DNA from: Croceivirga thetidis
GTDB taxonomy: Bacteria > Bacteroidota > Bacteroidia > Flavobacteriales > Flavobacteriaceae
Direction of reading: 5' to 3'
Assembly (NCBI RefSeq): GCF_012272815.1
Contig: NZ_JAAWWL010000002.1
Span: forward strand, 960,280-1,024,279
DNA: 64,000 nucleotides
Within the stretch, counting starts at the first letter, position 1; every line of letters starts with the position of its first letter. The notes beneath the pieces are model-generated. The model did no database searches. It saw nothing but the letters and a program-made list of their open reading frames with translations, and had not been told where the DNA came from. A program made the translations under genes and the position numbers. Shown here one piece after another: positions 1-64,000 of this stretch.

Positions 1-341
1 AAACCATTGATGACATACGGATGTTCTTTAAAATCAGGGGTGCAGTTGACCATTCCCAATACCTTCACCACACGCTTGATACGGTCTAAATCACCAAAGT
101 GTTCTTGAATTGTGGAGAGCATCGTTAAACCAACCTGTCGTGCCCCTTCTTTTCCTTTATCCTTATCCGCATCGTCCCCAACACGTCCGGTCATTAGGCT
201 TCCATCTACATTAACAGGGCCTTGCCCTGAAACATACAAGAATTTATCCACCACTAAGACAGGTCTGTATACGCCTGCAGGCGGTGGAGCTGGAGGTAAC
301 TCTAGCCCAAGGGCGGTAATTCGTTCTTTGATTGAATTCAT
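1..341 (-). CDS. RidA/YjgF-family protein, 3'-truncated by window edge
   Basis: Only the first ~113 residues are present; the gene runs off the left edge. The start is the ATG read from 341. The N-terminus has a Leu-Glu-Leu-Pro-Pro-Ala-Pro-Pro-Pro-Ala-Gly stretch and then a YVSGQGPV segment, both typical of the RidA/YjgF/Rid superfamily. The archetype of that family hydrolyses reactive enamine/imine intermediates released by PLP enzymes; other members are deaminases. It starts 2 bases after the stop of the upstream GntP gene, so the two are almost certainly co-transcribed. Co-occurrence of a Rid protein with a GntP permease suggests use of a hydroxy- or amino-acid substrate, but the rest of the operon lies outside the window. 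I cannot see the Arg that distinguishes true RidA from Rid2-7 subgroups. Confidence 0.85.
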   Translation of the reverse strand, partial: MNSIKERITALGLELPPAPPPAGVYRPVLVVDKFLYVSGQGPVNVDGSLMTGRVGDDADKDKGKEGARQVGLTMLSTIQEHFGDLDRIKRVVKVLGMVNCTPDFKEHPYVING

Positions 342-343
342 GA

Positions 344-1657
344 TTAGATAAATTGATTTAATACTAGCGTTCCTAAAAGTCCCATGATACCTACTAAGGT
401 TTCCATCACCGTCCAAGTTCTAAGGGTTTGTTTCACTGAAAGGTTGAAATACTCCTTAAACAACCAAAACCCGGAATCATTCACATGGGAAAGCATTAAA
501 CTACCTGAACCAATGGCCAACACCAACAATTCAGCACTAACCCCAGCTGTTGAGGCCAATGGCAAAACGATACCTGCAGCGGTCAAACCGGCGACAGTAG
601 CGGAACCCACACAAACCCGAATGGCTGTGGCAATCAACCAAGCCAAGATAATTGGGGAAAAATTAGAGTTTTCCAATAAGCCAGCGATATAATCGCTTAC
701 TCCACTATCGATTAAAATCTGTTTTAGTGCGCCGGCACCACCAATAACCAATAGAATCATGGTGATTCCAACAACGCCTTCAACAACGGTATCCATAACT
801 TCTTTCATCTTTTTACCTTGGCGAAGACCCAAAGTGTAAATGGCCAAAAGCACGGCCAACAGCATGGCCATCACTGGATTCCCCAGAAAAACTAAAACTG
901 TTCGCAAGGTTCCTTCTTCAAGAAACTGCTCTGCTGCAATAGCAATAAAAATTAAGATAATGGGAAACAATGCGGTAAAAAGACTAATGCCCGTTTTAGG
1001 CATTTCATGGTCTTCCAATACCTGCGGATTGTAAAATTTAGCCAAGGGCTTGGCCTCTATGTTTTTTAAGGTTCGTGCAAATAATGGTCCACCAACTATA
1101 ATGGCAGGTATGGCCACTATCAAGCCATAAAGTAAGGTCTTCCCAAAATCGGCTTCAAACATAGTTGCGATTGCTGTTGGCGCAGGATGCGGTGGCAAAT
1201 AGCCATGGGTAACCGAAAGTGAAGTCAACATCGGAAGGCCCACGTACAAAAGGGGTAATCTCGTGGTTGCGGCAACCGTAAATACCAAGGGCACCAAGAT
1301 TACAAAACCGACCGAATAAAACATTGGGATTCCCACAATGAATCCGGTCAAAACCACGGCCCATTGCACGTATTTGATTCCAAAGGTGTCCACCAGTTTT
1401 GTGGTTATCCGTTGCGCTGCGCCGCTATCGGCAACGAGTTTGCCCAGCATTGCTCCAAGACCGAGGATGAGCACTAAAAAACCAAGTGTGCTTCCTATTC
1501 CCTTTTGTATGGAAGCAACAATGGCAAGGGGCTCCATGCCTTGTAATAATCCAACAAATAGACAAACGATGATAAAAGATAAAAAAGAGTTGAGCTTTAA
1601 ACCGGCAATCAGGGCGAATAACAACAAGATTCCAGCAATAACAATTAGTAAGGTCAT
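344..1657 (-). CDS. GntP-family gluconate/organic-acid:H+ symporter
   Basis: A 437-residue, very hydrophobic inner-membrane protein with 12 or more predicted membrane segments, the usual length for the GntP family. Diagnostic stretches are the central SVTHGYLPPHPAPTAIA segment (about residues 150-165) and the C-terminal LAIGSGSLMLSHVNDSGFW segment, both GntP hallmarks. Characterised members import gluconate, related sugar acids or, for DsdX-like members, D-serine, by proton symport. Substrate cannot be told from sequence alone. The gene precedes a RidA-family gene by 2 bases on the same strand, which would fit a D-amino-acid or hydroxy-acid catabolic operon more than a plain gluconate operon; this is inference. 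It diverges from the SulP transporter. Confidence 0.9.
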   Translation of the reverse strand: MTLLIVIAGILLLFALIAGLKLNSFLSFIIVCLFVGLLQGMEPLAIVASIQKGIGSTLGFLVLILGLGAMLGKLVADSGAAQRITTKLVDTFGIKYVQWAVVLTGFIVGIPMFYSVGFVILVPLVFTVAATTRLPLLYVGLPMLTSLSVTHGYLPPHPAPTAIATMFEADFGKTLLYGLIVAIPAIIVGGPLFARTLKNIEAKPLAKFYNPQVLEDHEMPKTGISLFTALFPIILIFIAIAAEQFLEEGTLRTVLVFLGNPVMAMLLAVLLAIYTLGLRQGKKMKEVMDTVVEGVVGITMILLVIGGAGALKQILIDSGVSDYIAGLLENSNFSPIILAWLIATAIRVCVGSATVAGLTAAGIVLPLASTAGVSAELLVLAIGSGSLMLSHVNDSGFWLFKEYFNLSVKQTLRTWTVMETLVGIMGLLGTLVLNQFI

Positions 1658-1697
1658 AAATTGGTTGAGTTTGTGCTAAAAGTAACGATTTTAAAAC

Positions 1698-1727
1698 TTT
1701 GGAAAATTGTTGTTTTCCTTATCTTTC
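1698..1727 (+). promoter_or_regulatory. Bacteroidota-type promoter of the SulP gene
   Basis: TTTG at 1698-1701 and TATCTTTC at 1720-1727, separated by 18 bases, match the Bacteroidota -33/-7 arrangement (TTTG ... TAnnTTTG) with one mismatch at the last base. Transcription would begin near 1731-1733, about 25 bases before the ATG at 1756. This argues against translation starting at the in-frame ATG at 1699, which would lie inside the promoter. Confidence 0.6.
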
Positions 1728-1755
1728 GAAGCCTAAGCGAATACCTTTTAAGACT

Positions 1756-3405
1756 ATGAAAAAGTTCTACGATTTTAAAAATTTCAAAGGTGATTTAACC
1801 GGCGGTTTGGTCGCCGGGGTGATTGCACTTCCGTTGGCTTTGGCTTTCGGGGTTCAATCCGGAATGGGTGCTGCAGCTGGGCTCTATGGCGCAATTGCAG
1901 TGGGTATTTTTGCTGCGCTTTTCGGCGGCACGGAAACCCAAGCAAGTGGACCCACGGGCCCAATGACTGTCGTTTCAGCAGCATTGGTTGCTGGGGCAAT
2001 CCAAATGAATGGAGACCTTGACAACGCCATGGGCATTATTCTGGTGACCTTTTTGTTGGGCGGATTGATTCAAATTGTATTCGGACTTTTAAATATAGCA
2101 GGCTATGTCAAGTACTTTCCCTATCCAGTCGTTTCCGGCTTTATGAGCGGTGTTGGACTGATAATCATCATCTTGCAATTATTCCCTTTGGTAGGACTTT
2201 CATCTCCTAAATCAACAGTCGCCGTAATTAAAGATTTACCTAGAATGTTTACCGAAGGTAACCTATATGCTTTGGCGCTGGGTGTATTGACCATAGTAGT
2301 CTACTATGTTTTTCCGAAAATTACCAAGGCGGTACCAAGTGCTTTGGTCGCACTTTTGGTGTCTTCCTTGGCGGCCTATTTTTTAAAATGGGATGTTCCA
2401 GTTATAGGTGAAATTCCCTCTGGGCTTCCTGCCCTGCAAATTGGAACGATGTGGCCCATTGATCCGGGAGCTTATAGTTTAATCATAGAATATGCAATCG
2501 TTTTAGCGGTTTTGGGTAGTATTGATTCGTTATTGACCTCTGTCATTGCCGATAATATGACCAAAACCAAACACAATAGTAACCGGGAACTGATTGGTCA
2601 AGGCCTTGGTAATATGTTAGCGGCTGTGATTGGGGGTATCCCTGGGGCCGGAGCTACCAAGGGCACGGTTGTGAATATTAACGCCGGTGGTAAAACCCGT
2701 CTTTCTGGAGCATTGCACGGTATATTTTTATTGACGGTCTTACTTGGACTGGGTACCCTAGCCGCACACATTCCTTTAGCCGTACTTGCAGGTCTATTGA
2801 TTCCGGTGGGATTCAAGATTATTGATTTCAAGGGATTAAAACATTTAAAAGTAGTACCAAGGGCAGATGCAATCGTTTTGGTTATCGTATTGTTGATAAC
2901 CACCTTTGGAAGTCTCATCAATGCCGTAGGTATCGGTGTGGCACTAGCATCCCTCCTATTTATGAAGCAGGCCAGTGATTTGGCAAAAAATGGTATGGAA
3001 GTCGGTTCCGTATCTGATTTTGATGGTTCCAAACCATGGCAAGATGAGCAGGAATTTTACGAAAAGTACAAGGATAAAGTCATTATCAAACACCTCTATG
3101 GTCCACTGTTCTTTGGATTTACCTCCTACTTTAAAGATGGTATTAAAGAATTGGGTGGAGATATCAAAGCGCTTATCATCCGAATGGACCGTGTTCCATA
3201 TATAGACCAATCGGGTCTTTATGCCCTGGAGGAAGCAATTTTTGACCTTAGACAACAAGGCATTGAAGTCATCCTAACAGGCTTGAAAGAACAACCCAAA
3301 GACCAAATGTTGGCCATCGATTTAATCGATGATTTGGTTCCCCATGAGGATGTTTTTGAGACGGTCGATGAGGCATTCACTTATTTAAGAGGCAAATTGG
3401 GATAG
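1756..3405 (+). CDS. SulP-family inorganic anion transporter with STAS domain
   Basis: 549 residues. The N-terminal two thirds hold about 12-14 membrane segments of the SulP (SLC26) family, beginning with the conserved GVIALPLALAFG segment and followed by an ASGPTGPMTVV segment that lines the substrate site in this family. The C-terminal ~110 residues are a soluble STAS domain (about residues 430-549), including the DQSGLYALEEA stretch resembling the anti-sigma-antagonist fold. Family members carry sulfate, bicarbonate or other anions with Na+ or H+. No carbonic anhydrase or sulfate-assimilation gene is adjacent, so the ion is not assignable. I chose the ATG at 1756 (MKKFYDFKNF) because the longer in-frame start overlaps the promoter. 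Confidence 0.9.
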   Translation: MKKFYDFKNFKGDLTGGLVAGVIALPLALAFGVQSGMGAAAGLYGAIAVGIFAALFGGTETQASGPTGPMTVVSAALVAGAIQMNGDLDNAMGIILVTFLLGGLIQIVFGLLNIAGYVKYFPYPVVSGFMSGVGLIIIILQLFPLVGLSSPKSTVAVIKDLPRMFTEGNLYALALGVLTIVVYYVFPKITKAVPSALVALLVSSLAAYFLKWDVPVIGEIPSGLPALQIGTMWPIDPGAYSLIIEYAIVLAVLGSIDSLLTSVIADNMTKTKHNSNRELIGQGLGNMLAAVIGGIPGAGATKGTVVNINAGGKTRLSGALHGIFLLTVLLGLGTLAAHIPLAVLAGLLIPVGFKIIDFKGLKHLKVVPRADAIVLVIVLLITTFGSLINAVGIGVALASLLFMKQASDLAKNGMEVGSVSDFDGSKPWQDEQEFYEKYKDKVIIKHLYGPLFFGFTSYFKDGIKELGGDIKALIIRMDRVPYIDQSGLYALEEAIFDLRQQGIEVILTGLKEQPKDQMLAIDLIDDLVPHEDVFETVDEAFTYLRGKLG

Positions 3406-3459
3406 GTAGGCAAGATTTTTGATATGTCTTTTCATCAATGGAAAGTAACGAACACGCCT

Positions 3460-3467
3460 TATCTTTA
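3460..3467 (+). promoter_or_regulatory. -7 element TATCTTTA upstream of methyltransferase
   Basis: TATCTTTA lies 8 bases before the ATG at 3476 and matches TAnnTTTG except for the last base. No good TTTG -33 element is visible at the proper distance. The resulting leader would be only a few bases long. Confidence 0.4.
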
Positions 3468-3475
3468 TCCAGCAG

Positions 3476-4180
3476 ATGAAAACAAAAACGTTTATAGCAC
3501 TACTTTTTACGGCTTTTAGTTTTGTGTTAGGAGCACAAGAAACGACCTATACCTTCAAAAAAGGGGACTATAGCGGTATTGGCAAGTGGTATATGGGTCG
3601 AGAAATTGCCCATGTCATGGGGTATCAGGGCATGAGTTGGTTGGAACGCTCCCAACGTGAAGAAGAAGAAAACTCCGCACTCCTACTAAAAAATATGCGC
3701 ATTCGCCCGGAAGATGATATTGCAGATATTGGTGCCGGTTCGGGATATCACGTATTTCAAATGGCTGAAATGGCCATTGATGGTACCATTTATGCGGTTG
3801 ATATTCAAGAGGAAATGTTGTTGGCCATGAAAAAGAAGATGGAAACCAATGCCGTGAACAACGTAAAACTGGTAAGGGGTGATGAAAAAACCGTAAATCT
3901 TGAAGAGAACTCCGTAGATAAGATTTTGATTGTCGATGTCTACCATGAGATGAGCGACCCCGTTGCTATGATGCGTTCCATAAAAAAAGCCTTACGCCCA
4001 AGAGGGCAATTGTATTTGATTGAATACCGAGCTGAAGACCCTGAGGTGCCAATCAAACGCCTGCACAAAATGACCGAAGAACAAGCCGTTAAAGAAATGG
4101 CCACCTTCGGTTTTAGGCTAAAAGAAAACATCAATAATTTACCTTGGCAACATTGTATGGTTTTTGTAAAAGGCATCTAA
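3476..4180 (+). CDS. exported class I SAM-dependent methyltransferase
   Basis: 234 residues. Residues 1-20 form a clear signal peptide (MKTKTFIALLFTAFSFVLGA, cleavage before QETTY). The mature part is a Rossmann-type methyltransferase: glycine-rich SAM motif I (IADIGAGSGYHV, about residues 83-94), an acidic residue after strand 2 (VDIQ) and a later ILIVDVYHEM strand with a post-motif histidine as in ubiquinone/menaquinone-type and protein-L-isoaspartate-type enzymes. The oddity is location: SAM is cytosolic, so an exported SAM enzyme is unexpected, yet this signal-peptide-plus-methyltransferase architecture is visible without frameshift. Its last 37 bases overlap the next gene, implying translational coupling. 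Substrate unknown. Confidence 0.8.
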   Translation: MKTKTFIALLFTAFSFVLGAQETTYTFKKGDYSGIGKWYMGREIAHVMGYQGMSWLERSQREEEENSALLLKNMRIRPEDDIADIGAGSGYHVFQMAEMAIDGTIYAVDIQEEMLLAMKKKMETNAVNNVKLVRGDEKTVNLEENSVDKILIVDVYHEMSDPVAMMRSIKKALRPRGQLYLIEYRAEDPEVPIKRLHKMTEEQAVKEMATFGFRLKENINNLPWQHCMVFVKGI

Positions 4181-4725
4181 GCCTTCGGTCACCCATTTAT
4201 TATCTCCTTATTCTATTTTTTTCAGCAAGCATGAACGCACAAATCGTATTTGACTCCCAGAACAATCCAAAGGCCGACAATTGGTACGTTGTAGATGACG
4301 TTGTGATGGGTGGGCGCTCCAATGGGCATTTCGAATTAACGCCTGAAGGCCATGCTAAATTTTTTGGTGAGGTTTCCTTAGAAAACAACGGTGGTTTCTC
4401 TTCGGTTCGTTATGCCATTCCTGAAACAAAAGTAAGTCTGGAAGCCACCTTAAAAATTCGATTAAAAGGCGATGGCAATCGCTACCAATTGCGAATAAAG
4501 GATCAAGAAAGCACCTATCACAACTACATCACCTATTTTGAGACCAGTGGTGATTGGCAAACTTTGCAATTTAAAGTCAAAGATTTGTATCCAACCTTTC
4601 GGGGTCGTCGGTTAAACCTTCCCAACTTCAATCATCAAACCATTGGAGCCCTCGGTTTTTTAATTGGCAATAAAATTCCACAGCAATTCCAACTTACGAT
4701 TGCAAAGATTGAAATCGTGAATTAA
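4144..4725 (+). CDS. exported CIA30-domain protein
   Basis: Up to 193 residues. The core (from about residue 40) is a beta-sandwich of the CIA30 (complex I intermediate-associated protein 30) family, with the signature VVDDVVMGGRSNG near its start and FRGRRLNLP later. CIA30-like proteins in bacteria often have galactose-binding-like folds with unknown roles. A hydrophobic stretch YYLLILFFSASMNAQ looks like a signal peptide cut after NAQ, but no ATG precedes it: the frame opens with TTG at 4144 (inside the upstream gene), another TTG at 4153, and the first ATG is at 4231 within the putative cleavage site. A non-ATG start coupled to the methyltransferase stop is most likely. The exact N-terminus is uncertain. 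Confidence 0.75.
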   Translation: MATLYGFCKRHLSLRSPIYYLLILFFSASMNAQIVFDSQNNPKADNWYVVDDVVMGGRSNGHFELTPEGHAKFFGEVSLENNGGFSSVRYAIPETKVSLEATLKIRLKGDGNRYQLRIKDQESTYHNYITYFETSGDWQTLQFKVKDLYPTFRGRRLNLPNFNHQTIGALGFLIGNKIPQQFQLTIAKIEIVN

Positions 4726-4783
4726 GGTATTTAGAACCACAATAAACTAATTAGCCTTGGGCCTTTTGAACCAAACTATGGTT

Positions 4784-4791
4784 TATCTTTC
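4784..4791 (+). promoter_or_regulatory. -7 element TATCTTTC upstream of DUF5916 gene
   Basis: TATCTTTC fits TAnnTTTG except at the final base. It touches a TTG at 4792, so transcription would start after that codon. This favours the GTG at 4822 as start of the following gene. A TTTG at 4765-4768 is a possible but closely spaced (15 bases) -33 element. Confidence 0.4.
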
Positions 4792-4821
4792 TTGTCCATT
4801 TTATTCAAGACTCAAACTGCA

Positions 4822-7014
4822 GTGCCAACCAAAAAACTATTTAACGCTCTAAGGTTATTCGTATTCGTTTTACTTGAACTGGTAATCAGTCCAGAAGGTT
4901 TTGGTCAGCAAATCCAGCGTCCAGAGTTTCGTTCAGGGGATTTAACTGATGCTTTCAATTTTGATGGTGCACTTAGCGAAAGTGACTGGGCAAACGCACC
5001 TACCCTTAACGAACTAAAGACCACGGTTCCTGAAGAAGGTGGCGTACCCTCGCAGTCCACGATACTACAATTTCTTACCGATACACGTACTGTTGTTATT
5101 GGTATTCGCTGTAACGACACTAATCCTGATGGGATAATTCGCTTTTCTAAACTACGGGATGCCGATATTTCGGAAGAAGACCATGTTAAGATTGTTATTG
5201 ACCCTTTTCTTGACGGACAGTCTGGTTATATCTTGGCAGTGAATCCGTTGGCAGCACGTTACGATGCACTCGTATCAAATAGAGGGGAATCTGAAAATGA
5301 GGACTGGGATGCGGTTTGGGATGCCAAAACCCAAATCACTGAAGAAGGTTGGACAGCAGAAATTGTACTACCCATTCAAAGTATTGCCTTCAAAAAAGGC
5401 CTCACAAAGTGGGGTTTTAATGTAGAACGGAGAATTCAACGGAATTTAGAAACGATTCGTTGGGCAAATGTTAAGCGCGACCAGTTTTTTGCACAAACCA
5501 GTCGTGCGGGCCTGGTAACCGGACTGCCCAAATTCAATTATGGGGTTGGTCTGAACGTTAGACCTTCTTTGATTGCCAACGCCAATCAATTTGGTGCCAA
5601 TGGGGCAATGGTGGTGGACCCAAATTATAGTTTGGATGCCAATCAACGTATCGGACCAAACGTATTGGCCACCTTTACGGTAAATACGGACTTTGGTGAA
5701 ACCGAGGTCGATACACGTCAAACCAATTTAACACGCTTCCCTTTGTTCTTTCCAGAGAAACGGACCTTTTTTCTTGAAGGTTCCGACATTTTCGAATTTG
5801 GTTTTGGTACGGGTAGAAGCACCGTACTACCCTTTTTCAGCAGAAGAATTGGGCTTCGAAACAATGTTCAAATTCCGGTTATTGCCGGTACCAAGTTAAA
5901 TGGCCGAATCGGCAAGACCGCCTTTGGGGCACTCGGTATTCGAACCAATGACTTTGATTTGAACAATGAAAATTTTGGCGCCACCAACATGGGTGTTGTT
6001 CGCGTTCGTAGAAATGTATTAAAGGAAAGTTCAGTTGGTATTATTGCCTCTTCAGGTGACCCTCTGGGCCGTGAGGGGAGCTTTATGACCGGTGCGGATT
6101 TTACATTTCAGACTACGCGATTTAATGGGGATAAGAACTTTTTGGTCGGAGGTTGGGCCCTATTTACCGACAGGGCCGATTTATCAGGTGATCGCTCCGC
6201 TGCGGGATTTAAGATTGATTACCCGAATGACCGATGGGATATCGCCCTGACCTATGCGCGAATAGGCGAGGATTTTGACCCTTCTTTAGGCTTTGTACCC
6301 CGTCGAGGTGTAAATAGCTATCGTATTGGTGGTACCTTCGCGCCACGCCCTAAAGCCCCTTGGCTGCGTCAAATGTTCAATCAGTTGTTCATTACCTACA
6401 TCAACAACATTTCGGGACCCTGGCAATCATACAGTGTATTCACCGCCCCAATAAATTGGCGGTTGGAAAGTGGAGACCGTATTGAGGCGAATATTCGGCC
6501 TGTTGGTGAGAATATCGTACAGCCTTTTGAAATTTCTGATGGGGTAACCATTCCCGTTGGGGAGTATAATTTTATGCGCTATCGCTTAGAGGGTGAATTT
6601 GCCCGTAAACGGCGTTTAAGTGGTCAAGCAACCTGGTGGTTCGGAAGTTTTTATGATGGAAATCTAGACGAGTTTGAATTGACCCTAAACTGGAACCCGA
6701 GTGCCTTGTTGGCTTTTGAATTTAACGGCTTGCACAATCGGGCACGATTGCCCTTTGGCGACTTCAACCAGACCCTGGCAGGGCTACGAGTGCGCTTTAA
6801 TGTGACCTCTAACCTACAGTTGAACAGCTATCTGCAATACGACACCGATAGCCGGGTATTGGGGTTAAATGCACGTATTCATTGGATATTCTCCCCCTTA
6901 GGTGATGTGTTCTTGGTATACAACAACAATACCTTCAACGGGTTAAACCAACAACCATGGACATTACAAAACCGTCAGCTACTTCTGAAAGTGCGGTATA
7001 ATTTCCGATTGTAA
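4822..7014 (+). CDS. DUF5916 outer-membrane protein with CBM9-like N-terminal domain
   Basis: 730 residues from the GTG at 4822. After a signal peptide (hydrophobic FVFVLLELVI, cleavage near GFGQQ) there is a carbohydrate-binding-family-9-like beta-sandwich (about residues 35-215; DGALSESDWANAP near its start and EEGWTAEIVLPIQSIAF near its end). The remainder is DUF5916: DTRQTNLTRFPLFFPEKRTFFLEGSDIF is its best-conserved region, here near residues 295-325, followed by alternating amphipathic strands to a C-terminal LLLKVRYNFRL, an outer-membrane barrel-like ending. Such proteins are common in Bacteroidota and lack a known function; ligand binding at the cell surface is a reasonable inference. 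An in-frame TTG at 4792 is less likely as start because it abuts the predicted -7 element. Confidence 0.88.
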   Translation: MPTKKLFNALRLFVFVLLELVISPEGFGQQIQRPEFRSGDLTDAFNFDGALSESDWANAPTLNELKTTVPEEGGVPSQSTILQFLTDTRTVVIGIRCNDTNPDGIIRFSKLRDADISEEDHVKIVIDPFLDGQSGYILAVNPLAARYDALVSNRGESENEDWDAVWDAKTQITEEGWTAEIVLPIQSIAFKKGLTKWGFNVERRIQRNLETIRWANVKRDQFFAQTSRAGLVTGLPKFNYGVGLNVRPSLIANANQFGANGAMVVDPNYSLDANQRIGPNVLATFTVNTDFGETEVDTRQTNLTRFPLFFPEKRTFFLEGSDIFEFGFGTGRSTVLPFFSRRIGLRNNVQIPVIAGTKLNGRIGKTAFGALGIRTNDFDLNNENFGATNMGVVRVRRNVLKESSVGIIASSGDPLGREGSFMTGADFTFQTTRFNGDKNFLVGGWALFTDRADLSGDRSAAGFKIDYPNDRWDIALTYARIGEDFDPSLGFVPRRGVNSYRIGGTFAPRPKAPWLRQMFNQLFITYINNISGPWQSYSVFTAPINWRLESGDRIEANIRPVGENIVQPFEISDGVTIPVGEYNFMRYRLEGEFARKRRLSGQATWWFGSFYDGNLDEFELTLNWNPSALLAFEFNGLHNRARLPFGDFNQTLAGLRVRFNVTSNLQLNSYLQYDTDSRVLGLNARIHWIFSPLGDVFLVYNNNTFNGLNQQPWTLQNRQLLLKVRYNFRL

Positions 7015-7087
7015 AAGAATCATACACTATCAACAAACCTAGTTAACAACTCCAAATTTCCAGCTTCCAAATCACTGCACATTTTGA

Positions 7088-7095
7088 TAACTTTG
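7088..7095 (+). promoter_or_regulatory. -7 element TAACTTTG of purL
   Basis: TAACTTTG is an exact match to the Bacteroidota TAnnTTTG -7 consensus. It lies 12 bases before the ATG at 7108 and 21 before the ATG at 7117. No convincing TTTG is seen near -33. Confidence 0.5.
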
Positions 7096-7116
7096 CGTCT
7101 TTCCAAAATGGCTGAC

Positions 7117-10100
7117 ATGATTCACTTTTTCGGAGACCCCTCTAGTAAGGTTTTCGCACTACAGACCAACCAAGAACTTTCACAAAAAGACCAAGAAAAA
7201 CTTAGCTGGTTATTTGGCAACCAACCTCAACTAGAAGCGGCGTCACTCGACGCCTTTTTTGTTGGTCCTCGAGCAGCCATGGTCACCCCATGGAGCACCA
7301 ATGCTACTGAGATTACCCAAAATATGGGGGTACAGGGAATTATACGAATCGAGGAATATATAGCGGTTGAAGAAGCCTTTACCGACTTTGACCCTATGCT
7401 TTTTCAAAAGTATGCTGAACTCAATCAAGACATTTTTACAATTGCCGTGAGTCCAGAGCCCATTTTAGAAATTGACGACATCGCTGCCTATAATCAACAA
7501 GAAGGGCTGGCCCTGAGCCCAGAAGAAGTTACCTACCTAGAAGAATTGGCCCAACGATTGGGTCGCAAGCTCACAGACTCCGAGGTTTTTGGGTTTAGCC
7601 AAGTGAACTCAGAACACTGCCGCCATAAAATCTTTAATGGCACTTTTGTCATAGATGGTAAGGAAAAACCAACATCTTTATTTAAACTCATCAAAAAAAC
7701 TTCTCAGGAACATCCAAACGGCATTGTTTCGGCTTATAAAGACAATGTGGCCTTTATCAAAGGACCAAAAGCCGTGCAGTTTGCACCGAAGACTGCCGAT
7801 AAACCTGATTTCTACGAAGAACAAGAATTTGACTCCGTTTTATCGCTCAAAGCAGAGACGCACAACTTTCCAACCACTGTTGAACCTTTCAATGGCGCCG
7901 CAACAGGTTCAGGAGGTGAAATTCGTGACCGTCTTGCAGGTGGTAAGGGTAGTTTACCCTTGGCGGGCACCGCAGTTTATATGACGTCGTATTCGCGTCT
8001 TGAGCGAGATTTCGACTCCGCTCAATCCACGAAGTCTTGGGAAAATGCGTTTCCAGAAAGGGATTGGTTGTACCAAACCCCAATGGATATCCTCATAAAA
8101 GCAAGTAATGGTGCATCAGATTTTGGAAATAAGTTCGGACAACCCTTGATTTCCGGTTCCTTGCTCACTTTTGAACATGCCGAGGTCATTGAGCGTAGTC
8201 GAAATGCCGAAGGAACGAATTCCAATGAAGTCACTTCGACTCCGTTCAGTGACCAAGTTCGCCTTGGCTTCGACAAGGTCATCATGCTAGCAGGGGGCAT
8301 CGGATATGGCAAGGAAGAACAAGCCATAAAAGAAACACCCAACAAATCAGACAAAGTAGTGATTTTGGGTGGTGACAATTATCGTATTGGTATGGGTGGT
8401 GCTGCAGTTTCAAGTGCTGATACCGGTGAGTTTGAATCCGCGATAGAGTTGAATGCTGTACAACGAAGTAATCCTGAAATGCAAAAACGAGCGGCCAATG
8501 CCATTCGTGGTATGGTCGAATCAGAGGAGAACCCTATTGTTTCCATTCATGACCACGGAGCTGGCGGACATCTAAATTGCCTCTCAGAATTGGTCGAAGA
8601 AACTGGGGGTAAAATTGATTTGGACAAGTTGCCTATTGGTGACCCAACCCTTTCCAACAAAGAAATCATAGGCAACGAGAGCCAAGAACGCATGGGTCTT
8701 GTTATCGGACAAAAAGATATCGACCTCTTAAAAAAGATTGCAGACCGGGAGCGCTCTCCCCTATTTGAAGTTGGCGAAGTTACCGGTGACCACCGTTTTA
8801 CTTTTGAAAGCAGCACTACAGGCAACAAACCCATGGATTTGGAACTGGCCGATATGTTTGGCAGTTCACCAAAGACCATAATGGAAGATTCGAAGCTTAA
8901 TGTTCAGTATCGCGATGGTGAATACAGCCTTGAGCACTTTCATGATTATCTCGAAAACGTTTTACAATTGGAAGCCGTAGCTTGCAAAGATTGGCTGACC
9001 AACAAAGTTGACCGCTGTGTTGGTGGTCGTGTGGCCAAACAACAATGTGCTGGCCCACTTCAGCTACCATTGAACAACTGTGGAGTTATGGCTCTTGATT
9101 TTAAGGGAAAGGAAGGATTGGCAACCAGTATCGGTCACTCCCCTGTTTCAGGATTGATTGACCCCGTAGCCGGTAGTCGCAATAGTATCGCAGAAGCCTT
9201 GACCAATATCATCTGGGCACCCTTGGAAGAGGAATTGAAATCGGTTTCACTCTCCGCGAATTGGATGTGGCCGTGCAGAAACCCTGGCGAAGATGCGCGT
9301 TTGTACGATGCCGTAGAAGCCTGTTCAGAATTCGCAATCGAATTGGGCATCAACATTCCGACCGGTAAGGATTCTTTGAGTATGAAGCAGAAATACAAAG
9401 ATCAAGAGGTCATTGCTCCAGGTACGGTGGTTATCTCAGCAGCAGGACATTGCTCAGATTTAAAACAGGTGGTAGAACCTGTCTTGCAAAAAGATGGTGG
9501 GGATGTCTTTTATCTCAACCTCAGCAAAGACCAACATAAATTGGGTGGGTCCAGTTTCAACCAGGTGTTAAATGCGGTGGGTAGCGAAGCGCCTTCCGTT
9601 ATGGATTCTGCCTACTTCAAAAAAGCTTTTGATGCTATTCAAGCAGAAATCAAAGCTGGGAACATCATTTCAGGTCATGATATTGGTTCTGGTGGATTAA
9701 TAACCACCCTTTTGGAAATCTGTTTTGCGGACAACGATTTGGGGGCAGAACTGGATTTGACTGCCATTGGAGAGCCCGATACCATTAAACTTTTATTCTC
9801 AGAAAATATTGGTCTGGTATTACAAATGAATGATACCACCTCAGAACGATTGATGTCTGCAGGCATTGATTTGGTGAGGCTCGGCAGTCCAATTAAAGAA
9901 GGGACCTTGAAGTTAAAAAATCATGGTGTTGAAATGGGATTGAACATCGCTTCACTTCGTGATACTTGGTTTAAGACGTCATATCTGTTGGATGACAAAC
10001 AAACAGCCAATGGACTGGCCAAAGACCGATATGAAAACTATAAGAACCAGCCTTTAACATATACCTTTCCGGCTACGACTCCGCTCAGCCTCCCGGTCAT

Positions 10101-10875
10101 TGAAGGTAGTCGAAATGAACGGCCTAAAGCGGCTATTCTCCGCGAAAAAGGAAGCAACTCGGAGCGGGAAATGGCTCACGCCATGTATCTGGCTGGGTTC
10201 GATGTGAAGGATGTACATATGACCGATTTGATTTCTGGCCGGGAAGATTTAAAGGACATTCAATTCTTAGGAGCCGTTGGCGGATTCTCCAATTCTGATG
10301 TTTTGGGTTCTGCAAAAGGATGGGCCGGTGCCATCAAATACAACGAACGCGCCAACAAGGCCATTATGGATTTCTTTGCACGACCTGATACACTCTCCGT
10401 TGGAATCTGTAACGGTTGCCAACTCTTTATGGAGTTGGATTTGATTAATCCAGAGCATGGAGCACAACATGGCAAAATGACCTATAACGATTCAGGTAAG
10501 CACGAAAGCAATTTTACATCGGTAAAGATTCAGGAAAACAATTCCGTAATGCTATCGAATTTGGAGGGAGCAACCTTAGGGGTCTGGATTAGCCATGGGG
10601 AAGGAAAATTCGCCTTACCAATGAGCGAGGACAACTATGAGGTCGTTGCAAAATATGGGTATGCAGCATATCCCGCCAATCCCAATGGCAGTGATTATAA
10701 TATAGCCATGCTAACCGACAAAACCGGCCGCCATTTGGTAACCATGCCACATATTGAACGTAGCATTTTCCCTTGGAACTGGGCGCACTACCCAAAAGAT
10801 AGGAACGATACCATTTCCCCATGGATTCAAGCCTTTATTAATGCAAGGGAATGGGTTGAAAAGACCAATGCCTAA
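7117..10875 (+). CDS. purL: phosphoribosylformylglycinamidine synthase (large, single-chain)
   Basis: Catalyses the ATP- and glutamine-dependent conversion of FGAR to FGAM, step four of purine synthesis, in the cytosol. 1252 residues, long-type PurL: N-terminal PurS-like domain, a linker with SEVFGFSQVNSEHCRHKIF, two AIRS-like ATP-binding halves (including SLKAETHNFPTTVEPFNGAA and GGDNYRIGMGGAAVSS), and a C-terminal class I glutaminase domain with nucleophile Cys1098 (GICNGCQLF) and the His of MPHIERSIFPWNW. I chose ATG 7117 (MIHFFGD), usual for relatives as I recall; ATG 7108 is possible. The gene is intact but carries three repeat-derived segments in frame (near residues 297-304, 356-380 and 986-1001), all in places where insertions appear tolerated. 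It appears monocistronic. Confidence 0.95.
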   Translation: MIHFFGDPSSKVFALQTNQELSQKDQEKLSWLFGNQPQLEAASLDAFFVGPRAAMVTPWSTNATEITQNMGVQGIIRIEEYIAVEEAFTDFDPMLFQKYAELNQDIFTIAVSPEPILEIDDIAAYNQQEGLALSPEEVTYLEELAQRLGRKLTDSEVFGFSQVNSEHCRHKIFNGTFVIDGKEKPTSLFKLIKKTSQEHPNGIVSAYKDNVAFIKGPKAVQFAPKTADKPDFYEEQEFDSVLSLKAETHNFPTTVEPFNGAATGSGGEIRDRLAGGKGSLPLAGTAVYMTSYSRLERDFDSAQSTKSWENAFPERDWLYQTPMDILIKASNGASDFGNKFGQPLISGSLLTFEHAEVIERSRNAEGTNSNEVTSTPFSDQVRLGFDKVIMLAGGIGYGKEEQAIKETPNKSDKVVILGGDNYRIGMGGAAVSSADTGEFESAIELNAVQRSNPEMQKRAANAIRGMVESEENPIVSIHDHGAGGHLNCLSELVEETGGKIDLDKLPIGDPTLSNKEIIGNESQERMGLVIGQKDIDLLKKIADRERSPLFEVGEVTGDHRFTFESSTTGNKPMDLELADMFGSSPKTIMEDSKLNVQYRDGEYSLEHFHDYLENVLQLEAVACKDWLTNKVDRCVGGRVAKQQCAGPLQLPLNNCGVMALDFKGKEGLATSIGHSPVSGLIDPVAGSRNSIAEALTNIIWAPLEEELKSVSLSANWMWPCRNPGEDARLYDAVEACSEFAIELGINIPTGKDSLSMKQKYKDQEVIAPGTVVISAAGHCSDLKQVVEPVLQKDGGDVFYLNLSKDQHKLGGSSFNQVLNAVGSEAPSVMDSAYFKKAFDAIQAEIKAGNIISGHDIGSGGLITTLLEICFADNDLGAELDLTAIGEPDTIKLLFSENIGLVLQMNDTTSERLMSAGIDLVRLGSPIKEGTLKLKNHGVEMGLNIASLRDTWFKTSYLLDDKQTANGLAKDRYENYKNQPLTYTFPATTPLSLPVIEGSRNERPKAAILREKGSNSEREMAHAMYLAGFDVKDVHMTDLISGREDLKDIQFLGAVGGFSNSDVLGSAKGWAGAIKYNERANKAIMDFFARPDTLSVGICNGCQLFMELDLINPEHGAQHGKMTYNDSGKHESNFTSVKIQENNSVMLSNLEGATLGVWISHGEGKFALPMSEDNYEVVAKYGYAAYPANPNGSDYNIAMLTDKTGRHLVTMPHIERSIFPWNWAHYPKDRNDTISPWIQAFINAREWVEKTNA
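8000..8025 (+). repeat. palindromic repeat copy 1 inside purL
   Basis: TTGAGCG (8000-8006) and CGCTCAA (8019-8025) are inverted copies around a 12-base centre that itself contains TTTCGACTC. The second half, TTCGACTCCGCTCAA, is shared almost exactly with the right arm of copy 2 and left arm of copy 3. Read in frame it encodes LERDFDSAQS. The frame differs from that used by copies 2 and 3. Confidence 0.75.
8184..8254 (+). repeat. palindromic repeat copy 2 inside purL (full element)
   Basis: Left arm 8184-8206 (core ATTGAGCGTAGTCGAAATG) and right arm 8232-8254 (core CTTCGACTCCGTTCAGTGAC) are inverted repeats: 19 of 23 positions pair, and two of the four mismatches would be G-U in RNA. The 25-base centre separates them. 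In frame it adds about 25 residues between FEHAE and RLGFDKV, starting with VIERSRN and ending TSTPFSD. Confidence 0.85.
10074..10117 (+). repeat. palindromic repeat copy 3 inside purL (arms in reverse order)
   Basis: The arm at 10095-10117 matches the left arm of copy 2 at 21 of 23 bases (GTAGTCGAAATG shared exactly). The arm at 10074-10088 (CGACTCCGCTCAG) matches the other arm type. Here the CGACTCC arm comes first, the opposite of copy 2, and only 4-6 bases separate the arms. In frame it encodes ATTPLSLPVIEGSRNE, between the second synthase half and the glutaminase domain. Confidence 0.75.
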
Positions 10876-10951
10876 TTGATATCAACACGGTTTACTTGTC
10901 CACATGGTTTACAAGGTGTTTTCGATTACCTTTAAGGTAAAACGAGAACAA

Positions 10952-11596
10952 ATGAAAACACCGCTCAACCGAAGAAAATTTATTCAGAACAGTTCACTAT
11001 TGGCCATGGGAGCAGTTTCGGCACCACTCATGGGGGCTTCTTCATTACCGATTGCCAGTGCTTTACCAACTTTTGAGAACATGAATATTATCGGCCCGAG
11101 GGAGGGATTTTCTCCAAATATTGGAACCTTGGTTTCAATGATGAACTGGATGCGGGAAGTTATGCTTAGTCCGGTTCGAGGAATGAGCATTTCTGACCTT
11201 GACTATTTAATCGATGACAATGCCAATACAATTGGGGCAATGTTAATGCATTTGGCCGCTACTGAACGTTTTTATCAAATCAATACGTTTGACAATAAAA
11301 AATGGGGGGACTTTCCTGAAGCAGATTTAATAAAGTTTGGTGCAGCCTCTATGCTCGGTGACCGAGGCAGGGCCGAAATCAAAGGAAAACCATTGGATTA
11401 CTACCTCGAAGAAATGACCACTATTCGTGAAAACACCCTGTCAGAATTCAAGAAAAGGGATGATGATTGGTTGTTCTCGGTGGATGGCGAATTTCCATGG
11501 GGTCCGACGAACAACTACTGTAAATGGTTTCATGTTTGCGAACATGAATCGAATCACAATGGGGTGTTCAAATTCTTAAAAAGTCGGATTGTTTAA
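10952..11596 (+). CDS. exported DinB/YfiT-like putative metal-binding protein
   Basis: 214 residues from the ATG at 10952 (MKTPLNRRKFIQ). The N-terminus carries a twin-arginine motif (NRRKFIQNS) followed by a weakly hydrophobic segment (LLAMGAVSAPLMGASSL), so Tat export is likely. The rest is a four-helix DinB-superfamily bundle: a first His in MLMHLAATERFY and a second and third in the HVCEHESNH stretch near the C-terminus, giving the usual three-histidine metal site. Cytosolic relatives include thiol transferases (bacillithiol, mycothiol) and hydrolases. An exported version is unusual but recurs in Bacteroidota. An upstream in-frame ATG at 10904 would bury the Tat motif behind 16 extra residues, so I rejected it. 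Function unknown. Confidence 0.75.
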   Translation: MKTPLNRRKFIQNSSLLAMGAVSAPLMGASSLPIASALPTFENMNIIGPREGFSPNIGTLVSMMNWMREVMLSPVRGMSISDLDYLIDDNANTIGAMLMHLAATERFYQINTFDNKKWGDFPEADLIKFGAASMLGDRGRAEIKGKPLDYYLEEMTTIRENTLSEFKKRDDDWLFSVDGEFPWGPTNNYCKWFHVCEHESNHNGVFKFLKSRIV

Positions 11597-11611
11597 ATGT
11601 GGTAACCAAAA

Positions 11612-12655
11612 TTAATTTTTCAGAATCAAAAAATGGTCATCCATAACATTACCGACAAGGATTAAGTCCTTGTAAGGAGCTGCTACAGAGGTGGCAGAAA
11701 CCTTAGCACCATCATCTAAAAAGGTCGTTTCTACAGAATAATCACCTTGACCACGGTAGTCAATCTTAACAATTTCTGAGGGCGCATTAGGTAATTTTCC
11801 CTTTGCATATGCGGTAAAGGCCAAAAGATTTGGATGTGAACCCGACCAAATATTTCCGTCTTTGTCAAATTCAAGATTATCAACTCCTGTACCCGTATCA
11901 ATGGTGTCCAAATAGTCTAACTTGCCATCTTCTAATCTGCTGAATACTATGATTTTAAATCCCCTTGGAGAGGCGACAAATAGTAAATTTCGATTTGCAT
12001 CGTAGTTTATTCCGTTCGCATAGGCCAGCGAATTATCCACAACCGTATAATCAGACCCGTCAAAGTAAACAGTCTCGCATTTTGCCAAGCCCAAATAATT
12101 CTCTGCCAGCCTCCCTAGTGTGTTTTCGTAATAATGGTCGTTGGTGAAATAAAATTCGTTTTCTGATACCGCTACCAAATCGTTTATGGCATAAATCATT
12201 TCATCTTTAATTGTCTTTACATGAACCAAACTATCGGTATGAAACAAATCAAAGACCTCAACACTTTCCCCATCGGCATGATTGGCCACAAACAACTTGT
12301 GTTTTGTACTATCTACTTGAAATAGACTAATACCGTGAGGTAATAAATCCAAATCCATTTGTTCTGACAATGCAGTTACTGCAAGGTTTTCATCACCAAG
12401 GTCCATAGTGTAAATACCGCCCCGCTTAGGATTACCATCACGCTCTGCAGCCCGATCGTAGGAAATAAAAATGGCAAAATTGTCATCCTCATCTACAGTG
12501 ATATCCTCCACCCCAGCAATTGGGATTTCTTTTAGAATTGAACCCTGCATCTTGTTTTCAATCTTTCTAAAATAGCCGGTGGAGTTAAAAATATACAGGA
12601 TGTATAATCCCAGTACTAGAACTATCGCCAAAAGAACTATAAACCTCTTTCTCAT
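11612..12655 (-). CDS. membrane-anchored paraoxonase/SMP-30-like lactonase or arylesterase
   Basis: 347 residues. An N-terminal hydrophobic helix (residues 5-24) without a clear cleavage site suggests anchoring with the body in the periplasm. The rest is a six-bladed propeller related to serum paraoxonase: VEDITVDED, LLPHGISLF, the calcium/active-site AINDLVAV stretch, and LAYANGINYD match positions that hold the Ca2+-binding Asn/Asp residues and the catalytic His region in PON1. Likely activity is lactone or aryl-ester hydrolysis; the substrate is unknown. It converges on the DinB-like gene with a 15-base gap and has its own promoter region upstream of 12655 shared with the divergent GNAT gene. 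Confidence 0.75.
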   Translation of the reverse strand: MRKRFIVLLAIVLVLGLYILYIFNSTGYFRKIENKMQGSILKEIPIAGVEDITVDEDDNFAIFISYDRAAERDGNPKRGGIYTMDLGDENLAVTALSEQMDLDLLPHGISLFQVDSTKHKLFVANHADGESVEVFDLFHTDSLVHVKTIKDEMIYAINDLVAVSENEFYFTNDHYYENTLGRLAENYLGLAKCETVYFDGSDYTVVDNSLAYANGINYDANRNLLFVASPRGFKIIVFSRLEDGKLDYLDTIDTGTGVDNLEFDKDGNIWSGSHPNLLAFTAYAKGKLPNAPSEIVKIDYRGQGDYSVETTFLDDGAKVSATSVAAPYKDLILVGNVMDDHFLILKN

Positions 12656-12728
12656 TATTAGTTGGTTTGGATTTTTCTAAAGGTATTTGAATTTTCTTGG
12701 ATTCGTTCTTTTAGCTACCTTCAGGCAT

Positions 12729-13181
12729 ATGAAAATTAGACCTGCAAACAAAAACGATGTAGCGGCCATTGTAGAGATGCTGGCGAATGATAAATTGGGT
12801 AGTCAACGTGAAGAGTTTCGAAACCCATTACCCAACGCCTATCTCAAAGCTTTTGAAAGCATAAACACCGACCCATACCAAGAACTGGTCGTCATGGAAG
12901 ACGAATCAGAAATGGTCATCGGCACCTTACAACTTTCATTTATACAATATCTAACCTATCAAGGTGGTATACGTGCACAAATTGAACAGGTTCGCATACA
13001 CGAAAGCCAACGAGGCAAAGGGCTTGGTAAAGTATTGTTCGAATGGGCCATCAATCGTTCTAAGGAAAGAGGCGCCCATTTGGTGCAATTGACCACGGAC
13101 AAAAAAAGACCGGATGCCCTTCGGTTTTATGAAAGCTTGGGTTTTAAAGCTTCACATGAAGGCATGAAACTCAAATTCTAG
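12729..13181 (+). CDS. GNAT-family N-acetyltransferase
   Basis: 150 residues from the ATG at 12729 (MKIRPANKNDV). Classic GNAT fold: IRPANKNDVAAIVEML start, a beta-4 strand (AQIEQVRIHESQ) followed by the acetyl-CoA pyrophosphate loop QRGKGLGKVL (Q/R-x-x-G-x-G/A), and the C-terminal ALRFYESLGF motif. Acceptor substrate not predictable. The 3' end overlaps the convergent di-haem peroxidase gene by four bases: the tetranucleotide CTAG at 13178-13181 supplies TAG stops on both strands. An in-frame TTG-initiated extension to 12687 would add 14 non-conserved residues and was rejected. Confidence 0.85.
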   Translation: MKIRPANKNDVAAIVEMLANDKLGSQREEFRNPLPNAYLKAFESINTDPYQELVVMEDESEMVIGTLQLSFIQYLTYQGGIRAQIEQVRIHESQRGKGLGKVLFEWAINRSKERGAHLVQLTTDKKRPDALRFYESLGFKASHEGMKLKF

Positions 13182-14407
13182 TTGATAAACGGGTCTGAGA
13201 ATTTCGGATCATTGATAAAGCTATTGTCCGTTAAGGTCTCCATAAAGTCAACCAAAGCCTGTTTGTCAGCATCGCTTAGATTTAATCGACGAACCATATT
13301 ATTATTGTTACGAAGTCGATTATCTAAATCAGGGCTGTTTTGAACACCACTATTGTAATGTTCCACCACATCCATTAACGTTGCGAATCGCCCATCATGC
13401 ATATAGGGTGCCGTCAATGCAATATTGCGTAAAGAATTTACCTTGAACTCCCCTCTATCATTATTGTTGCCGGTAACACCTGCGACTCCCAAATCAACCA
13501 ATAAGGCATCAAGCCCATTGTTGCGCGCTGCATCTCCAACAAATGCGTTGGTATGGTGGCAATCCGAACATCGGGTCTGGTTACTAAAAAATAACTGCTT
13601 CCCACGGTTTTCAGAGGTCGAGAAATTCGGAAAATTATCTTCTTCATCATTTACTTGGGCAAGTCCTTCATCATAACGTGATTGGTAAGATACCATAGAC
13701 CTGACAAACTGGGCTAATGCTAATGAAACACGGCTTGCGGTCACCTCTTCATCACCGTAAACCATTCGAAATAAGACCTGGTAATACTCCTCGGCTTGAA
13801 GCTTTTGCTCCATTTCATCAAGGGTCAGTCCCATTTCAATTTCATCTTGAATGGGTAACAAAACCTGTTCCTCTAAGGATGCAGCACGTTCATCCCAAAA
13901 GAAAGTGCCGTTTTCATAAAATCTTGCATTTGCTAGTCCCATTGAGTTTCTACCAGTGAGTCCTCCTTCAAAGCCAATGCTAAACTGCCCAGGGTCTGAA
14001 AAACCGTTTGCCTGCAAATGGCAAGAAGCACAAGAAATCGTGTTATTTGCCGATAACCGTTCGTCATAAAACAAAACGCGACCCAGGGTAGCCCCAATGT
14101 TTGAAACAGGATTATTGTTAGGGCTATTATCTTCATCTTGAAGCTGATTATCCAAAAAGTAATTTGGAAGGTTTACAACATATTGCTCAAGATTTTCGTC
14201 TAGACTGAGGGATTCATTAAGTATGGAATAATCAGTTGCAAGGAAATCTCCAATCATTTCGCCATTACCGTTGTCTTGGGGATTGTTTCCCTCAGTATCC
14301 GAATCTTCATCGGTAAATAAAATTTCAAGTTCATCGGACTCGTCTGAAGAACAAGAAATCAACAAAAAAGATACTAGAAGGAAAAAAGGCACAACGCTTA
14401 CTTTCAT
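13178..14407 (-). CDS. di-haem cytochrome c peroxidase/MauG-family lipoprotein
   Basis: 409 residues. Lipoprotein signal (FLLISCSS, lipid attachment at the Cys) followed by an acidic, asparagine-rich linker (about residues 25-50). Two CxxCH haem-c sites are seen: CASCH starting at Cys126 and CSDCH starting at Cys280, with the spacing usual for bacterial di-haem peroxidases. ARFYENGTFFWDERAASLEEQ and APYMHDGRFATL are further family motifs. Expected location is the periplasmic face of a membrane. The role is either H2O2 reduction or, for MauG-like members, oxidation of a partner protein; the sequence does not decide. The region upstream (14408-14608) also serves the acyl-CoA ligase. Confidence 0.88.
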   Translation of the reverse strand: MKVSVVPFFLLVSFLLISCSSDESDELEILFTDEDSDTEGNNPQDNGNGEMIGDFLATDYSILNESLSLDENLEQYVVNLPNYFLDNQLQDEDNSPNNNPVSNIGATLGRVLFYDERLSANNTISCASCHLQANGFSDPGQFSIGFEGGLTGRNSMGLANARFYENGTFFWDERAASLEEQVLLPIQDEIEMGLTLDEMEQKLQAEEYYQVLFRMVYGDEEVTASRVSLALAQFVRSMVSYQSRYDEGLAQVNDEEDNFPNFSTSENRGKQLFFSNQTRCSDCHHTNAFVGDAARNNGLDALLVDLGVAGVTGNNNDRGEFKVNSLRNIALTAPYMHDGRFATLMDVVEHYNSGVQNSPDLDNRLRNNNNMVRRLNLSDADKQALVDFMETLTDNSFINDPKFSDPFIN

Positions 14408-14475
14408 AAATATTTGATTTAAAGGATTTTAAAGTAATTGTGTGCATATGTGTTTTAGTTTATAACAATTAAGAT

Positions 14476-14487
14476 GCTGTTTACCCT
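14476..14487 (+). promoter_or_regulatory. imperfect copy of the AGGGTwwACCCT palindrome
   Basis: GCTGTTTACCCT matches 9 of 12 positions of the palindrome found before the kinase operon and the secreted-protein operon, and GTTTACCCTAAT (14479-14490) is identical to the right half and flank of the site at 26911. It lies between the peroxidase and acyl-CoA ligase genes, about 120 bases before the latter. It may be a half site or chance. Confidence 0.3.
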
Positions 14488-14608
14488 AATAACTTGTGTC
14501 CAAAACTCCAATTATTAATCCCTCAAAAAAATTGCAGTTCAATCATTAAATCCATTTTATAAAACAGTTTTCTTTCCCTATTTTGCAATTTCCTTACAGA
14601 AACTTAAT

Positions 14609-16378
14609 ATGACTCAAGTAACCCGACTCTTCGATTTCCCGTATTACCAATTAGAAAAATATAATCTTGACAAAGCTTTGGTCACCAAGAAAAATGGCAA
14701 ATGGGAAGCTACCTCAACCAAAGACTATTTGGCCAAGGCCAATGCAATAAGTCGTGGACTATTGCGAATGGGTGTTAAAAAAGGAGATAAAATCGCCATC
14801 ATTTCGATGACGAACCGAACGGAGTGGAACATAATGGATATCGGTGCACTTCAAATTGGTGCCACGACAGTACCCATATATCCTACCATTTCAGAAGAAG
14901 ATTATCAGTACGTACTGAACCATTCAGAAGCTAAGTACTGTTTTGTATCCTGTGAAGATGTATTGAAAAAAGTACTTGCAGTTAGTGGAAATACTAAAAA
15001 ACTAGAAGATGTCTTTTCTTTTGATGAATTAAAAAATTGCAATCATTGGAGTGAAGTTCTGGATAAGGGTAAGGATGAATCAAATCAGAATGAGGTAGAG
15101 GAAAGAAAGGCAGAAATCAAACCAGATGATTTGGCGACCTTCATTTATACTTCAGGAACAACAGGGCGTCCAAAAGGGGTCATGTTATCGCATAACAATA
15201 TTGTCTCAAATGTACTGGCAAGTGAAAAAAGGGTACCCCTACAGGGTGGTTCTTCTGCCCTAAGTTTTCTTCCTGTGTGTCACATTTTTGAACGCATGAT
15301 ACTGTATTTATACCAATACTGCGGAATTCAAATCTATTTTGCAGAAGGATTGGACAAAATATCTGAAAATGCCAAGGAAGTACATCCAAATGTGATGACA
15401 GTTGTTCCACGATTGTTGGAGAAAGTTTACGATGCCATTGTCAGTAAAGGGGAAGAATTGGAAGGTATTAAAAGGAAACTCTTCTTCTGGGCTGTAGACC
15501 TTGGGCTTAAGTTCGAGCCTTATGGAAAAAATGGCTGGTTTTACGAAAAGAAATTAGGGCTTGCCAGAAAACTGATTTTCAGTAAATGGAAAGATGCCCT
15601 TGGCGGTGAGATAGAAATGTTGGTCTCTGGTAGTGCTGCGCTACAACCTAGGCTCGGACGTGTGTTTGGTGCTGCGGGAATGCCCGTAATGGAAGGCTAC
15701 GGCCTTACCGAAACTTCTCCTGTAATCTCAGTGAACCAACAAGAAGGTGGTGGCTGGAAAATTGGCAGTGTGGGTAGACCTATTGAAGGTGTGGAAGTTA
15801 AAATTGCCGATGACGGTGAGATTCTTTGTAAAGGACCAAACGTCATGCAAGGATACTACAAAGACCCAGATAAAACCGCCGAAGTTATCAAAGATGGTTA
15901 TTTCCATACCGGGGATATTGGCGAAATAGACGCCAACGGAATATTAAAAATCACGGACCGTAAAAAAGAAATGTTCAAAACTTCGGGAGGTAAGTATGTG
16001 GCTCCACAGTTGCTGGAAAATCGATTTAAACAATCCCGATTCATTGAACAGATTATGGTTGTGGGAGAAGGAGAAAAAATGCCTGCTGCCCTTATTCAAC
16101 CTAATTTTGAGTACCTGCAAACCTGGTGTGAGGAAAACAACATTACCATCGGTCAGAATTCTGATGTAGTTGTGAATGATAAGGTCATTGCGAAACTTCA
16201 AGAAGAGGTGGATGATGCCAATTCAGACTTTGCAAAATGGGAAAAGGTGAAACAGTTTCGATTGACACCGGATGTTTGGAGTGTTGATGATGGCCATATG
16301 ACTCCAACCATGAAGTTGCGCCGTAAAATCATAAAAGAAATGTACATGGATTTGTACAACGACATCTACGGTCGATAA
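14609..16378 (+). CDS. long-chain fatty acid-CoA ligase (AMP-forming)
   Basis: 589 residues, ANL superfamily. The phosphate-binding loop is FIYTSGTTGRPKGVMLSH (about residues 179-196), the A5 motif is MEGYGLTETSPVIS, the A7 region YFHTGDIGEID and the A8/A10 hinge LKITDRKKEMFKTSGGKYV. The size, and the ALSFLPVCHIFERM stretch typical of the eukaryotic-like long-chain subclass, point to activation of long-chain fatty acids rather than acetate. It is cytosolic or membrane-peripheral. It lies just ahead of the MarR-fadB-fadA-fadE cluster and is a plausible feeder enzyme, though it appears to have its own promoter: a TATTTTG sequence at 14579-14585 resembles a -7 element. Confidence 0.9.
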   Translation: MTQVTRLFDFPYYQLEKYNLDKALVTKKNGKWEATSTKDYLAKANAISRGLLRMGVKKGDKIAIISMTNRTEWNIMDIGALQIGATTVPIYPTISEEDYQYVLNHSEAKYCFVSCEDVLKKVLAVSGNTKKLEDVFSFDELKNCNHWSEVLDKGKDESNQNEVEERKAEIKPDDLATFIYTSGTTGRPKGVMLSHNNIVSNVLASEKRVPLQGGSSALSFLPVCHIFERMILYLYQYCGIQIYFAEGLDKISENAKEVHPNVMTVVPRLLEKVYDAIVSKGEELEGIKRKLFFWAVDLGLKFEPYGKNGWFYEKKLGLARKLIFSKWKDALGGEIEMLVSGSAALQPRLGRVFGAAGMPVMEGYGLTETSPVISVNQQEGGGWKIGSVGRPIEGVEVKIADDGEILCKGPNVMQGYYKDPDKTAEVIKDGYFHTGDIGEIDANGILKITDRKKEMFKTSGGKYVAPQLLENRFKQSRFIEQIMVVGEGEKMPAALIQPNFEYLQTWCEENNITIGQNSDVVVNDKVIAKLQEEVDDANSDFAKWEKVKQFRLTPDVWSVDDGHMTPTMKLRRKIIKEMYMDLYNDIYGR

Positions 16379-16408
16379 TGCATTAATTCTACATTTAATT
16401 GCAGTAAG

Positions 16409-16663
16409 ATGGGCTTTGAAAAGTACGACGATGAAAAATTGGTCAAAACCACCAAGGGCCTGAAAACGGTATTGATTGCCTTGGGAATTATTTGGATTGC
16501 ACTCCTTGCTTTCTACGTAGGTACCCTACTCTATAGCGTTGAAAAAGGGAACTTTCAATTTGCGACAGCAGTACCCTTTATCGTTGGCCCAGTAACACTT
16601 CTGCCTGTTTTTTTAAACTACAAAAACTTCAAAAAAGAGATTGAGCGAAGGGGACTGAAGTAA
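16409..16663 (+). CDS. small two-helix membrane protein, function unknown
   Basis: 84 residues with two predicted membrane helices (about residues 19-44 and 52-68) and charged ends (KYDDEKLVKTTKG at the N-terminus, KNFKKEIERRGLK at the C-terminus), predicting both termini in the cytosol. The architecture resembles small proteins often labelled hypothetical in Flavobacteriia. It starts 30 bases after the acyl-CoA ligase stop and is probably co-transcribed with it. I do not recognise a named family. Confidence 0.65.
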   Translation: MGFEKYDDEKLVKTTKGLKTVLIALGIIWIALLAFYVGTLLYSVEKGNFQFATAVPFIVGPVTLLPVFLNYKNFKKEIERRGLK

Positions 16664-16710
16664 GTTCGGTTTCCTTGAATCAAGAATATTTTCGGTGCTA
16701 CAGCTTAACG

Positions 16711-16736
16711 AATTTATTATGCATGCATAATAAATT
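16711..16736 (+). promoter_or_regulatory. perfect 26-bp palindrome, candidate MarR operator
   Basis: AATTTATTATGCA followed directly by its exact reverse complement gives a 26-base perfect palindrome. It ends 5 bases before the -7 element at 16742 and covers the -33 region of the promoter of the MarR gene that follows. MarR proteins bind such 16-24 bp palindromes as dimers and commonly repress themselves, so autorepression and control of the downstream fad genes is the simplest reading. Confidence 0.75.
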
Positions 16737-16741
16737 TTTTC

Positions 16742-16749
16742 TATATTTG
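16742..16749 (+). promoter_or_regulatory. -7 element TATATTTG of the MarR-fad operon
   Basis: TATATTTG is an exact TAnnTTTG match. Transcription would start near 16753-16755, about 13 bases before the ATG at 16767. The -33 position falls inside the 26-bp palindrome, so a bound repressor would block sigma-factor contact. Confidence 0.65.
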
Positions 16750-16766
16750 GCATCGAAATTTGTTCT

Positions 16767-17216
16767 ATGAGGGATTTGACAATCGACTGGGCCTTGCGTG
16801 CAACCTGGCAGGCCGTGACAAAATTGTACAATGAAGAAGCCAAAAACTATGGACTGACCATGGCCATAGGCTTCACCTTGTTGAGCATCGACTCTAAAAA
16901 AGGTACCCCTAGTACGGCCTTGGGCCCAAGAATGGGAATGGAAGCTACTAGTCTTTCTAGAATTTTAAACACTTTAGAAAGTCGTGGTTATATCGAAAGA
17001 AGACCAAACCCCAATGACGGCCGCGGTGTTCTAATCCATTTGACTGCCTTAGGTGTTGAAAAACGCAAAGACTCAAAAGAGGTGGTCATGCAGTTCAATG
17101 ATGCGGTCAGGGAACAATTGAATGATGATAATCTTGACGGATTTTATAGAACCGTTGAAGTCATCAACAAACTTATTCAAGACAAGAAAATTTACACGAA
17201 AACAACAACTGAATAA
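16767..17216 (+). CDS. MarR-family transcriptional regulator of the fatty-acid operon
   Basis: 149 residues, normal MarR length. The winged helix spans about residues 28-100: the recognition helix region is MEATSLSRILNTLESRGYIERRPNPNDGR, with the ERRPNPNDGR wing motif seen in nearly all MarR proteins. A homodimer binding palindromic DNA is expected. It is followed by fadB-type gene 15 bases downstream and is preceded by a perfect palindrome over its promoter. By position it should sense an acyl-CoA or fatty-acid ligand, taking the place of TetR- or GntR-type FadR repressors of other bacteria. The ligand is inference. Confidence 0.88.
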   Translation: MRDLTIDWALRATWQAVTKLYNEEAKNYGLTMAIGFTLLSIDSKKGTPSTALGPRMGMEATSLSRILNTLESRGYIERRPNPNDGRGVLIHLTALGVEKRKDSKEVVMQFNDAVREQLNDDNLDGFYRTVEVINKLIQDKKIYTKTTTE

Positions 17217-17231
17217 AACTCAAAACTTAAC

Positions 17232-19637
17232 ATGAAAAGGCATATCAACAAAGTTGCCGTAATCGGTTCTGGTATAATGGGTAGTGGTATTGCATGCCAC
17301 TTCGCCAATATTGGGGTCGAAGTATTATTACTGGATATCGTTCCTAGGGAACTAAATGATAAGGAAAAGGCTAAGGGCCTTTCTTTAAATGACAAAGTGG
17401 TTCGAAATCGTTTGGTGAACGAAGCACTGACTAAGGCTTTAAGATCAAAGCCCTCCCCTATTTATCATAAGAACTTTGCTAAGCGCATCAGCACAGGAAA
17501 TCTTGAAGATGACATTGCCAAAGTGAAAAACGTCGACTGGATTATCGAAGTAGTGGTGGAACGGTTGGATATCAAAAAACAAGTTTTTGAAAACCTTGAA
17601 AAACACCGTACCCCAGGAACTTTGATTACTTCAAATACCTCGGGTATTCCCATCAAGTTTATGAGTGAAGGGCGTAGTGATGATTTTCAGAAACACTTCT
17701 GCGGAACACACTTCTTTAACCCTGCTCGCTATTTAAAACTCTTTGAAATCATTCCTGGTCCAAAAACGGATCAGTCCGTATTGGATTTCTTGAACGGTTA
17801 CGGTGAGCAATACTTAGGCAAGACTTCTGTTGTTGCCAAAGACACCCCTGCCTTTATTGGAAACAGGATTGGAACATTCGGGATTTTCTCGCTGTTCCAC
17901 GCCATGAAAGAATTGGGCATGACCATTGAAGAGGTTGATAAATTAACCGGTCCACTAATTGGTAGACCAAAATCGGCCACATTCAGAACGGTTGATGTCG
18001 TTGGTTTGGACACTTTGGTACATGTAGGTAACGGACTTTACGAGAACTGTAAAGATGATGAGCGTCGCGATGTCTTTAAAATGCCGGAATTCATCAATAC
18101 CATGATGGAAAACAAGTGGTTGGGCAGTAAAACAGGCCAGGGGTTCTACAAGAAATCGGTAAATGCCGAAGGAAAAAAGGAAATACTTTCCCTTGATTTG
18201 GACACTTTGGAGTACCGTTCTAAAAAGAGCGCCAAATTCGCAACACTTGAATTGACCAAATCAATTGACAATGTTGCGGACAGATTCTCCGTATTGAGTG
18301 ATGGAAAAGATAAGGCTGGTGAATTCTTTAGAAAAAGTTTTGGTGCATTGTTTTCCTATGCTTCACTCAGAATACCTGAAATCACGGATGAATTGTTCAA
18401 AATTGATGATGCGACCTGTGCTGGTTTCGGCTGGGAACATGGTCCATTCCAAATTTGGGATGCAGTAGGTCTTGATAAAGGGATTGAATTTGTTGAAGCT
18501 GAAGGGCTTAAGGTTGCTGATTGGGTAATGGATATGAAGGCAGCTGGTATTGAATCTTTCTACACTGTGAAGGATGGTGCCAGTTACTACTACGATATTC
18601 CATCCAAGAAAATGGAAAAAATTCCAGGGCAGGATTCCTTTATCATCTTGGATAACATTCGCAAATCGAATGAAGTATTCAAAAATGCTGGAGTTGTTGT
18701 AGAAGACCTTGGAGATGGCATTTTAAATGTCGAATTCCAATCTAAAATGAACACCATTGGTGCCGATGTCATTACTGGTTTGAACAAGGCCATTGATATT
18801 GCTGAAAAAGACTTTCAAGGTTTAGTGGTCGGTAATCAAGCTGCCAATTTCTCTGTTGGCGCAAACATTGGCATGATTTTCATGATGGCCGTTGAGCAAG
18901 AGTATGACGAGTTGAACATGGCCATTAAGATGTTCCAAGATACGGTAATGCGTTTGCGTTATTCGTCAATACCGACAGTTGCTGCGCCCCACGGTATGTC
19001 TTTAGGTGGCGGTTGTGAAATCACCATGCATGCTGATAAAGTTGTAGCAGCTGCTGAAAGCTACATCGGTTTGGTTGAATTTGGTGTTGGTGTCATCCCA
19101 GGCGGTGGTGGTTCTAAAGAGATGGCCATGAGGGCATCTGATTCTTTTAGGCCAGGTGACGTGGAGCTTAACATCCTTCAAGAATATTTCTTGACCATTG
19201 GTATGGCCAAAGTTTCGACTTCAGCTTATGAAGCCTTTGATTTGGGAATCCTTCAAAAAGGAAAAGACGTAATTGTTGTCAATAAAGACCGACAAATTGC
19301 AACGGCCAAAGCCTACGCGAAGTTGATGGCGGAACAAGGGTATACCCAACCACCAGCGCGACGTGACGTTAAGGTTCTTGGTAAACAAGCTTTAGGTATG
19401 TTCTTGGTTGGTACGGATTCAATGGAAGCCAGTAACTATATCAGTGAACACGATAAAAAGATTGCCAATAAATTGGCGTATGTCATGGCCGGTGGTGATT
19501 TATCAGAACCAAGCTATGTAAGTGAACAATACTTATTGGACATCGAACGCGAAGCTTTCCTATCGCTTTGCGGAGAACGTAAAACACTGGAGCGTATCGA
19601 ACATATGCTCAAGACCGGAAAACCTTTAAGAAATTAA
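17232..19637 (+). CDS. 3-hydroxyacyl-CoA dehydrogenase/enoyl-CoA hydratase (FadB/FadJ-like)
   Basis: 801 residues. Domain order is dehydrogenase first, hydratase last, the reverse of E. coli FadB. Residues 1-190 form the NAD-binding domain (VIGSGIMGSGIACHFA, then CGTHFFNPARYLKLFEII), followed by two 3HCDH C-terminal helical domains (about 195-300 and 365-450, the latter with FGWEHGPFQIWDAVG). The hydratase/crotonase domain (about 490-700) contains AANFSVGANIG and the oxyanion-hole region MSLGGGCEITMHADKVVA plus GVGVIPGGGGSKEMA. Together they convert 2-enoyl-CoA to 3-ketoacyl-CoA. The gene sits between its regulator and the thiolase in one operon. Confidence 0.93.
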   Translation: MKRHINKVAVIGSGIMGSGIACHFANIGVEVLLLDIVPRELNDKEKAKGLSLNDKVVRNRLVNEALTKALRSKPSPIYHKNFAKRISTGNLEDDIAKVKNVDWIIEVVVERLDIKKQVFENLEKHRTPGTLITSNTSGIPIKFMSEGRSDDFQKHFCGTHFFNPARYLKLFEIIPGPKTDQSVLDFLNGYGEQYLGKTSVVAKDTPAFIGNRIGTFGIFSLFHAMKELGMTIEEVDKLTGPLIGRPKSATFRTVDVVGLDTLVHVGNGLYENCKDDERRDVFKMPEFINTMMENKWLGSKTGQGFYKKSVNAEGKKEILSLDLDTLEYRSKKSAKFATLELTKSIDNVADRFSVLSDGKDKAGEFFRKSFGALFSYASLRIPEITDELFKIDDATCAGFGWEHGPFQIWDAVGLDKGIEFVEAEGLKVADWVMDMKAAGIESFYTVKDGASYYYDIPSKKMEKIPGQDSFIILDNIRKSNEVFKNAGVVVEDLGDGILNVEFQSKMNTIGADVITGLNKAIDIAEKDFQGLVVGNQAANFSVGANIGMIFMMAVEQEYDELNMAIKMFQDTVMRLRYSSIPTVAAPHGMSLGGGCEITMHADKVVAAAESYIGLVEFGVGVIPGGGGSKEMAMRASDSFRPGDVELNILQEYFLTIGMAKVSTSAYEAFDLGILQKGKDVIVVNKDRQIATAKAYAKLMAEQGYTQPPARRDVKVLGKQALGMFLVGTDSMEASNYISEHDKKIANKLAYVMAGGDLSEPSYVSEQYLLDIEREAFLSLCGERKTLERIEHMLKTGKPLRN

Positions 19638-19680
19638 TATTTCGCTGTAAGCCATGGGCTTATAGCCAAAAGCTAATAAA

Positions 19681-20871
19681 ATGAAAACTGCATATATAGT
19701 TAAAGGCTACAGAACTGCTGTAGGTAAATCAAAAAGAGGTGGCTTCCGTTTTAAGAGAGCGGACGAATTGGCTGCTGAGACAATTGAACATTTGGTTGCG
19801 CAATTACCAGATTTCGACAAATCAAGAATTGATGATGTAATCGTTGGTAATGCAATGCCAGAAGGATCACAAGGACTTAATATGGCGCGATTGATTTCAC
19901 TTATGGGATTGAATATCGTTGATGTGCCCGGTGTTACAGTTAATCGTTTTTGTTCTTCAGGACTGGAAACCATTGGAATTGCCTCTGCTAAAATTCAAGC
20001 AGGTATGGCCGATTGTATTATCGCTGGTGGTGTTGAAAGTATGAGTTCCGTACCAATGACCGGTTACAAATCAGAATTGAACTACGATTTGGTGAATTCT
20101 GGTCACGAAGATTACTACTGGGGTATGGGTAATACTGCAGAAGCGGTTGCCAAAGAATTCAAGGTCTCAAGAGAAGATCAAGATGAATTCTCCTATCATT
20201 CGCATATGAAAGCCTTAAAGGCCCTTGCAGAGGATAGGTTCCAAGAGCAAATTGTTCCTATTGAAGTTGAGGAAACCTACGTGGATGCAAGTGGTAAAAA
20301 AGCCACCAAAAAGTTTACGGTCAGTAAAGATGAAGGTCCTAGGGCAGGAACATCAATCGAGGCCTTGGCCAAATTGCGTCCGGTATTCGCCGCTAATGGT
20401 ACTGTTACTGCAGGTAACTCATCTCAAACCAGTGATGGAGCTGCATTTGTGATGGTCATGAGCGAAGAGATGGTCAAAGAACTTAACCTTGAACCAGAAG
20501 CTCGTTTGGTCAGTTATGCCGCTGCAGGTGTAGAGCCAAGAATAATGGGTATCGGCCCCGTTAAGGCGGTGCCAAAAGCCTTGGCACAAGCTGGACTTTC
20601 ACAAGACGCTATTGAACTGATTGAATTGAACGAAGCCTTTGCTTCGCAATCCCTTGCGGTGATACGAGAATTGGGATTAAATCCTGAAATCGTAAATCCG
20701 AATGGAGGAGCCATTGCACTTGGGCACCCACTAGGATGTACAGGAGCCAAGCTTTCAGTTCAACTATTTGATGAGATGAGAAAACGAAATATGAAAGGAA
20801 AACACGGTTTGGTAACCATGTGTGTGGGTACTGGCCAAGGTGCAGCTGGAGTCTTTGAATTTTTAAATTAA
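19681..20871 (+). CDS. acetyl-CoA acyltransferase (3-ketoacyl-CoA thiolase)
   Basis: 396 residues, the usual thiolase length. Catalytic residues are visible: acyl-accepting Cys91 in [12 protein letters not shown], His349 in [15 protein letters not shown], and the proton-transfer Cys381 in [12 protein letters not shown]. The NEAFASQ motif is also present. It releases acetyl-CoA from 3-ketoacyl-CoA in the last beta-oxidation step. It lies 43 bases after the fadB-type gene and 19 bases before the acyl-CoA dehydrogenase, within one operon. Its order relative to FadB and FadE matches what is commonly seen in Bacteroidota. The sequence reads as degradative (FadA-type), but biosynthetic acetoacetyl-CoA thiolase activity cannot be excluded. 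Confidence 0.93.
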
Positions 20872-20890
20872 TAGAAACAAAATAATTGCA

Positions 20891-22702
20891 ATGAGTACAG
20901 ATACTTTAAATAAAGAAATATTACGTGGTGGGCAGTTCATCGTTAAGGAAACTGACTGTGAGGATGTTTTTACACCAGAAGATTTTTCTGAGGAGCAGCA
21001 AATGATGCGCGAATCGGTGAAGGAATTTAATGACCGAGAGATTGTTGCCCATAGAAATCGATTTGAGTCCAAAGATTACGGCTACACTGAAGAGTGCATG
21101 AGAAAAGCTGGAGAACTTGGATTCTTAAGCGTTTCGGTACCTGAGGAATACGGTGGCCTGAATATGGGATTTGTTTCTACCATGTTGGTCTGTGAATTTA
21201 TTTCAAGTGGTTCTGGTTCATTCTCAACTGCTTTTGGAGCACATACTGGTATCGGTACAATGCCGATTACCCTTTATGGTTCTGAAGAGCAGAAGAAAAA
21301 ATACGTGCCACAATTAGCCTCTGGTGAATGGTTTGGCGCCTATTGTTTGACGGAGCCTGGTGCAGGTAGTGATGCCAATTCAGGAAAAACCACTGCTACC
21401 CTATCTGAAGATGGAACCCATTATAAAATCAATGGGCAGAAAATGTGGATTTCAAATGCAGGGTTCTGTAAGCTTTTCATCGTTTTCGCTCGAATTGAAG
21501 ATGATAAGAATATTACAGGTTTCATTGTAGAAAATGACCCAGAAAATGGAATCACCTTAGGTGAGGAAGAGCACAAATTAGGTATTCGTGCTTCTTCAAC
21601 AAGACAAGTTTTCTTCAATGACACCAAAGTTCCGGTTGAAAACATGCTTTCTGAGCGTGGAAATGGATTCAAGATTGCAATGAACGCCTTAAACGTTGGG
21701 CGTATTAAACTAGCGGCTGCTTGTTTGGATTCCCAAAGAAGGGTAATCGATACGGCTATCAATTATGCCAATGAGCGTCGTCAGTTCAAGACTCCAATTA
21801 TCAACTTTGGCGCAATCAAATCAAAGATTGCCGAAATGGCAACAAATTGTTATGCCGGGGTTTCCGCCTCATATAGAGCAGCCAAAAATATAGAGGATAG
21901 AATCGAAGCTAGGATTGCAAACGGAAATACACATCAAGAAGCAGAGCTCAAAGGTGTGGAAGAATATGCCGTTGAATGCTCAATTCTTAAAGTAGCGGTT
22001 TCTGAAGATATTCAAAATTGTTCCGATGAAGGAATCCAAATCTTTGGTGGTATGGGCTTCTCAGAAGAAACGCCAATGGAATCAGCTTGGAGAGACGCTA
22101 GAATTGCTCGTATTTACGAGGGTACGAACGAAATCAATAGAATGTTGGCTGTTGGTATGTTGGTTAAAAAAGCAATGAAAGGTCATGTTGATTTGTTGAA
22201 TCCTGCGAAAGCTGTTGCTGATGAATTGATGGGTGTTCCTTCTTTTGGCAGTATGGATTTCTCTGAATTGTTTTCTGAAGAAAAGGACCTTATCGCTAGA
22301 TTGAAGAAAGTATTTTTAATGGTCGCTGGTTCAGCTGCACAGAAATTTGGTGCCGATTTGGAAAGCCATCAACAATTGTTGACCGCTGCCTCAGATATCT
22401 TAATTGAGATATACATGGCAGAGTCTACGATTTTAAGAACAGAGAAAAACGTAAAACGATTTGGAGCAGCTTCCCAAACAACACAGATTGCCATGGCTAA
22501 GTTGTATCTGTTCAACGCTGTGGAATTGATAAATAGCAAGGGCCGTGAAGCTATCATCTCATTTGCCGAAGGTGATGAGCAAAAAATGATGTTGATGGGC
22601 TTAAAACGCTTTACCAAATACACGAACTATCCTAATGTTGTTGCACTCCGAACTCAAATTGCGGAAAAAGTTGCAGCTGACAACGGGTATACTTTTGACT
22701 AA
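20891..22702 (+). CDS. acyl-CoA dehydrogenase (FadE-type)
   Basis: 603 residues, longer than the ~380-residue standard, with a C-terminal extension of about 170 residues as in VLCAD/ACAD9-like enzymes. The FAD/acyl-CoA domains include YCLTEPGAGSDANSGKT and the NGQKMWISNAGFC stretch; the catalytic base is probably Glu410 in ARIYEGTNEINRML. A start at ATG 20891 gives a short acidic N-terminal segment before the dehydrogenase domain. It catalyses the first oxidation of beta-oxidation, passing electrons to ETF (genes not in this window). It is the last gene of the MarR-fad operon and is followed within 30 bases by a strong terminator. Confidence 0.93.
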   Translation: MSTDTLNKEILRGGQFIVKETDCEDVFTPEDFSEEQQMMRESVKEFNDREIVAHRNRFESKDYGYTEECMRKAGELGFLSVSVPEEYGGLNMGFVSTMLVCEFISSGSGSFSTAFGAHTGIGTMPITLYGSEEQKKKYVPQLASGEWFGAYCLTEPGAGSDANSGKTTATLSEDGTHYKINGQKMWISNAGFCKLFIVFARIEDDKNITGFIVENDPENGITLGEEEHKLGIRASSTRQVFFNDTKVPVENMLSERGNGFKIAMNALNVGRIKLAAACLDSQRRVIDTAINYANERRQFKTPIINFGAIKSKIAEMATNCYAGVSASYRAAKNIEDRIEARIANGNTHQEAELKGVEEYAVECSILKVAVSEDIQNCSDEGIQIFGGMGFSEETPMESAWRDARIARIYEGTNEINRMLAVGMLVKKAMKGHVDLLNPAKAVADELMGVPSFGSMDFSELFSEEKDLIARLKKVFLMVAGSAAQKFGADLESHQQLLTAASDILIEIYMAESTILRTEKNVKRFGAASQTTQIAMAKLYLFNAVELINSKGREAIISFAEGDEQKMMLMGLKRFTKYTNYPNVVALRTQIAEKVAADNGYTFD

Positions 22703-22728
22703 TTCAAATAACTTCATTGAAGTTGGAG

Positions 22729-22756
22729 ACCGCCCCATTTTGGGGCGGTTTTTTTT
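22729..22756 (+). terminator. intrinsic terminator of the fad operon
   Basis: ACCGCCCCA, loop TTT, then TGGGGCGGT: a nine-pair GC-rich stem (22729-22749) running straight into eight T residues (22749-22756). This is the clearest rho-independent terminator in the window and ends the fad operon 27 bases past the dehydrogenase stop. Confidence 0.95.
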
Positions 22757-22777
22757 GTTTCCTTTTTTAGGAGCATT

Positions 22778-22785
22778 TACTTTTA
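22778..22785 (+). promoter_or_regulatory. -7 element TACTTTTA of decarboxylase gene
   Basis: TACTTTTA fits TAnnTTTG except at the last base. It ends four bases before the ATG at 22790, so if used the transcript would be leaderless or nearly so. It lies just after the terminator, where a new promoter is needed. Confidence 0.4.
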
Positions 22786-22789
22786 GCAG

Positions 22790-24217
22790 ATGGAGAATGA
22801 TTTAATCAAAAAACTCTACTCTGAGGTAGCATTTGAAGAATTAAGCACCGAAGTTGTAAAAGAACTTGCCAATCATATTTCGAATACCACAAATGGCAAG
22901 AATGAAAAGACCATTAGATGGAATACCCCTGAAAAAGAGCTTAAGTTTTGGCTGGACTTTCTAGAAAATGGAAGAAACGATGAGTTCATCTCCGAAATAT
23001 TAAAACGGACTACCCATACACATCACCCGAAATATGTAGGTCACCAAGTGGCTGCCCCCTCACCTATTACCGCATTGACTTCCATGGTCAGTTCCATATT
23101 GAACAATGGCATGGCTGTATATGAGATGGGCATGTCACCATCGGCTATCGAACGCATTGTTACGGACAAAGTTTGCGCCAAAATTGGTTATGGTTCAAAT
23201 TCGGGAGGTTTTCTCACTTCAGGAGGTACATTGGCCAATCTCACCGCCTTGCTTTCCGCTCGCAAAGCCATCGTTAAACACGATGTTTGGAACGAAGGGC
23301 ATAAAGGGCAATTGGGAATCATGGTATGCGAGGAGGCCCATTATTGTGTTGACCGTGCAGCGAGAATAATGGGATTGGGAGAGCAGGGTATTATAAAAGT
23401 CCCTGCGGGGGAAGACTACAGCTTGAATACCGATTTGTTGAATACCTGCTTTCAGCAGGCCAAGGCCAAAGGCATTGAAATCTTTGCTATTATAGGCTCT
23501 GCCCCTTCTACGGCAACCGGTGCTTATGATAATTTACATGCCATTGCCCAGTTCGCTGAATCAAAACAGATTTGGTTTCATGTTGATGGCGCCCATGGCG
23601 GAGCTGCGATTTATTCGAAAAAATACAAGCATTTGGTCACGGGTATCGATAAAGCTGACTCAGTGGTGATTGACGGCCATAAAATGATGCTCATGCCAAC
23701 CATAACCACTGCGCTGCTATTTAAGGACAAAAGGCATGCCCAACATACCTTTAGTCAAAAAGCGGATTATCTACTAAATGATACGGCGGAGGACCAATGG
23801 TACCAAAGCGGTAAAAAGACCTTTGAATGCACCAAAACCATGATGAGTCTACACTGGTACGTATTACTGAAATTTTATGGTGAGGCTATTTTTGATGAAT
23901 TTGTGACCCGGCAGTACGATTTGGCCCAAGAATTTGCTGAAATGGTTCAGGAACATCCAAGTTTTGAATTGGCCACATGGCCCCAATCGAATATTCTGTG
24001 TTTTAGGGTTATTGAGGATTCTAAATCCAATGAGGAATTGAACGATTTGAATGCCCGAATCCGACAATTGTTGTTGGAAGATGGTGAATTTTATCTGGTG
24101 CAAACTAAACTCCGGGGAGTGCTTTATTTACGTACAACCTTGATGAACGCCTTTACTACAAAAAGTCACCTCAGCGATTTATTGGAAAAAATCGTAGCTG
24201 TGAAAACTACCGTTTAA
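22790..24217 (+). CDS. group II PLP-dependent amino-acid decarboxylase
   Basis: 475 residues, aspartate-aminotransferase fold type I, pyridoxal-dependent decarboxylase family (glutamate, diaminobutyrate and aromatic amino acid decarboxylases). Features: GGFLTSGGTLANLTAL (phosphate-binding region), CEEAHYCVDRAARIMGLG, the cofactor-stacking/aspartate motif WFHVDGAHGG, and the Schiff-base lysine Lys298 in VIDGHKMMLMPT. The HTHHPKYVGHQ stretch near residue 80 is typical of the 2,4-diaminobutyrate/sulfinoalanine branch. Substrate is not resolved from sequence. It is flanked by a terminator upstream and the kinase operon downstream, so it is probably monocistronic. Confidence 0.85.
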   Translation: MENDLIKKLYSEVAFEELSTEVVKELANHISNTTNGKNEKTIRWNTPEKELKFWLDFLENGRNDEFISEILKRTTHTHHPKYVGHQVAAPSPITALTSMVSSILNNGMAVYEMGMSPSAIERIVTDKVCAKIGYGSNSGGFLTSGGTLANLTALLSARKAIVKHDVWNEGHKGQLGIMVCEEAHYCVDRAARIMGLGEQGIIKVPAGEDYSLNTDLLNTCFQQAKAKGIEIFAIIGSAPSTATGAYDNLHAIAQFAESKQIWFHVDGAHGGAAIYSKKYKHLVTGIDKADSVVIDGHKMMLMPTITTALLFKDKRHAQHTFSQKADYLLNDTAEDQWYQSGKKTFECTKTMMSLHWYVLLKFYGEAIFDEFVTRQYDLAQEFAEMVQEHPSFELATWPQSNILCFRVIEDSKSNEELNDLNARIRQLLLEDGEFYLVQTKLRGVLYLRTTLMNAFTTKSHLSDLLEKIVAVKTTV

Positions 24218-24223
24218 GAAAAG

Positions 24224-24238
24224 CCTAGGGTAAACCCT
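24224..24238 (+). promoter_or_regulatory. palindrome CCTAGGGTAAACCCT ahead of kinase operon
   Basis: AGGGT-AA-ACCCT (24227-24238) is a perfect inverted repeat preceded by CCT. An equivalent CCTAGGGTTTACCCT lies at 26908. The centre is about 86 bases before the kinase start and about 68 bases before its predicted transcription start, a typical distance for NarL/LuxR-type activators. It is the best candidate for a binding site of the adjacent response regulator. Confidence 0.6.
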
Positions 24239-24287
24239 GAATTTCATTTTAGCCATTAACCCTCAAAAGTGTATCTTTTAAGAACCA

Positions 24288-24295
24288 TACTTTTG
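24288..24295 (+). promoter_or_regulatory. -7 element TACTTTTG of kinase operon
   Basis: TACTTTTG matches TAnnTTTG exactly; a second weaker TATCTTTT is at 24272. No TTTG is present at -33, which would fit a promoter that needs an activator. Confidence 0.5.
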
Positions 24296-24318
24296 AAAAA
24301 CAACCCAATATTCCAAGT

Positions 24319-26265
24319 GTGATAACAAGACAACTACTTTTTGTGGTGCTTTTAATATCAATGGTGGACATTGCTAATTCTCAACAGCGGGAAATTGACA
24401 GTGTAAAGCAACTTTTAAATAAAGGGTTGCCGGGAAAAGAAGAAGTTGATGCGTTATTATCCGTTTCTGAATGGTACCAAACGATTAATTTGGATTCATT
24501 TCTTTTCTATTCAAAAAAAACAACTAAGGCATCACGTTTAAACGAAAATGCCTTTTTGGCTAAAGCTTACAACAATTACGGCTTAGCGCTATATTATAAT
24601 TCCAATTTGGATTCGGCCGAATACTATTTTAAGGAGTCCTTAAGCATATTCCAGACAAATCCCGATTCCATATCCATGGCTAGCATTTATTCCAATCTTG
24701 CATTGATTTATGGGAATTCAACCAATATGGAAAAGGAAATTGAGTATAATCTATTAGCAATAAATTATGTTGAGAACAATTATAACGAAGTCAGCAGACT
24801 ATACTTTAATCTTGCATATTCTTATCTCAATGCGGGTTTACGCGATGAAGCCCTTAATTACCTGAACAAAGCTTATTCAACAAGTAAAAAATCGAATAAC
24901 ACAATGGTACTGGGAGCTGCCATGGTTAATCTAGCAGAATTTTACTTAAAAGAAGAGGAATTCTCAAAAGCGAAGAAATATTTAAAGGAGGCCGATTCAT
25001 TATGTCAAGCAACAAACAATATTCAAAGTTGTTATTTGGTCAACGTTCTTTGGGGTTACTTTAACTCAGAGCAAAAAGAATTTAATAAGGCCAGAAAGGA
25101 CTTTGAAATGGCCAACCAATTGGCAAAAGAAATCAACAATAATTATTTTTTGATAGAAAGTTATGGTCTACTAGGAAGAAATGAATTGTTACAAAAGAAC
25201 TATTATCGAGCAAACAAGAATTTTAAATCCTTTGACAGTTTATACAAAAAAAACCCGATACCTTCCTTAGGGGTCGAATTCTTAAAGGACTGGTCCAGAA
25301 CTGAAGCAGCTCTTCAAAATTTCAATAGGTCTTACGAATTATTAAACTCATATCATGCTTTGAAAGACTCTTTTTATATGAAAGAAAAAAGAGAAGTATT
25401 AGTCAATGCTGAGAAAAAGTATGAAGCCGAAAAGAAGGAAAGGGAAATAGCTGAGCAAGAAGTTACCATTAAAGAACAAGAATTAACCTTAGCCAAAAAA
25501 CAACGCCAATTAGCGCTATGGGGCGGATTAGGTGGCGTATTAGCAATCTTATTGACGGTAAGTTTTTGGTTGAACAAAGAGCGCCAAAAACGAAAAGAAC
25601 AAGAAATCACCAATCTCAAGAACCAACAAGAAATCATTCGGTTGGAATCATTGGTTTCTGGTGAAGAGAAAGAACGGGTGCGTTTGGCGCAGGACTTGCA
25701 TGACGGTATCAATGGCGATTTATCCGTAATCAAGTTTAAGGTAGATTCATTAAATCGTAAGAAACTAAATAAGAGTGAATCAGAGACTGTTGAGAATACT
25801 TTGGGAATGCTTGACAATGCCATTGACCAAGTACGTCGTATATCCCATAATTTGGCACCACCCTCCCTTCAAAACTTTAACTTAAATGAGGCCATAACCC
25901 AACATTTGGGTAAAATTCAATTGGCAAATAAGGTAACAATCGACTTTCAGACGTTTGGTGAACAGCCCAGCTTTTCTGTTGAACAAGAGACTGCTATTTA
26001 CCGTATCGTTCAAGAATTACTGAACAATATTGTTAAGCATGCAGAAGCCACCGAAACATTGGTACAACTAAACCATACCGCTGACTTTACAGAATTGGTG
26101 ATTGAAGACAATGGAAAAGGGTTTGATACCAAAATTTCAAAGAGTGGAATTGGCCTTCAAAACATTGCCTCACGCGTGGCCTTCTTAAAAGGAGATTTGA
26201 AAATTGAGTCCTCTGGTGAAGGAAGCACCTTTACCATCACCCTTCCTAAATCCAGTTTCGCATGA
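24319..26265 (+). CDS. TPR-containing sensor histidine kinase (HisKA_3 type)
   Basis: 648 residues, starting at GTG 24319 (no ATG precedes the signal peptide). Signal peptide about residues 1-21; periplasmic part with roughly six tetratricopeptide repeats (about 40-360; e.g. YNNYGLALYYNSNLDSAEYYF); a coiled coil; one membrane helix near 398-418 (LALWGGLGGVLAILLTVSFWL minus its last residue); then a dimerisation/phospho-acceptor domain with His461 in RLAQDLHDGING, and a HATPase_c domain (ELLNNIVKHAEAT, VIEDNGKGFD, GIGLQNIASRV). This NarX/LiaS-like class pairs with LuxR-type regulators. Signal unknown; the TPRs may bind a partner protein or peptide. It overlaps the regulator gene by four bases (ATGA). 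Confidence 0.9.
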   Translation: MITRQLLFVVLLISMVDIANSQQREIDSVKQLLNKGLPGKEEVDALLSVSEWYQTINLDSFLFYSKKTTKASRLNENAFLAKAYNNYGLALYYNSNLDSAEYYFKESLSIFQTNPDSISMASIYSNLALIYGNSTNMEKEIEYNLLAINYVENNYNEVSRLYFNLAYSYLNAGLRDEALNYLNKAYSTSKKSNNTMVLGAAMVNLAEFYLKEEEFSKAKKYLKEADSLCQATNNIQSCYLVNVLWGYFNSEQKEFNKARKDFEMANQLAKEINNNYFLIESYGLLGRNELLQKNYYRANKNFKSFDSLYKKNPIPSLGVEFLKDWSRTEAALQNFNRSYELLNSYHALKDSFYMKEKREVLVNAEKKYEAEKKEREIAEQEVTIKEQELTLAKKQRQLALWGGLGGVLAILLTVSFWLNKERQKRKEQEITNLKNQQEIIRLESLVSGEEKERVRLAQDLHDGINGDLSVIKFKVDSLNRKKLNKSESETVENTLGMLDNAIDQVRRISHNLAPPSLQNFNLNEAITQHLGKIQLANKVTIDFQTFGEQPSFSVEQETAIYRIVQELLNNIVKHAEATETLVQLNHTADFTELVIEDNGKGFDTKISKSGIGLQNIASRVAFLKGDLKIESSGEGSTFTITLPKSSFA

Positions 26266-26897
26266 TAACCGTGGGTATTCTTGATGACCACCAAATGATT
26301 TTAGAAGGTTTGGCCACGATGCTGTCAGAATTCAATGACATAGAAGTAGCTGGTAGTTGGTCCAATCCCGTATTATGTGAAGAAGACCTGAAAACCGAGC
26401 AACCAAATGTGCTGTTGTTGGATATCAACCTAAAAACGGCAAATGGCATAGAACTCTGTTCGGAATGGTCCAAGTCCTATCCTGAAATGAAGATAATTGC
26501 AGTTTCCAATTACAACGAGTCAGGTTTTATCAAGAATATGTTGCGCAATGGTGCTAAAAGTTATTTGCTAAAAAATACCAATAAGAACGAATTGGCCGAG
26601 ACCATCAGATTGGTTGATAAAGGCAATCAATACTTACCTCGAGCAATTGAAACCATCTTATTGCAAGACTCTTTGGGTACCCCAAAACCGAAAGGCTCCA
26701 TTCCCAAACTCACGCGTCGCGAAAAAGAAATACTACAGCATATCTCTGAAGAATTTACCAATGCAGAGATTGCCAATAAACTTTTTGTAAGTATTAAAAC
26801 GGTCGAAAGTCACCGCACCAATCTGCTTTCCAAATTTGGGGTAAAAAATACGGCAGGTCTTATCAAGGCAGCAATGAATGCCGGTCTTATATCCTAA
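26262..26897 (+). CDS. NarL/LuxR-family response regulator
   Basis: 211 residues. Receiver domain residues 1-120 with acidic pocket DD (LDDHQ), phospho-acceptor Asp54 (VLLLDINLK), a conserved Ser (AVSNYNESG) and Lys (SYLLKNTN). The C-terminal LuxR-type helix-turn-helix (about 145-208) has LTRREKEILQHISEEFTNAE, then LFVSIKTVESHRTNLLSKF. Its start overlaps the kinase stop, so the two are translated together and form a two-component pair. The identical palindromes upstream of the kinase and 80 bases upstream of the next operon make autoregulation and control of the secreted-protein genes the leading hypothesis. Confidence 0.93.
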   Translation: MITVGILDDHQMILEGLATMLSEFNDIEVAGSWSNPVLCEEDLKTEQPNVLLLDINLKTANGIELCSEWSKSYPEMKIIAVSNYNESGFIKNMLRNGAKSYLLKNTNKNELAETIRLVDKGNQYLPRAIETILLQDSLGTPKPKGSIPKLTRREKEILQHISEEFTNAEIANKLFVSIKTVESHRTNLLSKFGVKNTAGLIKAAMNAGLIS

Positions 26898-26907
26898 TTT
26901 CCAAAAA

Positions 26908-26922
26908 CCTAGGGTTTACCCT
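26908..26922 (+). promoter_or_regulatory. palindrome CCTAGGGTTTACCCT ahead of secreted-protein operon
   Basis: AGGGT-TT-ACCCT (26911-26922) is a perfect inverted repeat preceded by CCT, differing from the site at 24224 only in the two central bases. The centre is 88 bases from the ATG at 27005, against 86 bases for the kinase operon. A shared regulator, most simply the response regulator encoded just before it, is inferred. Confidence 0.6.
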
Positions 26923-27004
26923 AATTCACTGAAATACACTATTCAACTGATTTTTTGAGGTTGCGCAATACTGACCTTGCAGGAGTATTTAAAACCTATC
27001 AAAA

Positions 27005-28780
27005 ATGAAAAAATCAGTATTGCTTTTCGCCCTTTTTATGGCACTAAGCTGTGCCAAGGAAGAGAATATGGAGCCTTTAATCGTTCAAGAAGAACCTGAG
27101 GAAGAAATCATAGATCAGGTTGATGATGAAGATAATAACGCTCCAGAAAAAGCCATCCTAATTGCCCCTTTGAATGGAGAGACCGTAAATCAATTCTTAG
27201 ATGTTGTACTCAAGTGGGAAGGTAGGGATTCGGATGAAGATGATCTTACCTATGACGTTTTTTTAGGAACTGACCCAACAAATCTAGAACAGGTTGGCGA
27301 GAGTATTGAAGTTGACAGCTTGGTAATAGACCGTCTTGACACAGGGATAGAGTATTTCTGGGAAATTGTATCGAAAGATGCTGACGAAACTGAAAGCACT
27401 TCTGAATTATCGGGCTTTACAATCTATGAAAAAGTGTTTGAGGGTTCTTTAAATTTTAGCGAACAATCTGATATTGAAACTTTTATAAACGAAGGTTTTA
27501 CCAAAATCAATGGTGCTCTAGAAATTAAAGAATTGGTAGATATTACCAATCTTACGAATCTCAATCGTATCACTGGACTCCTAGCCATTCAATATACCTC
27601 TTTGACTAATTTGGATGGTTTACAGAACCTGATTGAAATTGGGGGATTACTTTCAATAGAAGGAAATTCCCTATTAACCAGTATATCAGAACTTTCATCT
27701 GTTAGAGGAATAAATGAGCAGGTATCTATACTATCTAATGAAAGGTTAGAAAGCTTAATCGGCCTAGAAGGGGTTGGTTCTCTACAGTTAAATCTTGAAA
27801 TCATTGGAAATAACCGACTTCAAAACCTTGAAGGATTGGAGAATGTTGTTTCGCTTGGAGGTGAACTAATTATCAATGACAATGCCAATTTGTTGACTAT
27901 AGCTTCCTTAGGTCAATTAGAATCAGCAGACGCAATTTCGGTTGAGGACAATCAGCGTTTGGTAAGTTTGGATGGTTTGCAAAATATAAGTGATATAGCC
28001 TATCAACTAAGCATTGAATCAAATCCAAACTTGCAAGAAGTCAATGTCTTTGATAATCTAGTTCAAGTTGGGGAGGAACTGAGTATTTTCCAAAACACTA
28101 ACCTAAAGGAGCTATCTGGCTTCAATCAATTAAAATCAGTTCCAAGAATCGCCATAATCGCAAATAATAATTTAGAAACAGTATCTGGATTTGATCAACT
28201 GAACGGCGAAAATAGTGAGGTCATTTTTGAATCCGTTAGTGCTGTTCAAACCTTTGAAGGGTTTTCTGGAATTGATAGGATGCGACATTTAAGACTGAAT
28301 GGTATTCGAAACTTAATTGATTTTGAAGCTTTTGCGAATCTTAATTCGGTTACAAATCTTTCTATTGGAAATACCAATTTCAAATCACTAGAGTTTTTTA
28401 AACACCTGGAAGGAATTGAAAATCTTACCGTTGATCAGAACAGTGATTTGATCGAAATTTCATTTGAGAATTTAACTTCACTAAAAAATCTCAAACTTGC
28501 TGAAAATTCGAAGCTTGATATACTCCGTTTTCCCCAATTAGAACAGATTAATGAAGACCTAAAACTCACTTCTAACCCTGCATTGAAAACCCTAGATGGT
28601 TTCACTTCTCTAAGCCAGGTTGGAGGCGAATTAAGTTTTCAAGGCAATGGACTTATTGATTATTGTACCCTACAAAACGTTGCCCGAGAACATTTAGAAA
28701 ATCAAAAAGAAGCGATAATAGTCAATAACGGATTCAATCCTACTATCAAAATGATTGCCGCTGGGCAATGCAAGCAATAA
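27005..28780 (+). CDS. leucine-rich-repeat surface lipoprotein
   Basis: 591 residues. Lipoprotein signal FMALSCAKE, then an acidic linker (EEPEEEIIDQVDDEDNN) and a fibronectin-III-like domain (about residues 50-145; PLNGETVNQFLDVVLKWEG). From about residue 165 to the C-terminus it consists of irregular leucine-rich repeats of the receptor-L-domain type, in which NLDGLQNL..IGGLLSIEGN-like units recur about every 22-25 residues. Such repeats form solenoids that bind proteins or surfaces. It heads a four-gene run of exported proteins with a candidate response-regulator site upstream. Function unknown; adhesion or ligand recognition are possibilities. Confidence 0.8.
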   Translation: MKKSVLLFALFMALSCAKEENMEPLIVQEEPEEEIIDQVDDEDNNAPEKAILIAPLNGETVNQFLDVVLKWEGRDSDEDDLTYDVFLGTDPTNLEQVGESIEVDSLVIDRLDTGIEYFWEIVSKDADETESTSELSGFTIYEKVFEGSLNFSEQSDIETFINEGFTKINGALEIKELVDITNLTNLNRITGLLAIQYTSLTNLDGLQNLIEIGGLLSIEGNSLLTSISELSSVRGINEQVSILSNERLESLIGLEGVGSLQLNLEIIGNNRLQNLEGLENVVSLGGELIINDNANLLTIASLGQLESADAISVEDNQRLVSLDGLQNISDIAYQLSIESNPNLQEVNVFDNLVQVGEELSIFQNTNLKELSGFNQLKSVPRIAIIANNNLETVSGFDQLNGENSEVIFESVSAVQTFEGFSGIDRMRHLRLNGIRNLIDFEAFANLNSVTNLSIGNTNFKSLEFFKHLEGIENLTVDQNSDLIEISFENLTSLKNLKLAENSKLDILRFPQLEQINEDLKLTSNPALKTLDGFTSLSQVGGELSFQGNGLIDYCTLQNVAREHLENQKEAIIVNNGFNPTIKMIAAGQCKQ

Positions 28781-28833
28781 TTAACCCTTAAAATATTAAC
28801 CAGTCAGTTTTTGCTGACACAAAATTCAATACA

Positions 28834-29253
28834 ATGAAAAATACAATTCTATTCAGTCTGTTTCTAATCTTAAGTATAAACATGGGTTTGGCCCAACAAA
28901 ACGGGATCAACAAAATTCGTAGTGCACCATTACACTCAGGTGAATCGAGAACCTATCAGGCACCTTATAAAGACCTCGTAAAATACGCCAGACAATCTGT
29001 TACTGAATCGGGCCTAATCATTGAATCTTCTGAAAAAATAGATGATACCACCTATATGATCATTGGCAAAGCGAAGACTTCTGCTTTTAGTTGGGGAGAA
29101 TTGGTTCGCGTGGTTTTAATCGATAATGTTGAAAAAGTAACTGTGCGGGTTTACAGTAAAAGACGCTTAAAACTGAATCTGGCTGCTAAAGGGAATTATA
29201 CCCAGACCATTCTATCCAACATTGAAGCGAAACTCGATTTTGAGCTGGAGTAA
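28834..29253 (+). CDS. small exported protein, function unknown
   Basis: 139 residues: signal peptide (residues 1-20, cleavage at GLAQQ), then a compact alpha/beta domain of about 110 residues (YKDLVKYARQSVTESGLIIESSEK, TTYMIIGKAKTSAFSWGELVRVVL, VRVYSKRRLKLNL). The pattern of alternating helix and strands with a final VRVYSKRRLK strand resembles small periplasmic beta-sheet proteins, but I do not recognise a named family. It is 53 bases after the leucine-rich-repeat lipoprotein and 17 bases before the next gene, probably in the same transcription unit. Confidence 0.65.
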   Translation: MKNTILFSLFLILSINMGLAQQNGINKIRSAPLHSGESRTYQAPYKDLVKYARQSVTESGLIIESSEKIDDTTYMIIGKAKTSAFSWGELVRVVLIDNVEKVTVRVYSKRRLKLNLAAKGNYTQTILSNIEAKLDFELE

Positions 29254-29270
29254 TTGTAAATGCTACTAAA

Positions 29271-30134
29271 ATGAAAAAGTTATTAAATGTATTATTCATA
29301 TTGACGACTTTAAACAGTATTTCTCAATTTACAGGCCAAGTAGACTACCAACAATATGGTATTTCGTTTACCATACCCCATAATTGGATTGGCCAAGAGA
29401 CCGAAGACATTTTTGTAATGAGCTCGTCAAAAGAAGCGGGGCTATTGATTCTAATGTTCCATCCTGAAAAAAACCAAGAAGAGTTGTTGAATAAAATGAA
29501 TTTAGGCCTGCAAGATGGAGCTGTAAACCTACGACCTTCGGGACCCTTGCAAATGGTTGGAGAAAATCAAGTCGAAGGAATGTATAGCGGAATGTTGGAC
29601 GGGCAAAACGTAAAAGGTAAAGTGATTGCTTTAATTAATGCGCATGGTAGGGGAATAGCAGTTTTTTCATTGGTAAACGAAACCAGATATACCAAACGAA
29701 CCAATGAATTGGCAAAACTTGTTGCTTCATCAGTAGCTTTTAAAAAAGCGAATCCGAATGTAGTATTGTCCTCACCATATTTAGAAGAAGCAAAGGCCGA
29801 GTTGGTCGGTTACAAACTGACGTACATGGAGAGCTATTATTCAAATACGCCTGGCGGTGGCGGATATGAGCGAAAACGGGTACTCAACCTATGCTCAAAT
29901 GGACTGTTTACTTTTTATGGAGGCAGCTATTTGAACTTTCCCGACCCGAACTGGGACCCCATGCACCAAAATGCCAAAGGACATGGCACTTATGAAATCC
30001 TTGAAGATAATGGGGATATCTATCTACAACTCAACTATAATGACGGTGAGTACGAAAGTCTTAAATGCACCTATGACGACGGTGTCTATTTGAATGGCGG
30101 ACGTTACTACCGTGGTGAAGTTGACTGTTTTTAA
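29271..30134 (+). CDS. exported two-domain protein, function unknown
   Basis: 287 residues. Short signal peptide (about residues 1-18). Residues 22-160 look like a PsbP/DcrB-like domain: YGISFTIPHNWIGQETEDIF opens with the 'GISFxxPxxW' pattern of that fold and it ends in a helix (TNELAKLVASSVAF). Residues 175-287 form a beta-rich domain with aromatic-rich strands (LFTFYGGSYLNFPDPNWDP; GTYEILEDNGDIYLQLNY; YLNGGRYYRG) resembling lipocalin-like strand patterns in bacterial exported proteins. It lies in the presumptive regulator-controlled operon. No function can be assigned. Confidence 0.65.
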   Translation: MKKLLNVLFILTTLNSISQFTGQVDYQQYGISFTIPHNWIGQETEDIFVMSSSKEAGLLILMFHPEKNQEELLNKMNLGLQDGAVNLRPSGPLQMVGENQVEGMYSGMLDGQNVKGKVIALINAHGRGIAVFSLVNETRYTKRTNELAKLVASSVAFKKANPNVVLSSPYLEEAKAELVGYKLTYMESYYSNTPGGGGYERKRVLNLCSNGLFTFYGGSYLNFPDPNWDPMHQNAKGHGTYEILEDNGDIYLQLNYNDGEYESLKCTYDDGVYLNGGRYYRGEVDCF

Positions 30135-30153
30135 CCAATAAATTTAGAATGTT

Positions 30154-32130
30154 ATGAAACTTAAATATATATGTTTTTTCGTCCTTATCGGAATTTTAGG
30201 ATGTTCCAAAGAAGAATATAAAGAAAATGAAAATGATTCGACATCAAATCAAGTTGAACGTTTTGAAGTTACTATTGATTTGCCAAATAATTCGAGCTTT
30301 CAATTCAATGAGCTAAGCATTGCAACTCCTTTCCAATCTATAAACTTAGACTCCGGGACAGCTTCAATAAAATCGCCTCAGGTCACTTATTACACTTCCT
30401 TTGTGAGCACCAACGAACAAATTGTTCTTATGGGATACCATGGCCCTGGCAGTGAAGGCACTACAATTGATTGCAATTCGACCCTTTTATCACTTGTCAT
30501 GGGTTCAATGTCACTATTTAGTTTTCCAATAGACATGAAAAAAGAATTAATTCCTATCATTCTAGAAAAACCTTCATTTGTTGTTTTAAGTAACTATATG
30601 CAAACTAGGCTTGAAAATGGTAGCCTACCCATCGAAGAATCGAACCCTGAGTTTACTAACTTGTACCATCAACTCTTAGCAAGCCTTTTTTCTGATGAGC
30701 AAATTAGCAACAAAATAGCAAGAAGCCTCAGTGATAATCCTCCACTTGAGTATAGGACCATTAATAACCAAGTTACTTTAGTCAACCCTGGATTTAGTTT
30801 TGCTACAGTAGTTGGATTATATAAAGATGGTAACAAAATAGGGTTAGATAAAATACTGGGAGGTGTAAACTTTGTTCCTACCAATTTAGGTTCGATTTTA
30901 TCTCAAGGTTCAAGTGCCATTGGTTTTACTGATTTACCAATAGCATTAAATGACGTTGAAGAATCATTTACATTTCAGAGTGATGGTATCTACGAATTAA
31001 GGGTAAGAACCGGTTGCCCGAAAGATTTTGAATCACTCCAAAATGATGAAGAAGCGTTAAATGCCCTACGGGAGAATTTAGCTTCTTGGGCGTATACGAT
31101 TCTACTCGAGATAATACCTTGGGATGAATTGATTGAAAATGGTTTGCAAATCAGCAATTTTGCACAATGTCTTTTAGGTATTATCCCAGAGGTGGTGGAG
31201 GGTTACGGTAATCTATCAAATCTTGAACCGGGCATAACAGCCGCAGATATGTTTGGTGTTTGCATGAATATCGTTGGAGAAGTAATTGGAATTTCTTTAA
31301 CCTTAGCAGAAAACTGTCTTGCATTCGTTGAAGGTTCAGGTAGCTCGTACACAGATAGTTTAGACCGTTTTACCAGAATATTGGGTCGTATAGGGTTAAT
31401 AGGCAATACCTTAAACCTTGGTGTTGGCCTAGGGCAATGGTTTTATAAAGATGCGCGCATAGATCTTTGCTTTAATGTCGAGGGCGGTGTACTTAACGAA
31501 TGTGAAGAAGATCAGGCGCAAATTTTCCGTGAAATTCAAGACTTTTCTGATAGATCTTTAGTCTTTACAAGAATGAATAGGGCAGTTACTATAGTTAATA
31601 CCGTTTCAGACGGAGATATAGGAGGTAATGCGGTATTCGACAATGAAGGCAATATCATTAGTATTGATTTGAAAGAACTTGGCTTAACAGGTCTTCCTGC
31701 AAGATTTTCAGAACTATCAAAACTCCAGTCTATTTCAATTGAAGGAAATCCGTTGGTTGGGTTTCCAAACCAAATAAATGCACCAGAAACATTAGAATTT
31801 GTAAGGATAATCCATACATGCAATAATGATTATTATGTTTTCCCTGAAATATCCAATCTACCCACAACATTCTTAGAACGTCACTCCAAGATAAAAGTCT
31901 TTGCCTTGGCTGGAACCATTTCCTCAATCCCATTGGAACTAGCTCTTCATCCATCTTTAGAAAATATCGGGGTGGAGAGTTTAGGTTCTTTTGTGCCTGT
32001 ACCCCCTGAAATCTGTGATTCGGGAATCTTTGTAAGCACAAGGAGTTGGTCAGAAACTATATCGTCGAAAAAGGGTTCTAAAAGTGATTGTCTTCTTGAA
32101 GAAATAGGAAATGACAGGTGTGATGATTAA
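30154..32130 (+). CDS. large lipoprotein with C-terminal leucine-rich repeats
   Basis: 658 residues. Lipoprotein signal VLIGILGCSKEE. The middle ~480 residues have no motif I recognise; they contain several hydrophobic stretches (SLFSFPIDM, VVGLYKDGNKIGL) and six or more cysteines in residues 290-460. The C-terminal part (about 500-630) has leucine-rich repeats: SIDLKELGLTGLPARFSELSK, ISIEGNPLVGFPNQI, and SIPLELALHPSLENIGVESL shown here in part. Final residues are Asp/Cys-rich. Like the first gene of the run it is a lipid-anchored repeat protein, which suggests the two act together at the cell surface. It converges on the GH15 gene with a 4-base gap. Confidence 0.7.
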   Translation: MKLKYICFFVLIGILGCSKEEYKENENDSTSNQVERFEVTIDLPNNSSFQFNELSIATPFQSINLDSGTASIKSPQVTYYTSFVSTNEQIVLMGYHGPGSEGTTIDCNSTLLSLVMGSMSLFSFPIDMKKELIPIILEKPSFVVLSNYMQTRLENGSLPIEESNPEFTNLYHQLLASLFSDEQISNKIARSLSDNPPLEYRTINNQVTLVNPGFSFATVVGLYKDGNKIGLDKILGGVNFVPTNLGSILSQGSSAIGFTDLPIALNDVEESFTFQSDGIYELRVRTGCPKDFESLQNDEEALNALRENLASWAYTILLEIIPWDELIENGLQISNFAQCLLGIIPEVVEGYGNLSNLEPGITAADMFGVCMNIVGEVIGISLTLAENCLAFVEGSGSSYTDSLDRFTRILGRIGLIGNTLNLGVGLGQWFYKDARIDLCFNVEGGVLNECEEDQAQIFREIQDFSDRSLVFTRMNRAVTIVNTVSDGDIGGNAVFDNEGNIISIDLKELGLTGLPARFSELSKLQSISIEGNPLVGFPNQINAPETLEFVRIIHTCNNDYYVFPEISNLPTTFLERHSKIKVFALAGTISSIPLELALHPSLENIGVESLGSFVPVPPEICDSGIFVSTRSWSETISSKKGSKSDCLLEEIGNDRCDD

Positions 32131-32134
32131 AAAA

Positions 32135-33934
32135 TTATGAAATAGACTCCAAAATCTTCTCCTCGCTCTGTTTTCTTGAGAAATTAATAGCACATTCAAT
32201 CAAGGCCAAATGCGAATATGCCTGCGGGAAGTTACCCAACAACCGTTTGGTCTCAAAGTGAATGTCTTCACTAAACAGGCCAAGGTGGTTACTATAACTC
32301 AATACCTGCTCGAACATTTCTTCGGCTTTATCATGTTCCCCAATTTTGAATAGGGCATTGATAAACCAGAAGGTGCAAATTGTAAATGATGAAGACGGCA
32401 AACCAAAGTCGTCTTCATTTTTATAGCGATACAACAAACCGTTGTTGTTCAAATCTTTATCAATAGCATGCACTGTACTCATAAATTTTGGGTCTTTGGC
32501 GTCAATGAATCCATAAGACTCCATCAACAATACAGAGGCATCTAAATAATAAGACCCGTATGATTGCGTAAAGGCCTGTACATCTTCATTCCAAGCATTT
32601 TCATGAATGTCTAATCGAATTTGTTCTTCAAGCTCTTTCCATTCGTTAAGCTTTCTGGTCTTCTTAAATATTTTGGCAACTTTAATGGCCCTGTCGATAG
32701 CCACCCAGCATAGAATCTTTGAAAAGGTAAAGTGCCTATCTTCTTCTCGGAATTCCCAAATTCCTTTATCGGGTTCTTGCCAGTGTTTGGCAACAATCCA
32801 AACAATACCCTTTGTAATTCCCCATAGTTCCTCGCTATTTTCAATATCGGAACCGAATTTGGCCAGTTGCTCATATATGACATCCATTAAGATTCCATAA
32901 ATATCATTTTGCGTCTGCTGGTAAGCGGCATTACCTACTCTTACTGGTTTTGAACCATGATAACCATCAAGATGTTCTAATGTAATTTCAGTTAATTTTT
33001 TCTCTTTGTTAATGCCATACATGATTTGCAACTTCTCATCTTTCTTCGGCATTAAGTCAATTATAAACTGCAAATACCTTTTTGCAGAATTCTTATGACC
33101 CAATTCTGACATTACTTTGATTACCATAGAGGCATCACGGATCCAACAGAAACGATAGTCCCAATTACGAACTTCACCAATCGTTTCTGGTAGTGAAGTT
33201 GTTGCAGCAGCTAAAACGGCACCTGTTTTTTGATAGGTGAGCATTTTTAAGGTCAAGGCACTACGCAAAATTTGCTTGTCAAATTTCTTATAGCTGGGCG
33301 TTCGTTCCGACCAATCCAACCAATAGACCTTGGTACGCTCTAGCTCTAAATAGGTTTTTTGAAGAGTTGGCGCCAATAATTTCTCATTATAAGAAATTAA
33401 AAAGTAGCCATCCAAACCTAAAAAGAGTTCGTCACCATTCAAGACTTTTTCTTGGTCAAATGATGTATATAAAAAGATGGTATCGTACTTCTCACTATCG
33501 GTTAAACTAACAATGAAGTTCTTTTTGGTAAATGAAGTGGTTTCGCCGTAAGCGTATTCCAATTTAGGGTTGTATCTAACCCGAAAGGAGGGCCTACCGA
33601 ATTTATGTTTTAAATACCGGACGATTTCTGGTGGATTATGATATTCTTGGCCTTTCTTGTGATATCTGGGCATAAAATCGTGAACCTCGAAAGCATCGAC
33701 CCCATTATTAAAAGTGGTAATCAGAATATTTGTGCGATCTTCATATTCCTGTGAAATTGCGTAAGTATCATCGACAATAAACTCAAAGCTTCCGCCTTTT
33801 TTATCATCTAAAAGTTTTGCAAAAGCCGATGGCGAATCGAATTGTGGTAGGCAACACCAATCCAAAGAACCCTTGTCAGAAATTAAGGCTGAACTTCGGC
33901 AATTTCCTATTATTCCGTAATTTAGATTATCCAT
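32135..33934 (-). CDS. glycoside hydrolase family 15 protein (glucoamylase or trehalase type)
   Basis: 599 residues, no signal peptide, so cytosolic. N-terminal beta-sandwich (about 1-220) starting YGIIGNCRSSALISDKGSLDWCC, then an (alpha/alpha)6 barrel with WDYRFCWIRDASM (substrate-binding Arg-Asp), KGIWEFREEDRHFTFSK (general acid/base glutamate region) and LGLFSEDI...GNFPQAYSHLAL (second catalytic glutamate region). Members of this bacterial/archaeal GH15 branch hydrolyse alpha-glucosidic bonds in maltodextrins or, in several lineages, trehalose. Its divergent neighbour makes trehalose, so a trehalase or trehalose-cycling role is plausible. It is separated from that gene by 97 bases. Confidence 0.88.
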   Translation of the reverse strand: MDNLNYGIIGNCRSSALISDKGSLDWCCLPQFDSPSAFAKLLDDKKGGSFEFIVDDTYAISQEYEDRTNILITTFNNGVDAFEVHDFMPRYHKKGQEYHNPPEIVRYLKHKFGRPSFRVRYNPKLEYAYGETTSFTKKNFIVSLTDSEKYDTIFLYTSFDQEKVLNGDELFLGLDGYFLISYNEKLLAPTLQKTYLELERTKVYWLDWSERTPSYKKFDKQILRSALTLKMLTYQKTGAVLAAATTSLPETIGEVRNWDYRFCWIRDASMVIKVMSELGHKNSAKRYLQFIIDLMPKKDEKLQIMYGINKEKKLTEITLEHLDGYHGSKPVRVGNAAYQQTQNDIYGILMDVIYEQLAKFGSDIENSEELWGITKGIVWIVAKHWQEPDKGIWEFREEDRHFTFSKILCWVAIDRAIKVAKIFKKTRKLNEWKELEEQIRLDIHENAWNEDVQAFTQSYGSYYLDASVLLMESYGFIDAKDPKFMSTVHAIDKDLNNNGLLYRYKNEDDFGLPSSSFTICTFWFINALFKIGEHDKAEEMFEQVLSYSNHLGLFSEDIHFETKRLLGNFPQAYSHLALIECAINFSRKQSEEKILESIS

Positions 33935-34031
33935 AGTAGGTCACTAATTAACTGTCTATTATTGTAAGATTTTTCCTTCTTATAAACCGAAAAAATCAAA
34001 TTTTATTACATCACTTACCTAAAAACCATTT

Positions 34032-36245
34032 ATGAGTAAAACTATAATTATTTCCAATAGGCTCCCAGTACAATTAAAAATAAGTGAAGGAAAATTAACA
34101 GCAGAGCCTAGTGTTGGTGGTTTGGCAACTGGCTTGAAGTCAGTTCATAGGGATGGTGATGGCCTTTGGATTGGTTGGACAGGTCTCATGGAAGAAGATA
34201 CCCCCGAAGAAATGGAGCCGGAAATTGACAAGGCTTTAGCTAAATTGAATTGCGCAAAAGTCAATTTAAATATCAGTGAAATTGAGGGATATTATTTTGG
34301 TTTCAGTAATAGAACCATCTGGCCTCTCTACCATTATTTCTTGGAGTACACTGAGTTTGAACTCAAGTTTTGGGAATCGTACAAATCTGTAAATCAAAAA
34401 TTTGCCGATGCGATATTGGCCAATGCCAATGAAGAAGACACCATCTGGGTGCACGATTACCAGCTAATGTTAGTTCCACAAATGATTCGCGAGGTTTGGC
34501 CAAATGCCAATATTGGTTTCTTTTTACATATACCTTTTCCTTCTTACGAGATATTCAGGACCATGCCTTGGCGTGAGGAAGTGCTGGAAGGACTTCTGGG
34601 TTCTGACTTGATTGGGTTTCACACCTATGATTACGAAAGGCATTTTCTCAGTTCGGTTCGTCGTTTGTTAAACCTCGACGTTAGCTTCAATGATATTTAT
34701 CTTGAAAATCGTGTTATAAAGGTGGATTCTTTTCCCATGGGAATTGACTATCAAAAGTTTGAAAATGCAGCGAAGGAAAATGCTGCCAACTCTGAAGCAG
34801 AAAAGTCAGATTTTCAGAAAAAATTGGACGAACATAAAAAATCTGCCCCCGACACTAAACTGATTATATCAATTGACCGGCTTGATTACAGTAAGGGAAT
34901 TGCCAAGCGTATCAATGCCTTTGAATATTTTCTAAATAAATATCCCCAGTTTAAAGAAAAGGTAAGGCTCATTATACTTGCCGTGCCTTCACGTTCTAAT
35001 GTACCGCAATACCAATTGTTGAAAAAAGAAATTGATGAATTGGTAGGTCGAATCAATGGGGAACTTTCAACTGTGAATTGGACACCCATATGGTATTTCT
35101 ATCGTTCACTGCCATTTGAAAACCTAATTGATCTATATACCTCAAGTGACATTGCCTGGTTGACACCACTTCGTGACGGTATGAATTTGGTTGCAAAAGA
35201 ATACATCGCTACACGAACAGATAAGACGGGAGTTTTAATCCTGAGTGAAATGGCCGGTTCTGCATACGAGATGAATGAAGCCCTGCTCATTAATCCAAAT
35301 AATTTTGAACAACAGGCTGACACCCTTAAGAAAGCTATAGAAATGCCCAAAGAACAGCAAATGGCCCGTAATATGTTCTTACAAAATCGATTAAAGCGTT
35401 ATACCGTAGAGATTTGGGCTAACGAATTTATGCAGGCACTATTGGCACAAAAAGAAGGTTCACTGGCGACTTTCGTTTCCCAAAAATTGACCAAACCTAT
35501 CCTCGAGAACATTTTGGAAAAATATCGTTCAGCAAACAAAAGACTACTGTTTCTGGATTATGACGGTACCTTGGCCGGTTTTCACAAAGACCCCCAAAAG
35601 GCATCGCCGGATGAGGAATTGTACGAGTTATTGGATAAGTTGAACAACCAAGAAGGGACAACCCTTTTTCTTATAAGTGGTCGTGACAAAGACACCTTTT
35701 CAAGATGGTTTCTACACAAGAAATACAATATGATCGTGGAACATGGCGTTTGGATTTCGCGAAATGGTGAGGAATTCTCTATGATGGAACAAGTTAAGGG
35801 AGAATGGATGGAAAAGGTTAGACCAGTTCTTGATTCATTTGTAGATCGAACACCAGGTTCCTTTATTGAGGAGAAAAATTACTCCCTTGCTTGGCATTAT
35901 CGAAATACCGACCCCGACTTTGGTGAGAAACGAGCCACGGAATTGAATACGGTTCTCACAAGTCTTATCGGCAACGATGACATTAGCGTTCTCAATGGTA
36001 ATAAGGTGATGGAGGTTAAAAGTAGTAATGTAAATAAAGGACGCGCATCAGTGCGCATTACTGGGGAAGACGACTATAAATTTGTTTTCGCAATTGGTGA
36101 TGACTGGACCGATGAATTCATGTTTCAAGAACTACCTGATTCGGCGATAACCGTTAAGGTTGGTTTAAAAAAGACAAGCGCTAAATATCACATTGAGGGC
36201 ACTAAGAAAGTTCGAGAACTTTTAAAAAATTTTACTGACATATAA
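34032..36245 (+). CDS. bifunctional trehalose-6-phosphate synthase/phosphatase
   Basis: 737 residues, a natural OtsA-OtsB fusion. Residues 1-460 are a GT20 synthase: SVGGLATGLKSVH at the N-terminus, WPLYHYF, WVHDYQLMLVPQMIRE, GFFLHIPFPSYEIFR, and the nucleotide-sugar-binding IDRLDYSKGI, LTPLRDGMNLVAKEYIA. From about 490 to 737 is a HAD-type phosphatase with LFLDYDGTLAGF (nucleophile Asp and DxDGT), a Ser-Gly-Arg-Asp motif (LISGRDKDTF) and AIGDDWTDEFMF. It makes trehalose from UDP-glucose and glucose-6-phosphate via trehalose-6-phosphate, in the cytosol, usually for osmotic or desiccation protection. The next gene follows 3 bases later. Confidence 0.95.
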   Translation: MSKTIIISNRLPVQLKISEGKLTAEPSVGGLATGLKSVHRDGDGLWIGWTGLMEEDTPEEMEPEIDKALAKLNCAKVNLNISEIEGYYFGFSNRTIWPLYHYFLEYTEFELKFWESYKSVNQKFADAILANANEEDTIWVHDYQLMLVPQMIREVWPNANIGFFLHIPFPSYEIFRTMPWREEVLEGLLGSDLIGFHTYDYERHFLSSVRRLLNLDVSFNDIYLENRVIKVDSFPMGIDYQKFENAAKENAANSEAEKSDFQKKLDEHKKSAPDTKLIISIDRLDYSKGIAKRINAFEYFLNKYPQFKEKVRLIILAVPSRSNVPQYQLLKKEIDELVGRINGELSTVNWTPIWYFYRSLPFENLIDLYTSSDIAWLTPLRDGMNLVAKEYIATRTDKTGVLILSEMAGSAYEMNEALLINPNNFEQQADTLKKAIEMPKEQQMARNMFLQNRLKRYTVEIWANEFMQALLAQKEGSLATFVSQKLTKPILENILEKYRSANKRLLFLDYDGTLAGFHKDPQKASPDEELYELLDKLNNQEGTTLFLISGRDKDTFSRWFLHKKYNMIVEHGVWISRNGEEFSMMEQVKGEWMEKVRPVLDSFVDRTPGSFIEEKNYSLAWHYRNTDPDFGEKRATELNTVLTSLIGNDDISVLNGNKVMEVKSSNVNKGRASVRITGEDDYKFVFAIGDDWTDEFMFQELPDSAITVKVGLKKTSAKYHIEGTKKVRELLKNFTDI

Positions 36246-36248
36246 ATT

Positions 36249-37430
36249 ATGAAGAGAATTTTACCATTCTTGGTTTGCGTTGCATTCCTTAACCAACTTA
36301 AAGCACAAACAAATTCCGAAATCTATTTGTTTGACCTCACACAAACCGAATCCGGTATTGAACTAAGCAATAAAATTAATATTTCAAAAAATCCGGGTTA
36401 CGACAACCAGCCTTCATTTTATGATGACAATACCGTCATTTTTTCTTCGACAAGAAATAACCAAACCGACATCAGAAAATACGATATAAAAACTGGAGAA
36501 AGTACTTGGCTAACAGATACTCCGGTCGGAAGTGAATATTCACCTACTAGAATTCCAAATAGTGTTGATATTTCTGCAATTAGACTTGATACCACAGGCT
36601 TTCAACGCTTGTACGAATACAAAGTGAAATCCGGAAAATCCAAAATGATATTGAAAGAAGCTAAAGTGGGATATCATTTATGGATGGACAAGGACCTGTT
36701 GGTCACAACGGTTCTTGAAGGTGATGGTATGGATTTAAAGGTTTTCAATCTTGACAACGGCTTGACGTATACTTTTCAAAAAGGAGTTGGCCGTTCATTG
36801 GGGAAAGTACCAGAGACAGGTAATTTCAGCTATACAACTACAAATGACAACGGAACCAGAATCTGGTCAGTGAATGCTGCAACCGGCCAAGGTAGTGGAA
36901 TTACAACGTTCAGAGGCTCCGAAGATTACTGCTGGTTGCCGGATAAGACATTAATTACGGGAAATGGAAATCGTTTAATGGGTTACAACCCATCAAAAGA
37001 TAATGACTGGAGGATTCTTCATAACTTCTTTGATAATGATATCTACTACATTTCAAGAATGGCCGTAAACCCGTCAGGAACCAAACTTGCAATAGTTTCA
37101 GGCGTATCGCCAGAGGGTATTGTTCAAAAACAACTGGACGCCTATAATTCTAGAAATATTAATGCATTTGCAGCTACTTATTCAGATGATGTAAAGCTCT
37201 ATAATTTTCCAAATGAATTGATATCAGAAGGTATAGATTCCCTTCGTGAATCTTACAAAGGTTTCTTTAAATCAACACCCGATTTAAATTGCAAAATCAC
37301 AAAGAGAATTGTAACAGGGAATAAAGTTATCGATGAGGAGTACCTTACCATGAATGGTCAAAATTTCTCAGCGGTTGCAGTTTACGAGGTCGAAAACGGT
37401 AAAATTGCCAAAGTCACTTTTATTCGATAA
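36249..37430 (+). CDS. exported PD40 beta-propeller protein with C-terminal SnoaL-like domain
   Basis: 393 residues. Signal peptide (about 1-19, cleavage at LKAQT). Residues 25-285 are a TolB/WD40-like (PD40) propeller with recurring blade motifs such as NQPSFYDDNTVIFSSTRN and SRMAVNPSGTKLAIVS. Residues 290-393 are a SnoaL/NTF2-like domain (VQKQLDAYNSRNINAFAATYSDDVKLYNFP opening helix-strand, EYLTMNGQNFSAVAVYEVENGKIAKV final strands). A propeller joined to a small-molecule-binding NTF2 fold in one exported chain is uncommon. It begins 3 bases after the otsAB stop and is 9 bases before the next gene. Confidence 0.75.
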   Translation: MKRILPFLVCVAFLNQLKAQTNSEIYLFDLTQTESGIELSNKINISKNPGYDNQPSFYDDNTVIFSSTRNNQTDIRKYDIKTGESTWLTDTPVGSEYSPTRIPNSVDISAIRLDTTGFQRLYEYKVKSGKSKMILKEAKVGYHLWMDKDLLVTTVLEGDGMDLKVFNLDNGLTYTFQKGVGRSLGKVPETGNFSYTTTNDNGTRIWSVNAATGQGSGITTFRGSEDYCWLPDKTLITGNGNRLMGYNPSKDNDWRILHNFFDNDIYYISRMAVNPSGTKLAIVSGVSPEGIVQKQLDAYNSRNINAFAATYSDDVKLYNFPNELISEGIDSLRESYKGFFKSTPDLNCKITKRIVTGNKVIDEEYLTMNGQNFSAVAVYEVENGKIAKVTFIR

Positions 37431-37439
37431 TTTCCCGTA

Positions 37440-38063
37440 ATGGGAAAACCACATAATATTGGTCGTATTGAGGCCTTTAGTGATGCTGTTTTTGCATTTG
37501 CTGCCACATTAATGGTCGTGAACTTTGATATGGCCGATAACCTTGCCATTACCAAATCAAATACCACAAGCTTTCTCAGTTTTTTTGTCAGTTTTTTTGT
37601 CCTGGTCGCCATTTGGTGGGTTCATTACAATTTCTTCCGCCGAACGAACTATATGGATAATGTATTGATTGCTTTGAATGCAATTCTTCTCTTTGTCGCG
37701 CTGTATTACGTTTTTCCTCTAAAAACCATGGTCCAGTCCTGGATGGGCGAAGGTGTGCGAAGTTTCGAAGATTTGGCCAATCTCTTTGTTCTTTATGGTG
37801 TCGGCTTCCTTCTCATTTTTCTATGCTTGTCTTTAATGTACTATTGGGCATTCAAAAAAACAGAACAGAATGCGGATTCATTGGTGCTCTTCTTCTACGC
37901 TAGACATTTTGCAATTTTCGTAGTTGTAGCCCTAATTTCGGTTGTAATCGCCTTTTCTGGGATTGGCTTAAAATTTGGATTTCCTGGTTTTGTTTATGGT
38001 CTAATTGGACCCTTATGCTATTGGCAATCAAAACACTTTACTAAAACTTACGAATCACTATAA
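37440..38063 (+). CDS. TMEM175-like putative potassium channel (DUF1211)
   Basis: 207 residues with six predicted membrane helices. The N-terminal signature RIEAFSDAVFAFAATLMVV contains the family's Arg...Phe-Ser-Asp motif, which in TMEM175 channels lines the ion pathway in helix 1. Bacterial members have one six-helix unit and form tetramers that conduct K+. Its start is 9 bases after the propeller protein and its stop touches the ATG of the M28 peptidase. A membrane-potential or K+ homeostasis role beside a trehalose synthase would fit osmotic adaptation, but that is inference. Confidence 0.82.
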   Translation: MGKPHNIGRIEAFSDAVFAFAATLMVVNFDMADNLAITKSNTTSFLSFFVSFFVLVAIWWVHYNFFRRTNYMDNVLIALNAILLFVALYYVFPLKTMVQSWMGEGVRSFEDLANLFVLYGVGFLLIFLCLSLMYYWAFKKTEQNADSLVLFFYARHFAIFVVVALISVVIAFSGIGLKFGFPGFVYGLIGPLCYWQSKHFTKTYESL

Positions 38064-39401
38064 ATGAAAAAAATACTACTACTACTTATTGTAACAAGTG
38101 TTTGGAAGACACATGCTCAAACAGACTTACGATTATATGACATTATTGATTCCATCTCAGCAGAACGAATCGGACAAGATGTAGCGACCCTAGCAAATTT
38201 TGGAACAAGACATACATTAAGTGACACTATTTCTAAAACTAGGGGAATCGGTGCCGCCAGAAGATGGATAAAAGCTGAATTCGATAAAATATCCTCAGAA
38301 TGTGGGAATTGTTTAGAGGTTTTCTATCAAAAAGACCTGGTAAAGGCAGGGGATGAAAATCGAAGGATTACCAAAGACGTTTGGGTGGTCAATGTTGTTG
38401 CTATTAAAAGGGGAACGAAACACCCGAATAGATTCATCATCATGAGCGGTGATATTGATTCTCGGGTAAGTGACCCTAATGACTTCACCTCAGATTCACC
38501 AGGAGCCAATGATAATGCAAGTGGTATGGCCGGGACTATTGAGGCGGCCAGGGTGCTTTCAAAATATAACTTTGAAAGTAGTATCATTTTTGTTGGGTTA
38601 TCAGGAGAGGAGCAAGGTTTGTTCGGAGGCAAAGGCCTTGCCGCTTATGCTAAAAAAGAAGGTTGGGATATCGTTGGTATTTTAAACAATGATATGATAG
38701 GGAATATCAAAGGAGTCGATGGGGTAATAAGTAATCGCGATTTTAGAATTTTTTCCGAACCAGTTCCTCCAACCGAAACAGAACAGCAGCGTAGACTTAG
38801 AAGGTTTTATGGTGGAGAGGTTGACGGTATATCAAGGCAACTCGCTAGATATATTTACAAAACAACAAAAACCTATATGCCAGAAATGAACCCTATGTTG
38901 ATTTATCGATTGGATAGATTCGGACGTGGAGGACATCATAGACCATTTAATGATGCGGGCTTTGCAGGGGTGCGAATAATGGAAGCCCATGAGAACTATA
39001 CCCAACAGCATCAAGATATTCGCGTTGAGGATGGCATTGCCTATGGCGATGTTTTAGAGCACGTAAATTTCGACTACGCCAAAAAGTTGACCGCTGTAAA
39101 TGCAATTTCGCTAGCCTCAATTGCTTGGGCCCCTCCCGCTCCCACCGAAGTCAAAATCGGAGGTATTGTAAGACCTTCGGCAGCACTACGATGGCAAAAA
39201 GCTGAAGGAGCTAAAGGATATAAAGTATACTGGCGAGATACCACCAGTCCAACTTGGGATAACTTTATCTATGTTGGTGATTTTTCTGGTAAGACTTTAG
39301 ATGGTATTGTTATTGATAACTACTTTTTCGGAGTAGCTTCTGTGGGACCTGACGGACATGAAAGTCCAGTAGTATTTCCATCGGGCGTTTTTAGAAATTA
39401 A
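38064..39401 (+). CDS. exported M28-family metallopeptidase
   Basis: 445 residues. Signal peptide (1-18, KTHAQTD). M28 catalytic domain about residues 60-330: metal-ligand motifs SGDIDSR, GANDNASGMAG (bridging Asp), LSGEEQGLFGG (catalytic Glu and ligand Glu), LNNDMIGN (Asp) and ENYTQQHQD (His). The first motif has Asp where most M28 enzymes have His (HxD), so one zinc ligand would differ. C-terminal ~90 residues (PAPTEVKIGGIVRPSAALRW) form a fibronectin-III-like domain. Expected to be an aminopeptidase or carboxypeptidase in the periplasm or outside. It begins right after the channel gene's stop and ends 2 bases before the M1 peptidase. Confidence 0.85.
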   Translation: MKKILLLLIVTSVWKTHAQTDLRLYDIIDSISAERIGQDVATLANFGTRHTLSDTISKTRGIGAARRWIKAEFDKISSECGNCLEVFYQKDLVKAGDENRRITKDVWVVNVVAIKRGTKHPNRFIIMSGDIDSRVSDPNDFTSDSPGANDNASGMAGTIEAARVLSKYNFESSIIFVGLSGEEQGLFGGKGLAAYAKKEGWDIVGILNNDMIGNIKGVDGVISNRDFRIFSEPVPPTETEQQRRLRRFYGGEVDGISRQLARYIYKTTKTYMPEMNPMLIYRLDRFGRGGHHRPFNDAGFAGVRIMEAHENYTQQHQDIRVEDGIAYGDVLEHVNFDYAKKLTAVNAISLASIAWAPPAPTEVKIGGIVRPSAALRWQKAEGAKGYKVYWRDTTSPTWDNFIYVGDFSGKTLDGIVIDNYFFGVASVGPDGHESPVVFPSGVFRN

Positions 39402-39403
39402 CT

Positions 39404-41029
39404 ATGAGATATCTACTTTTCATTGGTTTTGTTTTAAGCCTAAACATAGCCACCGCGCAGTTCGCAAGAAAAGACACCCTTCGAGGCAGTATCACCCCAG
39501 AACGCGAGTGGTGGGATTTAAACTATTACCATCTCGATATAAAAGTCGACCCGGACAACAAATATATTTCTGGGAAAAATACGATTCGATATAAGGTTTT
39601 AAAGAAAAACCAAGTACTCCAAATCGATTTACAAAAACCACTGCTTATTGAAAAAGTGGTTCAGGACGGAAAAACGCTGGAATTCGATTCTGAGGGACCA
39701 GCACATTTTGTAAAACTTACCAACGCACAGAACATTGGCGAGTTTAATGAAATCGTAGTTCATTATTCAGGCAAACCGAAAGAGGCTGTTCGTGCTCCTT
39801 GGGATGGAGGATTCTCATGGAAAAAAGACATGAATGACAAGCACTTTGTCGCTACTTCGTGCCAAGGTCTCGGAGCTAGTGTTTGGTGGCCGAATAAGGA
39901 CCATATGTACGATGAAGTGGATAGTATGCTCATCAGTGTGACTTTTCCCAAGGATTTAATGAATGTTTCCAATGGAAAATTGCGAAAAGTAGAAGAAAAT
40001 GGAGATTGGAAAACTACCCATTGGTTCGTGGCAAACCCCATAAACAATTACGGGGTAAATGTCAATATTGGAGACTACGTGCACTACTTTGAGAAATATA
40101 AAGGAGAAAAAGGCAGCCTTGACCTGGACTATTGGGTTTTACGTGACAACTTGACAAAAGCCAAAGAACAATTCAAACAAACACCTATGATGATGGATGC
40201 CTTCGAGCATTGGTTTGGGCCCTATCCTTTTTATGAAGATGGTTTTAAGCTAGTTGAGGTTCCTTATTTAGGAATGGAACATCAAAGTTCGGTAACCTAC
40301 GGCAATCAATATCAAAACGGTTATTTAGGGCGTGATCTGTCTGGTTCCGGATGGGGCCTAAAGTTTGATTTCATTATAATCCATGAGGCTGGTCATGAGT
40401 GGTTTGCCAACAATATAACATATAAGGATATCGCTGATATGTGGATTCATGAGAGTTTCACGGCTTATTCCGAGAACCTGTACCTCGACTACCATTTTGG
40501 CATTAAGGCTTCCAAAGATTATGTGATTGGTACACGTAAAAATATTCAGAATGATAAGCCCATTATAGGGCCCTATGGGGTTAATCAACGTGGTTCGGGA
40601 GACATGTATTACAAAGGGGCGAATATGCTGCATACCCTTCGTCAATTGATTGAAGATGATGTGCTTTGGCGAGAAATTTTAAGAGGTTTGAATAAAAAGT
40701 ACTATCATCAAACGGTGACCAGTAAGCAAATTGAGAATTATATCTCTCAGAAATCAGGAAAAGACCTCACTGCATTTTTCAATCAATATTTACGGTCTAC
40801 CAAAATACCGATTTTGGAATTTGAACGTAATGGAGGCAAACTACGTTACCGATATACCAACGTTGTCGACGATTTTGACATGCCTGTTTTAGGTTTCAGT
40901 GATGGTAAACCCTTGTGGCTGTTCCCGGCAAAAAATGGCGAATGGAAAACTGAAATGCTGGAATTAAATAATTCAGGATTTGTGGTATCTAGAGATTTCT
41001 ATATTGAAACGAAAGAAATTGGGCAATAA
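39404..41029 (+). CDS. exported M1-family zinc aminopeptidase
   Basis: 541 residues. Signal peptide cleaved near TAQFA (residues 1-19). N-terminal beta-saddle domain, then the gluzincin catalytic domain: LGMEHQSSVTYG (the GxMEN exopeptidase motif, here with His for Asn) and HEAGHEWF with His327, followed after exactly 18 residues by the third zinc ligand Glu in HESFTAYSE. It lacks the long ERAP-type C-terminal helical domain, consistent with its short length. It probably trims amino-terminal residues from peptides imported or released outside. It shares an operon with the M28 peptidase and the GNAT that follows 3 bases later. Confidence 0.9.
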   Translation: MRYLLFIGFVLSLNIATAQFARKDTLRGSITPEREWWDLNYYHLDIKVDPDNKYISGKNTIRYKVLKKNQVLQIDLQKPLLIEKVVQDGKTLEFDSEGPAHFVKLTNAQNIGEFNEIVVHYSGKPKEAVRAPWDGGFSWKKDMNDKHFVATSCQGLGASVWWPNKDHMYDEVDSMLISVTFPKDLMNVSNGKLRKVEENGDWKTTHWFVANPINNYGVNVNIGDYVHYFEKYKGEKGSLDLDYWVLRDNLTKAKEQFKQTPMMMDAFEHWFGPYPFYEDGFKLVEVPYLGMEHQSSVTYGNQYQNGYLGRDLSGSGWGLKFDFIIIHEAGHEWFANNITYKDIADMWIHESFTAYSENLYLDYHFGIKASKDYVIGTRKNIQNDKPIIGPYGVNQRGSGDMYYKGANMLHTLRQLIEDDVLWREILRGLNKKYYHQTVTSKQIENYISQKSGKDLTAFFNQYLRSTKIPILEFERNGGKLRYRYTNVVDDFDMPVLGFSDGKPLWLFPAKNGEWKTEMLELNNSGFVVSRDFYIETKEIGQ

Positions 41030-41032
41030 CCA

Positions 41033-41554
41033 ATGGCCTTTAGTCTCCAACCTACTCTTGAAAATGAATTAATTATCCTAAGACCCTTGGTCACCAATGA
41101 TTTTGAAGAACTTTACCAAGTTGCTAAAGACCCATTAATTTGGGAACAGCACCAAAATCCAGATCGTTGGAAAAAAATGGTCTTCAAGGAATTCTTCAAA
41201 GGGGCTATTGATTCAAAAGCGGCATTCGCAGTAATTGATAAATCAACCAATGTAATTATCGGAAGCACGCGTTTTAAACTTTCTGAAAAGAGTTCAAGTG
41301 CAATAGAAATTGGTTGGACATTCCTTTCTAGAAATTACTGGGGTGGAACATACAACCGATCTTTTAAAACCTTGTTGATAACCTATGCACTGCAGTATTT
41401 TGATAACGTATTGTTTCTGGTCAACGAAAACAATTTTCGCTCTCAAAAGGCAGTACGCAAGTTGGGCGGTAAACTTGCTCATGAACTAGATACCGACCTC
41501 AGTTATCTTGAAGACGAAAGAAAAGGTGCTTTGACTTTTATTCTGAGAAAATAA
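41033..41554 (+). CDS. GNAT-family N-acetyltransferase (RimJ/RimL-like)
   Basis: 173 residues. Starts LENELIILRPLVTNDFEELYQVA, a pattern of RimJ/RimL-type acetyltransferases, and carries EIGWTFLSRNYWGGTYN (beta-4 and the acetyl-CoA loop, with a Trp-Gly-Gly variant of the usual Gly-x-Gly) and LVNENNFRSQKAVRKLGGKL. Target may be a ribosomal or other protein N-terminus, or a small amine. It is 3 bases after the M1 peptidase and converges on the ThuA fusion gene with 2 bases between stops. Confidence 0.85.
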   Translation: MAFSLQPTLENELIILRPLVTNDFEELYQVAKDPLIWEQHQNPDRWKKMVFKEFFKGAIDSKAAFAVIDKSTNVIIGSTRFKLSEKSSSAIEIGWTFLSRNYWGGTYNRSFKTLLITYALQYFDNVLFLVNENNFRSQKAVRKLGGKLAHELDTDLSYLEDERKGALTFILRK

Positions 41555-41556
41555 CG

Positions 41557-44500
41557 CTAGTTGAATTGCACTTGCATCAATGCAAAAATGCCTATTTCCT
41601 GTCCTTCGGCTTTATAAGTCAAATACAGCTTTTCTTGAATACCATCTGTCTTTTGAATTGGAATTGGAATGGCTGAACCTTGTGGACCAAGTCCTTCCGG
41701 ATTAAGCTTCCCACTGCCAAGTAATTTCCCATCTGGTGATCCCGAACGAAGTTCCATCGTATAAGGTATAGAAGGTGGTTCTTGCCATCCTACAATCGCC
41801 AGAAGCATTGACACCCCCGTTAAGTCAACATTACTTATCTCAAGCCATCCTGCTGCTCCGCTCATTAATTGTAGTTGCATACCATTAAAGGACACAGCTT
41901 GCATATCTTTTGTTGGTGTTCCTTCAGGGAAAATCATAGAATTACTGGCCAAAACAACGGTCTTCGAACCGGTTAAGGGCATTGCCGAATCGGTACCCTT
42001 ATCTGTGTAACTGGCAGTCAAAAGAAATACTTCACCGTTTTGTTTTGCCTCAGGATTTACCGTTCCTGCTAAAGGAAGTGAGGGTTTCTTATTGTCTACT
42101 CCGGAAAGTGATTGAATGTATTGGGCCAGTTGCCTGGCTTCTAGTTGCGACACATTCGGATGTGCTGGCATAACTACTTCACCCCAAACACCTGAACCAC
42201 CATTCATGATCTTTGAAATCAAATAGTTTTCAGCTCCTGATTCGTTTTTGTATTTCTCAGCTATAGCAAGATAACTTGGGCCAATTGAGGCTTCGTTTGC
42301 TTTGTGACAGGACTTACAGTCCATGCTTTTGGCCAAAGCTTCACCCATTACGGCACCAGAAACTTGTTGATGGCCAAGGTTCATATCGACCTCATCCATT
42401 CCGGAACGATAATCAACAGATACATAAACATTATCCAAATCTACCTCACCATCACTATCTGAGACTGAGACTTTATACGCTATTGGTTGTCCTGGGACAT
42501 AAAAAGACTTGTTAGGTTGTTCTATGTCAACTGTTACAACTGGTCTCTGGTTACCAGCAACGATGTTCTTTTCTACACTGGAAACCTTTTCTCCATCAGT
42601 ATCCATTGTTGTAACACTAAGTTTGAAAGATCCGGCACTAGTGTAGGTATGACTTAATTTTGGTTCTGAAGTTTCTTTCGTGGTACCGTCACCTAAGTTC
42701 CAAACATAGCTAATCGCATCGCCTTCCCTATCATGAGCCTCGACCGAAGCATTAATCGTTAACGGAAGGGAACCTGAATCATTATCAACTATAAAGCTGT
42801 CGATTACCGGCGGACGATTACCTCCATTGTATTCTATATAACCCAATCCACTATCTGGGTTTGCTGAAAACCAGCCACCACCATATTCCAACAGGTAGAG
42901 TCGGCCATCAGGGCCCAATTCCATATCAATCAAACTACTAACTTGAACACCTGGAGCAAAAGGTTCCATTTTATTGATTGAACCATCTTCAAACAAATGA
43001 ACCGCTTTCATCCAACCACGCATCCAGTCATAGATAATTACTTTGCCATCATAATAATCGGGAAGACCACCACCATCAGGAAAAAGGTCTGACCAATATG
43101 TTGGCCCTGCCATCGCATTTCTTCCACCTGTTCCCAGTTGCGGAAATTGTCCGGATTCTGCATAAGGATAATAGGCATAGGCTGGTTGCGCCGGAGGTAA
43201 TTCGGTAAGACCGGTATTATGTCTTGAGTCGTTTATTGGTTTTTCAGGATCAAAAGCGGGTCCACTTTCTCCCGTTTCATAATCGTAATCATGATAGGCA
43301 TAGTTATCCCCAATAAATAGTGGCCAGCCAAAATTTCCGGCTTCTCTCGCTTGGTTCATTTCATCGTAGCCACGGGGTCCCCGCGTTTCTAGACTATCTA
43401 CCCGAGCGTCAGGGCCAACATCGCCCCAATAGACATAGCCACGTTTTTTATCAACCGAGATTCGGTATGGATTACGATGGCCCATTGTATAAATTTCAGG
43501 CCTAGTTTTCTCTGTTCCGACCGGAAACAAGTTGCCTTCTGGAATAGCATAACTACCATCTTCATTTACTTTTATACGCAGAATCTTTCCGCGCAAATCA
43601 TTCGTGTTTCCTGAAGAACGTCTCGCATCATATTGTTTCTTTTCTGTGAAATCATTGATTGGTCCATAACCGTGATGCACATATTTTACATCAGGTTCGT
43701 CGAATGGTGTGGTATTATCCCCTGTTGATAAGTATAACAAACCGTCTGAATCAAAAGCAATGGAACCTCCTGTATGACAGCATATTTGACGTTCTGTTGG
43801 TAATTTAAGGATTAGCTGTTCAGAATCCATATCAAACTCACCATTAGCATATTTAAAACGAGAAAGGTGGTTGACCCATTCTTCTCCAGTTGGCGAATAG
43901 TAGAGGTATATCCATTTGTTATCTGCATAGTTCGGATCCTTTTGCAAACCCATTAAACCCTCTTCGGCATTTACCCCTGGAACACCTGATTGGTGGTAGA
44001 CATCTAGCAAAGCTACTTGAGAGATTTCCTTACTTTCTGCCGAATACAGAAGTATCTCCCCTCTTCTTTGAGCTATAAGTACATCGTTATTCGGTAAGAC
44101 TGTCATTTCGGTAGGTTCAAAAAACTCACCAACAGATAATGCAACTTTACTAAATCTATCTGCTTCAGGAGGAGTAACGGATGTGGCTTTTGCATAATCC
44201 AAAACAAGATTGTCACCAATTGCGTATTGAATTCCGCCAAGCAAGTGCTTGAGAAAAAGCTCCTCTGAAAAGCTTTCATCGGTATGTCCGCCAGCTGTGT
44301 AGAACGCTCTGCCACCATCAAATTCGTGATACCATGCCATGGGGTGGTTATCCCCATTTTCCCCACCTTCATACGTAGACTCGTCAATGGTGATCACTAC
44401 ATTGACATCATCATAGATATTCTTATAGTTATACATTTCATCAGTACGATTCCAAATTGTATCTGTAAAAAATGTAGTTGAGGGATGGTTTTTATCTTTT

Positions 44501-44937
44501 ATTATAAAGTCTGCGTTTGGTGTTCCTGTCGGGTGGCTTAAAAATTGGGCTCCGGCCAATTTGTTGTACCAACCCCAATCGTACTCGGTATCGGCAGCTG
44601 CATGAATTCCAACATAACCCCCTCCGGCTTGAATATAACGTTCAAATGCCGCTTCCTGTCGCGCATCTAATACATCTCCAGTGGTACTTAAAAAAATAAC
44701 AGCCGAATATTCCTTAAGAAAATCATCAGTAAATAAATCGGCATTCTTTGTCGTATCTATTTGAAAACCATTCTCTTGACCTAACTTCTCTAAGGCTCCA
44801 ATTCCTGCGGGTATTGAGGCATGTTTAAAGCCCATGGTTTTGGAGAAAACCAAGAGTTTGGGTTCACCTTCTCTTTTCTTTTCACAACTTGCAAGGATAA
44901 AAATAAGTCCTAGCACTCCTAAAACTAGTTTTTTCAT
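41557..44937 (-). CDS. ThuA / PQQ-sugar dehydrogenase / PKD / cytochrome c fusion lipoprotein
   Basis: 1126 residues. Lipoprotein signal FILASCEKKRE. Domain order: ThuA-like class-I-glutaminase fold (about 25-240; GGYVGIHAAADTEYDWGWY), PQQ-dependent sugar dehydrogenase propeller (about 255-690; RQICCHTGGSIAFDSDGLLY, AGNFGWPLFIGDNYAY), PKD domain (about 700-790; SYVWNLGDGTTKETSEPKLSH shown in part), a c-type cytochrome (about 860-960; haem site CKSCHK) and a C-terminal carbohydrate-binding-like sandwich. Such fusions in Bacteroidota and Planctomycetota are thought to oxidise sugars in the periplasm and pass electrons to the cytochrome; the ThuA part is linked to disaccharide use. Specific substrate unknown. 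Confidence 0.88.
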   Translation of the reverse strand: MKKLVLGVLGLIFILASCEKKREGEPKLLVFSKTMGFKHASIPAGIGALEKLGQENGFQIDTTKNADLFTDDFLKEYSAVIFLSTTGDVLDARQEAAFERYIQAGGGYVGIHAAADTEYDWGWYNKLAGAQFLSHPTGTPNADFIIKDKNHPSTTFFTDTIWNRTDEMYNYKNIYDDVNVVITIDESTYEGGENGDNHPMAWYHEFDGGRAFYTAGGHTDESFSEELFLKHLLGGIQYAIGDNLVLDYAKATSVTPPEADRFSKVALSVGEFFEPTEMTVLPNNDVLIAQRRGEILLYSAESKEISQVALLDVYHQSGVPGVNAEEGLMGLQKDPNYADNKWIYLYYSPTGEEWVNHLSRFKYANGEFDMDSEQLILKLPTERQICCHTGGSIAFDSDGLLYLSTGDNTTPFDEPDVKYVHHGYGPINDFTEKKQYDARRSSGNTNDLRGKILRIKVNEDGSYAIPEGNLFPVGTEKTRPEIYTMGHRNPYRISVDKKRGYVYWGDVGPDARVDSLETRGPRGYDEMNQAREAGNFGWPLFIGDNYAYHDYDYETGESGPAFDPEKPINDSRHNTGLTELPPAQPAYAYYPYAESGQFPQLGTGGRNAMAGPTYWSDLFPDGGGLPDYYDGKVIIYDWMRGWMKAVHLFEDGSINKMEPFAPGVQVSSLIDMELGPDGRLYLLEYGGGWFSANPDSGLGYIEYNGGNRPPVIDSFIVDNDSGSLPLTINASVEAHDREGDAISYVWNLGDGTTKETSEPKLSHTYTSAGSFKLSVTTMDTDGEKVSSVEKNIVAGNQRPVVTVDIEQPNKSFYVPGQPIAYKVSVSDSDGEVDLDNVYVSVDYRSGMDEVDMNLGHQQVSGAVMGEALAKSMDCKSCHKANEASIGPSYLAIAEKYKNESGAENYLISKIMNGGSGVWGEVVMPAHPNVSQLEARQLAQYIQSLSGVDNKKPSLPLAGTVNPEAKQNGEVFLLTASYTDKGTDSAMPLTGSKTVVLASNSMIFPEGTPTKDMQAVSFNGMQLQLMSGAAGWLEISNVDLTGVSMLLAIVGWQEPPSIPYTMELRSGSPDGKLLGSGKLNPEGLGPQGSAIPIPIQKTDGIQEKLYLTYKAEGQEIGIFALMQVQFN

Positions 44938-45128
44938 AATACGACAAGAATAGACTTTTGTTTTTTAAAATTGATTAGTAAATGAAAATACGTACTCTAT
45001 AAATATAACTAATCATCAAATATCTGAACCACCTAAAGAACATGTTCAACGACAATTTTATACCCTTTTAAAGGATTTCTGCCCAGACAACTTTTATGTA
45101 TTTTCATCATATCCAATATTAGGTAAAT

Positions 45129-45701
45129 ATGGAAAGCCCACAATTCTATTTTAAAAATGATGATGAATGGCGGACTTGGCTTCTAGAAAATCATGATACG
45201 TCTGAAGGAGTTTATTTGATTTTCTACAAGATTGACCATGAAATGCCGAGTATGCGCTGGGAAGAGGCCGTACGAGTAGCACTTTGTTTTGGATGGATAG
45301 ATAGCACCGTTAAAAGCCTTGGAAATGGTAAACGCAGGCAATACTTCTGCCCAAGGAAACCCAAGAGTGTCTGGAGCAAGGTCAATAAAGAACATTTACA
45401 AGACCTTGAGGAGAAAGAGTTAATTCATGAAAGTGGTTTTAGAGCAATTGAAATAGCCAAACAAAATGGCTCGTGGACTGCCCTTGATGCCGTTGAGAAT
45501 GGCGTTATCCCTGATGATTTACAGAAAGCGTTCAATAGAAACAAAAAAGCCTTTGCCAATTATCAAAGTTTTACCAAGGGGCAACGAAAGAGTTATCTGT
45601 ATTGGCTAAATCAAGCCAAACGTGATGAAACCCGACAAAAACGAATTCAAGAAATCATTTCGTTGTGCAAAAAAGGAGTAAAATCAAGAAATGTGCGATA
45701 A
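45129..45701 (+). CDS. YdeI/OmpD-associated family protein
   Basis: 190 residues, cytosolic. The N-terminal WRTWLLENHDTSEGVYL and the central ALCFGWIDSTVKSL, RRQYFCPRKPKSVWSKVN motifs are typical of the YdeI family, and the C-terminal helix RKSYLYWLNQAKRDETRQKRI is its other conserved block. Members are annotated as bacteriocin-protection or OmpD-associated proteins with no settled biochemical role. A second, differently built member lies at 61416. The 191 bases upstream (44938-45128) contain no ORF I can support and presumably the promoters of this gene and the ThuA fusion. It converges on the tricorn gene with no intervening base. Confidence 0.85.
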   Translation: MESPQFYFKNDDEWRTWLLENHDTSEGVYLIFYKIDHEMPSMRWEEAVRVALCFGWIDSTVKSLGNGKRRQYFCPRKPKSVWSKVNKEHLQDLEEKELIHESGFRAIEIAKQNGSWTALDAVENGVIPDDLQKAFNRNKKAFANYQSFTKGQRKSYLYWLNQAKRDETRQKRIQEIISLCKKGVKSRNVR

Positions 45702-48700
45702 CTATTCCTCTACTTCAGCTAACAATTCTTGAATTGAGCGCTCCAACTGTTGGTCAATTCCCTTGTCAATAACATCTGGATCATTCTTAACCATAATCAT
45801 CGGTTCAGTTTGATTGTTTTCCATCCATTCACCGGCCTTGTTTTTGGCACTAACGGGCACTACCCCCCAACGGCTTCCGTCAGGTAAACTTTCCCATCCA
45901 GCAAAACTACAGGTGCCTGGCACAGGCATGCCAACAGATTTTCCGATTTTTAAATCGGTATATCCACTTGCAAAACAATGTCCATCACTGTACATAGACT
46001 CATTGAAAATTGCCAATGTGGGCTTAGTCCATCGAGCAGTGGGCTCACCCCCTACCCTTCTGTCTTCCGTTTCATAACTGATAAAAGGCTCCCCAGTAAA
46101 AAACATTGCCAAATCTGCTACTAAATCACCACCTCCATTAAATCGCGTATCTACAATTACAGCTTCTTTGTCGGCATACTTTCCAAGCATTTGATCGTAG
46201 ATATTTCGATATGGTGCATCACTCATGCCAGGTATATGCACATAACCCAACTTACCTTTGCTTTTTTCTTCTACTTCTTTTTCATTGATTTTAACCCATC
46301 TTTTGTACAACAAGCGGTTTTCTTCTTGCATTGTTATGGGTTTTACCGTTAATTGTTGTCTCCTTTGTGTATTGGGATCAAAGACATCCAATAAAGTGAA
46401 CTCGCCGGCCATACGGTTAAAGTACTTTGCAACGTCAGTATTCGCAGAAATGGTTTCTCCGTTTACCTTTTCAATAATACTTCCGGTTGCTATTGAAAAC
46501 GAAGCCTTATCCAAAGGTCCCCCTTTGATGACCTCAGCGACCTTGATTCCATTGCCTTCATGACCATAATCCATAAAGATTCCCAAACTGGCTGTGGCAT
46601 CCCCGTTGGAAATATTACCGTTGTATCGGCCACCTGCATGGCTAACGTTAAGCTCTCCTAAAAGCTCAGAAACCATTTCGGCAAACTCGTAAGAATTACC
46701 TAGGTGCGGTACATATTTCTCATATTCTTTTCGAAGCATATCCCAATCGATTCCATGAAAATTGGAATGGTAAAATATGCCCTTAGTCCTCAACCAAACA
46801 TGTTCAAACATGTGCTCTCGTTCTGCATCAGTATCCAACTGCATTTCAGATTTCATTTTGATTGGTTTGGTGGATGCCCCACTTAAATCAACTTTTGAGA
46901 TACGACCATCACTAAGTAGAAAAAGATTTTCTTTTTTGGAGTCCCATCGTAAACTGGCCCTTCTCGCACCTATGGAAATCAACATTTTGGTCTTTTTAGT
47001 GCGTAATTCCGTCTCCCATAAGTTCATGTTCTTTTCAAATCTGGCCAGGTAATACAGCTTCTCCCCATCTTTGGATAGAACGGCATCTCCCAAGCTTGAA
47101 GAATGAATCGTCAAACGTGATTTACGTTCGCGGATATCTTCCCAATCAAATTTTATAGGATTGCTTTTCTTTTCTGATTTGTCGTCCTTTTTGTCTTTCT
47201 TTTTTTTAGAATCATCCTCCTTGTCACCCTTTTTCTCGGTATCAGACTCTTTCAACAATTTTAGCAGTTCGAAATCATCTTTTGACATATTAAACTTATC
47301 CCAACATTCTTGAGTCAAGAACATACCATAAACGTCTGCTTGGGTTCGACCACTTGTGGCATAACTTTTTAGTCCATCACGATTGCTAAACCATAGCAAC
47401 AACTTACCGTCATCAAACCATTTTGGGAAATAATCCCTATAGCCGCTTTGGGTTAAATTTTCTTTACGCGATCCATCAGCAGAAATCAATAGAATTTCCC
47501 CATTGCTCAAAGTCTTTCTCCAAGAAACAGCCAACCATTTGCTATCTGGACTCCATTTAAAATATTTATCCCCATCCCTCATATGATATAATTCATCAGG
47601 AGTAAGAAGGGTTTTCTCTTCTTTTGTTTTTAGGTTGAGAACCTTCAAATTACGTCTATCTTCAATATATGCCATTAGATTACCATCTGCTGAGAATTCC
47701 GGCAAATAACAGTCCACGGTCTTTTCAAGAACCAATTCTTCCTTTAGAAGGGTAGCTGCAAAAAAATAGGGCTCTTCATTTCTCACCTTGGTAGTCTTAA
47801 AAATTTGCCATCTGCCATCACGTTCGCTTGCGTATGCCACGGCTTTTCCGTCTGCGGTGAATTGCAAAAAACGCTCCTGTTCAGGGGTATTGGTCAATCG
47901 TTTGGTAAGTCCACCTTCAACGGCGGTCACGAAAACCTCTCCACGGGCAATAAAAGCTATCTCTTTACCATTTGGAGAAACAACCATTTCACGAACTCCT
48001 GAATTGATGGATACATACTCATCTGAATTTATACCGTCTTGGGTTCTTATCAGAATATTGACCTTCTTGGGTTCTTCGCCATCTTTTAAAGTAAATATTT
48101 CACCATCATAGCTAAATGCCATCAAACCATTACCTTGGGAAAGGGAACGCACAGGGTGTGTTTTCAGGGAGGTTAACTGTTGGGTTTCTTCAGGATTATC
48201 TAGGTTAAATCGATGAACATTGAAACTTCCACTTTCCTCACTTAAATAATACACTGTTTTTCCATCTTTAGAAAGTATTGGATTCCTATCTTCACCTTTA
48301 AAACTGGTAAGTTTTACGTGCTTGTCTAGTTCAAAGTTATATTGCCAAATATCTCGTGCGATAGCTGAGACATGGTGTTTTCTGAATTCGTTTTCATATC
48401 CCTTAAGGTCATGGTACAATAAAAAAGAACCATCACTACTTAATTGTACATCTTCTGTTGGAACGGTTAGTACTTGATTGACCCTTCCACCATTAGAGGG
48501 AACCTCATAAAGTTCTGGTTGTACCCTTGTCGGATATTGGCGGTGATTAACAGCATCCTGTCTTACGGCGCCGAACAGCACATTTTTGTCATCATTTGAA
48601 AATGTGTAGGGTTTCTCATCGTTGCTATGGAAAGTCAAACGAGTTGCCTCACCCCCCAAGGCCTCCATTTTAAAGATGTCAAAGTTACCGTATCGGTCAG

Positions 48701-48941
48701 ACGCAAAGGCGATATACTTGCTGTCGTTGCTCCAAATGGCACGATGGTCATGAGCTTTGTGAAAGGTAAGTTGGGTAGCTGTTCCCCCACTAGAAGGGAC
48801 TCGATATAAATCGCCTTTATATGTAAAAACAATGGTTGAACCATCTGGTGAAATTGATGGGTAACGTGCCCATTGTGGATTAACTTGTGCTGTTAAAAAG
48901 CATGTAAAGGAAAGCATTGTAAAAAGGAAGAAACCTTTCAT
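45702..48941 (-). CDS. tricorn protease homologue, S41-family
   Basis: 1079 residues from the ATG read at 48941 (MKGFFLFTMLSF), with a signal peptide cut near LTAQVNP; the protein is periplasmic or outer-membrane associated. Order: TolB/WD40-like propeller(s) (about 20-560; ARYPSISPDGSTIVFTYKG), a lysine/aspartate-rich linker (near residues 590-615), a C1 helical domain, a PDZ domain (about 755-840; GHEGNGIKVAEVIKGGPLDKA) and the S41 catalytic region. The nucleophile is Ser985 in ESMYSDGHCF, with VDTRFNGGGDL before it. Archaeal tricorn degrades peptides made by the proteasome; here digestion of external peptides is likelier. An upstream ATG at 48977 would precede the signal sequence and was rejected. 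Confidence 0.9.
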   Translation of the reverse strand: MKGFFLFTMLSFTCFLTAQVNPQWARYPSISPDGSTIVFTYKGDLYRVPSSGGTATQLTFHKAHDHRAIWSNDSKYIAFASDRYGNFDIFKMEALGGEATRLTFHSNDEKPYTFSNDDKNVLFGAVRQDAVNHRQYPTRVQPELYEVPSNGGRVNQVLTVPTEDVQLSSDGSFLLYHDLKGYENEFRKHHVSAIARDIWQYNFELDKHVKLTSFKGEDRNPILSKDGKTVYYLSEESGSFNVHRFNLDNPEETQQLTSLKTHPVRSLSQGNGLMAFSYDGEIFTLKDGEEPKKVNILIRTQDGINSDEYVSINSGVREMVVSPNGKEIAFIARGEVFVTAVEGGLTKRLTNTPEQERFLQFTADGKAVAYASERDGRWQIFKTTKVRNEEPYFFAATLLKEELVLEKTVDCYLPEFSADGNLMAYIEDRRNLKVLNLKTKEEKTLLTPDELYHMRDGDKYFKWSPDSKWLAVSWRKTLSNGEILLISADGSRKENLTQSGYRDYFPKWFDDGKLLLWFSNRDGLKSYATSGRTQADVYGMFLTQECWDKFNMSKDDFELLKLLKESDTEKKGDKEDDSKKKKDKKDDKSEKKSNPIKFDWEDIRERKSRLTIHSSSLGDAVLSKDGEKLYYLARFEKNMNLWETELRTKKTKMLISIGARRASLRWDSKKENLFLLSDGRISKVDLSGASTKPIKMKSEMQLDTDAEREHMFEHVWLRTKGIFYHSNFHGIDWDMLRKEYEKYVPHLGNSYEFAEMVSELLGELNVSHAGGRYNGNISNGDATASLGIFMDYGHEGNGIKVAEVIKGGPLDKASFSIATGSIIEKVNGETISANTDVAKYFNRMAGEFTLLDVFDPNTQRRQQLTVKPITMQEENRLLYKRWVKINEKEVEEKSKGKLGYVHIPGMSDAPYRNIYDQMLGKYADKEAVIVDTRFNGGGDLVADLAMFFTGEPFISYETEDRRVGGEPTARWTKPTLAIFNESMYSDGHCFASGYTDLKIGKSVGMPVPGTCSFAGWESLPDGSRWGVVPVSAKNKAGEWMENNQTEPMIMVKNDPDVIDKGIDQQLERSIQELLAEVEE

Positions 48942-49014
48942 ATTTATGTGGTTTGATTCAATCTCGGAATATACCAAAAACTAGTGTTTTCATGACCCGA
49001 AATCACACCGTGCT

Positions 49015-50277
49015 CTAGTTCTTTAAGTATTTTTTATGATACACCCATGCGGTCAAAGCACCAATTGCAGAAAAAGCGGTTAGCATCCAAAAAACATATT
49101 GATGTCCTTGTTCACCTGGGTATTTATCTAAAAAGTAACCATAAGCTGGGCCAGCGAAAATATCAGGGGTATATCCCACGAGTGATATCATGCCCACAGC
49201 AGTGCCTGTAAGTATTAATGGGATTCTTCCCACCTTCATCACCCCAAAATAAAGCGCTCTGGCAGCATAGACTCCCACAGCAATTATAACCACTGATATA
49301 AAGAAGAGCGCAGTAGTATTTGGAGCGATTATCCCAGATGCAAACAAAATACCTCCGATAACACACAACACCAAACTAAGAAACAACCAAAAAGTAATTT
49401 TGAACCGATCTACCAATACGCCTACCAAGATTCCTGTGGTGGGGCGCAAAAACTGAAGAAAGGTTCCGACTTGTGCAGATTTTACCTGATCATAAATCAT
49501 CACCTCATTGGCATATTGAGAAATGACATCTGTTATTTTGTAACCCACATACGCACAAAGAATAATTACCATCAAAAGCCAAACGGAGGGCAACTTTAAT
49601 ACCTCTTTTATTTCATTTAGTGAAATCCGCTCAACAAGTATTTCCCTTTCGTCAACTCCAGATTTCATAAAAAACCAAACTAGTAGTCCAATCAAAATGA
49701 TAATTATTGAAGCTGCGTAAATGACATAGGTAAAAGCCTTTTGCCGGTCTTGCAAGGAAGCTTCTAAAATATCAATTCCTAAAAAAGCCGAAAAGACAAA
49801 AACTCCCAATACTCCGAATAAAGCTCCCGTCAAACCTCTACCGCCATCCAATAATCCAAAAGCCTTCCCCTGTGAGGTATTACCACCCCAAACCCGCGTT
49901 GCCTTAATCATCGGTGCCCAGAACAAAAAAATGGTTGTAAACCCCCAATAACCGTATAGCAGCTGAAGTGTACTTACCGAAGGATACTGTGCATACAATA
50001 GTCCACCCAATGCAGTTAGCCACAATGCAATTGCCATTAACTTTCGAGGTGCAAATTTATCTGCGAGCGGACCTCCAAAAGGATACGATATCATCGCAAC
50101 TGCACCGTAAACGGAGAAACAAAGACCCAATTGCACGTTATCCAGTGCAAATACGTCCAAAACCGTCGGTCGAAAAATTCGGGGCAATACAAATGGAAGA
50201 ACAAAAACTGCTTCTCCTGCTAAAATGAGTAGAAGAAGGTATATCCACGAAACCTGTTCTTTATCTTTAGTTGTTAT
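49015..50277 (-). CDS. MFS transporter (probable ATA start codon)
   Basis: 420 residues if started at the ATA read from 50277; twelve membrane helices are then complete. From the first conventional start, the TTG at 50187, the protein would begin MPRIFRPTV and lose most of helix 1. The 30 codons between encode ITTKDKEQVSWIYLLLLILA followed by GEAVFVLPFV, an excellent MFS N-terminus, with no ATG, GTG or TTG and a TAG stop 9 codons further up. A TATTTTAG sequence read at 50300-50293 could be its -7 element. The family is MFS (sugar-phosphate/hexuronate-like permeases); MISYPFGGPLADKFAPRKL is the loop 2-3 signature. Its divergent neighbour is an exported sugar-isomerase-like protein. Confidence 0.85.
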   Translation of the reverse strand: MTTKDKEQVSWIYLLLLILAGEAVFVLPFVLPRIFRPTVLDVFALDNVQLGLCFSVYGAVAMISYPFGGPLADKFAPRKLMAIALWLTALGGLLYAQYPSVSTLQLLYGYWGFTTIFLFWAPMIKATRVWGGNTSQGKAFGLLDGGRGLTGALFGVLGVFVFSAFLGIDILEASLQDRQKAFTYVIYAASIIIILIGLLVWFFMKSGVDEREILVERISLNEIKEVLKLPSVWLLMVIILCAYVGYKITDVISQYANEVMIYDQVKSAQVGTFLQFLRPTTGILVGVLVDRFKITFWLFLSLVLCVIGGILFASGIIAPNTTALFFISVVIIAVGVYAARALYFGVMKVGRIPLILTGTAVGMISLVGYTPDIFAGPAYGYFLDKYPGEQGHQYVFWMLTAFSAIGALTAWVYHKKYLKN

Positions 50278-50334
50278 AGTATTGCGTTTTCGCTAAAATA
50301 CAGAATTGTGTTTCAAGTACTAATGGAAGTTTGG

Positions 50335-50342
50335 TATCTTTA
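50335..50342 (+). promoter_or_regulatory. -7 element TATCTTTA before sugar-isomerase-like gene
   Basis: TATCTTTA fits TAnnTTTG but for its last base, 15 bases before the ATG at 50358. A TTTC at 50311-50314, 20 bases upstream, may act as a weak -33 element. Confidence 0.4.
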
Positions 50343-50357
50343 AAAGAGTAACTTTCA

Positions 50358-51329
50358 ATGAACATGAAAAGATCAACATTTTTAAAAACTTCTGCAGCTG
50401 CAAGTTTGGGAACAGCTCTTTTACCAAATAGCATTATGGCAAAAAATCTTCTTGAGGACGGCTTGGTCGACTCAATCGGTATTCAACTTTTTTCATTGCC
50501 CAAAACCTTAGAAACCGACTTTGAATCTGGCATGAAAATGTTGGCAGATATGGGATATTCTGAAATAGAATTGTACGGTCCTTTTTCTTTTAGCTCACAA
50601 GCGGCAAAAGATGGGTGGAAAGCTGTAACTCCGATGCTTGGTTTCAGTGGGAGTGGTTTTTTTGGCCGTGAGGCCATTGAAGTGAAAGCGCTTTTTAATG
50701 ATTTGGGCCTCAGTATTCCTTCAGTACATACGGACTTGGATACACTCGAAAACCATATGGAAAATTTCGCCGAGTCAGCGGAGACCTTAGGTTTTGAATA
50801 TGTTGTTTTACCAGCAATACCTGACGATCGCCGAAAGACAATGGACGATTATAAAAAAATGGCAGATACATTCAATACCATAGGGGCCAATGCAAAAAAA
50901 TTAGGCTTGAAGTTTGGTTATCACAACCATGGTTATGGCTTAAATATGGTTGATGATAGTATTCCATTTGAGGTGATGATGGATAATACAGACCCAGAAT
51001 CCGTTTTTCTAGAAATGGATATTTTCTGGACAATGGCCGGGAAGGCTGACCCAATACATTATTTGGAAAAATATTCAGGGCGTTACCACTGTATGCACCT
51101 AAAAGACATGAAAGAGAACAAAACCTTCTCGGGTGATGGTGGAGATGCCAGTCAATGGGTTGCCCTATTTCCTAACATGGCCTCTGCTGGTGATGGCGTG
51201 GTTGACTTCAAAGCCCTTTTAGAAGTAGCAAAAGCGAATGGTGTAAAACACTTTTTCGTTGAACAAGATATGGTACAAAACCCTGAGGTAGCCTTGAAAA
51301 AGAGTTTTAACCATTTAATTGGGTTATAA
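50358..51329 (+). CDS. exported sugar phosphate isomerase/epimerase-like TIM-barrel protein
   Basis: 323 residues. The N-terminus (KRSTFLKTSAAASLGTALLP) resembles a Tat-type signal with Lys-Arg in place of Arg-Arg. The rest is an AP-endonuclease-2/xylose-isomerase-like barrel: IGIQLFSLPKTLETD, MGYSEIELYGP, SVHTDLDTLENH, LGLKFGYHNHGYGL, VFLEMDIFWTMAGKADP, GRYHCMHLKDMK and HFFVEQDMV carry the His, Glu and Asp residues that bind a metal in this fold. Exported members are frequent in Bacteroidota and sit near sugar oxidoreductases and permeases; their reactions are mostly untested, though some act on 3-keto-glycosides. An alternative start at the second Met (50364) is equally possible. The MFS gene diverges from it. 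Confidence 0.82.
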   Translation: MNMKRSTFLKTSAAASLGTALLPNSIMAKNLLEDGLVDSIGIQLFSLPKTLETDFESGMKMLADMGYSEIELYGPFSFSSQAAKDGWKAVTPMLGFSGSGFFGREAIEVKALFNDLGLSIPSVHTDLDTLENHMENFAESAETLGFEYVVLPAIPDDRRKTMDDYKKMADTFNTIGANAKKLGLKFGYHNHGYGLNMVDDSIPFEVMMDNTDPESVFLEMDIFWTMAGKADPIHYLEKYSGRYHCMHLKDMKENKTFSGDGGDASQWVALFPNMASAGDGVVDFKALLEVAKANGVKHFFVEQDMVQNPEVALKKSFNHLIGL

Positions 51330-51349
51330 GCTAGCCATAAAGAAATAGA

Positions 51350-51865
51350 CTATCTAAAAAACCTTAATGTGATTACCCTTATTTGAAAAAATAAGTAAAA
51401 CACCCCGGCTAGCACTACTGCAAAAAGCATTGGAATCATAGCTCCAAAAGTGTAGGATGTGCCCAATACCCAGCCCAGCAAAAATTCAGATTTGTAAAGT
51501 GGGAAAATAAATGCTTGTGCGAAAATGGAAAGCAATAGCAAACCAGGAATCTCTATGCCGTTTTCAAAACATACCGAAATGGCCAGCGATACAGCGAAAG
51601 CGGACAAAAAACGCATAAAGACCAATTTCAAGCTGTCTTTGTCATCATGATTATTTACCCTTTTAGCAATACGCGCTAAAAGAACCCAACAAAAAAATGG
51701 CAAGATAATGGCACCCAACCAATTGGGAAAAGGGGGCATGTTCTTATCCATAAAAAGATAATGGACAGGGATGCCATCGTGAAAGTAGTCCCACAACACA
51801 TGTGCCCAAACTAAAACGGTTACCAAAGCGGTACAAATAATTCGTGATTGCAGATTAAATTTCAT
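51350..51865 (-). CDS. multi-pass membrane protein, function unknown
   Basis: 171 residues with about five hydrophobic helices (approximately residues 8-26, 46-64, 84-102, 108-124, 138-160) and a basic C-terminus (RVITLRFFR). His residues occur close to helix 1 (WAHVLWDYFHDGIPVHY), a pattern reminiscent of small membrane hydrolases of the YdjM kind, but the motif is not strong enough to assign that family. It converges on the TIM-barrel gene with 20 bases between stops. The following intergenic region (51866-52034) shows no gene, hairpin or clear promoter that I can support. Confidence 0.6.
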   Translation of the reverse strand: MKFNLQSRIICTALVTVLVWAHVLWDYFHDGIPVHYLFMDKNMPPFPNWLGAIILPFFCWVLLARIAKRVNNHDDKDSLKLVFMRFLSAFAVSLAISVCFENGIEIPGLLLLSIFAQAFIFPLYKSEFLLGWVLGTSYTFGAMIPMLFAVVLAGVFYLFFQIRVITLRFFR

Positions 51866-52034
51866 TTAGCGTTAGGTTTGAAGTTGATGAGAATCCATAA
51901 TTGGACTAGCCAATATTCAATTTGTTACAATCCTAAAAATTAATTGGAGTTTCATAAACCCAGCAGAATAGAACAACATTTAAGTGCCTAGAGTTCTGGA
52001 TAACCAAAATGTTATAGGTTTATTTGAGAAGAAA

Positions 52035-53651
52035 TTAATTCGATAAAATCATATCAGCACCTTTCTCCGCAATCATATAAACAGGAGCATTTGTGTTACC
52101 AGAAACAATTTTGGGCATTATAGAGGCATCAACGACACGAATCCCTTCCAGACCATGCACTTTTAATTCGTTATCAACCACAGCCATTGCATCATTACCC
52201 ATTTTACAGGTGCCTACCGGATGGTAAATTGTTTCTACACTCTTTCGTATATGGGCTTTCCAATCCGCATCTGATGTTGGAATAGTATTTGGCATTAATA
52301 GTTCATCCCGATAGGTATCAAAATCTGATTGCCTTAAGAGTTCCAAGGCCAGTTTTCCTCCTTTTACTAAAGCAGCCATATCTTCACTTTCAGAAAGAAA
52401 ATTTGGGTCAATTTTTGGCGCTTCAAAAGGGTCTTTACTTTTCAAAGAAACCTCTCCTTTGCTTCTTGGATGCAGTAATGATGGTAAAATGGTATATCCA
52501 TCTTTTGGATGCACGAAGGTCTTTATGTCATATGCATCACCCCCATAAACATCTCCCATATGCATTGGCGCGAAATGAAATTGAAAATTGGTGGACTCCC
52601 CTAATTTATCAATATTGAAAAACGCTACAGCCTCTAATGGACCGATAGTAAACGGGCCTTTCTTTCTGGTGAGATAGGACCAAATTGCCTTGAGTTGGCC
52701 CCATTGCGAGGCTCCATGATTTAATCCGACCCGTTGTTTGGCAGAAAACGAAACAGGATAAAACAAATGATCTTGTAAATTCCTTCCTACACCTTTTAAG
52801 TCGTGCTTTACGGGAATACCGATTTTTGAAAGCTCATCACCATCTCCTATGCCAGATAGCATCAAAAGTTGTGGAGAACCAAAAGCCCCACTGGAAAGAA
52901 TAATTTCTCGATTCGCATAAAAAGTCTGTTCTTTTTTGCCATTTAGTGTTTTAACTCCAATGGCCTTGTATCCTTGAAAAAGTATATTGCTTACTGTTGT
53001 TTTGGTCTTTATCGTCAAGTTGGGGTTTTCCAAAACAGGTTTCAGAAATGCGTTAGCGGCACTATGCCGTTTTGCATTTTTAATGGTGAATTGAAAATGT
53101 CCAATTCCTTCTTGTTTTCTTCCATTGTAGTCCGTGTTAATTGGAATTCCCAACTTCTGCCCAGCAGCAATGAAAGCTTCCGCGAAAGGGGTTTTGTAAT
53201 GTTGGGGGAGCGTCACGTTCAACTCTCCACTTGAACCATGAAATCCTTTGTCCATTGTCCCAGCTTGTTCGTGATGCTCGGACTTCATAAAATACTGCTT
53301 GACGGATTCGAAGTCCCAACCTTCATTGCCAAAAGAAGCCCAATGGTCGTAATCGTTTTTATTACCTCTAACGTAAGCCATGGCATTGGTCGAACTACTG
53401 CCACCTAGGGTTTTGCCTCTGGGTAGGTAAATCTTTCTATTATCGACATGGGGTTGTGGTTCGGTCCAAAATTGCCAATCGTATTTTTGACGAAACAACT
53501 TCACATAGGCCCCTGGAATCGAAATCAAAGGGTTAGAGTCTTTTCCACCAGCTTCCAATAATAATACCGTATGCTCCTTGCATAATCGGTTAGCCAAAAC
53601 GCAACCGGCCGAACCTGCACCTATGATTATATAATCGTAGTTCTTGGACAT
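52035..53651 (-). CDS. GMC-family FAD-dependent oxidoreductase (choline dehydrogenase-like)
   Basis: 538 residues, no signal peptide. The N-terminal FAD-binding beta-alpha-beta is YIIIGAGSAGCVLANRL; the first GMC signature is RGKTLGGSSSTNAMAYVRG, the second SSGAFGSPQLLMLSGIG. At the C-terminus, YHPVGTCKMGNDAMAVVD carries the catalytic His and SGNTNAPVYMIAEKGADMI the paired Asn. Length and motifs match choline/alcohol dehydrogenases (BetA-like, AlkJ-like). No betaine aldehyde dehydrogenase is adjacent, so choline as substrate is doubtful; an alcohol is safer. It is followed in the same direction by nothing for 168 bases and is preceded by a GNAT gene 33 bases upstream, probably the same transcript. 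Confidence 0.9.
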   Translation of the reverse strand: MSKNYDYIIIGAGSAGCVLANRLCKEHTVLLLEAGGKDSNPLISIPGAYVKLFRQKYDWQFWTEPQPHVDNRKIYLPRGKTLGGSSSTNAMAYVRGNKNDYDHWASFGNEGWDFESVKQYFMKSEHHEQAGTMDKGFHGSSGELNVTLPQHYKTPFAEAFIAAGQKLGIPINTDYNGRKQEGIGHFQFTIKNAKRHSAANAFLKPVLENPNLTIKTKTTVSNILFQGYKAIGVKTLNGKKEQTFYANREIILSSGAFGSPQLLMLSGIGDGDELSKIGIPVKHDLKGVGRNLQDHLFYPVSFSAKQRVGLNHGASQWGQLKAIWSYLTRKKGPFTIGPLEAVAFFNIDKLGESTNFQFHFAPMHMGDVYGGDAYDIKTFVHPKDGYTILPSLLHPRSKGEVSLKSKDPFEAPKIDPNFLSESEDMAALVKGGKLALELLRQSDFDTYRDELLMPNTIPTSDADWKAHIRKSVETIYHPVGTCKMGNDAMAVVDNELKVHGLEGIRVVDASIMPKIVSGNTNAPVYMIAEKGADMILSN

Positions 53652-53684
53652 GTCTAAATATAAATTTTAATACTTAACGATGCA

Positions 53685-54146
53685 CTAGATGAATTTCAAT
53701 TCCAAAATTTCATCACCATACTTATCATAAGTATTGGTCGATTTCCACCCCAAATGCCTATAGAATCCGTAGGCCCTAAATTTAGGCTCTGGAGTGGCTG
53801 CTAGCCATATTTTTTGAAACCCATGACCTTTGAGCTTTTCAGAGGTTTTTTGCAACAGTTCCTTTCCAAACCCAAGTCCGTCGAAGTCCTTTTCAACTGC
53901 CAAGACCAATACTTCACCAGAGTGAATATCTGCAAAACAAAAGCCGACTATCACCCCTTCGCACAAGCCTACAAAACCTATGATTTGGTTATTGGCCAAT
54001 AATTCTGACCAAGATTTAAGAGTTATCCCCATTGATTGGAGTCTTGTTGCAGAAATTGGGTTGTCCTTGGTTTGGCCTCTTATCTGAATGCATCGGGGCA
54101 GGTCTTCTATTTCTGCCTGTCTAATTTTTTTTAATTCTGATATCAT
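53685..54146 (-). CDS. GNAT-family N-acetyltransferase
   Basis: 153 residues. IRQAEIEDLPRCIQIRGQTK opens the fold, EVLVLAVEKDFDGLGFGKELLQ holds beta-4 and the Gly-x-Gly acetyl-CoA loop (GLGFG), and FRAYGFYRHLGWKS is the C-terminal FYxxxGF block. The substrate is unpredictable. It is the third GNAT of the window and belongs to a different subgroup from those at 12729 and 41033. It starts 137 bases from the divergent BNR-repeat gene. Confidence 0.85.
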   Translation of the reverse strand: MISELKKIRQAEIEDLPRCIQIRGQTKDNPISATRLQSMGITLKSWSELLANNQIIGFVGLCEGVIVGFCFADIHSGEVLVLAVEKDFDGLGFGKELLQKTSEKLKGHGFQKIWLAATPEPKFRAYGFYRHLGWKSTNTYDKYGDEILELKFI

Positions 54147-54254
54147 CGGATATAGCTCTACAATGTTTTTTGCGAATTTTTAAGGTGTTTTACCAAGGTA
54201 CAAAACTCAACTTTCCTTAACACCACTTTAAGAATTACCCCCTTTTGATTAAGT

Positions 54255-54262
54255 TATCTTTA
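54255..54262 (+). promoter_or_regulatory. -7 element TATCTTTA of the BNR-protein operon
   Basis: TATCTTTA lies 21 bases before the ATG at 54284 and agrees with TAnnTTTG except at the last base. It would drive the run of three genes that follows. Confidence 0.45.
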
Positions 54263-54283
54263 GCCGACTAATTAACTACCAAA

Positions 54284-57200
54284 ATGAAACATCTTTTTTC
54301 CCTTTTGATGCTCTTCGCATCAATTTCCATTTTCGCACAAGAATTTTCTATGGATTTGGTTCAAGACATGAAACCAAGAAATATTGGTCCTGCCGGGATG
54401 AGCGGTCGGGTAACCGCTATTGACGTTCAACTTTCGAATCCAGATGTAATGTATGTTGGAACTGCCTCAGGTGGGCTATGGAAATCCACTTCAGGAGGCA
54501 TTAAATGGGAACCCATTTTCGATAAAGAAGTTACCGCTTCAATTGGTGCTGTAGCAATTCAACAATCCAATCCATCAGTGATTTGGGTGGGTACAGGAGA
54601 AGGTAATCCGAGAAACAGTTTAAATGGTGGCTATGGTGTTTACAAATCGCTTGACGGTGGTAAAAACTGGACGGCAATGGGATTGGAAAAAACTAGACAT
54701 ATCCATCGTATCATCGTAGACCCAACTGACCCCAACACTGTTTATGTTGGAGCAATTGGTTCTCCATGGGGTATTCATCCGGAGCGAGGTGTTTTCAAAA
54801 CAACCGATGGCGGCAAGACATGGTCTAAGGTTCTATTTGTAAACAATAAAACTGGGGTTGCCGATATGGTTATGGACCCTACAAATCCAAATAAATTGAT
54901 AGTTGCCATGTGGGAACACAAACGCGACCCATGGTTCTTTAAATCAGGTGGTGAAGGCAGTGGACTTTACATGACCCACGATGGTGGAAATTCATGGAAG
55001 GAACTATCAGAAGAAGATGGTTTACCAAAAGGTGAATTAGGAAGAATTGGTGTTGCAATAGCACATAACAAACCTAACGTGGTTTATGCTTTGGTAGAGG
55101 CCAAAAAGAATGCATTGTATAAGTCAGAAGATGGCGGTTTTAAATGGAAAAAGGTCAATGATAAAAATGATATTGGAAATCGGCCTTTTTATTACTCTGA
55201 TATATTCGTTGATTCAGAAAATGAAAATAGAGTCTATTCAGTATTCACCTATGTAAATGTATCTGAAGATGGAGGTAAAAACTTTAAACAACTGATGCCT
55301 GCCTACGGTGTTGACAATGGGGTGCACCCTGACCATCATGCTTGGTGGATACACCCAGAAAATGGCCAATTCATGATTGATGGTAATGATGGGGGAATGA
55401 ACATTACCAAAGATGGTGGCAAAACTTGGCGCTTTATTGGCAATCTACCTGTTGCACAATTCTATCACATTAATGTTGATGAAGAATACCCGTATAACGT
55501 TTATGGAGGAATGCAAGACAATGGGTCGTGGCGAGGACCTGCATACGTTTGGAGGGCACAAGGAATTCGCAACAGTTACTGGCAAGAAATTGCGTTTGGC
55601 GATGGTTTTGACGTGGTTCCTGATAAGGATGACAATCAATTTGGCTACGCCATGAGCCAACAAGGTTTTGTAAGTCGTTACGACTGGAAAACGGGTAACA
55701 ACTTCACGGTAAGGCCAACCCCTCCAGATGCCGACACCAAACTTCGATTCAATTGGAATGCGGCCATTGGACAAGACCCTTTTGATAATTCAACAGTATA
55801 TTTTGGAAGCCAGTTTGTACACAAATCCACAAATAAAGGGCAAACATGGGAGGTGATTTCTCCTGACATGACCACCAATGACCCTGAAAAGCAAAAACAA
55901 AGTGAGAGCGGTGGTTTGACAATGGATGCAACCGGGGCCGAGAACCATTGTACTATTTTGGTTATCGAGCCATCTCCTGTTGAAAAAGACATGCTTTGGG
56001 TTGGTACCGATGACGGCCGGGTTCATTACACCCAAAATGGAGGCACATCATGGACTGACGTTACAGCCAATATAAAAGGTTTACCAAAAGGTAGTTGGAT
56101 TCCCCAAATAAAAGCATCCCAGAAAAACAAAGGGGAGGCTTTATTGATTGCCAACGATTACCGTCGATTCAACTATACTCCGTATGCTTATCGCACTAAA
56201 GACTATGGAAAAACATGGACGCGTATTGTTGATGGCAATGATGTTGAAAGTTACACCTTGTCAATTGTTGAAGACGCTGAGAACCCGAATCTGATGTTTT
56301 TAGGAACGGATGATGGGCTTTATGTTTCTTTTGATGCCGGTAACAAATGGCAAAAATGGACCGAAGGCTATCCAACGGTTTCGACAAAAGACTTGGTCAT
56401 TCACCCTAGGGAACAAGATTTGGTAATTGGAACCTTTGGCCGTGCAGCCTGGGTCTTGGATGATATCCGCCCGCTTCGGGAACTTGCACAAAGTACAAAT
56501 GCTTTAAATCAAGATATCGCTTTGTTCGATAGTCCAGATGCTTATTTATCTGCCTACCAACAAGGTACTGGTAGTCGTTTTGGTGGTGACGCCCTATACC
56601 AAGGGGAGAATCGTAAACGAGGTGCCATGATCACCTATTACTTAAAAGAAGGTAAGAAGGATATGGCCAAAACTAAAAAGGACAAAACAGAAGAAAAGAA
56701 AGAAGAATCTGAAGAAAATTCAGCCTCCAAAAAAGAAATGACAGGAGTGCAAAAGAAGGATTCCATTCAGTTTGATTTTTATGATGGAGATAGATTGATA
56801 CGAACTTTGAAATATAAAACTCCAGATAAGAAAGGCTTTCACAGAGTGTATTGGGGCTTGAATGAAAAAGGTCCTGACCGTCCTGCTCGAAAAATCAGTA
56901 AACGTAAAAACGAACCTGGAGGAGTTACCGTCAAACCAGGAACCTACAAAGTAAAAGCTCATTTCGGTGATACCGCAGATTCTACAATGGTAACTGTTAA
57001 AACCGACCCCCGATTAAACGTATCCATGGCTAGTATTAATGAAGTTTATACAAGCAGAAAACAACTGGAGCAACAAATTCAAACAGCAGCTGATGCCGTA
57101 AAGCAGTTGGTGGAAAGCAAGGATTTGGCCAACAAATACAGTAAGGAACTCAAAGAGTTGGATAAAGAAAAATTTAAAGCACAAATCGATGCTTCGAAGG

Positions 57201-57514
57201 ATATCGTAAAGAAAATTGATTCGGTAGTGGCGCTTTATATTGGCAAAGAGGACAAGAGACAGGGCATAACCCGAAATCCGGAAATTACGGTTATGCAGCG
57301 TTTGAATACAGCCAATTTTTATTCAGCGACCCGTAAAAATGGTATTACGGAAACTGAGAAAAGATTAATTCGTTTTGCCGAGGATGAACTAAAAAGCGCT
57401 TTGGATAAAACCAATGCCTTTTTCAATGAAAATTGGAAGGCATATAGAACTGATATTGAAAGATTGGATTTATCTCCTTTCAAAGAGACCGAAACATTCA
57501 CAATTGATAAATAA
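54284..57514 (+). CDS. exported sortilin/BNR-repeat (Asp-box) beta-propeller protein
   Basis: 1076 residues. Signal peptide (1-18, SISIFAQEF). Residues 30-740 form tandem propellers with about ten Asp-box motifs (S/T-x-D-x-G-x-x-W): SLDGGKNW, TTDGGKTW, THDGGNSW, SEDGGFKW, TKDGGKTW, STNKGQTW, TQNGGTSW, TKDYGKTW, SFDAGNKW among them. This is the VPS10/sortilin-like family often named glycosyl hydrolase in databases, but no sialidase active site is apparent. A Lys/Glu-rich linker (about 795-825) leads to a FlgD-like or immunoglobulin-like domain (GVTVKPGTYKVKAHF) and a C-terminal coiled coil. Likely outer-surface protein of unknown ligand. The S9 peptidase gene follows 6 bases later. Confidence 0.82.
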   Translation: MKHLFSLLMLFASISIFAQEFSMDLVQDMKPRNIGPAGMSGRVTAIDVQLSNPDVMYVGTASGGLWKSTSGGIKWEPIFDKEVTASIGAVAIQQSNPSVIWVGTGEGNPRNSLNGGYGVYKSLDGGKNWTAMGLEKTRHIHRIIVDPTDPNTVYVGAIGSPWGIHPERGVFKTTDGGKTWSKVLFVNNKTGVADMVMDPTNPNKLIVAMWEHKRDPWFFKSGGEGSGLYMTHDGGNSWKELSEEDGLPKGELGRIGVAIAHNKPNVVYALVEAKKNALYKSEDGGFKWKKVNDKNDIGNRPFYYSDIFVDSENENRVYSVFTYVNVSEDGGKNFKQLMPAYGVDNGVHPDHHAWWIHPENGQFMIDGNDGGMNITKDGGKTWRFIGNLPVAQFYHINVDEEYPYNVYGGMQDNGSWRGPAYVWRAQGIRNSYWQEIAFGDGFDVVPDKDDNQFGYAMSQQGFVSRYDWKTGNNFTVRPTPPDADTKLRFNWNAAIGQDPFDNSTVYFGSQFVHKSTNKGQTWEVISPDMTTNDPEKQKQSESGGLTMDATGAENHCTILVIEPSPVEKDMLWVGTDDGRVHYTQNGGTSWTDVTANIKGLPKGSWIPQIKASQKNKGEALLIANDYRRFNYTPYAYRTKDYGKTWTRIVDGNDVESYTLSIVEDAENPNLMFLGTDDGLYVSFDAGNKWQKWTEGYPTVSTKDLVIHPREQDLVIGTFGRAAWVLDDIRPLRELAQSTNALNQDIALFDSPDAYLSAYQQGTGSRFGGDALYQGENRKRGAMITYYLKEGKKDMAKTKKDKTEEKKEESEENSASKKEMTGVQKKDSIQFDFYDGDRLIRTLKYKTPDKKGFHRVYWGLNEKGPDRPARKISKRKNEPGGVTVKPGTYKVKAHFGDTADSTMVTVKTDPRLNVSMASINEVYTSRKQLEQQIQTAADAVKQLVESKDLANKYSKELKELDKEKFKAQIDASKDIVKKIDSVVALYIGKEDKRQGITRNPEITVMQRLNTANFYSATRKNGITETEKRLIRFAEDELKSALDKTNAFFNENWKAYRTDIERLDLSPFKETETFTIDK

Positions 57515-57520
57515 CAAGTC

Positions 57521-59443
57521 ATGAGAAAAATGAGTTTACTCGCAGCTCTTGTAATATTCTGGAGTTGCAAAGAAGAAAAAAAGGAGCCCTCTATTGCTGA
57601 GACCATGAAAACTTACTCCATTGCCCAAATGATGGACAATGAGGCCATTGGTGGTGGTAGCTTTTCATCAAATAGCGACAAACTTTTGGTGCATAGTAAT
57701 CGAACTGGAATTTACAATGCCTATGCACTTTCTGTCGAAGATGGAACCATGGAGGCACTTACGGCATCTGACAGCTCTTCAGTATTCACGACGAGTTATT
57801 TTCCTAATGACGATAGAATTCTATTGAGTAAAGACAATAATGGCGACGAAATCTATCAAATCTATCTAAGGGATACTACCGGAACTGTAACAAACCTTAC
57901 TCCATTTGAAGGAGCAAGAGCTAATTTTTATGGTTGGAGCAAAGACGAAAAGAGTTTTTATTTCGGTTCAAATAAGCGTAATCCACAGTTCACTGACGTT
58001 TACAAAATGAACTTGGAGGATTTTAGCCATACGCTACTTTATGAGAACGAAGAAGGTCTAGACGTAGGTGAAATTTCTGATGATGAGAAGTATTTGGCCT
58101 TGGTTAAACCTGTCAATACGAACGACATTGATTTATTCCTGTATTCTATGGAGGATGGAAGCATGACCAAAATCAATGAAAACCAAAGCGCTAACTCACC
58201 TGAAGATTTCTCAAAAGATGGCAAGTATTTGTATTACACCACTGATGATGGAGGTGAATTCAGTTACCTAAAGCGTTACAATCTCGCTGATGGCTCTTCT
58301 GAAAAAGTACTCGAAAAAGAATGGGATATTATGGGCTCTTACTTTACCCGTTCGGGCAAGTATAGAGTAACATACGTGAACGAAGATGGCCGAAACGTAA
58401 TTGAGGTTTTTGATACCGAAAGCGAAAAGAATATTGACCTTCCAACTTTTGAAGGAGGTGCCATTACAAGTGTTGGTTTTTCGAAAGACGATTCAGCAAT
58501 GCGGTTCTATTTAGGCGGTTCTGATACCCCTTCAAATTTGTATCACCTAGATTTGGAAACTGGTGATTATAAAAAGCTTACCAACGTTTTGAATCCTGAG
58601 ATACAAGCTCAGGACATGGTAACTGCAGAAGTCATTCGTTATCCTTCTTTCGACGGCGTGGAGATTCCAGCTATCTATTACAAGCCCCATCAAGCTTCTG
58701 CAGAAAATCCTGTTCCGGCATTGGTTTGGGTTCATGGTGGTCCTGGTGGGCAATCAAGACAAAATTTCAACTCTATTATTCAATATTTGGTGAATCATGG
58801 TTATGCCGTACTGGCAGTTAACAACCGAGGCAGTAGTGGTTATGGCAAGACCTTTTTTCAAATGGATGATTTAAATCATGGTGATAAAGATTTAAAGGAT
58901 TGTGTGGAAGGAAAAAACTGGTTGGCTGCACAGACCGAAATTGATGGAGAAAAAATTGGAATTATCGGTGGTTCCTATGGGGGTTATATGACCATGGCCG
59001 CTTTAACCTTTACCCCTGAAGAATTCGATGTTGGAGTCAACATATTTGGAGTGACCAATTGGATGCGAACCTTAAAGAGTATTCCACCATGGTGGGAGTC
59101 GTTCAAAGATGCTCTCTATAAAGAATTGGGAGACCCGTACAGTGCAGATTCGGTACGACTAAAGAAAATTTCACCTCTTTTTCATGCGGATAACGTGACC
59201 AAACCATTGATTGTACTGCAAGGGGCGCAAGATCCAAGGGTGCTACAGGTAGAATCGGATGAAATTGTGGCCAGCGTACGGAAAAATGACGTTCCGGTTG
59301 AATATGTCTTATTTGAAGACGAAGGACATGGCTTTGTCAAAAAGGAGAACCAAATTGAAGCGTACAGCAAAATATTGGAGTTTCTCGATCTTCATTTGAA
59401 AAAAGACATTGAGGAACCTATAAAAGACGGAGGTGATATTTAA
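57521..59443 (+). CDS. S9-family (prolyl oligopeptidase-like) peptidase lipoprotein
   Basis: 640 residues. Lipoprotein signal ALVIFWSCKEEKK (lipid on the Cys). N-terminal TolB/PD40-like propeller (about 35-370), then an alpha/beta-hydrolase domain with VWVHGGPGGQSRQNF (oxyanion region) and the triad Ser485 (GGSYGGYM), Asp571 (GAQDPRV) and His603 (EGHGF). It resembles the acylaminoacyl-peptidase/DPP-like branch of S9 and probably cleaves short peptides at the outer surface or in the periplasm. The stop is directly followed by the ATG of the DUF2490 gene, so the two are co-translated. Confidence 0.92.
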   Translation: MRKMSLLAALVIFWSCKEEKKEPSIAETMKTYSIAQMMDNEAIGGGSFSSNSDKLLVHSNRTGIYNAYALSVEDGTMEALTASDSSSVFTTSYFPNDDRILLSKDNNGDEIYQIYLRDTTGTVTNLTPFEGARANFYGWSKDEKSFYFGSNKRNPQFTDVYKMNLEDFSHTLLYENEEGLDVGEISDDEKYLALVKPVNTNDIDLFLYSMEDGSMTKINENQSANSPEDFSKDGKYLYYTTDDGGEFSYLKRYNLADGSSEKVLEKEWDIMGSYFTRSGKYRVTYVNEDGRNVIEVFDTESEKNIDLPTFEGGAITSVGFSKDDSAMRFYLGGSDTPSNLYHLDLETGDYKKLTNVLNPEIQAQDMVTAEVIRYPSFDGVEIPAIYYKPHQASAENPVPALVWVHGGPGGQSRQNFNSIIQYLVNHGYAVLAVNNRGSSGYGKTFFQMDDLNHGDKDLKDCVEGKNWLAAQTEIDGEKIGIIGGSYGGYMTMAALTFTPEEFDVGVNIFGVTNWMRTLKSIPPWWESFKDALYKELGDPYSADSVRLKKISPLFHADNVTKPLIVLQGAQDPRVLQVESDEIVASVRKNDVPVEYVLFEDEGHGFVKKENQIEAYSKILEFLDLHLKKDIEEPIKDGGDI

Positions 59444-60154
59444 ATGAAGCGATTACTATATGTTTTTTTGTTGTTGGGTACTACCCTAATCGCCCAACAA
59501 CCTGGCGAAGAAGAAAATGGTATTTGGTATATGTATTTCGGAATGAACAAAATCTCCGAAAAGTTTAGCATTCATACCGAAGCACAATTTCGTTATTACG
59601 AGACAAGTGCCAACTTTAACCAATTGTTATTGCGAACAGGGTTGAATTACCATATCAATCCTAATGCAATTGCGACTTTGGGGTATGCATATATCGATAC
59701 CGACCCATCTTTTGATAGCAACGAAACTTTAGTTAATGACATTGGTGAAAATCGAATATTTCAACAATTCATACTCAAGAACAAAGTTTGGGAGTTTTTA
59801 TTCGAACATCGGTATCGATTGGAACAACGATTTATAAAAGTTGAAGATGAGAATAGTCCATTTTTCGATGACAGAACCGAACATAGGGCACGTTATCGAA
59901 TTCAAATGACCTTACCATTGACTGATACCTTTTTCCTTAATTTCTATGACGAACTATTCATCAACTTGCAGGACAACTTGTTTGGTCAAAATCGTTTGTA
60001 TGGTGCGGTTGGTGTGAACCTTACCGATAATAGTAGTTTGCAATTTGGTTGGCTTAGAAACCAATTCTCAAATACAGTTTTTAATCGGTTTCAGATAGCT
60101 TTCTTTTATAATCCCGACCTAAGTGGAGTATTCAAGGAAAAAGCTAAGAATTGA
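59444..60154 (+). CDS. DUF2490 outer-membrane-type protein
   Basis: 236 residues. Signal peptide (1-17, TLIAQQPG). The body consists of alternating amphipathic beta strands rich in Phe, Tyr and Trp (IWYMYFGMNKISEKFSIHTE, FLFEHRYRLEQRFI, RARYRIQMTLPL, FNRFQIAFFYNP), the signature of DUF2490, a predicted small outer-membrane beta barrel. It starts immediately after the S9 peptidase stop. Function unknown; porin-like or structural roles have been guessed for the family. There is a 44-base gap to the next gene. Confidence 0.82.
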   Translation: MKRLLYVFLLLGTTLIAQQPGEEENGIWYMYFGMNKISEKFSIHTEAQFRYYETSANFNQLLLRTGLNYHINPNAIATLGYAYIDTDPSFDSNETLVNDIGENRIFQQFILKNKVWEFLFEHRYRLEQRFIKVEDENSPFFDDRTEHRARYRIQMTLPLTDTFFLNFYDELFINLQDNLFGQNRLYGAVGVNLTDNSSLQFGWLRNQFSNTVFNRFQIAFFYNPDLSGVFKEKAKN

Positions 60155-60198
60155 TTTTATCATTTTAAGCTCTTATTCTTTAACCATTATTGTAAACG

Positions 60199-61419
60199 AT
60201 GAACACAGAAAAAGTAGCTTTTCAGAACAGTGAAGGACAACAATTGGTAGGACGCTTAGAATTACCAGTCGACCGACATCCACACAATTTTGTTCTATTT
60301 GCCCACTGTTTCACTTGTACCAAAAATCTCTCAGCGGTACGGAATATCTCAAAAACATTGACGTCAAATGGGTTTGGTGTATTGCGTTTTGACTTTACCG
60401 GTCTTGGTGAAAGTGAAGGAGATTTTGCAGACACAAATTTTTCTGGCAATGTTCAAGACTTGGTAGCCGCGGCAATGTATCTTAAAGAAACCCATGAATC
60501 CCCTACGCTTTTAGTTGGACATTCCTTGGGTGGAGCTGCAGTCATATTTGCGGCAACTGAAATTGAATCAGTTAAAGCAGTTGCCACTGTCGGCGCACCT
60601 TCGAATCCGGTTCATGTCAAACACCTTCTGAAAAGCGGCATTGACGAAATCAATAAGACTGGTAAGGCTGTGGTAAATCTAAGCGGTCGGGATTTTACCA
60701 TCAAAAAGCAGTTTTTGGATGACTTGCAGCAAAAATCATTGCCCGAGACAGTGAAAGCACTGCGAAAGCCCTTATTATTACTGCACTCACCGCAAGATGA
60801 TACGGTTGGAATCAAGAATGCCGAAGAAATATATATTGCAGCACACCATCCAAAAAGCTTTGTTTCCCTTGATGGCGCTGACCATCTGTTATTCAATAAA
60901 AAAGATTCTATTTATGTTGGAGAGGTTGTCTCTGGCTGGGCTAAAAGGTATCTTGACATATTGGATAGGGTAGTTGAAGATTTAAAAACAAAAAGTCAGG
61001 TTGCGGCCAGTCTTTCTTCTGAAGATGTATTTACAACCCAAATGAAGGTTGGCAGTCATTACCTTTTAGCTGACGAGCCAACAAGTTATGGAGGAAATGA
61101 CTTTGGGCCTTCACCCTACGAATTCGTATCAGCAGGTTTATCAGCATGTACGGCAATGACCATTCAAATGTACGCCAAGCGCAAAGGTTGGGATGTTCAA
61201 AATGTTGAAGTACATACCTCATATGATAAGAGACATGCGATAGATTGTGAGGAATGTGAAAGGGATACTGCCAAAATTGACACTTTTGATCGGGAAATCA
61301 GATTAACTGGAGAGCTAGATGAGAAGCAAAAGACCAGAATACTACAGATTGCTGACAAATGCCCTGTACATAAAACGCTTCACAGTGAAACCCAGGTTAT
61401 CACTAAATTGGTTGAATGA
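60199..61419 (+). CDS. alpha/beta hydrolase-OsmC fusion protein
   Basis: 406 residues, cytosolic. Residues 1-255 are an alpha/beta hydrolase with nucleophile Ser109 in VGHSLGGAAV, acid in LLHSPQDDTVG and His in LDGADHLLF. Residues 265-406 are an OsmC-like domain with the pair of peroxidatic/resolving cysteines Cys317 (GLSACTAMT) and Cys388 (ADKCPVHKTL), implying thiol-dependent reduction of organic hydroperoxides. The two halves are in one uninterrupted frame. The combination is known in several bacterial lineages; a hydrolase that frees a fatty acid or ester for the peroxidase to act on is a guess. It overlaps the following gene by four bases (ATGA). Confidence 0.9.
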   Translation: MNTEKVAFQNSEGQQLVGRLELPVDRHPHNFVLFAHCFTCTKNLSAVRNISKTLTSNGFGVLRFDFTGLGESEGDFADTNFSGNVQDLVAAAMYLKETHESPTLLVGHSLGGAAVIFAATEIESVKAVATVGAPSNPVHVKHLLKSGIDEINKTGKAVVNLSGRDFTIKKQFLDDLQQKSLPETVKALRKPLLLLHSPQDDTVGIKNAEEIYIAAHHPKSFVSLDGADHLLFNKKDSIYVGEVVSGWAKRYLDILDRVVEDLKTKSQVAASLSSEDVFTTQMKVGSHYLLADEPTSYGGNDFGPSPYEFVSAGLSACTAMTIQMYAKRKGWDVQNVEVHTSYDKRHAIDCEECERDTAKIDTFDREIRLTGELDEKQKTRILQIADKCPVHKTLHSETQVITKLVE

Positions 61420-61904
61420 TCCAAAGTAAAGTTTTTGAAGTGGTGGTTTCTGGCACGCATTCAATTGTGATACCGAATGAAATTGCTTCAGGCTTTTATG
61501 ATGCTGGTCATAAACGCATTAAAGTCCATGCCTCATTTCAAACTAAGACCATTGAATTTTATGCAGCTTTGAACCGATGGAAGGACAACTCGTTTTCCAT
61601 AATGTTCAGTAAAAACAAACAAAAGGAGCTCGACATTTTACCAAACGACTATTTTCAACTTCAGTTTTTTGAAGACACTTCAAAATACGGGGTTGAGGTT
61701 CCCGAAGAATTCGAAGCGGTAATGCTTTCTGATTATGATGCCTATCAAATCTTTGAATCATTAACCAAAGGCAAGCAAAGAGGTTTGATTTACATGATTA
61801 ATCGTTTCAAATCCTCACAAAAACGAATTGACAAAACCTTGATTCTTTGCGAAAACTTAAAACGTGGCATTCGAGATAATAAAGAAATCTTAAAGCCGCT
61901 TTAG
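61416..61904 (+). CDS. YdeI/OmpD-associated family protein with DUF1905-like N-terminal domain
   Basis: 162 residues, cytosolic. The first ~95 residues form a small beta barrel of DUF1905 type (VVVSGTHSIVIPNEIASGF, KRIKVHASF, FSIMFSKNKQKELDI, DYFQLQFFED). The C-terminal ~65 residues match the YdeI block (FESLTKGKQRGLIYMINRFK, then RIDKTLILCENL). The ATG overlaps the TGA of the hydrolase-OsmC gene (ATGA), implying translational coupling and a shared function, perhaps stress defence. The relative at 45129 has the YdeI C-terminal block but a different N-terminal part. Confidence 0.8.
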   Translation: MIQSKVFEVVVSGTHSIVIPNEIASGFYDAGHKRIKVHASFQTKTIEFYAALNRWKDNSFSIMFSKNKQKELDILPNDYFQLQFFEDTSKYGVEVPEEFEAVMLSDYDAYQIFESLTKGKQRGLIYMINRFKSSQKRIDKTLILCENLKRGIRDNKEILKPL

Positions 61905-61959
61905 TTGCCTCCCCTTTGATTATTCCATAATTTTAAGGACGAATCTAAAAACACTAGAA

Positions 61960-62769
61960 ATGAAAAAACTCATTGTCTTACCAATGGCTTTGATATTAAT
62001 CACTGCTTTTAGTTGTAAACAAGCAAAAAAGGAAGCAGAAGAAGCCTCGGAGGAAGTAGAAGAGATGGTAGATGAAATGAAATCAACCATCACCCTCACA
62101 AAACTAGAAGGTTCTCCCGCCTATTCAGATGCAGAATTAGTTCTGAATTCGCCAGAAAACACGACTATCGCAGAAAGTGGAGCGGTTGATTTTAATTTTG
62201 CCGTTAATAATTATGAGCTAGGCGCGCAAACGGAAAGTGAAAATGCTACCATGTTGGCCAATTCAGGAAAAGGACAGCACATTCATTTTATTTTGAATAA
62301 TCAACCTTATTCAGCCCACTACGAACCCACTTTCGCTAAAGAGTTACCTGATGGTGTGCACCATTTGGTGGCGTTTTTGAGTCGATCTTACCATGAATCA
62401 GTCAAAAACGAAAATTCTGTAGTGGTTAAAAAAATGGAGATTGGCGCTGACCCACAAGATACCCAAGGACTTGACATGGAGGCTCCGACCCTTATCTACA
62501 GCCGACCTAAAGGCGAATATGCAGGTAAGGATACTGAAAATCTAATGCTTGATTTCTTCGTACTGAATACAACACTTTCTGCCGACGGAAATAAAGTCAA
62601 GGCCACAATCAATGGCGAAGAATTCATGATAGATGAATGGGCGCCACATGTGATTAAAGGACTACCTATGGGAGAGGTTACTATTCAATTGGAACTTATT
62701 GATGGAGAAGGCAATGCAATTGACGGGCCTTTTAACAAAGTGACAAGAACCGTTACTTTAAAACCTTAA
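61960..62769 (+). CDS. lipoprotein with periplasmic beta-sandwich, function unknown
   Basis: 269 residues. Lipoprotein signal ILITAFSCKQAKK; then a Glu-rich helix (KEAEEASEEVEEMVDEMKS). The remainder is two Ig-like beta-sandwich units: GKGQHIHFILNNQPYSAHY and DGVHHLVAFLSRSYHESVKN in the first, MLDFFVLNTTL and GPFNKVTRTVTLKP in the second. The HIHFILNNQPY plus a later GVHHLVAFL pair is a pattern seen in DUF4399-like proteins. A TAATTTTA at 61928-61935 is a possible -7 element. It is followed by an intrinsic terminator, separating it from the sigma factor. Confidence 0.7.
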   Translation: MKKLIVLPMALILITAFSCKQAKKEAEEASEEVEEMVDEMKSTITLTKLEGSPAYSDAELVLNSPENTTIAESGAVDFNFAVNNYELGAQTESENATMLANSGKGQHIHFILNNQPYSAHYEPTFAKELPDGVHHLVAFLSRSYHESVKNENSVVVKKMEIGADPQDTQGLDMEAPTLIYSRPKGEYAGKDTENLMLDFFVLNTTLSADGNKVKATINGEEFMIDEWAPHVIKGLPMGEVTIQLELIDGEGNAIDGPFNKVTRTVTLKP

Positions 62770-62787
62770 AAGCACAACACTCATTAG

Positions 62788-62815
62788 AAAGCTGTCTTTG
62801 CGACAGCTTTTTTTT
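62788..62815 (+). terminator. intrinsic terminator after lipoprotein gene
   Basis: AAAGCTGTC, loop TTTGC, then GACAGCTTT: a nine-pair stem whose 3' arm merges into eight T residues (62808-62815). It lies 19 bases past the lipoprotein stop and isolates it from the sigma-factor operon. Confidence 0.85.
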
Positions 62816-62845
62816 GCACTTGTTTTATCACAATTCAAGGAGCCT

Positions 62846-62853
62846 TATCTTTG
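62846..62853 (+). promoter_or_regulatory. -7 element TATCTTTG of the sigma factor operon
   Basis: TATCTTTG is an exact TAnnTTTG match 10 bases before the ATG at 62864, directly downstream of the terminator, so this operon appears to use the housekeeping sigma factor and not its own product. Confidence 0.55.
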
Positions 62854-62863
62854 GTAGAACACT

Positions 62864-63394
62864 ATGAATCTTGATACACTAATCGAAAAGTTCAAACAAA
62901 AAGACATGGCTGCTTTTGAAAAACTGTATGCCATGTATGCTGAGAATATTCATGGTGTTATCAATACGATTATTCGAGACCCAGAACGGTCAGAAGAATT
63001 GTGCCAAGATGTCTTTATAAAGGTCTGGAACAATGCTGAAAGCTATAATTCATCCAAAGGACGATTTTTTACATGGATTTTAAATATTGCGCGCAACACG
63101 GCAATTGATGAATTGCGTTCAAAAACGTATAAAAACCAGAAAAAGAACCTTAGGGCAGATTACATCGTAGGTATTCTTGAACAGCCAGATGAAAATGCCA
63201 ATAAGTATGATATCATTGGTCTCGAAAAATTGCTAAAAGGGTTAAAAAAAAAGTGTTCCCAAATCATAGAACTTCTTTATTTTAAAGGCTTTACCCAAAA
63301 AGAAGCTGCTAAACAACTAGACATCCCCTTAGGAACAGTAAAAACACGGAATAGAAATTGTATTTCCAAAATCCGTGAAAACATGAATGTGTGA
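62864..63394 (+). CDS. ECF-type RNA polymerase sigma factor
   Basis: 176 residues. Region 2 (about residues 10-80) contains FEKLYAMYAENIHGVINTII, SEELCQDVFIKVWNNAESYN and GRFFTWILNIARNTAIDELRS, the -10-binding and core-binding helices. Region 4 (about 118-172) has QIIELLYFKGFTQKEAAKQL and IPLGTVKTRNRNCISKIREN, the -35-recognition helix-turn-helix. Regions 1.1 and 3 are missing, as expected for an extracytoplasmic-function sigma factor. Its stop is directly followed by the ATG of an RskA-type anti-sigma factor. The signal and regulon cannot be deduced from the window. Confidence 0.95.
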   Translation: MNLDTLIEKFKQKDMAAFEKLYAMYAENIHGVINTIIRDPERSEELCQDVFIKVWNNAESYNSSKGRFFTWILNIARNTAIDELRSKTYKNQKKNLRADYIVGILEQPDENANKYDIIGLEKLLKGLKKKCSQIIELLYFKGFTQKEAAKQLDIPLGTVKTRNRNCISKIRENMNV

Positions 63395-64000
63395 ATGGAT
63401 ATTAAAGCTTACATAGCATCTGGCATACTGGAACTTTACGTTGCAGGTCTCCTTTCTGAGCAAGAAAATTTGGAGGTTCATAGGTATGCCCAACAATATC
63501 CTGAGATTCAAAGTGAGATAGAAGCTATAGAGGCAGCAATTCTTGCATTGTCAAAATCCGCTTCACCCAACCTTCCCTCCAATAGTTTTGATATAATTAA
63601 ACCTCGTCTGGGAAAAGTCGTTGATTTACCAAAGGCTGAGAAAAAATCGAATTGGCCAAAATATTTGGGTTGGGTCGCTGCAGTCATCTTTGCTGGAGGT
63701 TTGGTTTGGATGTATTTGGAAAATGAAAAGCTCAAAAATGAAATTGAAGTCGTTTCGGAGGAAAAAAGAAGCCTTGAGGAGCAAATTTTAGATGCCCGAA
63801 ATGAGGTCGTTAATGCTGAGGAACTATTGAACCAGCTTAGAGACCAAAATGTTGCCGTTGTTGCCTTGGGCGGGCAAGCGGTCTCCCCAGAATCTTTTGC
63901 AAAGGCCTATTGGAACAAAGCAGAGCAGAAAGTATACATTGATGCTCAAAGTCTACCAGAACCTCCACCGGGTTTTACTTATCAGGTTTGGTCTTTAAAA
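63395..64000 (+). CDS. RskA-type anti-sigma factor, 3'-truncated by window edge
   Basis: 202 residues to the right edge with no stop. Starts with the ATG that follows the sigma stop without a gap. The N-terminal cytosolic part (1-88) has ILELYVAGLLSEQENLEV, the helix that binds the sigma factor in RskA proteins; the HxxxCxxC zinc motif of ZAS-type anti-sigma factors is missing. One membrane helix (about 90-108, YLGWVAAVIFAGGLVWMYL), then a coiled coil (about 109-148) and the start of the extracytoplasmic RskA domain, with AYWNKAEQKVYIDAQSLPEP and GFTYQVWSL. It should hold the sigma factor inactive until a signal leads to its cleavage. Confidence 0.92.
   Translation, partial: MDIKAYIASGILELYVAGLLSEQENLEVHRYAQQYPEIQSEIEAIEAAILALSKSASPNLPSNSFDIIKPRLGKVVDLPKAEKKSNWPKYLGWVAAVIFAGGLVWMYLENEKLKNEIEVVSEEKRSLEEQILDARNEVVNAEELLNQLRDQNVAVVALGGQAVSPESFAKAYWNKAEQKVYIDAQSLPEPPPGFTYQVWSLK

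Follow-up and report, generated by a model that had tools for sequence, protein, structure and literature searches.

The purL gene of Croceivirga thetidis contains, at three sites within its coding sequence, segments that are very probably copies of a REP-like hairpin repeat dispersed through the Bacteroidota; we put the probability of this reading at roughly 0.85. The repeat is widely scattered, its stem covaries, it is seen as an insertion at sites that are empty in relatives, it recurs in PurL, and it occurs both nested and in tandem arrays. Part of the copies also carry a one-sided tag.

Repeat copies within the purL gene

The gene is the only PurL match in the whole C. thetidis genome. 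The best common unit of its repeats is the 14-nt core TGAGCGNAGTCGAA, five copies of which (0-2 mismatches) are distributed over the three sites. They lie in either orientation and use three reading frames, and the open reading frame (ORF) is intact throughout (Table 1). Across the whole 64-kb stretch of DNA that was analysed (the window), TGAGCGNAGTCGAA occurs six times at up to two mismatches, compared with a mean of 0.76 and a maximum of 3 in 100 shuffles. The sixth match was set aside as probably due to chance.

Table 1. The purL gene, its repeat units and the matches to TGAGCGNAGTCGAA in the window. Core copies have at most two mismatches to TGAGCGNAGTCGAA.
Feature	Position	Strand	Unit sequence	Core copy	Reading and remarks
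purL	7108..10875	+			intact, 1255 aa from ATG at 7108; phosphoribosylformylglycinamidine synthase, large single-chain type
Site 1, single hairpin unit	8008..8027	-	GATTGAGCGGAGTCGAAATC on - strand	8011-8024(-)	FDSAQ
Site 2, left unit	8184..8206	+	GGTCATTGAGCGTAGTCGAAATG	8190-8203(+)	VIERSRN
Site 2, right unit (inverted)	8230..8254	-	GGTCACTGAACGGAGTCGAAGTGAC on - strand	8235-8248(-)	TSTPFSDQ
Site 3, left unit	10071..10090	-	GGCTGAGCGGAGTCGTAGCC on - strand	10074-10087(-)	ATTPLS; outer stem GGCT/AGCC
Site 3, right unit	10094..10122	+	CGGTCATTGAAGGTAGTCGAAATGAACGG	10101-10114(+)	VIEGSRNER
Sixth window match	39069-39082			two mismatches	NFDYAKK; within an unrelated 445-aa ORF

A first-pass annotation of this DNA had placed shared modules, arranged as inverted repeats, at three places in purL. 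The positions were correct, but inverted pairs are present only at sites 2 and 3, the pair at site 2 spanning about 70 nt as an inverted dimer, and site 1 holds a single unit. The same annotation had noted that copy 1 is read in a frame of its own, which is borne out: site 1 reads FDSAQ, whereas at sites 2 and 3 the + arms read ERSRN/EGSRN and the - arms STPFS/TTPLS. Its statement that the 64 kb holds no other copy is true for good copies, the match at 39069-39082 being the sole extra. Three sites do hold copies, but its wording that purL was colonised three times is imprecise, since the loops at sites 2 and 3 are landing places whose content has turned over repeatedly within the family.

An Rfam search of positions 7000-11600 at E<=1 gave a single match, far under the gathering score and outside the three sites. 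The AlphaFold fragment containing sites 1 and 2 had a mean pLDDT of 45 and was unusable. In the fragment containing site 3 (mean pLDDT 70; shallow alignment), residues about 980-1006 were predicted as coil, mostly at low confidence, ending just ahead of the glutamine amidotransferase domain (Pfam GATase_5, from residue 1005), which the right unit of site 3 directly precedes. This model suggests that the site-3 segment is a linker before the amidotransferase domain. Solved PurL homologues are represented by 1t3t and 9n9w.

The hairpin unit and its dispersal

The repeat unit is about 20-24 nt long and consists of a complementary stem of 3-5 bp, variable in sequence, around the fixed core TGAGCGNAGTCGAA. 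It was characterised in 107 copies from 100 loci, namely 26 of 30 family-search loci, 14 own-genome loci and 60 stretches of eight genomes that were not a random draw (G207, G033, G175, G034, G044, G193, G130 and G163); copies sharing an identical 73-nt context were counted once, and those less than 30 nt from a locus end were dropped. Successive flanking positions pair in 95, 88, 83 and 60% of these copies, compared with 49, 30, 33 and 38% after permutation, and the flank sequence itself varies. Unbroken pairing outside the 14-nt core extends over 3-5 bp in 75 of the 107 copies, 0-2 bp in 30 and 6 bp in two. An NGTC tag stands at positions -8 to -5 in 35/107 copies (TGTC in 30) and at the mirror position in 0/107, the 5' consensus of the sampled copies being TGTCA. 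Since none of the 14 own-genome copies has NGTC at the exact place (GGTC lies nearby in four), the one-sided tag is established for other genomes and not for that of the window.

When folded as single-stranded DNA, site 2 (z -3.6) and a copy in DNA ligase (z -4.3) were both far better than shuffles; site 1 was moderate (z -1.9; 8/200 shuffles equally good) and site 3 no better than shuffles (z -0.8; 43/200). Units are found singly, in tandem (24-nt units at L163 and L107, and 27-nt units too) and as inverted dimers. Neighbouring copies no more than 110 nt apart were oriented +- in eight cases, -+ in seven, -- in five and ++ in one. Twenty +- pairs, chosen by eye among the phylum matches listed, had constant spacings of 34-43 or 61-71 nt. 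In the same list -+ pairs were few, two of them being noted by eye in G311. Inspection by eye of sites 1-3 revealed no evident target-site duplication, and no parent insertion sequence was seen.

The earlier suggestion that a spreading DNA element is involved is supported by a search for further copies. In the window's own genome, which is low in copy number, the exact 13-nt core occurs 14 times, including two occurrences in purL, against one match of the reversed control, and CATTGAGCGNAGTCGAAATG at up to three mismatches gives nine matches, four in purL (control, 0). In the family the exact 13-nt core is present in 157 of 249 genomes, with 943 copies in the 25 richest genomes of that 249-genome count table and 20 reversed-control matches across all 249. 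In the phylum the 14-nt core was found in 54 of 158 genomes, at up to 192 copies per genome. Dispersed hairpins of 20-40 nt that lie mostly between genes are REPs in the wide sense, and the repeat has these properties, 73 of the 107 copies lying outside long ORFs, some at the tips of terminator-like hairpins. These 73 copies are enclosed in larger hairpins more often than after permutation, with an outer run of at least 7 in eight of them (permuted mean 1.2, maximum 4).

The 34 copies in long ORFs are thus a minority. Of the 107 copies, 27 are internal to 19 ORFs; these represent 18 genes, since two of the ORFs are pieces of a single purL. The genes with internal copies include those for PurL, DNA ligase, topB-like, bioF-like, UPF0004/radical SAM, RND, HsdR, HsdS and alpha-2-macroglobulin-like proteins. 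The core can be read in six ways, five of them free of stops, so that in-frame insertion usually just adds peptide; all five are used by the 27 internal coding copies.

Filled, empty and nested loops in related purL genes

For comparison, PurL from the best 80 of 507 relatives was combined with the window's gene (81 genes), and three more genus genes brought the set to 84; these were taken from nine further genus purL genes, the other six being excluded as duplicates matching on part of the gene, and fragment L166 was left unused. The core in the site-1 region is confined to the window among the 84 genes. There the insert is 21 nt long and is placed by alignment at about 8011-8031; a different insert of 21 nt occupies this place in three genus genomes, and an insert of that size is absent in the remaining aligned relatives, of which L073 has five extra residues nearby.

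Sites 2 and 3 vary and correspond to loops of naturally variable length. With up to two mismatches, the core was found in 12/84 site-2 loops (0.50 expected) and 19/84 site-3 loops (0.58 expected), the expectation being drawn from random segments of the same gene; overlap of these segments with the loops was allowed, which makes the control conservative. In relatives the two sites are empty, filled with other sequence, or occupied by copies that differ in orientation and frame. A FastTree tree implies at least 12 state changes at site 2 and at least 14 at site 3, gain and loss being indistinguishable in these counts, decay beyond the threshold being included and 29 of 81 inner branches being weak. 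At site 3 of L042 and L029 a second unit is nested, making the segment 24 nt longer than in L034. The first-pass annotation had named as a refuting observation PurL orthologues that share the window's residues at each of the three sites despite diverged DNA; the relatives showed no such recurrence. Genome sampling based on the core recovered purL again, in L245 (G163) and in L279 and L280 (both G207).

These loops could in principle have been filled without transposition, by an old purL hairpin spreading in or near the gene through slippage, template switching or gene conversion. Such local copying is possible but doubtful as the explanation. The tandem 24- and 27-nt units agree with it, as do stems that change yet remain paired, gene conversion and the like being expected to keep stems perfect. 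Moreover, the variant GAGGCNNCTCGAA in G256 is found only in purL (3/3 matches); of its four matches in G257, two are in purL and another lies some 6 kb from them, and this distribution favours local copying in those two genomes. In G253 the variant matched twice and in the remaining eight genomes not at all, counts that do not support the idea that each species' purL bears its own genome-wide variant. Against a local origin, the core is dispersed through genome and phylum, and with a wider pattern G257 has 0-1-mismatch copies on another contig too. In addition, site 1 is new in its lineage, is read in another frame than site 2 and is separated from it by about 160 nt, and within the L034/L042/L043 clade, whose members are 95-96% identical, the site-3 unit differs in orientation and stem.

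Relation to known repeats and possible routes of mobility

Rickettsia palindromic elements (RPE-1 and others) are inserted in frame in genes for housekeeping proteins. The purL repeat resembles them in this respect, the comparison being one of behaviour and not of sequence, and its in-frame copies likewise lie within genes of known function; it differs in its shorter unit and in phylum. The first-pass annotation drew this analogy aptly, as the excerpted text of PMC3733652, in which intragenic REPs are described, counts RPE-4 and RPE-6 among the CGTC REPs, intragenic copies included. The same excerpts report CGTC REPs in five phyla, Bacteroidetes among them, name TGTC as a tag variant, and describe an intragenic REP in the DNA ligase of O. 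terrae, a species in which the GTAG class predominates. Intragenic REPs are therefore already known, and the purL repeat is a further variant of them. In agreement with the earlier annotation, which knew of no description from Flavobacteriia, no published account of the repeat in that class was found among the matches listed from open-licence full text, including queries with the motif letters.

As far as CGTC REPs are described in those excerpts, the repeat shares with them a short hairpin and in-frame intragenic copies. It may also share their unpaired tag at one end (CGTC, TGTC or CCTC), which has a counterpart in part of the copies, as well as their inverted dimers, which are predominantly head-head, and their lack of a known dedicated transposase. 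Their stem has 8-9 bp, beginning with A-T pairs, and their loop 4-5 nt, whereas in the present unit 3-5 bp surround a 14-nt core; the core is conserved and the stem variable, CGTC occurs anywhere in the wider 5' stretch in only 1/107 copies, and a CCA tail is exceptional (3/107). With GTAG REPs and REPINs it has in common dispersed hairpin units, found singly and as inverted dimers at preferred spacing. Unlike RAYT-mobilised GTAG REPs, it lacks the GTAG tag. The repeat is thus REP-like, yet falls outside both the GTAG and the CGTC class. Coxiella MITEs are a further parallel, since they are reported in PMC5896051 to be small repeats with a bearing on protein evolution; here, unlike there, no parent insertion sequence is seen.

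Movement of the units in trans by a Y1 tyrosine transposase, as in a strict RAYT-mobilised REP or REPIN, is a conceivable but rather unlikely account. The hairpin, the tag found on one side of some copies and the by-eye set of twenty inverted dimers at two spacings are in keeping with it, and the available text of PMC6006769 describes, for RAYT subclass 2.6 of Bacteroidetes, atypical flanking structures that recur elsewhere in the genome. PF01797 is also enriched in genomes with the 18-mer, both at E<=1e-10 (16/36 vs 37/213 without it, p=7e-4) and for any match (20/36 vs 76/213, p=0.03), an association uncontrolled for genome size, kinship and assembly quality and involving a family that also covers IS200/IS605 transposases. 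On the other side, the tag is NGTC rather than GTAG, and PF01797 gives no match in the window's own genome and is missing from 8 of the 25 core-rich genomes. The fetched flanks of 30 PF01797 loci, a sample that may include IS200/IS605, contained no exact core and hence no unit-flanked transposase; a 2-3-mismatch match was found at three of them and a reversed-control match at eight. In these genomes and loci, PF01797 is commoner where the core is present, yet neither linked to the repeat nor required.

In the reading that we consider very probable, the minority of units that lie inside genes are survivors adding a multiple of three bases, and one unit can be situated within another. The clustering of PurL survivors in length-variable loops suggests that selection tolerates such copies, and sites 2 and 3 have changed state repeatedly. 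The units may be moved as single-stranded hairpins by an enzyme, RAYT-like or other, that acts in trans, with hairpin tips as preferred targets. A further-reaching scheme, to which we give less than even odds, is that mobile hairpins found across the Bacteroidota, with fixed TGAGCGNAGTCGAA and covarying stem, enter the tips of existing hairpins, both terminators and their own copies, by means of an undescribed enzyme, and that two PurL loops are recurrent landing sites throughout the family. If this is true, the element keeps adding peptide in several frames to a working housekeeping protein. A hairpin with a free stem and a fixed core also raises the question of what copies it.

It is improbable that the three segments go back to an ancestral insertion that was passed on and decayed without any further insertion. 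Maribacter relatives do have a site-2 insert (ASTPF...SASLSHRR) that looks ancestral and decayed, and the topB-like and bioF-like copies, identical in position and frame across two genera each, may for that reason be inherited. In purL, opposite orientations and different frames within one loop, close relatives with empty loops, the nested unit and the restriction of site 1 to the window contradict inheritance as a full account, and it is true for part of the family. Still less probable is a selected short signal (an uptake, chi-like or protein-binding site) arisen by point mutation and often paired at terminators: the core is fixed amid variable surroundings and some copies do lie at the tips of terminator-like hairpins, but the unit comes in insertions of 21-24 nt whose stems covary, genomes differ in copy number from 0 to 192, and only 34 of the 107 sampled copies fall in long ORFs. 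Ordinary protein-level loop variation or chance, despite the natural variability of sites 2 and 3, is practically negligible in view of the shuffle, reversed-pattern and same-gene controls and of one DNA being read in different frames.

Read side by side, the filled, empty, nested, inverted and tandem loops of related purL genes amount to a time series of selfish DNA turning into protein. TGAGCGNAGTCGAA offers a concrete motif for the annotation of Bacteroidota genomes, and ERSRN, STPLS, FDSAQ or LSAVE within a protein may mark an insertion.

One DNA unit at three sites in purL

The first-pass annotation had described a repeat in three places in purL, and this was confirmed. At two mismatches or fewer, TGAGCGNAGTCGAA occurs five times in the window purL, distributed over three sites, with inverted pairs at sites 2 and 3 and reading frames that differ. 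Six matches were seen at this threshold in the whole window, against a mean of 0.76 and a maximum of 3 in 100 shuffles, which excludes chance as the source of the copies. The encoded peptides differ between sites and one DNA unit is therefore read in three frames inside a single gene, which excludes peptide duplication.

Window purL and the sites carrying the unit
Feature	Position	Organization	Remark
purL	7108-10875	1255 aa, ORF intact	sole PurL match in own genome
Site 1	~8008-8027	single unit	peptide FDSAQ
Site 2	8184-8254	two inverted units	peptide VIERSRN...TSTPFS
Site 3	10071-10122	two inverted units	peptides ATTPLS...VIEGSRN

Anatomy and dispersal of the unit

The anatomy of the unit was derived from 107 copies, taken from 100 loci. 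An A directly follows TGAGCGNAGTCGA in 105 of these, and the positions further out pair in one register in 95, 88, 83 and 60% of copies (permuted, 49, 30, 33 and 38%); beyond these four flanking positions pairing is close to permuted levels. Other registers are also at about permuted levels in most positions, with 0.46 versus 0.28 as the largest excess. The stem sequence varies from copy to copy, and unbroken pairing outside the fixed core spans 3–5 bp in 75 copies, 0–2 bp in 30 and 6 bp in two. An NGTC tag occupies positions -8 to -5 in 35/107 copies and the mirror place in none (0/107); at this exact place it was found in 0/14 copies in the C. thetidis genome. Neighbouring copies no more than 110 nt apart are oriented +- (8), -+ (7), -- (5) or ++ (1), and at least 20 +- pairs, with spacings of 34–43 or 61–71 nt, were picked by eye among the matches listed for Bacteroidota genomes.

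Among other points, PMC3733652 distinguishes two kinds of REP, GTAG and CGTC, reports in-frame intragenic copies in several species, assigns RPE-4 and RPE-6 of Rickettsia to the CGTC REPs, and places a REP at about the same site in recB of two Xanthomonas. The present unit shares with CGTC REPs a one-sided tag (in part of the copies) and the dimer habit, whereas its stem, loop and tail do not fit, and because of this it was not assigned to that class. In the way it works it resembles both a REP and a Rickettsia palindromic element (RPE); no printed description of it was found among the papers listed in searches of open-licence full text.

The exact 13-nt core occurs 14 times in the C. thetidis genome, compared with once for the reversed control. 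Two copies are in purL, one is in frame in an ATP-dependent DNA ligase gene (read VERSRNDENVTSTSLSD), one is within a UPF0004/radical SAM gene, and for the remaining ten no internal position in a long ORF was scored. The core is present in 157/249 Flavobacteriaceae genomes, and the 14-nt core in 54/158 Bacteroidota genomes. The top genome, G259 (3.9 Mb, another family of the same class), holds 192 exact copies. This dispersal in genome, family and phylum, together with insertion in purL, supports the earlier interpretation of the unit as a DNA element that spreads.

No ORF of 150 aa runs through 73 of the 107 copies, while 27 are internal to ORFs, 19 in all. With readings checked against the translated peptides, the internal copies use all five stop-free readings (ERSR 8, SxVE 7, STxLS 7, FDxAQ 4, RLRS 1). 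purL carries internal copies in more than one genus (window, L245, L279/L280); with the window, chosen for purL, excluded, the gene was still recovered from two genomes (G163 and G207) among 17 other genes, and it makes up ~0.1% of coding length if ~3.3 Mb of coding sequence is assumed. A topB-like gene (L277, L322) and a bioF-like gene (L308, L314), both assigned from ORF fragments scoring under the curated NCBIfam cut-offs, each carry internal copies in two genera. Place and frame are common to both genera, so these copies may be inherited, or they may mark further landing sites.

Larger hairpins (outer run of at least 7) enclose 8/73 copies that have no long ORF, versus 1.2 permuted (maximum 4), and 2/34 coding copies, versus 0.5 (maximum 3). 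Terminator-like hairpins at two loci of the C. thetidis genome (L268, C2:952254; L274, C3:172176) have the unit at their tip and a T run after them, and the unit may therefore have been taken up into terminators. At another locus (L107, ~2095-2205) core copies are arrayed at an exact 24-nt spacing, and the core also lies in a reading frame resembling, by eye, a DNA methylase.

The purL loops across relatives

The three sites were compared in 84 purL genes (the window, the best 80 of 507 relatives and three further genus genes). With up to two mismatches allowed, 12 genes have the core in the site-2 loop (control 0.50), 19 in the site-3 loop (control 0.58) and one, that of the window, in the site-1 region (control 0.14). 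The longer palindrome gave a best match of at least 17/23 in 23/81 genes, located at sites 2 or 3 in 19 and elsewhere in four. At site 1 most genus relatives carry no insert; three of the genus genomes (L158, L159, L160) have a different 21-nt insert there, in the DPADPLQG region.

Orientation and frame of the unit vary among relatives within a single loop. On a FastTree phylogeny built with the loops removed, in which 29/81 inner branches are weak, core presence alone requires at least 12 (site 2) and 14 (site 3) state changes, and presence, orientation and frame together at least 12 and 16; gain and loss are indistinguishable in these counts, and decay beyond the threshold is also scored as a change. 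In L034, L042 and L043, which are 95–96% identical, the site-3 unit is unlike in orientation and stem. L042 and L029 contain a second unit nested in the centre of an L034-like unit and are 24 nt longer, L163 has three tandem 24-nt units, and site 2 of L157 holds an inverted pair that has diverged. The site-3 loop of L028 holds another repeat-like sequence, rich in G and read LTPSPLGGGREGAPK, as if this loop accepts other short repeats too.

Proposed movement of the unit

What is observed is that the unit is dispersed, constrained as a hairpin, inserted, retained in frame, nested and extended in tandem; the manner of movement we infer. PMC6006769 describes, among other things, a RAYT subclass in Bacteroidetes flanked by atypical structures.

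For REPs the textbook mobilising candidate is a RAYT-like enzyme, and such an enzyme is a candidate here. PF01797, the Pfam family of RAYT that also covers IS200/IS605 transposases, is found in a larger share of genomes containing the 18-mer than of those lacking it (20/36 versus 76/213), as are strong matches (E<=1e-10; 16/36 versus 37/213), and it is present in 17/25 core-rich genomes versus 79/224 others. However, 8/25 core-rich genomes, and C. thetidis itself, have no PF01797 match; the exact unit flanks 0/30 PF01797 loci, and at 2–3 mismatches it flanks 3/30 versus 8/30 for the reversed control. Local copying would account for the tandem units and for the concentration of one variant in purL of two genomes (G256 and G257), but leaves dispersal of the unit unexplained. 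Being core-rich, G259 is a promising source for finding the mobilising enzyme.
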